Assembly: GCA_902556205.1 (NCBI GenBank)
Contig: CACDVH010000013.1
Coordinates: 1-38,698 of the forward strand
Direction of reading: 5' to 3'
DNA length: 38,698 nt
Source of the DNA: an uncultured Gammaproteobacteria bacterium
GTDB taxonomy: Bacteria; Pseudomonadota; Gammaproteobacteria; PS1; Pseudothioglobaceae
The first letter of the stretch is position 1. Each line of letters starts with the position of its first letter. This document shows positions 1 through 38,698 of the stretch, one piece after another. A model generated the notes under the pieces. That model worked only from the letters and a program-made list of their open reading frames with translations. It did no database searches and was not told where the DNA came from. Both the position numbers and the translations under genes were made by a program.

Positions 1-1
1 T

Positions 2-457
2 GAAGAAGAGATGGCAAGAGCTGCTGCACTTGCGGCTTTCTTGCAAAAGCTAGAAGATGAAAAAGCTGCCGCTGCTAAATCAACTGCTGCGTATCAAGCA
101 AAGGTAGCTTATGAAAAGAGAGTTACAAAAATTAAGGATGACTTGCTCGCAGAGTTGGACGAGTTTAATTTATCTGGAGAGTATAAATCAACTATTTCAG
201 AGGAGCTTATAAAGGAGGCTACAGACAAGTTGGCAGAGGAAGAGTTTGTTGGAGCTATTTCTGGAGAAATTGTAACCGAAGCAATTCATGATTACTGCAA
301 GGTCAATCTAGGGCTATCTGAAAGTAATATTGAGCTATTCAAAAAAGCATTGGCCGGAGGTTATCTGGGCAATGTAGGACCACAAGTGACCAATGGAACT
401 GAATTTACAGCTAACAGATGGCAGAAGTATATCGATTGTGTGGGTTCAAAAAGATAG
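2..457 (+). CDS. Unrecognised protein, 3' part of a gene cut by the window edge
   Basis: I do not recognise this protein. The reading frame is open back to the first bases of the window (three Glu codons precede the first Met at 11), so the gene probably starts upstream and only about 150 C-terminal residues are seen. The first 70 residues are rich in Ala, Lys and Glu, as in an amphipathic helix or coiled coil. The C-terminal part is more mixed, with a Gly-rich patch (AGGYLGNVGP) and an ending containing Trp and Cys. No signal peptide or membrane segment is visible in the part present. It converges on frr with a 10-base gap. The codon pattern and length support a real gene; function is unknown. 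Confidence 0.6.
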   Translation, partial: EEEMARAAALAAFLQKLEDEKAAAAKSTAAYQAKVAYEKRVTKIKDDLLAELDEFNLSGEYKSTISEELIKEATDKLAEEEFVGAISGEIVTEAIHDYCKVNLGLSESNIELFKKALAGGYLGNVGPQVTNGTEFTANRWQKYIDCVGSKR

Positions 458-467
458 AGTAGCTTTT

Positions 468-1025
468 CTATATCTCAAGTAATGAGTTTTCTTTGTCCGC
501 TAAAGATTTGTCAATTGAAGCGATATGCTGATCAGTAATCTTTTGAATGTTTTCTTCAGCTTTGCGTGACTCATCTTCAGAAATTTCCTTATCTTTGAGA
601 AGTTCTCTAAAGTCAGATATTGCATCTCTTCGGATATTTCTAATCGCCACTCTGGCATTTTCTGCTTCATCACGAACCACTCTTACCAGTTCTCTTCTTC
701 GATCTTCAGTTAGAGGAGGAAGAGGTATTCGCATGACCTGGCCCTGAGTATTTGGGTTAAGGCCTAAATCAGACGTCAAAATTGCTTTTTCAATCGGCCC
801 GACCATATCTTTTTCCCAAGGTGATACCTTTAAAGTTCTTGCGTCCTCTGCAGTTATGTTTGAGACTTGTGATAGAGGGACCATTGTGCCGTAGTATTCT
901 ACAGTGACCTGTTCAAGTAGTGAGGGGTGAGCTCTGCCAGCTCGAATTTTGCTGAAGTCGTTCTCTAGAGAGGCAAATGATTTATCCATTCGACTATTGG
1001 CATCACTATGAATTTCATTTATCAT
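468..1025 (-). CDS. frr: Ribosome recycling factor
   Basis: Ribosome recycling factor splits post-termination 70S complexes together with EF-G, freeing ribosomes for new rounds of translation in the cytoplasm. The 185-residue length is the family norm. Family hallmarks are visible: an N-terminal helix with [14 protein letters not shown], the beta-rich domain II region ([16 protein letters not shown]), and the long helical C-terminus with the [15 protein letters not shown] segment. It lies two bases downstream of pyrH on the same strand, the usual pyrH-frr pair, so the two are almost certainly cotranscribed. The rpsB-tsf genes that often precede pyrH, and the uppS-cdsA genes that often follow frr, are not here. 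Identification is secure. Confidence 0.98.
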
Positions 1026-1027
1026 TT

Positions 1028-1750
1028 CTACTCTCCAGTTTGACTAACAGTTGTTCCAATTGCTTGGCCTTTGATAATGTTTGCAAGGGAGTAATTATCC
1101 TCTAACATACTAAAAACACAAATTTTTATATTGTTGTCCCTGCATAATGCAAATGCAGCAGTATCCATGACCTTGATGTTTTGCTCAATAGCCGAGTCAA
1201 AAGTTAGGGAGTCAAATTTAATAGCTGATGGGTCCTTAATGGGATCACTTGAGTAGATACCATCAACTTTTGTTGCCTTGAAGACAATATCTGCACCTAT
1301 CTCGATTGCTCTAAGTGCGGCCGCTGTGTCAGTAGTAAAGCAGGGACTCCCAGTGCCTGCGGAGAAAATAACTACCTTTCCGTTGACTAGCTCACTTTTT
1401 GCTTTGGCATGATCAAAGGGTTCGCAAACTCCGCCACCAATTGGAAAGCCTGACATCACTATTGAAGGAATTTTATTTCTTTCGAAAGCATCCGATAGAG
1501 CTAACGCATTCATCACAGTTGCTAGCATTCCGATGTGATCTCCAGTAATTTTATTCATACCCTCTGCAGAAAGACTGGCACCTCTGTATAAATTTCCTCC
1601 ACCAACAACGATAGCAATTTCAACACCCAAATCAAGTGCTGATTGAACAATGCTTACGACCTTTTTAAGCATGTCAGAGTCTAAATTTTGATCACTACTG
1701 GATAGTGCTTCACCACTTAATTTTAGTAAGATTCGTCGATAGGAAACCAT
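1028..1750 (-). CDS. pyrH: Uridylate kinase (UMP kinase)
   Basis: PyrH phosphorylates UMP to UDP with ATP, the committed step toward UTP and CTP, as a cytoplasmic hexamer of the amino-acid-kinase fold. The N-terminus [11 protein letters not shown] carries the phosphate-binding Lys/Gly segment. [10 protein letters not shown] (about residues 48-57) and [17 protein letters not shown] (about 132-148) are family signatures, and [13 protein letters not shown] follows. Length (240) is normal. It starts 84 bases from the divergent uvrA gene and is followed after two bases by frr. Gene order upstream is changed relative to the common rpsB-tsf-pyrH-frr order, since the neighbour is uvrA. Identification is secure. 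Confidence 0.98.
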
Positions 1751-1772
1751 GTGCTAAAGATTCAATACAAAA

Positions 1773-1802
1773 TTGTGATTTTACACAAGGGATGAGTATA
1801 AT
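1773..1802 (+). promoter_or_regulatory. Candidate sigma-70 promoter of uvrA
   Basis: A perfect TATAAT -10 element lies at 1797-1802, with TTGTGA (four of six matches) at 1773-1778, 18 bases apart. The predicted start of transcription is about 25 bases before the uvrA start codon. I looked for a LexA box (CTG-N10-CAG) here and did not see one, so SOS control is not supported by this sequence. Confidence 0.5.
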
Positions 1803-1834
1803 GAACCCTTTGTCCGTCATAAAATACAGAGTTT

Positions 1835-4651
1835 ATGGATTCAATAAGTATCCGTGGAGCAAAAGTCCATAATTTAAAAAATATAGATGTAAGCCTACCA
1901 AGAAATAAACTCGTTGTTCTGACTGGACTATCTGGTTCAGGTAAGTCTTCATTGGCATTTGATACTATCTACGCTGAAGGCCAAAGACGATATGTCGAAT
2001 CACTCTCAGCATATGCAAGGCAGTTTTTGTCTTTGATGGAGAAGCCTGATGTTGATCATATTGAGGGGCTTTCTCCAGCAATTTCAATTGAGCAGAAGGC
2101 AACGTCACACAACCCAAGATCAACCGTTGGAACGATTACAGAGATTTATGATTATTTAAGACTTCTATTCGCAAGAGTTGGCTCTCCAAGATGTCCTGAT
2201 CACGGAGTAAAACTTCAAGCCCAGACGATTTCCCAAATGGTTGATTCAATTCTAGGGCTGCCAGAAGATTCTAAGATGATGATTTTGGCTCCAATCGTTA
2301 GAAACAGAAAGGGGAGTCATCAAAAACTTCTTCAAGAGTTATCTCATGAAGGATTTCTGCGTGCCCGAATTGACGGTGAGGTTCAATTCCTTGAGGAGGT
2401 TGAAGAGCTTGATGGAAATAAAAATCACACGATTGAGATAGTGGTTGACCGGCTTAAGGTAAGACAAGACATCTCCTCAAGGTTATCTGAGTCACTTGAA
2501 ACAGCACTAAATATGAGTTCTGGAATTGCCATCGCAAGCCCAATGGATAATGATGCTGAATGGAGGGAGTTGACTTTTTCAGCTAAGTTTTCCTGTGTAC
2601 ACTGTGGATACTCACTAAACGAATTGGAGCCTAGACTTTTTTCATTTAACAACCCAGTGGGTGCCTGCGAGGCTTGTGATGGTCTAGGAGTTAAAGACGT
2701 GTTTGATGAAGACAGAGTTGTAGCAAACCCTGAGCTGAGTCTTGAGGATGGAGCAGTTTACGGTTGGAGCAAAAACAATGCTTACTTCTATCAAATGCTC
2801 ACTCTCGTTGGTAATTTTTATAACTTTAGCGTATCGACACCGTTTAATGAGCTATCAGAGGAGCATAAAAAAATAGTACTCTATGGTAGTGGAGACCAAT
2901 CCATTGACTTTTCTAAAATAAAAGGGAGAAGAGGCTGGTCTAGTCGAAAAAAACCTTTTGAAGGAATCATTCCGAGAATGATGCGAAGATATTCTGATAG
3001 TGATATTCGTTCGGTTAGAGAGGATCTCTCCAGGTATGTCATAAGTAAGCCATGCGCGAGCTGTCATGGGGATCGACTCAATGCAGCTGCCAGAAATGTT
3101 TTTATAAATGATAACAATATATCTGATTTAACAAAATTAACAATTGACCAGGTGTATGAGTTTTTTGAAACGCTGGAGCTTGATGGTCAGCGAGGAGAGA
3201 TTGCCAGTAAGATCCTAAATGAAATTTCACAAAGACTTCATTTTTTAATTAATGTTGGGTTGGACTATTTAAATTTAGAAAGAAAAGCGAATTCCTTATC
3301 AGGCGGTGAAGCTCAAAGAATAAGACTAGCGTCGCAGATTGGAGCAGGATTGATTGGAGTTCTTTATGTTCTTGATGAGCCCTCGATTGGCTTGCATCAA
3401 AGGGACAATCAAAAACTATTAGACACCCTAACTTACCTCAGAGATTTGGGTAACACAGTGATTGTAGTCGAACACGACGAAGATGCAATCAGGCAAGCAG
3501 ATTATGTGATTGATATTGGTCCAGGGGCTGGCATTCATGGCGGACAAATTGTAGCTAGTGGATCGCCGGATGAAGTTATTGCCAATACTAAGTCACTTAC
3601 GGGAGACTATTTGAGTGGTCGACAAGAGATTAGCACTCCTAAGAAAAGAAAAAGCTCAGATGGTTGGCTTGAGATTACAGGCGCAAGTGGAAATAATTTA
3701 AAGAATGTCGACTTAAAAATCCCTGTTGGAGTTTTGACTTGTATTACAGGAGTTTCTGGTTCAGGAAAATCTACTTTAATTAACAACACTTTGTATGAAC
3801 TAGCCGCACAAACTTTAAATGGTGCACAAACTGATATTGCTCCCTTTAAAAAAGTTAAAGGAATGAATCTATTTGATAAGGTTGTGAATATAAATCAGAG
3901 CCCAATAGGTAGAACGCCAAGATCTAATCCAGCAACTTATACAGGGGTCTTTACTTTAATTCGTGACCTATTTGCACTCACTCTAGAATCTAGATCCAGA
4001 GGCTACAAGTCAGGTCGGTTTAGTTTTAATGTCAAGGGCGGCAGGTGTGAGGCTTGCAAGGGAGATGGCTTAATCAAAGTTGAGATGCATTTTCTACCTG
4101 ATGTTTATGTCTCGTGCGATATATGCAAAGGGCATCGATACAATAGAGAAACTCTTGAGATTAAATATAAAGGAAAATCTATAGCCGAAGTTCTAGAAAT
4201 GACTGTTGAGGATGCACTGGACTTCTTTAAACCGATTCCAAAAATTAATCAAAAAATACAAACTTTAATGGATGTTGGTCTGTCCTATATTACCTTAGGC
4301 CAAAATGCTACAACTCTCTCTGGAGGAGAGGCGCAGCGCATCAAACTGGCTAAAGAACTATCTAAGTCTGATACCGGTCAAACTCTATATATATTAGATG
4401 AGCCAACGAGTGGTCTTCACTTTCATGATATAAAACAGCTACTCTCAGTGATTTTTAGACTCCGAGATCGCAATAACACAATCGTCATTATTGAACACAA
4501 CCTTGACGTTATTAAAACAGCTGACTGGATAGTTGATTTAGGTCCAGAGGGCGGCAACAAGGGTGGGGAAATTATTGCCTATGGAACTCCTGAGGAAGTG
4601 GTTATGAACAAAAAATCTTTCACTGGACAATTTCTGAAGCAGCACCTTTAA
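1835..4651 (+). CDS. uvrA: UvrABC system protein A (excinuclease subunit A)
   Basis: UvrA is the damage-sensing ATPase dimer of nucleotide excision repair; it loads UvrB at lesions. At 938 residues it matches the usual length of about 940. Two ABC modules are visible. The first Walker A is GLSGSGKSS (residues 31-39) and the second is GVSGSGKST (about 639-647). Two LSGGEAQRI signatures lie near residues 488 and 828. CxxC pairs mark the zinc modules: CVHC and CEAC in the first half, CEACKGDG and CDICKGH in the second. It stands alone between the divergent pyrH and the convergent DUF3108 gene, which ends three bases away. The start at 1835 gives the normal N-terminus ([12 protein letters not shown]). 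Identification is secure. Confidence 0.99.
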
Positions 4652-4653
4652 AA

Positions 4654-5343
4654 CTAACCAATAAATTCTATAAGAATCATTGTGAATTCGGTTTTGCCAT
4701 TGACTTTATGGATCTTAACCGGCTGAAAATTATCTTTTTCAGATAAATTGAGAGTGAGTTCTAGCTCATCACACACCACTCTTAAAGTTTCAATTTCACT
4801 CCCATTAATCTCAATATTTTCCTTGCTCTCAACTCTAAACTGAAGGTATTGAACACCATCTTGATCAACAACCTGGTAAGTAAATTCATTTTGATTTGGG
4901 TTATTAAGCATGTCGTTTGATAGAGCAAGGTAAACGCTCAGAGGATCAACGAGGAGGCCTGGTTTTATTTCCCATTCTTCACCAGTACTTGAAATCGCGT
5001 AATTTTTATCAGTAGCTATATTGATTTCGTAATTCTTTTTGACTTCATCTTTAATTTTTTCGATGACACTGAAGTAATTATTGATGACCTGTCCATCCAC
5101 CTCATTACCCGTACTTTTTTCAGACCTAGAGTAGTCGTATAATGCTTTCCATAAAGACTCAGTTTTGGCCTCAGTAGTAAACGTAAACTGATCTTCGACA
5201 ACGTTTAGATTTAGGACGGCTGTTCCAATTTTTAAGTTTCCCATTTTTGTATCAGCATAAAGCTCATAACTTCCAATATAGGGAGAAAGTGCTAGAGAAT
5301 TGGAAAAGATAAAGCTTAGGATTAAGGAAAAAATTTTCTTCAT
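4654..5343 (-). CDS. DUF3108 family exported protein
   Basis: This 229-residue protein begins with a hydrophobic stretch ending near SLALSPY (residues 1-20), a likely Sec signal peptide, so it should be periplasmic or envelope-associated. The body is beta-rich, including a YELYADTKMGNLKIGTA segment typical of DUF3108 proteins, which have no firmly established biochemical role. Its start overlaps the stop of purN by four bases (ATGA), so it is translationally coupled to purMN. DUF3108 next to purN recurs in beta- and gammaproteobacteria as far as I recall. Family membership is fairly sure; function is unknown. Confidence 0.8.
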   Translation of the reverse strand: MKKIFSLILSFIFSNSLALSPYIGSYELYADTKMGNLKIGTAVLNLNVVEDQFTFTTEAKTESLWKALYDYSRSEKSTGNEVDGQVINNYFSVIEKIKDEVKKNYEINIATDKNYAISSTGEEWEIKPGLLVDPLSVYLALSNDMLNNPNQNEFTYQVVDQDGVQYLQFRVESKENIEINGSEIETLRVVCDELELTLNLSEKDNFQPVKIHKVNGKTEFTMILIEFIG

Positions 5344-5948
5344 ATAATTATTCCATCAAGTGAAGCTGAAACTTCATTTTCGAGCTTTAGTCTTCTTTGA
5401 GTATACCAATGAATGACCTTGGGATAAAGGCTGTGTTCTTTTTTTAAAACTTTTTTGGCAAGGGATGATGCTGTGTCATTATTTTCAATAGTCACTACTT
5501 CCTGACTAATGATTGGACCTCCATCCAGCTTTTCAGTCACAAAGTGAACCGTTGCACCATGATGAGTATCTGATGCATTGATTGCTCTCTGGTGGGTGTC
5601 AAGGCCTGGATATTTTGGAAGCAATGAGGGATGAATATTTAGAATTTTTCCTGAAAAATGATGAATGAATAGAGGCGAAAGTATCCTCATATAGCCTGCA
5701 AGAATAATTAGCTCAATACTAAAACTGTCGATAATTTTTATCATTTCCTGATCAAAATCATTTCTAGTGTTAAATTTTTTGGGATCTACAAAATGCGTTT
5801 TAATATTTCCAAGTTCTGCTCTCTTGAGGCCATAGGCGTTCATGTTATTACTTACAACAGCAGAGATTTGAAGGTCAATCCCATCTGCATGATCCATGAT
5901 TGATTGTAAATTAGAGCCGTTTCCAGAAATTAGAATAACAGCTTTCAT
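5340..5948 (-). CDS. purN: Phosphoribosylglycinamide formyltransferase
   Basis: PurN transfers a formyl group from 10-formyltetrahydrofolate to GAR, giving FGAR in purine synthesis. The 202-residue protein has the phosphate loop ISGNGSNLQS (residues 7-16) and the catalytic Asn and His in NIHPSLLPKYPGLDTH. The catalytic Asp lies in the HGATVHFVTEKLDGGPI region. It follows purM by two bases and overlaps the DUF3108 gene by four, forming a tight purM-purN-DUF3108 operon on the minus strand. Length and residues are all as expected for the folate-dependent enzyme. Confidence 0.97.
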   Translation of the reverse strand: MKAVILISGNGSNLQSIMDHADGIDLQISAVVSNNMNAYGLKRAELGNIKTHFVDPKKFNTRNDFDQEMIKIIDSFSIELIILAGYMRILSPLFIHHFSGKILNIHPSLLPKYPGLDTHQRAINASDTHHGATVHFVTEKLDGGPIISQEVVTIENNDTASSLAKKVLKKEHSLYPKVIHWYTQRRLKLENEVSASLDGIII

Positions 5949-5950
5949 TT

Positions 5951-6955
5951 TTATTTAATTACGACTTGCTGACCGTCAAATTGAACAACTTCTCCAATAA
6001 GCCATGCATTTTCACCACATGAATTTAAATGATTAATCGCCTCATTAGATGATTCTCTGGAAATGACAACAACCATTCCAACGCCGCAGTTAAGAACCCT
6101 ATACATTTCAGAAGTGGCAATATTTCCTTGATCCTGAAGCCACTGAAAGATCTCAGGTTGAGTCCACGAAGCTGGATCCAGTTTTGCTGCTAGATGATCA
6201 GGTAATACACGAGGTATATTTTCTAAAAGCCCTCCTCCCGTGATGTGAGAAATAGCATGCACTGGAAGGGTGTTTAACAAAGATAAAATGGATCTAACAT
6301 AAATTCTAGTTGGCTCAATAAGTGAATTGAGTTGCTCGTTTGTTGGTGAGGATTTTTCTAAGACTTTCCGGATTAGTGAGTACCCGTTAGAATGGGGTCC
6401 TGAAGAGCCAAGAGCTACAATGTGATCACCTTCACTGACTTTAGAGCCATCAATGATTCGACTTTTCTCAGCAATGCCCACGCAAAAACCAGCTAAATCA
6501 TAATCTTCTCCGCTATACATCCCTGGCATTTCAGCAGTTTCACCTCCAATTAGTGAGCAGCCTGACTGACGACAACCTTCCCCTATTCCCTCAATAACCG
6601 AAGTTGCAATGTCTGGATTTAGAGATCCTGTTGCGAAGTAATCAAGAAAGAATAAAGGCTCAGCACCCTGCACAATAAGATCATTGACACACATTGCAAC
6701 CAAGTCGATTCCAATAGTGTCATGCTTATTGAGCATTTCTGCCACCTTAAGCTTTGTACCAACGCCATCGGTTCCTGAAATAAGTACTGGGTTTTTGTAT
6801 TTATCCAAAGGTATTTCAAACATGGCTCCAAAGCCACCAAGGCCTGCCAAAACCCCAGGCCTGAAGGTTGATTTTGCAATAGGCTTAATTCTCTCAATCA
6901 GTTGATTTCCTTTGGTGATATCAACTCCTGAATCCTTATAAGTCAATGATGACAT
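5951..6955 (-). CDS. purM: Phosphoribosylformylglycinamidine cyclo-ligase
   Basis: PurM closes the imidazole ring, converting FGAM plus ATP to AIR in purine biosynthesis. The protein has 334 residues, close to the usual 345. Signatures include [12 protein letters not shown], the ATP/Mg segment [15 protein letters not shown] (about residues 58-72), [19 protein letters not shown], and [11 protein letters not shown]. The late motif [16 protein letters not shown] is also present. It is the first gene of a minus-strand operon with purN and the DUF3108 gene. It is divergent from the phosphatidyltransferase/hda pair, with 53 bases between the two start codons. Identification is secure. Confidence 0.98.
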
Positions 6956-6966
6956 ATTGTTTTCCG

Positions 6967-6972
6967 TATAAT
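6967..6972 (+). promoter_or_regulatory. Candidate -10 element ahead of the phosphatidyltransferase-hda pair
   Basis: A perfect TATAAT sits in the 53-base space between the divergent purM and phosphatidyltransferase genes. No convincing -35 hexamer is visible at the right spacing. The element is assigned to the plus strand because it reads TATAAT in that direction, about 37 bases before the start codon at 7009. Confidence 0.35.
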
Positions 6973-7008
6973 TAAGGTCTTAAAAAATGGATTAAATCAA
7001 GCAAAACA

Positions 7009-7569
7009 ATGAGCTTTTCAATGCTTCCTAATGCGCTTTCAGTAATACGCATTATTTTAACAGTTCCAATAGTTATAGCACTACTAAAAGAGCAGTATCT
7101 TCTTACATTGCTATTATTTTTGCTTGCAGGTATCTCTGACGCTTTGGATGGATGGATTGCTAAACAGTTTTCTTTTCAGACTAGATTGGGATCGATATTG
7201 GATCCAGTCGCTGATAAGGTTTTATTGACCTGTACCTTTATTGCGCTCTACTGGATTGAAGTAATGCCACTATGGCTGCTTATGATTATTTTTGTTCGAG
7301 ATGTCATCATTATAGCTGGGGCATTAGGATACTTCTTGGGTGAGATGAGTGCTGAAAGTGATTTGTTGGAGCCTAGCCTTATAAGTAAAGTGAATACAGT
7401 GTTACAGATTTCATTAGTTTTGTACCTGCTCCTAGTTCAGTTCTATTTAAGTATTGATGGTTTTCAAGACATGATATTTATAGTGGTTGCTACCTCAACT
7501 GCTCTGAGCGGAGCAGATTATGCCCTTCTTTGGGTGAAAAAATTTATTCTACAAGAGACCAAGAAATGA
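7009..7569 (+). CDS. pgsA: CDP-alcohol phosphatidyltransferase, PgsA-like
   Basis: This is an inner-membrane enzyme of the CDP-alcohol phosphatidyltransferase family, most likely CDP-diacylglycerol:glycerol-3-phosphate phosphatidyltransferase, the first step to phosphatidylglycerol and cardiolipin. It has 186 residues and about five to six hydrophobic segments. The family motif DG-x2-A-(R)-x8-G-x3-D-x3-D is present within DALDGWIAKQFSF and GSILDPVADK (about residues 45-70). The usual Arg after Ala is Lys here. MLPNALSVIRIILTVPIVI is a typical PgsA N-terminus, so translation could start at the fifth codon (7021) instead of 7009. Its stop overlaps the hda start (ATGA). The exact alcohol substrate is inferred. 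Confidence 0.85.
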   Translation: MSFSMLPNALSVIRIILTVPIVIALLKEQYLLTLLLFLLAGISDALDGWIAKQFSFQTRLGSILDPVADKVLLTCTFIALYWIEVMPLWLLMIIFVRDVIIIAGALGYFLGEMSAESDLLEPSLISKVNTVLQISLVLYLLLVQFYLSIDGFQDMIFIVVATSTALSGADYALLWVKKFILQETKK

Positions 7570-8243
7570 ACCAGCTTGGTTTGCCAATCAGTTTAAATTC
7601 TTCAATGCTTTTGAAGAACTTTGTTGCAAATCAAGAGCTAATAAAATCAGTAAGTCAACTATTTCAAAACCAGCAATCTTCAGAGCTATATATCTATGGC
7701 TCTTCTGGCAATGGCAAGACGCATATTCTTCAAGGGGCAGTATTAAAGTCTTTATCAGATGATAAAAATGCAGTATTTGTTGATTGTTCAGAGCCTTTCC
7801 CTGAACATCTAATAGAATTTATGGATCAAATCAGTTTAATTAGTTTTGACAATGTTCACCTTATAGCTAATGAAAAAGAAGAAATATTTTTTGATTTGTT
7901 TAATAGAGCTAGGCAATCTAAAGTCAACATTTTAGTGAGTGGAGATTCATTACCTGCAGATCTAAGGGTCATGAAAGACATTAAAACGCGACTCAGTTTA
8001 GCAGCCGTTTTTAAGCTCGAAGAGCTTAATGATGAGTTCACTATGATGGTGCTTGATAAGCAAATGAGTGAGAGAAATCTTAAGATTGATTCTAAGGTCT
8101 TCAAATACCTTTTCAAAAACTTCTCACGAGATTTAAAGCTATTACTATCAACACTGGATGATTTAGATAAGGCCTCTCTTCAATCAAAAAAACCTATATC
8201 AATCCCCTTTGTTAGAAAATTCTTAAACTTGAATAATCAATGA
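7566..8243 (+). CDS. hda: Hda, DnaA regulatory inactivator
   Basis: Hda is a DnaA-like AAA+ protein that, with the DNA-loaded beta clamp, stimulates hydrolysis of DnaA-ATP and so limits re-initiation of replication. I place the start at 7566, in an ATGA overlap with the preceding gene. This puts the QLGLPI clamp-binding motif at residues 3-8, where Hda proteins have it. An upstream ATG at 7530 would add 12 residues lying wholly inside the neighbouring gene. The Walker A-like segment GSSGNGKTH, the sensor/Walker B region ISFDNVHLI and the family C-terminus ISIPFVRKFLNL are present. The length of 225 residues is normal. The cotranscribed membrane-lipid gene is a plausible context because acidic phospholipids also affect DnaA, but that link is inference. 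Confidence 0.93.
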   Translation: MNQLGLPISLNSSMLLKNFVANQELIKSVSQLFQNQQSSELYIYGSSGNGKTHILQGAVLKSLSDDKNAVFVDCSEPFPEHLIEFMDQISLISFDNVHLIANEKEEIFFDLFNRARQSKVNILVSGDSLPADLRVMKDIKTRLSLAAVFKLEELNDEFTMMVLDKQMSERNLKIDSKVFKYLFKNFSRDLKLLLSTLDDLDKASLQSKKPISIPFVRKFLNLNNQ

Positions 8244-8262
8244 AATTAAAATATTTTTCTAT

Positions 8263-8287
8263 ATTTCTATAAATTAGAGAAATTTTT
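8263..8287 (+). terminator. Weak AT-rich hairpin after hda
   Basis: ATTTCT (8263-8268) can pair with AGAAAT (8278-8283) around a nine-base loop, followed by a run of five T. The stem is short and AT-rich, so this is only a weak candidate for the hda terminator. Confidence 0.3.
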
Positions 8288-8330
8288 ATATCTTTTTTTA
8301 TTGAAAATTTTTATTTGTAGAATTATTTAC

Positions 8331-8336
8331 TATAAT
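8331..8336 (+). promoter_or_regulatory. Candidate -10 element of cysG
   Basis: TATAAT stands 52 bases before the cysG start codon, in a very AT-rich 145-base intergenic gap. No good -35 hexamer is seen at 16-18 bases. The gap otherwise shows only A/T tracts. Confidence 0.4.
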
Positions 8337-8388
8337 CCACAAAATAGTCGAATAGGCATTTTACTCATTAAAAGCTGAATATTTTTTT

Positions 8389-9771
8389 ATGGATCATCTT
8401 CCAATATTTATTAATATAAGACAAAGGTCTTGCTTGGTAATAGGAGGCGGTGATATTGCTTTAAGGAAAATTAATTTATTGATTAAAGCTCAAGCTAAGG
8501 TCGACTGCATTTCTCCCTTATTCTGTGAAGGAATTATCAATCTATCTAAAAATGGAAATGTCAATCTTATTGATAAAAGTTTTGAGCCGGATGACATTAA
8601 AGATTACGCAATCATTATTGCTTCAACAGACGATTCATCAGTTAACTCATTAATCTCTCAATTAGCAAAACAAGCAAAAATCCCAGTCAATGTTGTCGAT
8701 TCACCAGAATTGTCAAGTTTCATAATGCCATCGATAGTTGACCGTTCACCCGTCATTATTGCTGTGTCTTCGGCTGGAAATGCGCCTGTTTTAGCGAGAC
8801 TCATCAGAGCAAAATTGGAGACTGTTATTCCAAGTGCTTATGGAGTTTTGGCTGAAATTGCTGGTGAGTATAGGCAAAAGGTCAAAGATAGATTCGCTAA
8901 TATTAAAGATAGAAGAGCTTTTTGGGAGTCGACTTTTTCTGGTGTTATTGCTGAAAAAGTTTTTTCAGGGAGGATTGATGAAGCCAAGGACGACATCGAT
9001 ATGCAGCTTAAGAATGCAGTCGAAATGGAGTTGGGTGAGGTTTATCTGGTTGGAGCTGGCCCAGGCGATCCCGATTTATTAACCTTTAAGGCTTTGAGAT
9101 TGATTCAGCAGGCTGATGTTATTCTTTATGACCGCCTTGTTTCGAAAGGTGTGATGGAGTTAGTTCGAAGAGACTCTGAGCTAATCTATGTTGGAAAGAA
9201 AGGAGGAAGTCAAGAATCTACTCGACAGATTGACATCAATGAGAAATTAATTGAGCTTGCTAAATCTGGGAAAAGAGTTTGTAGACTCAAGGGCGGTGAC
9301 CCGTTTATTTTTGGAAGAGGCGGTGAAGAAATTGAATCATTATCTGAGCACGCAATACCTTTTCAGGTAGTCCCGGGAATTACTGCTGCATCTGGCTGCT
9401 CTTCATACGCCGGTATCCCTCTAACTCATAGAGATTATTCTCAGTCCTGCAGATTTGTAACTGCACACCTGAAGAATGGAACAACCAATCTTCCATGGGA
9501 AGAATTTATCATTGATCAGCAAACTATTGTTTTTTACATGGCTTTGAGCGGTGCTAATTATATATGCGAGAAACTCATGGAGCATGGCATGGACAAAGAC
9601 ATGCCTATTGCAATTATTGAAAAAGGAACAATGCCTGAGCAAAAGGTCTATATTTCATCTTTAACAGCACTTCCTGATTTATTAGCTAAAGAGGATATTC
9701 ACGCACCAACCCTGATGATTGTGGGTGAGGTTGTTAAGCTCAATGAAAAGCTGAATTGGTATGGCAATTAA
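8389..9771 (+). CDS. cysG: Siroheme synthase, fused dehydrogenase/ferrochelatase and uroporphyrinogen-III methyltransferase
   Basis: CysG makes siroheme, the cofactor of sulfite and nitrite reductases, from uroporphyrinogen III by two SAM-dependent methylations, NAD-dependent oxidation and iron insertion. The N-terminal half (about 1-210) has the NAD-binding VIGGGDIALRK and the VSSAGNAPVLARLIR segment around the Ser regulated in Salmonella CysG. The C-terminal half (about 215-455) has the SAM-binding LVGAGPGDPDLLTFKAL, VCRLKGGDPFIFGRGGEE and VPGITAASGCSSYAGIPLTH motifs. At 460 residues it is the full-length fusion (457 in E. coli). It stands alone, followed by tRNA-Leu. Its sink in this organism, sulfur or nitrogen metabolism, cannot be read from this window. 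Confidence 0.97.
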   Translation: MDHLPIFINIRQRSCLVIGGGDIALRKINLLIKAQAKVDCISPLFCEGIINLSKNGNVNLIDKSFEPDDIKDYAIIIASTDDSSVNSLISQLAKQAKIPVNVVDSPELSSFIMPSIVDRSPVIIAVSSAGNAPVLARLIRAKLETVIPSAYGVLAEIAGEYRQKVKDRFANIKDRRAFWESTFSGVIAEKVFSGRIDEAKDDIDMQLKNAVEMELGEVYLVGAGPGDPDLLTFKALRLIQQADVILYDRLVSKGVMELVRRDSELIYVGKKGGSQESTRQIDINEKLIELAKSGKRVCRLKGGDPFIFGRGGEEIESLSEHAIPFQVVPGITAASGCSSYAGIPLTHRDYSQSCRFVTAHLKNGTTNLPWEEFIIDQQTIVFYMALSGANYICEKLMEHGMDKDMPIAIIEKGTMPEQKVYISSLTALPDLLAKEDIHAPTLMIVGEVVKLNEKLNWYGN

Positions 9772-9818
9772 AAAAATGAAATCTGTTTCTTAATAAAGAA
9801 ATATTTAATTTATTTGGG

Positions 9819-9824
9819 TATAAT
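9819..9824 (+). promoter_or_regulatory. Candidate -10 element of tRNA-Leu
   Basis: A perfect TATAAT ends 12 bases before the mature 5' end of tRNA-Leu, which is normal spacing for a tRNA promoter. No clear -35 hexamer is seen. Just upstream, TTTCTT/AAGAAA (9786-9801) could form a weak hairpin after cysG. Confidence 0.5.
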
Positions 9825-9836
9825 TCAGGATTCTTC

Positions 9837-9921
9837 GCGGGAGTGGTGGAATTGGTAGACACGCTGGATTTAGGTTCCAGTGTCGCAAGACGTGAGAGTT
9901 CGAGTCTCTCCTTCCGCACCA
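9837..9921 (+). tRNA. tRNA-Leu, anticodon UAG
   Basis: This is an 85-base class II tRNA with encoded CCA (9919-9921). The acceptor stem GCGGGAG pairs with CTTCCGC (one G-T pair). The anticodon stem CTGGA/TCCAG encloses the loop TTTAGGT, giving anticodon TAG, which reads CUA and other CUN leucine codons. A long variable arm (GTGTCGCAAGACGT region) and the T arm GAGAG-TTCGAGT-CTCTC complete the fold. Confidence 0.97.
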
Positions 9922-9934
9922 TAAATTTGATTTC

Positions 9935-9957
9935 AAGAGCTCTCAGGAGCTCTTTTT
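9935..9957 (+). terminator. Rho-independent terminator after tRNA-Leu
   Basis: A hairpin of AGAGCTC (9936-9942) and GAGCTCT (9947-9953) around the loop TCAG is followed by five T. It sits 15 bases after the tRNA and overlaps the last codons of the convergent tetR-family gene. That gene's stop codon (9943-9945 on the minus strand) lies in the loop. On the minus strand there is no good U tract, so the hairpin probably serves the tRNA. Confidence 0.75.
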
Positions 9958-10506
9958 CATAACATCCCAGATTACATTCAGTTCACTCTTACTTGGCCTG
10001 TTAAGATTTCTTAATTTTAGATTTTTAATGATGACCTCTGTAGTTGACCAATTTATCTGCATGAGAAGATCAAAATCTATCTCTTTAAAATGCCCTTCCA
10101 TAAACCATTGCTTCAAATCAGCCATCGACTTTTCAAAATTTTTAAAGCCTACTGCTCTTGCATCTTCAGAAACCATAGGGTCGTTATCCACCAAACCTAA
10201 AAAAATAAATTCATTGTAGTTATTTAAAAAATACTCAATAATTTTTCTTGAACCATTTTTGATTTGAAGTTCAACACTTGAATCATTAGGCATATTTTCA
10301 TTTAAGTCGGAAAAAGCATTTTTTTTAATGCTAAGGTATATTGTGTCAATTAGCTCTTGCTTTGATTTGAAGTGAACAAATAGCGTTCCAGAAGCAACCC
10401 CTGCTTTTTTACTGATTTGAGCAGTTGAAGTTGATTGAATGCCTTGACTAGCAAACAGCTCTAGGGCACTTTGAAAAATTTTATCTTTGGTTGAGAGCAT
10501 TGTCAT
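9943..10506 (-). CDS. TetR-family transcriptional regulator
   Basis: This is a one-component repressor of the TetR family, 187 residues long. The N-terminal DNA-binding domain (about residues 7-55) shows the family pattern: ALELFASQGIQSTSTAQISKKAGVASGTLFVHFKSKQELI, given here as the helix-turn-helix region near 12-50. The C-terminal domain is a generic ligand-binding helical bundle, and the ligand cannot be predicted. The gene is last in a minus-strand operon and its start overlaps the dehydrogenase stop by one base (TAATG). A second ATG two codons in is an alternative start. It probably autoregulates the operon through the palindrome at 12618-12637. Family assignment is firm; the regulon is inferred. 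Confidence 0.9.
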   Translation of the reverse strand: MTMLSTKDKIFQSALELFASQGIQSTSTAQISKKAGVASGTLFVHFKSKQELIDTIYLSIKKNAFSDLNENMPNDSSVELQIKNGSRKIIEYFLNNYNEFIFLGLVDNDPMVSEDARAVGFKNFEKSMADLKQWFMEGHFKEIDFDLLMQINWSTTEVIIKNLKLRNLNRPSKSELNVIWDVMKKSS

Positions 10507-11408
10507 TAGTCATAGATTACTCCAGTTAATTCTTCAGATAGTTTCCAAAGTTTTTTTGCGTTATCTGTATTATACGATAGTTCGTTTGACTTAACTAAGA
10601 CTGGGTAACCTCTCATGCCACCCATTGATGGAGAGCCAAAATAATCACCTGATTCTGCCTTTAGGTCTGTAGCAGCGCGAATCCCTCCTAACGCCCCAAT
10701 TGAGGCTTTTTGTGCAGCGATTTTATTTAAAATCTTCCATATTGTTGAGTGACGTTGAAGTTTAGTGTCAGTGTATCCAGGATGTGACGCAACTACTTGA
10801 GGATTGCCTTTAGTTTGTTTTAGTTTGCGTGAGAGTTCATAAGTAAAGTATAAATTAGCAAGCTTGCTGTCACTGTAGGCGCTCCAAGTTCTGTATTTTC
10901 TTTTTTCCCAATTCAGGTCATCAAAATCAATATTTCCAGAGAGGTGCGCAATACTGGATACATTTATAACTCTTGAGTTAGGTGTCTTTTTTAGAATAGA
11001 AATCAACTGACCTGTTAAAGCAAAGTGACCTAAATGATTAGTGCCCATCTGGATCTCAAACCCATCTTTCGTTTTTGAATAAGGGCAAGCCATAATGCCA
11101 GCATTATTGATAAGACAATCTAATGTTTTGTATTTCTTAGTAATCGATTGAGAGAAGCTACTGATTGACTCAAGGCTTGTTAAATCTAGTTCTTCAATAT
11201 CTATCTTTGCATTTTTATTTTCAGCATGAATTTCGTTTGCTACTGACTCAGCTTTATCTATATTTCTAGCAGCCATAATGACGGTTGCATTTTTTCGAGA
11301 AAGAACTCTAGCTGTTTCCTCGCCAAGGCCACTCGTTGTTCCAGTTACTACAAAAACTTTGCCTGATTGATCAGGGATATTTGATTCGTTCCAATTTTCT
11401 TTTTTCAT
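10506..11408 (-). CDS. Short-chain dehydrogenase/reductase (retinol dehydrogenase-like)
   Basis: This is a classical Rossmann-fold SDR of 300 residues. It shows the cofactor motif TGTTSGLG (22-29), the structural NNAG (101-104), a Ser in NVSS (about 151) and the catalytic Tyr178 and Lys182 in YSDSK. The basic residue in AARN after beta-2 suggests NADP(H) preference, as in retinol-dehydrogenase- and protochlorophyllide-reductase-like SDRs. The substrate is unknown. It lies 21 bases after the metallo-hydrolase gene and overlaps the TetR gene by one base, so the three form one transcription unit. A role in lipid- or aldehyde-type detoxification fits the neighbours but is inference only. Confidence 0.9.
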   Translation of the reverse strand: MKKENWNESNIPDQSGKVFVVTGTTSGLGEETARVLSRKNATVIMAARNIDKAESVANEIHAENKNAKIDIEELDLTSLESISSFSQSITKKYKTLDCLINNAGIMACPYSKTKDGFEIQMGTNHLGHFALTGQLISILKKTPNSRVINVSSIAHLSGNIDFDDLNWEKRKYRTWSAYSDSKLANLYFTYELSRKLKQTKGNPQVVASHPGYTDTKLQRHSTIWKILNKIAAQKASIGALGGIRAATDLKAESGDYFGSPSMGGMRGYPVLVKSNELSYNTDNAKKLWKLSEELTGVIYD

Positions 11409-11429
11409 TTTATCCTTAATAATATTGTA

Positions 11430-12587
11430 TTAATTCCTTAGTTTTTCCCACCAAGATTTTTTTGGTATAGCATTTAACTCAAAAACTTCACCAATCATTG
11501 GCGTTGCAAGATTGACATTTTTTTTTGCTGCTTCTTTAGTGATTCGGATAATTGGCTCGTCCCAAGGATGAATTGATAAATCAAATTTTGACCAATGGAT
11601 TGGAAAAAGGATTTCTGCCTTTAAATCGATACTGGCCTGAACTGCCTCATCCGGGTACATATGAACATTCGACCAGTCAACATTGTAAGCACCGTTCTCA
11701 ATAAAGGCAATGTCAAAAGGTCCATACTCCTCACCTAATTTTTTGAATGTCTCTGAGTATCCACCATCTCCACTAAAATAAGCACTTAAAGACTTGGATT
11801 TTACGATCCAAGAGCCCCATAACGTTGAGTTGCCATTGAACACTCCTCGACCACTAAAGTGAAGTGAAGGAGCAAAGGTAAATTCAATATCTTTATAGTT
11901 ATTGCTCTCATACCAGTCGAGCTCATTAATTTTATTTTTATTTACCCCCCATCTTTCTAGATGAGCTCCAACTCCTAACGGCACAATAAAATAATCTACT
12001 AGGTCAGATAAATCTTTAATTGCTTTTGAGTCAAGGTGATCATAGTGATCATGAGAAATGATTACAACATCAACCTTTGGAAGGTCATCAATTAATATCG
12101 GATTTTCGAATTCAAATGGCTTACCATTAAAGAAGTTGCTTTTACTGTTAGAGTTAAATGATGGCAGGGGAGATGCTCTGTTAAATACAGGATCAGTCAT
12201 CACTATCAAGCCCTCAGTATTCATAAGAAGAGTAGAGTGGCCAAGCCAAACAAACTTTCCTTCAATTAAGTCTTTCCCTTTAAATTTTATTGTTGGAAGT
12301 GGCTTTATTGGATTTTTATCTTTAGGTGGAGAGAACCAATCTTTGAAAGTTGCTTTTTTTTCTGAAGAACGAAAGTTAGTATAGTTTGTTTTTATATTTT
12401 GGAACTTTCCTTCAATAAAATTTTGAGAATCTTCAATTGTTTTTTGTGCTTCTTTATCTGGTGTTCCTCCAAAAGCTGGCGATACTTTGAGAAAAATAAA
12501 TATAACAATAGCAATTGCTATTAGAATGTAAATTAGATATTTAATGATATTAAGTATCGTAAAAAGAATTTCCAAGTATGTCTCCAT
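11430..12587 (-). CDS. Membrane-anchored metallo-beta-lactamase-fold hydrolase (RomA/NAPE-PLD-like)
   Basis: This 385-residue protein starts with one hydrophobic segment (about 10-34), a membrane anchor or uncleaved signal. The metal-binding motif HDHYDH (179-184) follows, preceded by WLGHSTLL and MTDPVFNRASPLPS, which recall the RomA and N-acyl-phosphatidylethanolamine phospholipase D branch of the metallo-beta-lactamase fold. Further likely metal ligands are the Asp in YFSGDGGYS and the His in LFPIHWSKFDLS. Phosphodiesterase activity on a lipid is plausible for this branch but is not shown here. It is the first gene of an operon with the SDR and TetR genes and is divergent from ccmF. Confidence 0.85.
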   Translation of the reverse strand: METYLEILFTILNIIKYLIYILIAIAIVIFIFLKVSPAFGGTPDKEAQKTIEDSQNFIEGKFQNIKTNYTNFRSSEKKATFKDWFSPPKDKNPIKPLPTIKFKGKDLIEGKFVWLGHSTLLMNTEGLIVMTDPVFNRASPLPSFNSNSKSNFFNGKPFEFENPILIDDLPKVDVVIISHDHYDHLDSKAIKDLSDLVDYFIVPLGVGAHLERWGVNKNKINELDWYESNNYKDIEFTFAPSLHFSGRGVFNGNSTLWGSWIVKSKSLSAYFSGDGGYSETFKKLGEEYGPFDIAFIENGAYNVDWSNVHMYPDEAVQASIDLKAEILFPIHWSKFDLSIHPWDEPIIRITKEAAKKNVNLATPMIGEVFELNAIPKKSWWEKLRN

Positions 12588-12604
12588 GGTTCAGTTTTAA
12601 AATG

Positions 12605-12637
12605 ATTATATCTTATTATGAGTGAGTAGTCAGTCAT
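12605..12637 (-). promoter_or_regulatory. Promoter and candidate TetR operator of the hydrolase-SDR-TetR operon
   Basis: On the minus strand, TATAAT (12610-12605) has CTGACT (four of six) 17 bases upstream at 12633-12628. A 20-base imperfect palindrome at 12618-12637 (plus-strand halves ATGAGTGAGT and AGTCAGTCAT, eight of ten symmetric positions) covers the -35 element and half of the spacer. Size, symmetry and position fit an operator of the TetR-family protein encoded at the end of the operon. The link to that protein is inferred. Confidence 0.6.
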
Positions 12638-12747
12638 TTTAATATTTTTTGGGATATTCCTATTTAATTTAGCTACGTCTATTAGGATTAAACATAAGAA
12701 ATCCTGTAAAATATTAGCTCTAAAAAACACAATAAAAGTACGGCTAT

Positions 12748-14655
12748 ATGTTGATTGAGGTTGGACATTTTGCACTTGTTTTGGCGCTGGTTATTTCAGT
12801 CATTTTGATGGTAGTTCCATCGATAGGGCTTTATCAGAATAAAACGTCCCTTTCGCAGCTTGCAAAGCCATTAGTTTGGGCACAAGGCTTTTGGATTGCT
12901 GTAGCCTTTATTGTATTGATGAGTGCATTTTTGACGAATGATTTTTCAGTCAAGTATGTTGCAGAAAATTCTAATACACAGCTCCCTGTTTTGTATAAAG
13001 CCTCAGCAGTATGGGGATCCCATGAAGGATCTTTACTTTTGTGGGTATTCGTTCTGTCTTTATGGACAGTTGCAGTCTCTATATTTTCTAAAAGAATCCC
13101 CTCTAATCTAATCAATCAAACTCTTATAGTTCTTGGAGCTATAAGTTTTGGATTCTTGCTTTTTCTTCTGTTTACTTCCAATCCTTTTGAGCGATTAATG
13201 ATACCTCCGGTTGAGGGCCGAGAACTCAACCCTCTTCTTCAAGACTTTGGCCTGGCTGTTCATCCTCCTATGCTTTACATGGGTTATGTTGGTTTAGCTG
13301 TGCCATTTGCTTTTGTATTATCAGCTCTCATAAGAGGACAACTTGACAGCACATGGATTAGGTGGACGAGGCCCTGGACACTTATATCCTGGTCTTTTTT
13401 AACGATTGGTATAACACTTGGAAGTTGGTGGGCTTATTACGAGCTTGGTTGGGGCGGCTGGTGGTTTTGGGATCCGGTCGAAAATGCCTCATTTATGCCT
13501 TGGTTAGTTGCAACAGCCTTAATTCATTCCTTGAGTGTGAGTGAAAAGCGTGGCGCTTTCAAGCAGTGGACTGTTCTGCTTGCAATCGGAGGCTTTTCAT
13601 TAAGCCTACTTGGTACTTTTTTGGTGCGATCAGGGGTTTTGACTTCAGTCCATGCTTTCGCGACTGATCCAACTAGGGGCTTGTTTATTTTAATATTTTT
13701 ATTTGTTGTGATAGGTGGATCACTAGTTCTTTACACTTGGCGATCTAGTTTATTACAGCAAAGCAATCCTTTTTCTATGCTCTCAAGAGAGACAGGACTG
13801 CTGATAAATAATATCCTGCTAGTCACAGCCATGTTGAGTGTTCTTTTGGGGACTTTATATCCACTTATTTTAGATTCGCTTAATCTTGGGAAGATATCCG
13901 TTGGAGCTCCCTATTTCAATGCAGTTTTTGTTCCAATTATGATTCCTGGCGTTATTGCTCTTGCAGTTTTTCCATACGTTCGATGGAAGAAAGATTCGGT
14001 ATCTAGGGTGTTCAATTTGTTGAAGTTTGATTGGATTTGTGTTGTCTTGTTAACTTTACTATCATGGATTTTCATTACTAAGAATATTTTTGTTATTGTT
14101 GCGATAGGGCTTTTTATTTGGGTGGTAATCCATGTCATGGTTCTATTTCTTAAACGGTTAAAAGCAAAATCTAAAGTTACAATGGCATTTCTTGGTATGG
14201 TTATTGCCCATCTTGGAATCGCCGTGTTCATTCTGGGAGCAACTGTGACGACTCAGCTAGGAATTGAAAAAGACATCAAAATGACTGTCGGAGAAACACA
14301 AACAATTGCTGGATATGATTTTGTTTTTAATGGTGTAAGCCCCCACGCGAAAGATAATTATTCTGGATTCATTGGAGATATTAGCGTATTTAAAAACAAT
14401 AAGAAAGTGACTCAACTTAACCCAGAGAAGCGTTTATACCAAACTGGAATGCCTATGACAGAGGCTTCAATTGACCCTTCAATAGCACGTGATCTATACG
14501 TTGCACTGGGAGAGAGTTTAGAGGGAGGGGCTTGGAGCGTTAGGATCTACTATAAGCCACTGGTTCGCTGGATATGGCTTGGAGGACTAATGATTGCTTT
14601 AGGCGCCCTTTTGGCTGCTGTGGATCGCAGATATCTTGTGAGAGTTAAGTCATGA
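12748..14655 (+). CDS. ccmF: Cytochrome c-type biogenesis protein CcmF (heme lyase component)
   Basis: CcmF is the large inner-membrane subunit of the System I cytochrome c synthetase; it takes heme from holo-CcmE and delivers it to apocytochrome with CcmH/CcmI. The 635-residue protein is highly hydrophobic with many membrane spans. Diagnostic segments are AVWGSHEGSLLLWV (about 89-102) and the WWD domain GGWWFWDPVENASFMPW (about 236-252). Conserved HPPMLYMGYVG and AFATDPTRG lie around these. The stop overlaps the ccmI start by four bases. ccmG and ccmH, which usually lie between ccmF and ccmI, are absent here. No strong Shine-Dalgarno precedes the start. Confidence 0.97.
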   Translation: MLIEVGHFALVLALVISVILMVVPSIGLYQNKTSLSQLAKPLVWAQGFWIAVAFIVLMSAFLTNDFSVKYVAENSNTQLPVLYKASAVWGSHEGSLLLWVFVLSLWTVAVSIFSKRIPSNLINQTLIVLGAISFGFLLFLLFTSNPFERLMIPPVEGRELNPLLQDFGLAVHPPMLYMGYVGLAVPFAFVLSALIRGQLDSTWIRWTRPWTLISWSFLTIGITLGSWWAYYELGWGGWWFWDPVENASFMPWLVATALIHSLSVSEKRGAFKQWTVLLAIGGFSLSLLGTFLVRSGVLTSVHAFATDPTRGLFILIFLFVVIGGSLVLYTWRSSLLQQSNPFSMLSRETGLLINNILLVTAMLSVLLGTLYPLILDSLNLGKISVGAPYFNAVFVPIMIPGVIALAVFPYVRWKKDSVSRVFNLLKFDWICVVLLTLLSWIFITKNIFVIVAIGLFIWVVIHVMVLFLKRLKAKSKVTMAFLGMVIAHLGIAVFILGATVTTQLGIEKDIKMTVGETQTIAGYDFVFNGVSPHAKDNYSGFIGDISVFKNNKKVTQLNPEKRLYQTGMPMTEASIDPSIARDLYVALGESLEGGAWSVRIYYKPLVRWIWLGGLMIALGALLAAVDRRYLVRVKS

Positions 14656-15461
14656 TTATTTCCTGGCAACTCCTGATTATGCTTATTTTTTCATGCTTAT
14701 TTTTTGCATGGTTTCTTTACAGGCCAGTCAAGTCAGGCTTAAGTGATGATGAGTCCAATATTGCAATTAATAAGCAGAGGCAAGAGGAGTTGGCTTTTGA
14801 TATCAATCAAGGGCTCATTGATGATGAGCAGTTCCAAGTTGCAGAATCAGAAATCATTAATACTCTAGCTAATGAGTTAAAGGATAAGAGTTCACATAGC
14901 ATTGAAATAAAACCAATGAATTGGTCTATTGCAATATTTATATTATTGAGCGCTTTATCAATAGCCATATATTTCCAGTTGTCACCAAAGTTTCTTCCAA
15001 GTAATCAAGTTTTATCTGAGCCAATGAGTATGAGTGAGAGTATCGAAAAACTTCAAACCTTTTTAGAAGAAAACCCAGATGATTTCCAAGCCTTAAAGAT
15101 GATGGGCTTAGCTCAGATTGGAATAGGAAACGTAGATGATTCAATTGAGACTTTTGAAAGGGCATACCAAATTAACTCATCAGATATTGACCTATTACTT
15201 CAGTACGCAAGTGCCATTGCAGCAAAACAGGAAGGGCAATTCGATGGAAAATCTAAAGAACTTATTGAAGAGGCATTTAATCTCGATCCTCAATCCGAGC
15301 AAGTTCTATATTTTTCAGGTATTGTTGCTGCTCATGAGGGAGATCTTAAGGGTGCTATTGAGTTATGGGAGAAAGCGCTTTATTTTATGCCACCTGATCA
15401 TCCAGATAGAAATATAATCGAAGAGGCTTTAGATACCGTAATGAATTTACAAGTAAAATAA
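14652..15461 (+). CDS. ccmI: Cytochrome c biogenesis protein CcmI (CycH)
   Basis: CcmI is a membrane chaperone that holds apocytochrome c for heme attachment by CcmF/CcmH. This 269-residue protein has an N-terminal membrane helix (about 4-23) followed by LYRPVKSG, then a cytoplasmic-type helical segment with NKQRQEELAFDINQGLIDDEQF, a CcmI signature. A second membrane helix (about 94-112) and a periplasmic domain with tetratricopeptide-like repeats (about 128-260) follow; the repeats include GLAQIGIGNVDDSIETFERAY and GIVAAHEGDLKGAIELWEKA. It is coupled to ccmF by an ATGA overlap. Repeat content and architecture make the assignment good. Confidence 0.88.
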   Translation: MIISWQLLIMLIFSCLFFAWFLYRPVKSGLSDDESNIAINKQRQEELAFDINQGLIDDEQFQVAESEIINTLANELKDKSSHSIEIKPMNWSIAIFILLSALSIAIYFQLSPKFLPSNQVLSEPMSMSESIEKLQTFLEENPDDFQALKMMGLAQIGIGNVDDSIETFERAYQINSSDIDLLLQYASAIAAKQEGQFDGKSKELIEEAFNLDPQSEQVLYFSGIVAAHEGDLKGAIELWEKALYFMPPDHPDRNIIEEALDTVMNLQVK

Positions 15462-15466
15462 CCGCC

Positions 15467-16594
15467 ATGAATAATACATTAGAACTAGCAAAATCTCTCA
15501 TAAGTCAAGCATCAGTTACTCCTGATGATAATGGTTGTCAGTCAATCATGATTGAGCGACTTAAAAAAATTGGATTTGAGATTCACCCACTTAAGTTCGG
15601 TGACGTTGATAACTTTTGGGCTACGCGCGGAAATAGTGGGCCTATTTTCGCCTTTGCAGGGCACACTGATGTGGTTCCAGCTGGAAATGAAGATGCTTGG
15701 AATACTGTACCATTTGAGCCCACTATTAAGGGTGATTATTTATATGGTCGTGGCGCAGCTGACATGAAGGGTGGCCTGGCATCCATGGTAACCGCAACCG
15801 AAAATTTTGTTCAAGATAATCCGAATCATAATGGAACTATCGCTTTCCTTATCACATCTGATGAAGAGGGAGTCGCGATCAATGGAACAGTAAAAGTGAT
15901 GGATTATCTAGATGAAAATGATACAAAAATTGATTATTGTTTGCTTGGCGAACCTTCGTCCACCTCAATTACTGGGGATGTTATAAAAAATGGTAGAAGA
16001 GGCTCATTAAACGGAGTGATAAATGTTAACGGTCAGCAGGGTCATGTCGCTTATCCTCATTTAGCTAAAAATCCAATTCACTTTATTGCTCCAGCGCTGA
16101 ATGATCTATGTCTTCAAGAGTGGGATAGTGGTAATGAGTATTTTCCAGCAACCTCGTTTCAAATTTCCAATTTTCATTCCGGCGGCGGTGTGACAAATGT
16201 TGTTCCTGGTGAGGCTAAAGTCATGTTCAACTTTCGCTACTCAACAGAAACTACAAAAGAAGAATTGATGGCCAAGGTTCATGAAATTTTAGATGATCAT
16301 AAAATTGATTACACGCTAGATTGGCATCATTCAGGCAATCCATTTTTAACTCCTGTGGGTGATTTGGTTTCAGCATGCGTCAGTGCAATTGAAGAAACCA
16401 AAGATATTACCCCAGAACTGTCAACATCTGGCGGAACTTCAGATGGTAGGTTTATTGCCAAAGAGGGAACTCAGGTCGTTGAGCTTGGCCCTGTAAATGC
16501 AACTATTCACCAGATAAATGAGTCTATTCTAGTTAAAGACCTCGAAGATTTAAGTAGCATTTATACTAAAGTTTTAACCAGGATACTAGTCTAA
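15467..16594 (+). CDS. dapE: Succinyl-diaminopimelate desuccinylase
   Basis: DapE is a two-zinc M20-family hydrolase that removes succinate from N-succinyl-LL-diaminopimelate, in the succinylase route to diaminopimelate and lysine. The 375-residue protein has the metal ligands His66 (FAGHTDVVPAG), Asp99 (RGAADMKGG) and the Glu pair 133-134 (SDEEGVA). The late motif STSGGTSDGRF is also visible. It begins six bases after ccmI and ends nine bases before trmD, so ccmF-ccmI-dapE-trmD look like one transcript. dapA of the same pathway lies about 760 bases further on with its own promoter. Identification is secure. Confidence 0.97.
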   Translation: MNNTLELAKSLISQASVTPDDNGCQSIMIERLKKIGFEIHPLKFGDVDNFWATRGNSGPIFAFAGHTDVVPAGNEDAWNTVPFEPTIKGDYLYGRGAADMKGGLASMVTATENFVQDNPNHNGTIAFLITSDEEGVAINGTVKVMDYLDENDTKIDYCLLGEPSSTSITGDVIKNGRRGSLNGVINVNGQQGHVAYPHLAKNPIHFIAPALNDLCLQEWDSGNEYFPATSFQISNFHSGGGVTNVVPGEAKVMFNFRYSTETTKEELMAKVHEILDDHKIDYTLDWHHSGNPFLTPVGDLVSACVSAIEETKDITPELSTSGGTSDGRFIAKEGTQVVELGPVNATIHQINESILVKDLEDLSSIYTKVLTRILV

Positions 16595-16603
16595 TTTCTT
16601 AAA

Positions 16604-17278
16604 ATGAAATTTGATATCATTACACTCTTCCCTGAAATGTTTTCAGCTATCAAAGAAGAGGGGGTAATCTCAAGAGCGCTCAAAAATTCAATCATTTCGA
16701 TAAGGGAATGGCAACTGAGAGACTATAGTAGTAACAAATATAAAAATGTAGATGATAAACCCTATGGTGGCGGTGCTGGGATGGTCATGCAGGTCAAGCC
16801 AATAAGGGATTGCCTTGCAAAAATAAAAGAATTAGAGCCTGAAACAAAGGTCATTTATCTATCACCTCAGGGGGAGCCCCTAAATCAAAAACTAGTTGAA
16901 AAGTTTTCAAAATTTGAATCATTGACCCTTCTTTGTGGGCGCTATGAAGGGATAGATGAGCGCGTGATTGAAAATGATATTGACTACGAAGTTTCAATTG
17001 GTGATTACGTCATTAGTGGGGGAGAATTGGCATCTATGGTTTTAATTGATGCAGTCAGTAGGAGAATAGATAACGTTCTAGGCAATAAAGACTCACTCGA
17101 TGACTCTTTTGCAGTCGATTTGCTAGATCATCCACACTATACAAGGCCGGAGAGCATTGATGGTGAATCTGTGCCTGAGGTATTATTAAGTGGAAATCAA
17201 GCCAAAATCGATGCTTGGCGACGTGAGCAGGCAATTAAAAAAACAAAGCAGAAGAGACCTGATATTTTATCCAGCTAA
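16604..17278 (+). CDS. trmD: tRNA (guanine-37-N1)-methyltransferase
   Basis: TrmD methylates G37 of tRNAs reading CUN, CCN and CGG codons, preventing +1 frameshifts. It is a SPOUT-class dimer using SAM. The 224-residue protein shows MKFDIITLFPEMF at the start, PYGGGAGMVM (about 54-63), the knot segments SPQGEPLNQ and LLCGRYEGIDERV, and SIGDYVISGGELA. The late HPHYTRPES motif is also present. trmD usually sits in rpsP-rimM-trmD-rplS; here it follows dapE with none of those partners, so that operon is broken in this genome. Identification is secure. Confidence 0.98.
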   Translation: MKFDIITLFPEMFSAIKEEGVISRALKNSIISIREWQLRDYSSNKYKNVDDKPYGGGAGMVMQVKPIRDCLAKIKELEPETKVIYLSPQGEPLNQKLVEKFSKFESLTLLCGRYEGIDERVIENDIDYEVSIGDYVISGGELASMVLIDAVSRRIDNVLGNKDSLDDSFAVDLLDHPHYTRPESIDGESVPEVLLSGNQAKIDAWRREQAIKKTKQKRPDILSS

Positions 17279-17303
17279 TTACTTGATTAAACAACCTCAT
17301 GAA

Positions 17304-17332
17304 TTGTTATTGAAAGGCCAATCGTATATAAT
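17304..17332 (+). promoter_or_regulatory. Candidate sigma-70 promoter of dapA-bamC
   Basis: TTGTTA (17304-17309) and TATAAT (17327-17332) are separated by exactly 17 bases in the 80-base gap after trmD. The predicted start of transcription lies about 20 bases before the dapA start codon. This is one of the best promoter matches in the window. Confidence 0.65.
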
Positions 17333-17358
17333 TTAACAACATTTTAAATAAACAATCT

Positions 17359-18249
17359 ATGACAATTAAATACTCTTATAAAGGCTCAAATGTTGCATTA
17401 ATAACTCCGATGTTTGATGATGGAGCGGTTGATTATGATGCTTTAAATAACCTCATAGATTTTCATATTGATGCTGGAACGAGTTCCATTGTTTCAGTGG
17501 GTACAACGGGTGAGTCAGCAACTGTTGGTGTTAAAGAGCACCTTAAGATCATTAAACATACAATTCAGTATGCAGCAAGAAGAATTCCAATCATTGCAGG
17601 AACAGGAGCCAATTCAACTTCGGAGGCTATTGAGCTGACCCAAGAGGCCAAAAATCTTGGTGCTGATGCTTGCCTACTTGTCACGCCATACTATAATAAA
17701 CCAACGCAGGAAGGTTTGTTCCATCACTTCAAGCTGATTGCTGATAGCGTTGATATTGATCAAATTTTATATAATGTTCCTGGAAGGACAGCAGTAAATA
17801 TGTCTGTAGAAACAACTGCTAGGCTTTCAGAAATTTCAAATATAATTGGTATTAAAGATGCGACTGGAGATCTTACAATAATTAGAGAGCTTGTCAAAAG
17901 CTGTCCAGAAGATTTTCTACTGCTTACTGGGGATGATGCAACTGCACTAGATTTTCTTCTTTTAGGGGGACATGGCGGTATCTCTGTTACCGCCAATGTG
18001 ACGCCCAAGGAGCTTCAAAAAGTTTACATGACAGCTATTGCAGGTAATGCTGAAGTAGCAAGGCAGGCTAATAAAGAGTTGACAAATCTTCATCAGAATT
18101 TGTTTCTTGAGTCTAATCCCATTCCGGTTAAATGGGCTCTTCATAAAATGGGGCTGTGTTCAAAAGGAATAAGGCTACCACTTCTTGAGTTGTCAAGTGA
18201 ATTCAGGCTAGTCATAGAGAATGATTTAAAGGAATTAAACCTATTATGA
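17359..18249 (+). CDS. dapA: 4-hydroxy-tetrahydrodipicolinate synthase
   Basis: DapA condenses pyruvate with aspartate semialdehyde, the first committed step to diaminopimelate and lysine. The 296-residue TIM-barrel protein has the catalytic Schiff-base Lys166 in GIKDATGD and the GTTGESATV motif (about 48-56). The proton-relay Tyr is in VTPYYNKPTQEG, and GRTAVNM follows. It overlaps bamC by four bases (ATGA). The dapA-bamC pairing is also known from E. coli and is thought to be ancestral in gammaproteobacteria. Identification is secure. Confidence 0.98.
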   Translation: MTIKYSYKGSNVALITPMFDDGAVDYDALNNLIDFHIDAGTSSIVSVGTTGESATVGVKEHLKIIKHTIQYAARRIPIIAGTGANSTSEAIELTQEAKNLGADACLLVTPYYNKPTQEGLFHHFKLIADSVDIDQILYNVPGRTAVNMSVETTARLSEISNIIGIKDATGDLTIIRELVKSCPEDFLLLTGDDATALDFLLLGGHGGISVTANVTPKELQKVYMTAIAGNAEVARQANKELTNLHQNLFLESNPIPVKWALHKMGLCSKGIRLPLLELSSEFRLVIENDLKELNLL

Positions 18250-19307
18250 AGATTGTAAATTTTATTAATATTGCCTTAATTAGTTTATTATTAGTTAGTT
18301 GCTCAAAAGTCAGTGATCCAATAAAGGATATTGGATTGGGTAGTCGAAATCTAAATTATCAGGCTGATGAAAAAGTTGACTCTCTTATTATTCCTCCAGA
18401 TCTTACTGAACCAAGCACCCTTCAAGCTTTAACCGAAGTTGAGGAGATTGCAGACGATAATCAAGTTATACAGAGAGTGCAAAATATAGAGATTCAGAGA
18501 GATAAATATCGTCGCTGGCTTTTAGTTGAAATTCCTCCAAGCGATGTTTGGGCACTATCAAAAGAATTTTTTCGCTCTTATGGCTTCAAGATAGAGAAAG
18601 AAAATCAAAAAATTGGACTAATTGAGACTGATTACTTAGAAATCGAGACACAAGTTCCAGATAAGTCATTAGGTGCAATACGCACTGCACTGTCTAAGGC
18701 ATTAAAAACTCAATATGGATTACCTATTGCCGATAAATATAGAATACGAATCGAGCCAACAGATAATCCAATGAAGTCTGAAGTTTATTTGACACTGAGC
18801 TCAATAGGAGAAGTCGTGAGTGGTGCAACTAGAGTTTGGCAGCCAAGGGAAAAAGATGTCGAACTTGAAACAGAGATGCTTCTTAAGTTAATGGTTTTTT
18901 TAGGAAGTGACCGCTCAGATGCAATTTCTAAAATTCAGTCAAATACTACTGAAAATATAACAAAACTAACAGTTGAACTCTCTGAAACAGGTTATGCAAC
19001 CTTAATTTTTCCTTACGATAAAAAGGAATCATGGAAGCTTCTTGGATGGGCTCTTGATGAACTAAGTGTTGATATTGAGGATCGTGATCAGATTCAAGGT
19101 AGTTACTTTATCAATGTAACTCCAAACAAGGGCTTTTTCTCAAAACTTCTTTCAACAGTCTCAATTACAAAAACGTATCAATTAATCCTTAAAGAAGATG
19201 TCAATTCTCAATCTAGAGTAATATTTGTTGATCTCAGTGAAGAAAATAACGAGAAAACCATAAGTTACAGTGCAGAGCTCTTTGATCAAATTGCTTCTAA
19301 GTTTTAA
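18246..19307 (+). CDS. bamC: Outer-membrane assembly lipoprotein BamC
   Basis: BamC (NlpB) is a lipoprotein of the BAM complex that inserts beta-barrel proteins into the outer membrane. The 353-residue protein starts with a signal peptide ending in the lipobox LLVSC (Cys19), after which mature protein begins. An unstructured stretch with LIIPPDLTEPST (about 48-59), typical of BamC, binds BamD in E. coli. Two helix-grip domains are expected in the remaining sequence (about 90-210 and 235-350). Coupling to dapA by ATGA supports the call. Sequence similarity outside the N-terminal motif is modest by eye. Confidence 0.88.
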   Translation: MKIVNFINIALISLLLVSCSKVSDPIKDIGLGSRNLNYQADEKVDSLIIPPDLTEPSTLQALTEVEEIADDNQVIQRVQNIEIQRDKYRRWLLVEIPPSDVWALSKEFFRSYGFKIEKENQKIGLIETDYLEIETQVPDKSLGAIRTALSKALKTQYGLPIADKYRIRIEPTDNPMKSEVYLTLSSIGEVVSGATRVWQPREKDVELETEMLLKLMVFLGSDRSDAISKIQSNTTENITKLTVELSETGYATLIFPYDKKESWKLLGWALDELSVDIEDRDQIQGSYFINVTPNKGFFSKLLSTVSITKTYQLILKEDVNSQSRVIFVDLSEENNEKTISYSAELFDQIASKF

Positions 19308-19339
19308 TTTTTTTTAACAAAAGCTCGATTGTAATAATC

Positions 19340-21238
19340 ATGCTTACAGAAAAACAAATTCAAGACATATCTAATGACGTTACCTTGGTCAATGATTTAT
19401 CAGATGATGATTTAGTTGAATTTTGTAATATAGCAAACCAAAGATATAGGGCTGGTTCTCCCATCATCACTGATGAAAATTATGACTTTATTTTCATTTC
19501 TGAACTAGTTAAAAGATTACCTAATCATCCTTTTTTAAAACAAGTTGAGACTGAGATTGAAGGCTTTTCAGAAGAGAAAATTAGACTTCCTGAGAAAATG
19601 CTTTCAACTGATAAAGCCTATACATGGTTCGAAGTCGAGAAATGGTTAGAGAGAATTTCTAAGTTTTCTGATGAAATTACATTTTCATTAGATGATATTG
19701 TAATTAAAGGAACTGCCAAGCTTGATGGTTTTGCGGGTTATGATGATGGAGTGAAACTCTACACTCGTGGGGATGGAAACAAGGGAAGTGATATTTCAAG
19801 AGTCTTTGAAAGGGGCCTTGGAATTTTAAATGACAGTGAGAGAGGTCAAGGCCCTGGTGAGATAGTCGTTAAGAGAAGTTATTTTGAAAGTCATTTAAGT
19901 AGTCATTTTGAGTATCCAAGAAACTTTCAAGCAAGTTTGATCAAGGAAAAAGAGTTAGATCACTTTGCAAATGATGCAATAAACGCCAAGGCTGCTTTAT
20001 TTGTTCCCTTTAAACAGCTTCCATTTTGGCAGGGCTCTATAAAGGAGTTTAGTAATCAGTTTGCTGAAATAGTCGTTGAATTAGAACATGGCGTAGATTT
20101 TGATATTGATGGAGTGGTTTTTGAAGTAGTCAATCCAGATTTAAAAATTCATATGGGGTCAAATCGAAAATTCCATCGCTGGCAAATTGCTTACAAAGAA
20201 AATAAAGAAAAAGCTCAGGTGAGGGTTATTTCAATCACATCACAAGTTGGAAGAACTGGAAAAATTACTCCCGTTGCGGAGTTAGAGCCAACCCAATTGA
20301 GCGGCGCAACTATTTATAGAGCTACTGGCCATCATTATGGATTGGTTAAAGAGCAAGGCCTTGGCGCTGGAAGCATAGTAGAGTTAACGCGAAGTGGTAT
20401 GGTCATACCGAAAATCAATAAAGTCTTAAAAAAGGCAAAAGTTGAGATTCCTTCTAATTGCCCTAGTTGTGATTCTGATTTAGCTTGGGACTCAGACTTC
20501 CTTATGTGTCCTAACGTTAATTTTTGTCCAGATCAAGTTATTGGGAAAATGATATATTTTTTTAAAATTCTAGCTAATAACGATGGCTTTGGACAGGCAA
20601 CTATCAAAAAGCTATATGAAAATGGTATTCGTCAAGTTAGTGATATTTATCTTCTAGAGATAGATCATATAATGGAAATGGGATTTGGGGAGAAAACCTC
20701 AAAAAATCTCATTGAACAACTCAATAGGTCGCGCCAAGAGAGTATCGAAGATTGGCGTTTTTTGGCTGCTTTTGGTGTACAGAGGCTTGGAATGGGTAAC
20801 TGTGAAAATTTATTAAAAAATTATTCTATTGGAGAAATTTTTGAATTAACAGCAGAAGATATCTCAAGTATTGATGGTTTCGCAGAGCTTACTGCTGATC
20901 AAATTTTTGAAGGCTTAGCCTCTATTAAAGAACAGTATCAAGCGTTGATAAAAGACGGCTTTGAATTAGAAAAAACTCCATTGAAGAATGATAAAAATTT
21001 TAGTGATAACCCATTTCAAAATAAAAAAATTGTTTTTACAGGTGCCATGAGTCATTCACGTTCTGATCTTGAAAAGCAAGCTAAAATGCTTGGTATTTCT
21101 GTTGCTAAGAGCGTTAGCTCAAAAACTGATTTTCTAATTATTGGTGAAAATGTTGGTCAATCCAAAATGAATGATGCAAAAAAGCACAGCATTGAAATCA
21201 TGACTGAGTCTGAATATTTAAAAAAACTGAATACATAG
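19340..21238 (+). CDS. Divergent NAD-dependent DNA ligase (LigA-like)
   Basis: This 632-residue protein has the full domain order of a bacterial NAD-dependent ligase. An Ia-like domain comes first (YRAGSPIITDENYDF, about 36-50). The adenylation domain has the nucleotidyl-lysine motif KLDG (Lys127), TRGDGNKG and DIDGVVFEV. An OB-fold carries QVGRTGKITPVAELEP, and a zinc knuckle carries Cys374, 377, 390 and 396. Helix-hairpin-helix repeats (about 400-545) and a C-terminal BRCT domain (about 550-630) complete it. It departs from housekeeping LigA: the Glu two residues before the catalytic Lys (ExKxDG) is Thr, and many core segments are altered. It could be an accessory paralogue or the only ligase of this genome. 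No gene symbol is assigned for that reason. Confidence 0.85.
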   Translation: MLTEKQIQDISNDVTLVNDLSDDDLVEFCNIANQRYRAGSPIITDENYDFIFISELVKRLPNHPFLKQVETEIEGFSEEKIRLPEKMLSTDKAYTWFEVEKWLERISKFSDEITFSLDDIVIKGTAKLDGFAGYDDGVKLYTRGDGNKGSDISRVFERGLGILNDSERGQGPGEIVVKRSYFESHLSSHFEYPRNFQASLIKEKELDHFANDAINAKAALFVPFKQLPFWQGSIKEFSNQFAEIVVELEHGVDFDIDGVVFEVVNPDLKIHMGSNRKFHRWQIAYKENKEKAQVRVISITSQVGRTGKITPVAELEPTQLSGATIYRATGHHYGLVKEQGLGAGSIVELTRSGMVIPKINKVLKKAKVEIPSNCPSCDSDLAWDSDFLMCPNVNFCPDQVIGKMIYFFKILANNDGFGQATIKKLYENGIRQVSDIYLLEIDHIMEMGFGEKTSKNLIEQLNRSRQESIEDWRFLAAFGVQRLGMGNCENLLKNYSIGEIFELTAEDISSIDGFAELTADQIFEGLASIKEQYQALIKDGFELEKTPLKNDKNFSDNPFQNKKIVFTGAMSHSRSDLEKQAKMLGISVAKSVSSKTDFLIIGENVGQSKMNDAKKHSIEIMTESEYLKKLNT

Positions 21239-21250
21239 AATTTTTTTATA

Positions 21251-21256
21251 TATAAT
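21251..21256 (+). promoter_or_regulatory. Candidate -10 element for the glnK-amtB leader
   Basis: TATAAT lies just after the ligase gene and upstream of all the leader hairpins. The best -35 candidate overlaps the ligase stop region and is poor (CTGAAT at 21227-21232). Transcription starting near 21263 would place every hairpin in the glnK 5' untranslated region. No sigma-54 motif (GG-N10-GC with flanking consensus) was found. Confidence 0.45.
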
Positions 21257-21263
21257 TACTTCA

Positions 21264-21307
21264 ACTTAAATCCGAAGTTGGTTTTAAGTAAAGACATTGA
21301 CGTTTAT
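21264..21307 (+). ncRNA. Candidate upstream ANTAR-target hairpin pair in the glnK leader (module 1)
   Basis: Hairpin A pairs ACTTAAA (21264-21270) with TTTAAGT (21283-21289), then a T-T mismatch and CC/GG around the six-base loop GAAGTT (21274-21279). Two bases later AGAC (21292-21295, pairing AGAC/GTTT with one G-T) closes on the six-base loop ATTGAC (21296-21301), with GTTT at 21302-21305. The second loop has A at position 1 and G at 4, as in ANTAR RNA targets. The first has G at both 1 and 4, an imperfect match. The second hairpin shares bases with the 5' arm of the terminator at 21300-21338, so both cannot form at once. Confidence 0.5.
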
Positions 21308-21338
21308 TTGGGAATTTCCCCAGGTAAGCGTTTTTTTT
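21300..21338 (+). terminator. Rho-independent terminator-like hairpin 1 in the glnK leader
   Basis: A 13-pair stem (5' arm 21300-21312, 3' arm 21319-21331, three G-T pairs) around the loop AATTTC is followed by eight T (21331-21338). It could end ligase transcription. Because the only visible promoter is upstream, it could also be the first of two attenuators in the glnK leader. Confidence 0.75.
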
Positions 21339-21340
21339 CG

Positions 21341-21377
21341 TCAGTTTAAAGATGAGCTGAACTGGTATAGAAGCCCG
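21341..21377 (+). ncRNA. Candidate ANTAR-target hairpin pair overlapping the glnK attenuator (module 2)
   Basis: P1: TCAGTTT (21341-21347) pairs with GAGCTGA (21354-21360), seven pairs including two G-T, around the hexaloop AAAGAT. P2: GGT (21364-21366) pairs with GCC (21373-21375), with one further C-G pair after a mismatch, around the hexaloop ATAGAA (21367-21372). Both loops are AxxGxx. One to three bases separate the hairpins. P2 uses bases of the 5' arm of the terminator at 21369-21411, the arrangement by which ANTAR proteins block termination. A candidate ANTAR protein is encoded at 23204-23806. The P2 stem is short, so the call rests on layout and loop match. Confidence 0.65.
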
Positions 21378-21411
21378 CTACTTTCTTGAAGGTAGCGGGC
21401 TTCTTTGTTTA
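21369..21411 (+). terminator. Strong terminator-like hairpin 2 directly before glnK (candidate attenuator)
   Basis: Sixteen pairs (5' arm 21369-21384, 3' arm 21389-21404, one G-T) enclose the loop CTTG and are followed by TTTGTTT. The hairpin ends 25 bases before the glnK start codon, leaving room for the ribosome site GGAG (21419-21422) but not for a promoter. Its position inside the leader therefore argues for regulated read-through. Confidence 0.85.
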
Positions 21412-21429
21412 TAACATTGGAGTAATAAT

Positions 21430-21774
21430 ATGAAAATGATAACAGCTTACATTCAGCCAAAAAGACTGGATAGCGTGAGACAAGTTCTTTCAGAAATTGA
21501 TATTAATGGTGTTTCTGTTACAGAAGTAAAGGGGTTTGGAAGACAAAAAGGTCACACTGAGCTCTACAGAGGTGCAGAGTATGTGGTTGAGTTCCTACCT
21601 AAAGTTAAATTAGAAATTGCGATTACCGATGAGCAAGTTGATGAAGTCATTGAAACCATCAGTTCTGCTTGCAAAATTAATGGTGGAAAGATCGGCGATG
21701 GCAAAATTTTTGTTACAAGTCTAGAACAGGTTGTTCGTATTCGTACGGGCGAGTCTGGTCCAGAGGCACTATAG
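21430..21774 (+). CDS. glnK: Nitrogen regulatory protein P-II (GlnK/GlnB)
   Basis: PII proteins are trimeric sensors of ATP/ADP, 2-oxoglutarate and, through uridylylation, glutamine. GlnK binds and closes the AmtB ammonium channel. The 114-residue protein has the T-loop with the modifiable Tyr51 (RGAEYVVEF), the GFGRQKGHTELYRG signature (35-48) and the B-loop GGKIGDGKIFV. A C-terminal RIRTGE segment follows. It precedes amtB by nine bases with GGAG ahead of each start, the conserved glnK-amtB operon. Its leader carries two terminator-like hairpins and ANTAR-type stem loops instead of a recognisable NtrC/sigma-54 promoter. GlnK rather than GlnB is inferred from the amtB linkage. Confidence 0.96.
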   Translation: MKMITAYIQPKRLDSVRQVLSEIDINGVSVTEVKGFGRQKGHTELYRGAEYVVEFLPKVKLEIAITDEQVDEVIETISSACKINGGKIGDGKIFVTSLEQVVRIRTGESGPEAL

Positions 21775-21783
21775 GAGTAGGAA

Positions 21784-22998
21784 ATGGAAAATCAAATATT
21801 AGAATTACAGTATGCAATTGATACTTTTTACTTTTTAGTAATGGGCGCACTTGTGATGTGGATGGCAGCTGGCTTTTCAATGCTAGAAGCTGGATTGGTA
21901 AGGAGCAAAAATACCGCTGAAATACTCACTAAAAATATTGGTCTTTTTGCTATTGCTTGCACTATGTACATGGTCTATGGTTATGACTTGATGTATGGCG
22001 GCGGAGCATTCCTTTCGGGGATTAGTGGACAAGGTGAGACCTATTCAAATGCTTCTGACTTCTACTTTCAGGTGGTCTTTGTTGCAACAGCAATGTCAAT
22101 TGTTTCTGGTGCGGTAGCTGAGAGAATGAAATTATTTACTTTTTTTGCTTTCGCAGTAATCTTTACCACCATTATTTATCCTCTTGAGGGCTCTTGGACT
22201 TGGGGCGGTAATGATGTTTTTGGTCTTTACAACCTAGGAGACTTTGGTTTTTATGACTTTGCAGGATCTGGAATTGTTCATATGGCTGGAGCTGCAGCGG
22301 CAATTGCTGGCGTAATGATCCTTGGCCCTAGAAAAGGAAAATATGACAAGGATGGCAACTCAAAACCAATCTTGGGTGCAAATCTCCCATTAGCTACATT
22401 AGGAACGTTTATCCTATGGTTGGGTTGGTTTGGATTTAATGGTGGATCAGTTCTAGCAATGGCAAGTAAAGAGAGTGCTGATGCAGTAGCTATGGTTTTT
22501 GTTAATACAAATGCTGCGGCTGCTGGAGGCGTAATTGCCGCACTAGTTTTTGCTAAACTGTGGTTTGGTAAGGCAGACTTAACTATGACATTAAATGGTG
22601 CATTAGCAGGCCTGGTTGCTATTACTGCAGGACCTGATACGCCGAGTACTTTGGCTGCTGCTTTGATTGGAGCAGTTGGTGGTGTAATCGTTGTTCTATC
22701 TATTGTTTGGCTGGATCGTAAACTTAAGATAGATGATCCTGTTGGTGCTATTTCAGTGCATGGTGTTGTCGGTTTATGGGGTCTCTTAGCAGTGCCATTG
22801 ACTAATGCCGATGTCTCATTTTCTGGACAAATAGTTGGAGCCTTAACAATCTTTGTGTGGGTATTTGTTGCTTCAATGTTAGTTTGGCTTGCACTAAAAT
22901 CTCTAATTGGGATTCGCGTATCGGATGACGAAGAAGAGTCTGGAGTTGACATTTCTGAATGTGGAATGGAGGCTTACCCAGAGTTTGTAACGAAATAA
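21784..22998 (+). CDS. amtB: Ammonium transporter
   Basis: AmtB forms trimeric inner-membrane channels for ammonium/ammonia uptake and is gated by GlnK. The 404-residue protein has about eleven membrane helices. Signatures include MLEAGLVRSKN near the N-terminus, DFAGSGIVHMAGA with the first pore His, and GWFGFNGGSVLA. SVHGVVGLWG carries the second pore His. No long cleavable signal is obvious. Its neighbours are glnK upstream, a terminator directly after the stop, and an ANTAR regulator gene 205 bases downstream. A 224-codon open frame on the opposite strand inside this gene is a shadow. Identification is secure. Confidence 0.98.
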   Translation: MENQILELQYAIDTFYFLVMGALVMWMAAGFSMLEAGLVRSKNTAEILTKNIGLFAIACTMYMVYGYDLMYGGGAFLSGISGQGETYSNASDFYFQVVFVATAMSIVSGAVAERMKLFTFFAFAVIFTTIIYPLEGSWTWGGNDVFGLYNLGDFGFYDFAGSGIVHMAGAAAAIAGVMILGPRKGKYDKDGNSKPILGANLPLATLGTFILWLGWFGFNGGSVLAMASKESADAVAMVFVNTNAAAAGGVIAALVFAKLWFGKADLTMTLNGALAGLVAITAGPDTPSTLAAALIGAVGGVIVVLSIVWLDRKLKIDDPVGAISVHGVVGLWGLLAVPLTNADVSFSGQIVGALTIFVWVFVASMLVWLALKSLIGIRVSDDEEESGVDISECGMEAYPEFVTK

Positions 22999-23002
22999 AT
23001 AA

Positions 23003-23038
23003 ATGGCATCAATTTTCAAGTTGATGCCATCCATTTTT
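23003..23038 (+). terminator. Rho-independent terminator after amtB
   Basis: ATGGCATCAA (23003-23012) pairs perfectly with TTGATGCCAT (23021-23030) around an eight-base loop and is followed shortly by five T (23034-23038). It begins four bases after the amtB stop codon. Confidence 0.8.
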
Positions 23039-23072
23039 GTGCAATTTGATGAAATGGATAAAGAATGACTTG

Positions 23073-23114
23073 GCTGGTGGTTTCTCTCCTAATTTTCCAC
23101 CAGCTATAGTTTTT
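23073..23114 (+). terminator. Second hairpin with T run between amtB and the ANTAR gene
   Basis: GCTGGTGG (23073-23080) pairs with CCACCAGC (23097-23104) across a 16-base pyrimidine-rich loop; TTTTT follows at 23110-23114. It may be a back-up terminator for amtB, part of the leader of the ANTAR gene, or an operator-like inverted repeat. A TATATT at 23172-23177 is the nearest -10-like element to the ANTAR start codon. Confidence 0.45.
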
Positions 23115-23203
23115 AATTAACTCTCATATTAATGTACCTTGAAACCAGCGCTAAATTCTTTGCTTATCGGGTATATTATTGTTGCTACTAATATTATTTA
23201 ACT

Positions 23204-23806
23204 ATGAAAAAAAATTCAATGAATCAGTCAGCTCTCAAAATTATACTTGTTGACGAAAATATGGGCCGTTCTGCTATTTTAAGACGCGCTCTTCAAGACA
23301 AGGGTCATGAGGTAATAAGCCGTTTAGAAGAGAGCGAAAATCTTGCAAACAGTAATGAAATTACCCATGCAGATGTGGTGATTGTCAATGCAGATATTCC
23401 TGATGAAGCTGTTTTTGCGAATTTAAGGGATGTCAATAAAACAAAACCTAAGCCAATTGTTATGTTTACGGAGTCATCAGAAGAGGATATGGCTGGAACG
23501 GCAATCAAGTCAGGAGTCAATGCTTACATTGTTGATGGACTAGAAGAAAAAAGAGTTCAGCCAATTATTGACGTTGCTATTGCTCGTTTCAGAGAGTTTC
23601 AGGCTTTAAAAGATGAGCTAGACGCTACAAGAAGTCAGCTGGCTGAGCGTAAATCAATTGAAAAAGCTAAAGGCCTTCTGATGAAACATAAAAAAATTAC
23701 TGAGGATGAGGCTTATCAGTCTCTTAGAAAAATGGCAATGGACAAAAATAAGCGAATTTCAGAAGTTGCTGATGGCATTATTAGTGCTTTTGAACTCTTA
23801 GGATAA
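23204..23806 (+). CDS. ANTAR-domain antiterminator response regulator (NasT-like)
   Basis: This 200-residue protein has an N-terminal receiver-like domain (about 11-125), a short coiled-coil linker (about 130-150) and a C-terminal ANTAR RNA-binding domain (about 147-200; ERKSIEKAKGLLMKH, then DEAYQSLRKMAM). ANTAR proteins bind paired hexaloop hairpins and prevent transcription termination, commonly in nitrogen metabolism. AIKSGVNAYIVDG resembles NasT proteins. The position of the phosphoacceptor Asp, four residues before the Pro of NADIP, is Asn62; Asp64 is close by. No cognate kinase or NasS gene is adjacent. The obvious target is the glnK leader 1.8 kb upstream. A start at the sixth codon (23219) is possible. 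Confidence 0.92.
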   Translation: MKKNSMNQSALKIILVDENMGRSAILRRALQDKGHEVISRLEESENLANSNEITHADVVIVNADIPDEAVFANLRDVNKTKPKPIVMFTESSEEDMAGTAIKSGVNAYIVDGLEEKRVQPIIDVAIARFREFQALKDELDATRSQLAERKSIEKAKGLLMKHKKITEDEAYQSLRKMAMDKNKRISEVADGIISAFELLG

Positions 23807-23811
23807 GAAAT

Positions 23812-24132
23812 TTATGAGTTTTTTCTCGAGGTTTTTTCATCATGTCCAGAAACTCCAAATCGTCTAGCTAGTTCGGCCTCAATCTCTTCAATTTGAATAT
23901 TCTCATGGCGAAGAAGAACTAATAGATGAAACCATAAGTCGGCTACTTCATGAATCACCTCTTTTCTTCCTTCCTCATTAACTGCATTAATGACCTCTTC
24001 AGACTCTTCACTAATCTTTTCTAAAATTGAACTTGCCCCTTTGCTGTATAGAGAAGAGACGTAGGATTGATCACTGGAAGCAGATTTTCTTTCTTCTAAA
24101 ATTTTCTCCAGTTTATTTAAAATACTATCCAT
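23812..24132 (-). CDS. hisE: Phosphoribosyl-ATP pyrophosphatase
   Basis: HisE hydrolyses phosphoribosyl-ATP to phosphoribosyl-AMP and pyrophosphate, the second step of histidine synthesis. It is a small all-alpha MazG-like enzyme of 106 residues. The metal-binding helix pattern ILEKISEESEEVINA (about 33-47) and HEVADLWFHLLVLL (about 61-74) are present. It overlaps the 3' end of hisI by eight bases, so the two activities are encoded by separate coupled genes, unlike the hisIE fusion of enteric bacteria. It converges on the ANTAR gene with a five-base gap. Confidence 0.96.
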   Translation of the reverse strand: MDSILNKLEKILEERKSASSDQSYVSSLYSKGASSILEKISEESEEVINAVNEEGRKEVIHEVADLWFHLLVLLRHENIQIEEIEAELARRFGVSGHDEKTSRKNS

Positions 24133-24505
24133 AAATATCTTTTGGATCTTTAATTACATTGGAAATGACTTTCCATTCGTTATCATCTAGTTTGTTAAAG
24201 AAGCATCTGGCTCTTCCTGTATGGCAAGCAATCCCACCATTTTGATTAACTTTAATTAGGACAACGTCCTGATCACAATCTGTAAAAATTTCGATAATGT
24301 CTTGGTAGTTGCCTGACTCTTCACCTTTAAACCAAAGCTTTTTTCTTGATCTTGAGAAATATACAGCTTTTTTTGTCTCAATACTTAAATCCAAGGCTTC
24401 TTTATTCATCCATGCCATCATAAGGATTTCATTTGAAGAATAGTCCTGAGTGATTACAGGAACTAGGCCCTTTTCATTAAATTGAATGGTATCTTGAGGT
24501 TTCAT
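24125..24505 (-). CDS. hisI: Phosphoribosyl-AMP cyclohydrolase
   Basis: HisI opens the adenine ring of phosphoribosyl-AMP, the third step of histidine synthesis, using zinc. The 126-residue protein has MMAWMNKEALDLSIET (about 29-44), the FSRSRKKLWFKGEESGN motif and the zinc/magnesium ligands in TDCDQDVVLIKV. Cysteines of GIACHTGRARCFF are also conserved. It overlaps hisE by eight bases. No other his genes are nearby, so histidine genes are dispersed. It follows prfB on the same strand with a 64-base gap, but cotranscription is not established. Confidence 0.97.
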   Translation of the reverse strand: MKPQDTIQFNEKGLVPVITQDYSSNEILMMAWMNKEALDLSIETKKAVYFSRSRKKLWFKGEESGNYQDIIEIFTDCDQDVVLIKVNQNGGIACHTGRARCFFNKLDDNEWKVISNVIKDPKDIYG

Positions 24506-24569
24506 TTTTAGTTATTTATTTTTTAATTTAATTTTACAGTTGGATTCTGGGGGAATTGATAGTATTTAA

Positions 24570-25664
24570 TTAGAGTCCAGCTTTGAGGCTGGCAACAATA
24601 AATTGATCTAAGTTTCCATCTAGAACATCTTGGGTGTTACTACTCTCAATGCCAGTTCTCAAATCTTTAATTCTAGATTGATCTAAAACATATGATCGTA
24701 TCTGGTGACCCCATCCAATATCTGATTTTAAATCTTCGACATCTTGCTTCTCAGAGTTCCTTTTTTGCATTTCAAGTTCATAAAGTTTTGACTTTAATTG
24801 TTTCATTGCCTGATCCTTATTTGCATGCTGAGATCGTCCATCTTGGCATTGGACAACAGTTGAAGTCGGTAAATGAGTTATGCGCACAGCAGATTCAGTT
24901 TTATTAACGTGCTGACCCCCTGCACCAGAAGCTCGATAGGTATCAATTCGAAGTTCAGATGGGTCAATTACAATTTCAATATTATCATCAATCTCAGGCG
25001 ATACAAAAACTGATGAAAATGATGTATGCCTTTTGCCATTAGCGTTGTATGGAGATTTTCTAACAAGTCTATGGATACCTATCTCACTCCTAAGCCAACC
25101 AAATGCATATTCCCCATCAAAATGAATTGTTGCGGACTTTATGCCAGCAACATCACCCGCTGAAACTTCCATTAATTTCACATTAAAGTTGTGTTTATCT
25201 CCCCATCTTAAATACATTCTCAAAATCATTTCAGCCCAATCTTGAGCTTCAGTCCCCCCAGAGCCTGACTGAATATCAAGATAAGCAGAGTTTCGATCCA
25301 TCTCCCCACTGAACATTCTTTCAAACTCATATTTTGAAATTAAATTCTCTGTCTTTTCTAAGTCTGTTAATAGCCCATTCACTGTATCAACATCATTTTC
25401 GCTTTCAGCCATTTCTAAAAGCTCTTTAGCATCACTTAAGATACTATTTGACTTTGAAAATGTTTCACATAAATTATCAAGCTGAACCTTCTCTTTGCCT
25501 AAGGATTGAGCTTTTTCAGGATTTGACCAAACATCTGGGTTTTCTAACTCCAGCTGAACTTCTTCAAGTCGATCTTGTTTCTCTTCAAGCTCAAGGTGAT
25601 CAGATAAAACACTAAGACGCTCTGTAAGCTCAGATATTTTTTGGTAGTGTGCAGATAATTCCAT
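24570..25664 (-). CDS. prfB: Peptide chain release factor 2, encoded without a frameshift
   Basis: RF2 releases the peptide at UGA and UAA codons. The 364-residue protein (365 in E. coli) has the catalytic GGQ at 249-251 ([12 protein letters not shown]). The usual SPF tripeptide anticodon appears as Ser204-Pro205-Tyr206 ([15 protein letters not shown]). In many bacteria prfB has an in-frame UGA near codon 26 that needs a programmed +1 shift. Here the matching place reads CTT GAG (codons 24-25, 25595-25590) with no extra base, so the gene is one continuous frame and that feedback loop is absent. It is followed by hisI and preceded by the rpsO terminator. Confidence 0.97.
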
Positions 25665-25690
25665 GACTCTATTTTAATGCGACAAGTAAT

Positions 25691-25715
25691 AAAAAAGCCC
25701 CAAAATAGGGGCTTT
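25691..25715 (-). terminator. Rho-independent terminator after rpsO
   Basis: On the minus strand AAAGCCCC pairs with GGGGCTTT around the six-base loop TATTTT and is followed by a run of T (25696-25691). It lies 22 bases after the rpsO stop and upstream of prfB, so rpsO is probably monocistronic. Confidence 0.85.
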
Positions 25716-25736
25716 AATTTTGTCTCATAAAAATAT

Positions 25737-26003
25737 TTACTTTCTTAGGCCTAAACGCGAAATCAAATTAGCGTAGGCTGAAAGATCATTGTTCTTGATA
25801 TATGCAAGTAATTTTTTACGTTGAGAAACAAGTCTTAAAAGCCCTCTTCTAGAGTGGTGGTCTTTCTTGTGAGTCTTAAAATGCTCAGTTAAATGCCTTA
25901 TTCTAGCTGTAAGAAGCGCAACTTGCACATCAACAGACCCAGTATCAGTAGGGTCTTTTTGGTATTCTTTAATAATAGCTTGTGTATCAATTGACATATT
26001 CAT
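25737..26003 (-). CDS. rpsO: 30S ribosomal protein S15
   Basis: S15 is a primary 16S rRNA-binding protein of the 30S platform. The 88-residue protein matches the family along its length: [32 protein letters not shown] (about 39-54), [12 protein letters not shown] and the terminal SRLGLRK. Two ATG codons (26003 and 25997) are possible starts; the family length suits either. A -10-like TATAAT lies upstream at 26037-26032. pnp, which often follows rpsO, is not here; a strong terminator is. Confidence 0.98.
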
Positions 26004-26031
26004 AGTTCATGTATCAAAAATTAAGTGGTGA

Positions 26032-26037
26032 ATTATA
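26032..26037 (-). promoter_or_regulatory. Candidate -10 element of rpsO
   Basis: TATAAT on the minus strand (26037-26032), 28 bases before the first rpsO ATG, in the 73-base gap after the acyltransferase gene. No good -35 is visible. Confidence 0.45.
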
Positions 26038-26076
26038 CTCTATTTTTTAAAATGTTGTATTTCTAATCAAATAATA

Positions 26077-26982
26077 TTAATTATATTTATAAAAGTTTTT
26101 CTCATCATTGGGTCTTGTTTTAAAGCGACGATGAATCCACAAATATTGTTCGGGGGATTTACTGATTTGCTTTTCAAGAATTTTATTGACAACCGTTGCA
26201 TCATGCACTGGATCAGAGGTAGGATAATTCAAAATTGGTTTTTCAAATGACATTGAATAACCCTTCTTAGTTCGAATAAAGCTATAGGGTATCACCCTAG
26301 TTTTATTATTTTTTGCGAGTCTAGCAGTCGCTACTGCAGTTGCCGTTTCGATTCCAAAAAATGGCGCAAAGACACTATTGTTTTTGCCTAGATCCTGATC
26401 TGGAGCATACCAAATTGGAAGGCTATTATTGATTGCTTTAATAATAGATCTTGTATCGGTACTCTTGATCATTACGGCTCCATTTTTTTTGTATCCTTTA
26501 ACCATGATCTTGTCAAATAACTTATTATTTTGGGGTCTGTATACGTTTGCAATCCTATGATTTAGGAGCAGTGCTCGACTCCCCAGCATGAGAGGCATAA
26601 AATGAGAACAAAGGATTATAATTCCGCCTTCTTCCCTAAGAGCATCTTTAAAGATCTTGTCATTTGTGATCGTTAGAAGCTTTCTTATTTTATTGTCACT
26701 ACCGTAATAAGCATTCGCGGTTTCAAAAAAGCTCACACCTATCGCTTCAAAGTGTCTTTTTACAAGGAGATTTACCTGCTTTTGTTTTTTTTGAGGAAAG
26801 CAATGAGAGATATTGGAGTAGGCAGTTGATCTAAGCTTATGCATGAATGGATAAAGCATTCTTCCTATTGATTTCCCAATCATAACCTGAACATTGAATG
26901 GAATCAAAACACCTATACGCATGAATAAGATTAGAATCCAGGTTGGTATGAATTTAGGGTGAATGAATTCGGTGTTTAACAT
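26077..26982 (-). CDS. LpxL/HtrB-family acyltransferase lacking the catalytic acid
   Basis: LpxL-type enzymes add secondary acyl chains to Kdo2-lipid A or its precursors at the inner membrane. The 301-residue protein has an N-terminal hydrophobic anchor (about 12-30) and family motifs APDQDLGKNNSVFAPFFG and EQYLWIHRRFKTRP. The catalytic HX4(D/E) motif reads His127-Phe-Met-Pro-Leu-Met132: the acid is replaced by Met (codon ATG, verified on the minus strand). The fold and binding motifs remain, so it may be inactive, use another residue, or have another acyl-transfer role. It is divergent from dnaG, with 42 bases between starts. Confidence 0.85.
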   Translation of the reverse strand: MLNTEFIHPKFIPTWILILFMRIGVLIPFNVQVMIGKSIGRMLYPFMHKLRSTAYSNISHCFPQKKQKQVNLLVKRHFEAIGVSFFETANAYYGSDNKIRKLLTITNDKIFKDALREEGGIIILCSHFMPLMLGSRALLLNHRIANVYRPQNNKLFDKIMVKGYKKNGAVMIKSTDTRSIIKAINNSLPIWYAPDQDLGKNNSVFAPFFGIETATAVATARLAKNNKTRVIPYSFIRTKKGYSMSFEKPILNYPTSDPVHDATVVNKILEKQISKSPEQYLWIHRRFKTRPNDEKNFYKYN

Positions 26983-27024
26983 TAAAATAAAAAGAAAACT
27001 AAACTAAAGACTAAGCTGTAAATT

Positions 27025-28854
27025 ATGCCATTTATTGACAGAGATTTTATCAATGATTTGCCCAATAGAGTAGATATTGTTGGTCTAATAAATAAGCGCG
27101 TAGCTTTAAAAAAAGCTGGAAAAGATTTTAAGGCTTGTTGCCCATTTCATGAAGAGAAGACTCCCTCCTTTACTGTAGTCCCAACTAAACAAATTTATCA
27201 CTGTTTTGGCTGTGGTGAAAGTGGAGGCGTTATTGATTTTGTTATGAAGTATGACCACCTATCTTTTGTTGAGGCTATTGAAACAGTTGCTGGAGAATCA
27301 GGAGTCTCAGTCGTTTATGATCAAACTGCTAAACCAATCGATAAACGCTTCAAGAGATACAACCAAATCATGTCAGAGCTTAATAATTTTTATCAAAACC
27401 AACTTAAGAGCTCATCAGCAAAGAATAAGGTTGTTAGTTATGCAAAAAAAAGAGGAATTAGCGGGACTATCGCTAAAAGATTTGAGTTAGGATTTGCTCC
27501 ACCTGGCTGGACTAATCTTTTTGATGAATTTTCTGAGAAAGAGGAGTCTATTCAAGATCTTCTCTCAATGGGAATGATTGTTCCAAAAAAAGATAAAAAA
27601 GATGATTATTACGATCGCTTCAGAGATCGGCTTATGTTTCCTATTCATAATTCAAAAGGCTCTGTGATTGGATTTGGAGGGCGAGTTTTATCGAGTAAGG
27701 ATAACCCCAAGTATTTAAATTCTCCAGAAACTCCTCTATTCTCTAAATCAAAGGAATTATATGGCCTTTACCATTGCCGCAAATACAGTCGGAGAATTGA
27801 CTCAATTCTTGTTGTTGAGGGCTATATGGACGTTATTGCTCTTCACCAACAAGGGATTACCAATGTTGTTGCAACTCTAGGGACGGCGACAACTCCGGCT
27901 CATTTGCAAATTTTATCTCGCTCTGCTGAAACCATTGTTTTTTGTTTTGATGGTGATAAGGCAGGTAGGGACGCAGCATGGAAAGCGCTCAAAACATCAT
28001 TGCCCTCTATAACTTCAGGACTAATTATTAAGTTTCTCATTTTGCCTGAAGGAGAAGATCCTGACACCCTCATCAATAGGGAGTCCTCAAAAGCATTCAG
28101 CAAGAGAATTGAAGGTGCGCAAACACTTTCAAGTTTTCTGATTAATCATATTAAGGGAGAGGTTCCATTTGATACGATTGAAGGCAAAACCTTATTTTTG
28201 GAAAAGTCAGCGTCTTTGATCAATATGGTTAATTATTCAATATATCGACAACAATTAATAGAAGGGATTGCGAATACGATTGGCCAAAATATTATTCAAG
28301 TAGAAAAAGCTGTGGAGCAAAACATAACTCAAAATGTCCAGTTTTCCAATACTTATCAAGCTGAGCCAAAGCAATTGAGTCCTCAGCCAACGAACCAAAT
28401 GATAAGTAATAAAAGCAATTCAAGTATGAAGAGTTTGATGTCAAGAATGATATCTTGTGTTTTAACTTATCCATCAATTGTAAATGACCCTGAGACATCG
28501 AGTGTCATTGAAGAAAGAGTCAGAAAACTTCCCAAGTCTGAAGTTTTATTAGAGCTAATTAGACATGTCCAAGTCGAGTCAGATCTTTCAAAAGAGGCCT
28601 TATTAGAGCCCTATAAATCTAAGGAGAGAGTATATCTGCGTTTACAAGAGTTGAGTATTTTGAAGCCATTTCTGAGTGAATTTGAGGCCAAGGAAGAGTT
28701 CGGTTATTCATTGACTGCAGCAGAAAAATATTATGAAAGAAAGTCAACAAAAGCCTCAATACTCTCTGCAAAAACACATGACGAAGAAAAAGCTGTAATG
28801 AGAAGCATTATGAAAAGTAAGATAAAAACTGAAAAACAGAAAAAAACATCCTAG
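27025..28854 (+). CDS. dnaG: DNA primase
   Basis: DnaG makes RNA primers for Okazaki fragments and for replication start. The 609-residue protein has the N-terminal zinc ribbon with Cys39, His42, Cys60 and Cys63 (CPFHEEKTPSF, YHCFGCGESG). A catalytic core follows with GFGGRVL and the TOPRIM segment VVEGYMDVIALHQ and FCFDGDKAGRDAA. A less conserved C-terminal helicase-binding domain (about 440-609) ends the protein. The rpsU and rpoD genes that flank dnaG in the classical macromolecular synthesis operon are absent. Its stop codon TAG shares a CTAG palindrome with the stop of convergent ftsI. Identification is secure. Confidence 0.98.
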   Translation: MPFIDRDFINDLPNRVDIVGLINKRVALKKAGKDFKACCPFHEEKTPSFTVVPTKQIYHCFGCGESGGVIDFVMKYDHLSFVEAIETVAGESGVSVVYDQTAKPIDKRFKRYNQIMSELNNFYQNQLKSSSAKNKVVSYAKKRGISGTIAKRFELGFAPPGWTNLFDEFSEKEESIQDLLSMGMIVPKKDKKDDYYDRFRDRLMFPIHNSKGSVIGFGGRVLSSKDNPKYLNSPETPLFSKSKELYGLYHCRKYSRRIDSILVVEGYMDVIALHQQGITNVVATLGTATTPAHLQILSRSAETIVFCFDGDKAGRDAAWKALKTSLPSITSGLIIKFLILPEGEDPDTLINRESSKAFSKRIEGAQTLSSFLINHIKGEVPFDTIEGKTLFLEKSASLINMVNYSIYRQQLIEGIANTIGQNIIQVEKAVEQNITQNVQFSNTYQAEPKQLSPQPTNQMISNKSNSSMKSLMSRMISCVLTYPSIVNDPETSSVIEERVRKLPKSEVLLELIRHVQVESDLSKEALLEPYKSKERVYLRLQELSILKPFLSEFEAKEEFGYSLTAAEKYYERKSTKASILSAKTHDEEKAVMRSIMKSKIKTEKQKKTS

Positions 28855-30701
28855 CTATCTATCTGAGAATTTATTTCTGAATCATTAATTAAAATTCTCT
28901 GCATTGCCTTTTGGAAAGCCATGGAAGCTGAATTTGAACCTTCACAACGATTTCTTAAAGTCGGATCCCAAGAAACAAAACATTTTTTTGGATAATCCAG
29001 TCGAACTGCCATAATATATTTTGGCTTTTCTGCTGGAGAATAACCAACAAAATAAGTTCGCTTTGCCCCGTCTTTACTGTATTGGCCATCTATCACCATT
29101 TCTGCTGTACCTGTTTTTCCAGCAACTGAATATCCATCAATAACAGCACGATATCCGGAGCCATTATCTGAGGCAACAGAATCAAGTATTTCAGAGATTC
29201 TTTTAGTAGACTCCGGCGTAAAAACCTGTTCAAATGATTCATTATTATTCTCTGCCTTAATTAATTTAAGTGAGGGTATAGCGCCTTCATTAGCAAAGAT
29301 TAGGTATGCTCTAGCAAGTTGCGCGAGGTTTGTTGTCATAGGGCCATGACCAAATGAGAGTGATCTCTTGTCGCTCTCTCTCCAGCTACTGAAGTGCCTC
29401 AATTCTCCTTGATTTTCAGCTCCAGGCATAATTCCTAAGGATCTACCGAAACCTAGTTTTTCCCAGGTATTGTAAAAGTCTTCATTTTCAATATTTTCAG
29501 CTACCATCACGGTTCCAAGATTATGAGATTTTTCGAGAATTCTTTGTATTGTCATCTGAAAAAATTTATCATCTGGCTTAATATTGGCCACTCTTTTAGT
29601 GACGTCAATTAACTCATCATCCGTTGCCGTAATGATTCCTTTGTCAAGAGCTAACAACATAGTGAAAGGCTTCATAGTTGAGCCTGGTTCTGTTTTATCT
29701 GACAAAACTCGATTTCTGTAATCATCAGCACTGAAACTCTCTAGGTCATTAGGATCTGTTGAAGGGTAGTTGGCAAGAGCCAAGATTTCTCCGTTTGGAG
29801 AAAGAACTATAGCAGCAGCAGAGTCGGCTTCATGGAATTCAGCCTGCTCTTTGATGGCATTAAAAACATGAAATTGAATATCCGAATCGATTGTAAGAGC
29901 AAGATTTTCACCTGCTTCAAAATTTTTTATGATTTCAGCATCGTAATAAATATTTGAGTTATCCTTATTATCCGCAATCCTTTTAACACCATTCACTCCA
30001 GCTAGATATCGATCATATTCAGCTTCAACTCCAAAGACGCCAATATTCTCAGAATTCAATTTTCCTATTAACGGAGCAATAGAGTCTTTCTTTGGATAGT
30101 AACGAAACCCACTCGATTCAATTGCAACGCCAGCAATTTTCTGTCTAGAGCATTTAATGACTTCAAAGCTATCTCTGGTTGTTGGTTTCATTCCTATAAC
30201 TTTTTTTGCTTTGTCAACTAAGCTAAGAGATGGAATCTTGACTTCATTGAAGCAAACTTTAGATCTCTTTTTCTTAAGCTCAGAAATACTTTTTAAAATA
30301 GGATCATTCACTTTTAGCTTATCTTTAACTATGAAGTACTTCCTATCTTTAGCCCTCTTATTATCAATTTGATCTCTAAAATCTTGAATAGGTATCTCTA
30401 ATGCATCAGCCAGTAAATCAATGTATTCATCTTGAATGATCATTGGATCAAGATTGATTTGTTTATGAATCAGATTAATTGCCAGTAGATTGTCATTTCT
30501 ATCAAGAATATTTCCTCTCATAGATTTATCCACTAAAGAAAATTCTGAATTTTTCGATGCTTTTGTTTTTAGTGTAATATCATTGGCTTGAATATCACTC
30601 ACAGTAAAAGCCCGATAAGTGAATATCAATACTATCAATGTAAAGCAAACTTTGACCAATGCCTGTCTATTTCTATAGCCCTGAACTCGAGCAATTCTCA
30701 T
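28851..30701 (-). CDS. ftsI: Peptidoglycan transpeptidase FtsI (PBP3)
   Basis: FtsI cross-links septal peptidoglycan and is a core divisome enzyme. I place the start at 30701, in an ATGA overlap with ftsL, giving 616 residues; an ATG at 30719 would add six. One membrane helix (about 18-35) is followed by a non-catalytic domain and the transpeptidase domain. The active-site Ser of SxxK (EPGSTMKPF, about 341-344), SHN of the second motif and KTG (VAGKTGTAEM) are all present. Relative to E. coli (588) there is an insertion of about 45 residues near 145-190 with two cysteines that could form a disulfide. It ends facing dnaG; murE does not follow. Confidence 0.97.
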   Translation of the reverse strand: MRIARVQGYRNRQALVKVCFTLIVLIFTYRAFTVSDIQANDITLKTKASKNSEFSLVDKSMRGNILDRNDNLLAINLIHKQINLDPMIIQDEYIDLLADALEIPIQDFRDQIDNKRAKDRKYFIVKDKLKVNDPILKSISELKKKRSKVCFNEVKIPSLSLVDKAKKVIGMKPTTRDSFEVIKCSRQKIAGVAIESSGFRYYPKKDSIAPLIGKLNSENIGVFGVEAEYDRYLAGVNGVKRIADNKDNSNIYYDAEIIKNFEAGENLALTIDSDIQFHVFNAIKEQAEFHEADSAAAIVLSPNGEILALANYPSTDPNDLESFSADDYRNRVLSDKTEPGSTMKPFTMLLALDKGIITATDDELIDVTKRVANIKPDDKFFQMTIQRILEKSHNLGTVMVAENIENEDFYNTWEKLGFGRSLGIMPGAENQGELRHFSSWRESDKRSLSFGHGPMTTNLAQLARAYLIFANEGAIPSLKLIKAENNNESFEQVFTPESTKRISEILDSVASDNGSGYRAVIDGYSVAGKTGTAEMVIDGQYSKDGAKRTYFVGYSPAEKPKYIMAVRLDYPKKCFVSWDPTLRNRCEGSNSASMAFQKAMQRILINDSEINSQIDS

Positions 30702-30979
30702 ATACTGACATCCTCCCATTCAGACTCAAGAGGCACAAACATCAATAACTCATCCTTAGATTTTTGATACACATTGACTCCACTTTGAATTTCTGAATAC
30801 TCCATCAAGAGCTGCCTATTTAAAGCGTTTATTTTTTCATTTTCTGATTTAAGAGTTTTTTCTTCTCTATGAAGCAAGTACATTTCGTGGTGCCAATGAA
30901 TACTGAGTATTGATACAATAATGATAGAAATGATTAAAATAAAATTAATGACTACCTTTTTTTGCAATATGACTAGCAT
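30698..30979 (-). CDS. ftsL: Cell division protein FtsL
   Basis: FtsL is a small bitopic membrane protein that, with FtsB and FtsQ, activates FtsWI. The 93-residue protein has a short cytoplasmic end, one membrane helix (about 9-27), and a periplasmic heptad-like coiled coil (about 35-75; LHREEKTLKSENEKINALNRQ). Sequence conservation in FtsL is low, so the call rests on size, topology and position between rsmH (seven-base overlap) and ftsI (four-base overlap). Confidence 0.92.
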   Translation of the reverse strand: MLVILQKKVVINFILIISIIIVSILSIHWHHEMYLLHREEKTLKSENEKINALNRQLLMEYSEIQSGVNVYQKSKDELLMFVPLESEWEDVSI

Positions 30980-31908
30980 TTTTCGACTATTCTGAGTATT
31001 GCACTTCTCGATCTTCGATTTATCCTCACCTCATCGCTTGAAGGTTTTATTTTTCCAAGATCTTTAAGCGGGAGGTGATGACTATTATTAGAAATAATAG
31101 GCAGGCCTTTTGGCAGTTGTTTTGGTCGAGTATGTTTGTGAATAAATTGTTTGACGATTCTATCCTCAATTGAATGAAAAGTAATGACTGCAAGTCTGCC
31201 ATTCTTTTTCAGTGCATTAATACTCTGATCCAGAGTCTCCGAAAGCATTTTGAGTTCATCATTGATTGCTATTCTTATTGCTTGGAAGGAGCGAGTTGCT
31301 GGGTGTTTATTTTTACCTGGCTTAACCAAAGTTTTAATAAGTTCTGCAAGCTCTAGGGTTGAGTCAATACTTTTGTTTTTTTGGTATTCCTTAATTGTGG
31401 ATGCAATAATCCGACTTCTCTTTTCTTCACCAAATTGATACAATGCATCAGCAATCTCCTTTTCACTGCTTTCTCTAAGCCAAAGCGCAGCTGTCATTTT
31501 TTGGGACTGATCCATTCGCATGTCCAGTGCTCCATCTTTGTTAAAGCTAAATCCTCTTTCTGGATTATCTATTTGAGGAGAGGAGATGCCAAGGTCCAAG
31601 AGGATTCCATCGACTTCACCCATTAAGTTTAATTGTTCAAGTTGATTGTTGAGCCGAGAAAAGTTACTATGGATTAAAGTTAATCGAGAGTCAATGAGAT
31701 TTTTTTCTGCATATTTTATTGCATCAAGGTCCTGATCAAAACCTATGACTTTTCCTGATTTCCCAAGACTATCAAGAATCCCTTGGGTATGACCACCACG
31801 CCCTAGAGTAGCATCAACATAAATACCATTTGATGTGATACTTAAAGCATTAATCGCTTCGTCAAAAAGTACTGAATCATGACGATCTGATTTAGTTTTG
31901 TCATGCAT
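30973..31908 (-). CDS. rsmH: 16S rRNA (cytosine-1402-N4)-methyltransferase RsmH
   Basis: RsmH (MraW) methylates N4 of C1402 in 16S rRNA at the ribosomal P site using SAM. The 311-residue protein has the N-terminal HDSVLFDEAINAL, the SAM-binding VDATLGRGGHTQGIL (about 32-46), DGILLDLGISSPQ and RGFSFNKDGALDMRMD. The later HPATRSFQAIRIAIN and VITFHSIEDRIVKQF motifs are also there. It follows mraZ by 23 bases and overlaps ftsL by seven, standard dcw-cluster order. Identification is secure. Confidence 0.98.
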   Translation of the reverse strand: MHDKTKSDRHDSVLFDEAINALSITSNGIYVDATLGRGGHTQGILDSLGKSGKVIGFDQDLDAIKYAEKNLIDSRLTLIHSNFSRLNNQLEQLNLMGEVDGILLDLGISSPQIDNPERGFSFNKDGALDMRMDQSQKMTAALWLRESSEKEIADALYQFGEEKRSRIIASTIKEYQKNKSIDSTLELAELIKTLVKPGKNKHPATRSFQAIRIAINDELKMLSETLDQSINALKKNGRLAVITFHSIEDRIVKQFIHKHTRPKQLPKGLPIISNNSHHLPLKDLGKIKPSSDEVRINRRSRSAILRIVEKC

Positions 31909-31931
31909 CCTTCATACACAATAACATTAAA

Positions 31932-32384
31932 CTAAAGTGAAAGAGACAAGACTTGTTGAGGAATCTCTTCTTCACTACTGAGCCTATCCAGCTTTTCAAT
32001 TTGATCTTTCCATGTCCTTTCATCCCAAATTTCGAAGCTCTTACCTTGACCACTAAGAATAGCTTTATTCACTAGATTTGCATACTTAATATGAGAGCTA
32101 GGAATAAGAATTCTTCCAAACTTATCGAGATCACATTCACATGCATGACCTATGAGTTTTCTTGCTAGCTTCTTAGTATGAATATTCAAAGAGGGAAGAG
32201 ATCCAATCTTAAGTTCAAGCTTTTCCCAGTCTTTTAAAGAATAAAGAACTAAACATGAATCATCGGGGTGAACGCTCAAAACCATTTTTCCAGAAGAATT
32301 TTTATTGACTTGCTCAAGATGACGTGCAGGTATCTTTAATCTGCCTTTTGAGTCAATAGATAGTAGATGAATTCCACGATACAT
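31932..32384 (-). CDS. mraZ: Transcriptional regulator MraZ
   Basis: MraZ is an AbrB-like DNA-binding protein that forms rings and represses the dcw cluster in E. coli by binding repeats upstream of itself. The 150-residue protein has the two DxxxR motifs of the duplicated swapped-hairpin fold: LLSIDSKGRLKIPARH (about 8-23) and CDLDKFGRILIPS (about 84-96). The start agrees with the family N-terminus (MYRG). Four TGG repeats with a 10-base period lie just upstream. It heads mraZ-rsmH-ftsL-ftsI, after which the cluster stops. Confidence 0.96.
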   Translation of the reverse strand: MYRGIHLLSIDSKGRLKIPARHLEQVNKNSSGKMVLSVHPDDSCLVLYSLKDWEKLELKIGSLPSLNIHTKKLARKLIGHACECDLDKFGRILIPSSHIKYANLVNKAILSGQGKSFEIWDERTWKDQIEKLDRLSSEEEIPQQVLSLSL

Positions 32385-32387
32385 AAA

Positions 32388-32422
32388 CCCATTTTATACC
32401 ATTATTTACCAATATTTTCCAC
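32388..32422 (-). promoter_or_regulatory. MraZ box: four TGG repeats at 10-base period
   Basis: On the minus strand, TGG occurs at 32421, 32411, 32401 and 32391 (reading downward), exactly ten bases apart, with the last being TGGG four bases before the mraZ start codon. Spacing and core fit the TGGGN-N5 direct repeats bound by MraZ. TATAAA elements at 32428-32423 and 32398-32393 could be -10 boxes; the second would make the message nearly leaderless. Confidence 0.7.
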
Positions 32423-32564
32423 TTTATAGTTTCTTCTTATTTTTTTTGAAAATTCAGGAATTTTATTAAATTTATCTAGAATGACTACAAATGCTGATAT
32501 AAAATTCTTGTAAAAACCTTAGATTTTGAAGGTTAATTACTGGGATCATTCAAAAGGAGAATAA

Positions 32565-33905
32565 ATGAACATGAGAGTTGCAATAATTGGAGCAGGCCCA
32601 AGTGGTCTAGCCCAACTCAGAGCTTTTAGATCTGCTGAAGAAAAGGGCGAAATAATCCCAGAAATTGTTTGTTTTGAGAAGCAAGATAATTGGGGTGGAT
32701 TATGGAACTATAGCTGGAGAACTGGCCTTGATGAGCATGGAGAAATTGCTCATAGCAGTATGTACAGATACTTGTGGTCAAACGGCCCTAAGGAGTGCTT
32801 AGAGTTTGCTGACTATTATTTTGAAGAGCATTTCGGTCATCCAATTGCATCTTTTCCTCCACGAGAAGTTTTATTTGACTACATTCAGGGCAGAGTTGAA
32901 AAAGCAAAAGTCCGAGAGATGATTCGTTTCAACTCATCAGTTCGAAATGTTGACTATGATGAGTCAGGTGAAGAATTTACTGTTACAGTTTGTAATCATA
33001 TTGATGATGAAACCTACTCTGAAAAATTCGATTACGTAATTGTAGCGAGCGGACATTTTTCGACTCCTAATGTTCCTAACTATGAGGGTTTTAGTCATTT
33101 TAATGGCAGAATTTTGCATGCTCATGATTTCAGGGATGCACTAGAATTTAAGAATCAAGATATTTTGGTAATTGGCAGTAGCTACTCAGCTGAGGACATT
33201 GGATCTCAATGTTATAAATATGGAGCTAAATCTATAACCAGTAGTTATAGAACTGCACCAATGGGATTTGGATGGCCAGAGAATTGGGAGGAAAAACCTG
33301 CGCTAGAGAGAGTTGAGGGGAACACTGCTTTTTTTGCAGATGGAACGTCAAAAGATGTGGACTCAATTATTCTGTGTACAGGCTACCTTCACCACTTCCC
33401 TTTCCTTCCGGACTCTTTAAGATTGAAAACCAATAATATTCTCTACCCCCTTGGACTCTATAAAGGAGTCGTTTGGGAGCAGAATCCTAAGCTGATGTAT
33501 CTGGGGATGCAGGACCAATGGTATACATTCAATATGTTCGATGCCCAAGCTTGGTATGCAAGAGATGTGATTTTAAATAAAATCAATTTGCCTTCTTTCA
33601 ATGAAATGCAAGCTCATACTCTTGAGTGGCATCAGAGGGAGACAGCACAAGATGATGCTGCCTATGCAATTGACTTTCAAGGCGCATATACTCAGATGCT
33701 AATTGATGAAACTGATTATCCTAATTTCGATATTGAGGGCGTCAATAGAACTTTTATGGACTGGAAGCATAATAAAAAAGACGGCATTATGACTTTTAGA
33801 GATAAATCCCATGCCTCTTTAATGACTGGTACTCAGTCCCCACCTCACCATACACCATGGCTTGAGGCTTTAGATGATTCATTAGATAGTTATTTAGATA
33901 TTTGA
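32565..33905 (+). CDS. tmm: Trimethylamine monooxygenase (flavin-containing)
   Basis: Tmm oxidises trimethylamine to trimethylamine N-oxide with NADPH and O2, a trait of many marine bacteria; the product can be demethylated for energy and nitrogen. The 446-residue protein has the FAD motif GAGPSGL (9-15), [17 protein letters not shown] (65-81), the FMO signature F179-x-G-xxx-H185-xxx-F189 and the NADPH loop GSSYSAED (204-211). Tyr207 sits where Tmm enzymes use a Tyr in place of water-stabilising residues. The C-terminus [15 protein letters not shown] is Tmm-like. A strong AGGAGA precedes the ATG. It is a single gene; the TMAO demethylase gene is not beside it. AACCTT/AAGGTT (32515-32534) can form a small leader hairpin. 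Confidence 0.93.
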
Positions 33906-33915
33906 ATTAAATAGA

Positions 33916-33940
33916 CAAAAATTCAAGATATGAAATTTTG
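33916..33940 (+). terminator. AT-rich hairpin after tmm
   Basis: CAAAAATTC (33916-33924) and GAAATTTTG (33932-33940) form eight of nine pairs around a seven-base loop, starting 11 bases after the tmm stop. A proper T run is missing, so terminator activity is uncertain. Confidence 0.35.
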
Positions 33941-34006
33941 ATTAAATAAAATGAATTCTTCATTTAAAAAACATAATTAAAGACTAAAATTCACCATCTT
34001 ATAAAA

Positions 34007-34053
34007 TATAATACTTACCTATCAGAAGGTTAAATTGTTATTCGGTAAACAAT
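34007..34053 (+). promoter_or_regulatory. Candidate promoter and leader inverted repeat of the sdh operon
   Basis: TATAAT at 34007-34012 is the best -10 element before sdhC; no convincing -35 is seen. Downstream, ATTGTT (34034-34039) and AACAAT (34048-34053) form an inverted repeat with an eight-base loop in the presumed 5' untranslated region, a possible operator or hairpin. The rest of the 197-base gap is plain AT-rich sequence. Confidence 0.4.
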
Positions 34054-34102
34054 AAGAGCTATCATAAAAAATTGAAAAGTCCTCAACTATGTCAAGAATT
34101 CG

Positions 34103-34702
34103 ATGAATTTTACTAATAATCGTACAGTCAGTCTTAAGAAAATGATGGCAGTTGCTGGATTGTTTTGGTTTTTTTTCTTAGTCTTCTATCTTTTAGCGGC
34201 TTTGACTTTCCATTCGGGTGAGCAGGCATTTACTGATTTTTATGTTTGGTTTAATAATTCCATTTTTTATCCCATTTTGGCTTCGCTGTTAATAGTGACT
34301 CTTTCTTTTCATGTTTATGTTGCAATTACTAGGCAGCTCTCGAATAATGTTAGTTCGGGTGATCGGTATAAAAAGCCTTATCCTAGAGCTATTCCAAGAA
34401 TTGTCGCATGGTCTGGTGCCTCTATAATTCTAATTTTCATACTAACGCATACTTTTCAAATGTTTTCAACAAACACAGTTGATTTATACTCAGAAATTCA
34501 AAATATTTTTAAGAGACCTATCATGTGGGGAATCTATGGACTCGGGATGGTAGCAATTTCAACCCATTTGCACCATGGCCTAACTAATGTTCTTCAAACT
34601 TTAGGTATCTCAAGCAAACAGCACAAGGGAGTAGCTCTCATTCTTGTAGTTCTGATGATGGCAGGTTATGTTTCAATTCCCTTAGGAGTTTTATATGCAT
34701 AA
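34103..34702 (+). CDS. sdhC: Succinate dehydrogenase cytochrome b subunit (type-B-like)
   Basis: This membrane anchor passes electrons from succinate dehydrogenase to quinone (or the reverse). The 199-residue protein has five hydrophobic helices (about 14-36, 53-74, 98-118, 136-160 and 172-196), the pattern of single-polypeptide di-heme anchors of the cytochrome b558 type, as in Bacillus and Bacteroidetes. Candidate heme-ligand histidines lie in [17 protein letters not shown] and [10 protein letters not shown]. There is no separate sdhD. It overlaps sdhA by eight bases. The subtype is assigned from topology and the style of the A and B subunits. Confidence 0.88.
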
Positions 34703-36623
34703 TCTTGACTCAAACGTTCCAACTGGACCCTTAGAGAATCGATGGGAGAAACACAAGTTCGATCTTTCACTCATCGCTCCTCAAAACAGAAAGAAATACA
34801 ACATCATAGTTATAGGTACGGGTTTAGCTGGGGCTTCGCTTTGTGCCACTTTAGGGGAGGCTGGATATAACGTCCAGTCATTTTGTTATAATGATAGTCC
34901 AAGAAGAGCCCACTCCATTGCCGCACAAGGTGGTGTCAATGCTAGCAAGAATTATCAAAATGATGGTGACAGCACATGGAGACTCTTTTACGACACGATC
35001 AAGGGCGGTGATTTTCGTGCAAGAGAATCTAATATCTACCGTTTAGCCCAGCTTAGTTGTAACATTATTGATCAAGCAGTGTCTCAAGGTGTTCCGTTTG
35101 CTAGAGAGTATAGCGGGTATTTAGCTAACAGGTCTTTTGGAGGAACTCAGGTATCTCGTACCTTCTATGCAAGAGGACAAACTGGACAACAGCTTCTTCT
35201 GGGAGCATACAGTTCAATGAGTAAGGAAATCGCATCTGGAAAAGTCAGCCACAAGTCGAGGTGTGAAATGCTCGAGGTGATCATTATTGATGGTAAAGCT
35301 AGAGGCATTGTTGTGAGGGATTTAATTACAGGAGAGATCTCTTCGCATCTCGCTGATTGCGTTGTGATGTGCACTGGAGGTTACAGTAACGCTTACTATC
35401 TATCAACGAATGCCAAAGGATGTAATACATCAGCAACCTGGAGAGCCCATAAAAATGGAGCTTACTTTGCTAACCCAAGTTTTACACAAATTCATCCAAC
35501 TTGCGTTCCACCAACAGGTGATAGCCAGTCAAAATTAACTTTAATGAGTGAATCTCTTCGAAATGATGGCCGTATTTGGGCGCCAAAAAATATTGAGGAT
35601 TGTGACAAGAATCCTAATGATATTCAAGAAGAAGATAGAGATTATTTCCTTGAGCGAATGTATCCTGCTTTTGCAAACCTCGTCCCACGGGATATAGCCT
35701 CAAGAGCACTTAAAGGCATCTGTGATGAGGGGCGTGGTGTTGGCTCAGTTGTCAACAATCAGCGACTTGGTGTCTACTTAGACTTTTCTTCAGTTATTCA
35801 AAAAATTGGAAGTGAAAAAGTTAAAGAAAAATATGGAAACCTTTTCGATATGTACGAGAGTATCACAGGAGAGAATCCTTATGAGGTGCCTATGAAAATC
35901 TATCCTGCACCCCACTATACTATGGGCGGACTTTGGGTTGATTACAACTTAATGACAACAATTGATGGATTATTTGCCTGTGGAGAAGCAAACTTTTCTG
36001 ATCATGGAGCCAACAGACTTGGAGCATCAGCTCTAATGCAGGGCTTGGCAGATGGATATTTCGTCGCACCACAGACGGTTGCTAACTATCTTGCAAAAGG
36101 AACATTTGAAGAAATTACACATGATCACCCTGAAGTTATATCTTCGGTTGAGTCCGTAAAAAATCGAATTGAAAGGCTCATGAACGCTCCCGATCCAAAG
36201 CACTCTCCAGACTATTTTCATAGAAAAATAGGCAGTATTTTGTGGACTTCATGTGGCATGGCAAGAGATAAGGATTCCCTCAAAAAGGCAATCAAATCTA
36301 TCGAACAGATAAAGATTGATTTTTGGAATAACATCAAAGTAACTGGAAATGATAAGGACTTTAACCAGACTCTTGAAAAGGCTGGCAGAGTAGCTGATTT
36401 TATTGAGTTAGGTCATTTAATGTGTGTTGATGCACTTGACAGAGAAGAATCTTGTGGGGCACATGCTAGGCTTGAGTATCTCGCAGAGAGTGGTGATGCA
36501 ATGAGAGATGATGAAAATTTTGGCTATGTTGCAGCCTGGGAGTTTAATGATAATAAACCCACTCTTCATAAAGAGAATCTTGATTTTGAGTTTATTAAAC
36601 CTACCTACAGGGACTATAAATGA
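34695..36623 (+). CDS. sdhA: Succinate dehydrogenase/fumarate reductase flavoprotein subunit
   Basis: SdhA oxidises succinate to fumarate on a covalently bound FAD. The 642-residue protein has the dinucleotide motif IGTGLAGAS (40-48) and the flavinylated His73 in [11 protein letters not shown]. Substrate and catalytic regions appear as [16 protein letters not shown] with the active-site Arg, [12 protein letters not shown], and [13 protein letters not shown]. Length and style match the type-B (Bacillus/Bacteroidetes-like) branch rather than the roughly 590-residue proteobacterial type C. It overlaps sdhC by eight and sdhB by four bases. Direction in vivo (succinate oxidation or fumarate reduction) cannot be read from sequence; mdh beside it suggests a citric acid cycle role. 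Confidence 0.95.
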
Positions 36624-37342
36624 ATTTTACATTGCACATCTGGCGCCAAAAAAATACTGAGTCTAATGGGCAGTTTGTCACATACCATGTCAACGATATC
36701 GACAGTGACACTTCTTTTCTCGAAATGCTCGATCAATTAAATGAGGATCTCATTGAAAAGGGTGAGGACTGTGTTGTATTTGATTATGACTGCCGAGAGG
36801 GGATTTGCGGCACTTGTTCGTTAGTTATAAACGGGCACCCACATGGTGAAAAGAAAGCTACAACAACGTGTCAGCTTTATATGAGAGATTACGCTGATCA
36901 ATCTGAGCTATGGATTGAACCATGGCGCGCTAAAAGTTTTCCGATTGTTAAGGATTTGGCAGTTAAGAGAGAGGCGTTTGACAGAATTATTCAATCGGGT
37001 GGTTTTATCTCTACTTCAGTGGGCTCTGCTCCTGAGGCTAATTCTCAGCTGGTTAACAAGGATGATGCTGACTGTGCTTTTGATTCAGCGATTTGTATTG
37101 GCTGCGGTGCATGCGTTGCGGTATGTCCGAATGCATCAGCTTCATTATTTGTGGCTGCAAAAATAAATCATTTTCAGCGACTACCTCAAGGAAAAATTGA
37201 AAGTACAAAGCGTGCCGAGAGAATGATTAATCAAATGGAGCAAGAAGGTTTTGGAAGTTGTTCGAATCACCGTCATTGTGAAACCGTTTGTCCGAAAGAA
37301 ATCTCAGTTAGCAACATTGCTGCAATGAATAAAATCTTATAA
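36620..37342 (+). CDS. sdhB: Succinate dehydrogenase iron-sulfur subunit
   Basis: SdhB carries electrons from FAD to the membrane anchor through three clusters. The 240-residue protein has [2Fe-2S] ligands Cys58, Cys63, Cys66 and Cys84 (CREGICGTC). [4Fe-4S] ligands are Cys159, Cys162, Cys165 and Cys169 ([11 protein letters not shown]), the last of the final cluster being shared as usual. [3Fe-4S] ligands are Cys214, Cys220 and Cys224. Spacing resembles the type-B subunit. It overlaps sdhA by an ATGA and precedes mdh by 30 bases. Confidence 0.96.
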
Positions 37343-37372
37343 ACGTATTTAATTTATTAATAGGGAGAATCA

Positions 37373-38305
37373 ATGAAAGTAGTTGTATTGGGAGCAGCAG
37401 GCGGAATTGGCCAAGCACTTGGCCTTTTACTAAAAACAGAATTACCGGCGGGAACAGAATTGTCCTTATATGATATTGCACCAGTAACTCCCGGTGTGGC
37501 TGCAGACTTAAGTCATATTCCAACTCCAGTTAAAGTCGAGGGTTTTGCAGGAGAAGATCCTTCCCCTGCATTGATAAATGCAGATGTTGTTCTTATTTCT
37601 GCTGGCATGGCTCGTAAACCAGGCATGGATCGTTCGGATCTCTTTAATATTAATGCTGGAATCGTCGAAAACTTAGTTTCTTCTTGTGCAGATAATTGCC
37701 CAAAGGCTATGATCGGTATTATTACTAACCCCGTTAATACAACTGTTGCAATTGCCGCTGAAGTTTTAAAGAAAAAAGGTGTTTATGATCCTTCAAGATT
37801 ATTTGGAGTCACTACTCTTGATGTAATTCGCTCAAGTACTTTTGTAGCTGAAATATTTGATAAAGATCCTAGAGAGGTCAGTGTTCCAGTTATTGGTGGA
37901 CATTCTGGAATCACTATTCTTCCACTCTTATCACAGTCTGGATATGAATTCAGTGATGAAGATGCAGCGGCAATGACAAAACGTATTCAGAATGCAGGTA
38001 CTGAGGTTGTTGAGGCTAAGGCTGGAGGAGGTTCAGCTACTTTATCTATGGGCCAGGCAGCTGCTAAGTTTGGTCTCTCTTTGGTCAGAGCTTTAAATGG
38101 TGAAAAAGATATCGTTGAGTGTACTTATGTTGAGGGTTCTGGAGAGTTAGCTAGATTTTTTGCACAGCCCGTTCTTTTGGGTAAAAATGGTGTAGAACAA
38201 ATACTCAATTATGGCAGTCTTTCAGATTTTGAGCAGACTAAACTTGATGATGCACTAGAAACTCTTAGGTCCGATATAAAAATCGGTGAAGAGTTCATAA
38301 ACTAA
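37373..38305 (+). CDS. mdh: Malate dehydrogenase (NAD)
   Basis: Mdh interconverts malate and oxaloacetate in the citric acid cycle. The 310-residue protein is of the E. coli/mitochondrial type, with the NAD motif GAAGGIG (7-13) and substrate residues Arg81 and Arg87 ([10 protein letters not shown]). Asn119 (TNPVNT), the Asp150/Arg153 pair (LDVIRSS) and catalytic His177 (GGHSGIT) are all present. A good ribosome site, GGGAGA, precedes the start. It ends the sdhCAB-mdh run, so two consecutive steps of the cycle (succinate to fumarate, malate to oxaloacetate) may be coexpressed; fumarase is not here. Confidence 0.98.
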
Positions 38306-38379
38306 AAAGACTCATTGAGCTCATCCCAGAGGCAATTTATGATGCTGAAATTAAAAGCGGTGTATCACGCCTTAAATAA
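38290..38379 (+). pseudogene. Short coding-like remnant after mdh
   Basis: In the frame shifted from mdh, an open stretch of 29 codons runs from 38290 to the stop at 38377-38379 and reads like protein: RLIELIPEAIYDAEIKSG then VSRLK. It has no ATG, GTG or TTG start and an in-frame stop precedes it. It could be the eroded 3' end of a lost gene, or chance. I do not recognise a parent family. Confidence 0.3.
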
Positions 38380-38414
38380 ACATTTTTAAACCTCATTTTT
38401 AGCTTATTTAATCC

Positions 38415-38443
38415 TTGCTATGAGTAAATAGTTATGGGATAAT
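38415..38443 (+). promoter_or_regulatory. Candidate promoter of the tRNA-Tyr-Gly-Thr cluster
   Basis: TTGCTA (38415-38420) and GATAAT (38438-38443) are 17 bases apart, ending 16 bases before tRNA-Tyr. Position and spacing fit a promoter for the tRNA cluster. Confidence 0.6.
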
Positions 38444-38459
38444 GTCTGATTGTTTTTTT

Positions 38460-38544
38460 GGAGGGGTGGCCGAGTGGTTAAAGGCGACGGACTGTAAATC
38501 CGTTCTCTCTGAGTACGTTGGTTCGAATCCAACTCCCTCCACCA
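38460..38544 (+). tRNA. tRNA-Tyr, anticodon GUA
   Basis: This 85-base class II tRNA has encoded CCA (38542-38544). The acceptor stem GGAGGGG pairs with TCCCTCC. The anticodon stem ACGGA/TCCGT holds the loop CTGTAAA, anticodon GTA. A long variable arm and the T arm GTTGG-TTCGAAT-CCAAC are present. Confidence 0.97.
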
Positions 38545-38561
38545 GAGAAAAAAAGGAAATT

Positions 38562-38635
38562 GCGGGTGTCGTATATTGGTATTACCTTAGCCTTCCAAGC
38601 TAATGAGGTGGGTTCGATTCCCATCACCCGCTCCA
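38562..38635 (+). tRNA. tRNA-Gly, anticodon UCC
   Basis: This 74-base tRNA has encoded CCA. The acceptor stem GCGGGTG pairs with CACCCGC, and the anticodon stem TTAGC/GCTAA holds the loop CTTCCAA, anticodon TCC (GGA/GGG codons). It lies 17 bases after tRNA-Tyr, the order known from the tufB tRNA operon of E. coli. Confidence 0.97.
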
Positions 38636-38650
38636 TGTGGTTAGGAACGT

Positions 38651-38698
<48 letters not shown>

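Follow-up and report, generated by a model that had tools for sequence, protein, structure and literature searches.

The locus described here raises the question of how a bacterium of the Thioglobus/SUP05 lineage, which is widespread in the sea and whose record titles name Thioglobus, Pseudothioglobus, SUP05 and mussel and clam symbionts, sets the synthesis of its P-II protein and ammonium transporter, products of an operon that in enteric bacteria is governed by NtrBC/sigma-54. In the window, by which we mean the whole 38,698-base stretch of DNA that was analysed, the gene order is ligA (stop at 21238), glnK, amtB and an ANTAR gene; the leader elements and genes given spans below all lie on the forward (+) strand. 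The genes presumed to be controlled are glnK (21430..21774; Pfam P-II, E 3.2e-28) and amtB (21784..22998; 'marine subtype' TIGR03644, 621 bits). The ANTAR protein that the sequence-only reading had placed directly behind amtB is encoded there, at 23204..23806, as a product of 200 residues with receiver-like and ANTAR domains (Pfam Response_reg and ANTAR), and it is the presumed antiterminator, referred to below as NasT-like. Direct reading of the gap between amtB and this gene shows, at 23003..23035, a candidate hairpin (ATGGCATCAA/TTGATGCCAT) whose tail is short and rich in T; it may separate the transcripts of the two genes. Between ligA and glnK the leader contains, in order, a TATAAT box and the elements P1', P2', T1, P1, P2 and T2, and from their arrangement and conservation we consider it very probable that the leader works as two ANTAR attenuators in series, opened by the NasT-like protein.

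The module nearer to glnK is the one already proposed from the letters alone, as two hexaloop hairpins, AAAGAT and ATAGAA, each with A at position 1 and G at position 4 (A1/G4), and a 16-pair terminator-like hairpin sharing an arm with the second; all of these are present. P1 (UCAGUUU[AAAGAU]GAGCUGA, 7 pairs; 21341..21360) is supported by sequence, fold and covariance model. P2 (GGU[AUAGAA]GCC; 21364..21375), the antiterminator hairpin, begins three bases past P1 and has 3 pairs, the fourth position being U.C. The intrinsic terminator T2 (16 pairs; 21369..21404), found both by folding and by a terminator scan, contains the 3' arm of P2 in its own 5' arm and ends 25 bases short of the glnK start codon (ATG at 21430), with a weak U-run, TTGTTTATAA, 3' of the 16-bp stem. 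In the window, therefore, both loops and both stems (7 and 3 pairs) of this module follow the ANTAR substrate rule. Fold z-scores were -7.15 for the leader at 21300-21440 and -6.1 for 21339-21412; folded alone, P1 takes a minimum-energy form with one extra A-U pair and the tetraloop AAGA. A strict scan by criteria of our own (a pair of A1/G4 hexaloop hairpins, each with 3 pairs or more, the second overlapping a U-tailed stem), run over both strands of the 38,698 bases, returned a single place, with loops at 21348 and 21367, which is this module. With a covariance model whose seeds were the relatives together with the window site, it scored 26.6 bits (E 2.6e-5 in the window), a value that is not independent as the site is among the seeds. 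The Rfam families that matched the window at E up to 5 did not include an ANTAR family, and tRNAs alone reached their gathering score.

A second module, overlooked in the earlier reading and identified by us via relatives, lies directly upstream (21265-21338) and has a terminator of its own. Its first hairpin, P1' (CUUAAAUCC[GAAGUU]GGUUUUAAG; 21265..21288), rests on covariation in relatives and on the covariance model, and in the window its stem consists of 2 pairs, a U.U mismatch and then 6 pairs. The antiterminator hairpin P2' (AGAC[AUUGAC]GUUU; 21292..21305) has 4 pairs. The hexaloop rule is followed here in part, the P2' loop being A1/G4 and that of P1' G1/G4, and it is because the P1' loop starts with G, and because its stem is mismatched after two pairs, that the module escapes the strict scan. 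The covariance model gave it 31.4 bits in the window, where again the module is among the seeds and the score is not independent. The terminator T1 (13-14 pairs, 8 U; 21299..21338), supported by fold and terminator scan, includes the 3' arm of P2' in its 5' arm, the same arrangement as that of P2 with T2, so that through shared arms both P2'/T1 and P2/T2 are mutually exclusive pairs of antiterminator hairpin and intrinsic terminator. The terminator scan of 21150-21440 found T1 and T2 only, against 0.2 expected, and the T1 pattern occurs once in the genome assembly.

The presumed glnK promoter lies upstream of both modules, as a -10-like TATAAT element at 21251..21256. The exact hexamer is found in 40/45 leaders, and in 43 aligned leaders a TATAAT-like box stands 43-54 bases 5' of the P2' loop; since the leaders were anchored on a TATAAT-like match, the letters are partly there by construction, which is not true of the near-fixed distance. 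A -35 consensus is not evident (the best match was 3 of 6, in 29/45 leaders), and a promoter scan of 21150-21440 called none anywhere, the interval between T2 and glnK included, so that this result carries no weight either way for the earlier remark that no promoter fits between terminator and gene. The earlier proposal of control by antitermination is upheld, on computational grounds, and proves incomplete: it covered one of two serial attenuators, in a leader that starts about 80 bases upstream of the stretch it described.

The sequence-only reading had suggested aligning the glnK leaders of related genomes, and such an alignment preserves the layout, most loop letters and the covarying stems. 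The P-II protein was found in 56/60 genomes of the family, and 48 glnK leaders were collected, one per genome and Thioglobus/SUP05-like, of which 43, the window's among them, were aligned. The five excluded leaders differ in kind. One (G077) has no module, and another (G060) precedes a second-type glnK and likewise has none; G094 (L064) is a natural single-module variant, in which module 1 is absent, module 2 is present and a ligA-like stop abuts P1; and in two genomes of 1.0 Mb (G071 and G075; L053 and L052) the loops and stems before glnK have decayed and the ANTAR frame is open. No module precedes the second-type glnK of two further genomes either (G000 and G031, by eye), and therefore not every P-II gene is covered.

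Counted by a script that allowed each loop a shift of up to 3 bases in favour of A1/G4, G4 is found in P1', P2', P1 and P2 of 43, 43, 42 and 42 of the 43 leaders, and A1 in 38, 40, 26 and 43, respectively; position 1 of the P1' loop is G in the window and in 4 other leaders. The P1 of module 2 is a hexaloop in 20 leaders, a pentaloop in 20 and unscored in 3. The pentaloop forms (e.g. L032-L039, L047 and L054-L056) have A as their first loop base and stems of 5-11 pairs, and lie outside the published A1/G4 hexaloop rule. Pairs 3-6 of P1' are paired in 35-38 of the 43 leaders, above all 500 shuffles (maxima 28-32); in P2' and P2 variation among these leaders is too low for a covariation signal. 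When P1-P2 rows of both modules were pooled (56 distinct sequences, module 2 entering only with canonical loops), 94.4% of cells were paired vs 79.8% after shuffling, and the covariation score, which partly reflects differences between the modules, was 0.617 vs 0.354 shuffled and at most 0.358 slid, with 0/500 shuffles as high. The test on P1', P2' and P2 is passed by 40/43 aligned leaders. Across the 43 leaders, T1 has a median of -16.2 kcal/mol and 7-9 U in 41/43, and T2 a median of -24.1 kcal/mol.

These data bear on the notion that T1 is simply the terminator of ligA, the glnK attenuator then consisting of module 2, driven by a promoter that has escaped notice within or behind T1. T1 does stand close behind ligA, U-tailed hairpins commonly follow genes, the promoter proposed 5' of P1' is without a -35 box, and in G094 the ligA-like stop adjoins P1 with module 1 missing. 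Set against this are the invariant G4 of P1' and P2' and the covariation of P1', the mirroring of P2/T2 by P2'/T1, the position of the TATAAT-like box before the P2' loop, and the recurrence of the double layout before nirB-like genes elsewhere. In one single-contig genome (G028), moreover, the ANTAR gene lies about 504 kb from glnK and adjoins ligA, and the leader has remained with glnK. We have rejected a mere ligA terminator on these grounds, and regard it as very improbable.

If the leader is a double ANTAR attenuator, its protein should be at hand. The NasT-like protein is the sole ANTAR match in the genome assembly (92% complete), at E 4.9e-20; a second candidate proved to be a 23%-identity receiver match with an internal stop and was discarded. 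NCBIfam has no model that names the protein NasT, and the label 'NasT-like' rests on its receiver-like plus ANTAR architecture. Among solved chains the nearest is 6wsh (EutV; E 2.9e-21), followed by 1s8n (E 2.3e-20), presumably Rv1626. By alignment, with chain numbering offset by 2 from that of the publication, all seven EutV RNA contacts given in the available part of PMC8934654 (R142, K143, K147, K149, E160, Y164 and M172) are kept, as R149, K150, K154, K156, E167, Y171 and M179; across an alignment of 15 proteins, one of them the window's, six of these residues do not vary and K154 hardly does. The same 15/15 have Asn (Asn62) at the phospho-acceptor position (D54 of EutV) and Asp (Asp111) at that of the conserved Lys, which makes ordinary phosphorylation unlikely. 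Given a receiver-like domain with Asn62 in place of a phospho-acceptor, the activity of the antiterminator is probably set by a partner protein, a ligand or its own level.

Gene and motif also travel together. In 39/46 genomes with both, the ANTAR gene begins 1.6-3.0 kb downstream of where glnK starts, and in six of the 46 the two are on different contigs. A model built from both modules (R1) has matches in 56/60 genomes of the family at E<=0.5; tightening the threshold to E<=0.01 leaves 51, made up of 47/51 genomes with an ANTAR gene vs 4/9 without (Fisher p 0.002, a value that ignores kinship and genome incompleteness). Among the four with motif and no ANTAR gene, two contigs end just past amtB by their coordinates (G035, G085), one enters a transposase-like stretch by eye (G062), and one genome is 77% complete (G077). 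A further model (R2) matches 23/29 genomes of the genus at E<=0.1, 11/11 of the best, and 1/35 other genomes of the class (E 0.056); two motif patterns gave 0 matches each in viral contigs. This co-occurrence, together with paired A1/G4 hexaloops overlapping a terminator, which constitute the published ANTAR substrate, speaks against control of the leader by some factor other than an ANTAR protein, be it a leader peptide, Rho or a small RNA. Such a factor would accommodate the two 1.0-Mb genomes that retain the gene with decayed motifs, the tie between protein and RNA is computational, and an Rfam Trp_leader match spans 21292-21408, at a chance-level 22.3 bits vs a gathering score of 41; even so, we rate it the least probable of the readings considered.

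On our preferred reading, that of an ANTAR-controlled double attenuator, RNA polymerase would start near 21263 at a sigma-70 type promoter with its -10 at 21251, and would transcribe first P1'-P2'-T1 and afterwards P1-P2-T2. As long as no antiterminator is active, T1 would be expected to form, followed by T2, leaving glnK-amtB transcript scarce; since two terminators stand in series, leakage would equal the product of two read-through rates, and the doubled attenuator could make it very low. When active, the NasT-like protein would, by analogy with EutV, NasR and NasT, bind the hexaloops and keep P2' and P2 as hairpins, so that T1 and T2 are blocked. In Paracoccus, transcripts of glnA and glnB (P-II) are lower in a nasT mutant, according to the available text of PMC5424462, which provides a precedent for a link between NasT and P-II. 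The same protein may drive a nitrogen regulon (nirB-nasA, serC, serB and torF in relatives) and read nitrogen status, a step with less support than binding and antitermination.

The wider targets come from matches in relatives. Outside glnK, 20 were fetched: 10 nirB-like genes (L193 called by Pfam, the other nine by first residues), 3 nasA-like MFS genes, 2 serC, 1 gene that by eye is serB-like and in Pfam belongs to the HAD family, 1 Gcw_chp (TorF-type) gene, 1 porin-like gene (by eye), 1 frame of 94 aa, and one match (L202) falling within a coding frame, which we attribute to chance. The nirB-like leaders (L191-L195, L197, L198, L203, L207 and L208) belong to other genera, and 7/10 match both modules; the nirB-like frame of L192 (G068) is only 95 aa, and the gene therefore looks broken. 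Within the window's genus, serC(-serA) and the serB-like gene, with ANTAR modules (L190, L200, L201 and L213-L224), constitute an unexpected target. Among full-length serC matches of at least 78% identity, one module and a U-tailed stem precede the gene in 8/12 genomes of that genus; the leader of G016 is cut by the 150-base view, the U-run is only six in G002, and the module is missing in G015, G023 and G028, in the first two of which no ANTAR gene was detected (67% and 70% complete). In G076 (L205) an ANTAR module precedes a Gcw_chp gene, and in G062 (L236) a TorF-type gene lies 3' of amtB (by eye). As judged from these upstream sequences, modules before nirB-, nasA-, serC-, serB- and torF-like genes in relatives suggest a regulon. 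The window's own genome contains only the two glnK modules at E<=0.1, and no serC was found in it, so the regulon pertains to the relatives and not to that genome.

What the system senses is a separate matter. Sigma-54 (PF04552) matched in 0/12 genomes of the genus, two of them single-contig, and in 11/60 of the family. The earlier claim that antitermination acts in place of NtrC/sigma-54 is borne out as regards sigma-54 in all 12 genus genomes, the search having covered sigma-54 alone. A genus without detectable sigma-54 needs another control of ammonium uptake, for which the double attenuator is a concrete candidate. Classical NasT would suggest that the attenuators, ANTAR-controlled as proposed, respond to nitrate or nitrite rather than to general nitrogen status, and this has some appeal: the architecture of the protein resembles NasT, nirB- and nasA-like leaders in several genera contain the motif, and outside the family each of the four ANTAR genes inspected (of eight matches) adjoins an NMT1_2 (NrtA/NasS-type) gene. 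Less easily reconciled with it, glnK-amtB is the target in most genomes, and the NasS-type partner (NMT1_2, PF13379) gave 0 matches in the window's genome (92% complete) and is found in 5/60 family genomes at E<=0.001 and 1/60 over the cut-off, where control matches were obtained in 12/14. A nitrate or nitrite signal, which might act through another nitrate sensor, is in our judgement appreciably less likely than not.

If the NasT-like protein reads general nitrogen status, the suspect for its missing sensor is P-II, encoded beside it. One may speculate that nitrogen control in this lineage shifted from NtrBC/sigma-54 to antitermination, and that P-II (GlnK) replaces NasS in holding and releasing the NasT-like protein: falling glutamine would free the antiterminator, which would open the attenuators before glnK-amtB and, in relatives, those of nirB-nasA and the serine genes; GlnK would thereby complete a feedback loop. 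We put this forward as a doubtful proposal, less probable still than a nitrate or nitrite signal. A 311-aa protein was also considered as the missing sensor and rejected, for it has no match in 12 genus genomes, and is therefore not a general sensor, and no solved relative at E<=1. It is encoded just 5' of glnK in 14 genomes of other genera (L039:303-1238 and relatives), shows weak YkuI_C and PDC similarity, below cut-off, and its own leader matches the ANTAR model in L039, L044 and L050.

Neither the type of switch nor the pairing of genes is new. A 2012 survey, as far as its available text goes, places ANTAR RNA upstream of P-II, ammonium transporter, nitrate/nitrite transporter and nitrite reductase genes (PMC3369931). 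The sequence-only reading had left open whether this pairing had been described in the lineage; the survey describes it in general terms. No report of ANTAR control in SUP05/Thioglobus was found in the open-licence literature, and the supplementary tables of 2012 may list such sites. Within the literature searched, the apparently new elements are the serial double module, with the pattern in which family members keep it or have let it decay; the lineage itself; the wider targets including serine genes; and an orphan NasT-like regulator that has neither a NasS partner nor a phospho-acceptor, in a genus where sigma-54 gave no match. Natural variants in which module 1 is lost, loops have decayed, or gene and target have parted are available to probe the role of the second copy.

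Desulfotomaculum acetoxidans belongs to a distant lineage. Its regulon, with at least 13 ANTAR elements in six nitrogen operons, resembles the present one in having several elements per operon and nitrogen genes as targets, the two points compared, as described in the accessible text (PMC3369931). The likeness to EutV of Enterococcus faecalis, NasR of Klebsiella and AmiR of Pseudomonas, again as far as those sources were available (PMC3369931, PMC8934654, PMC7496416), lies in two A1/G4 hexaloops, the second overlapping a terminator, and in a protein with the same RNA-contact residues; unlike those systems, the leader described here has two modules in series before one operon, directed at P-II and ammonium transport, and its protein has neither a phospho-acceptor nor a fused sensor domain. 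NasS-NasT of Paracoccus and others shares receiver-like and ANTAR domains and nitrogen targets (PMC3795266, PMC5424462, in their available parts), but here no NasS-type gene was found in the window's genome, the regulator gene lies by glnK-amtB, and Asn occupies the phospho-acceptor position in all of the aligned proteins. Enteric NtrBC/sigma-54 control concerns the same operon; here, where none of the 12 genomes searched in the genus matches sigma-54, control would instead follow the start of transcription.
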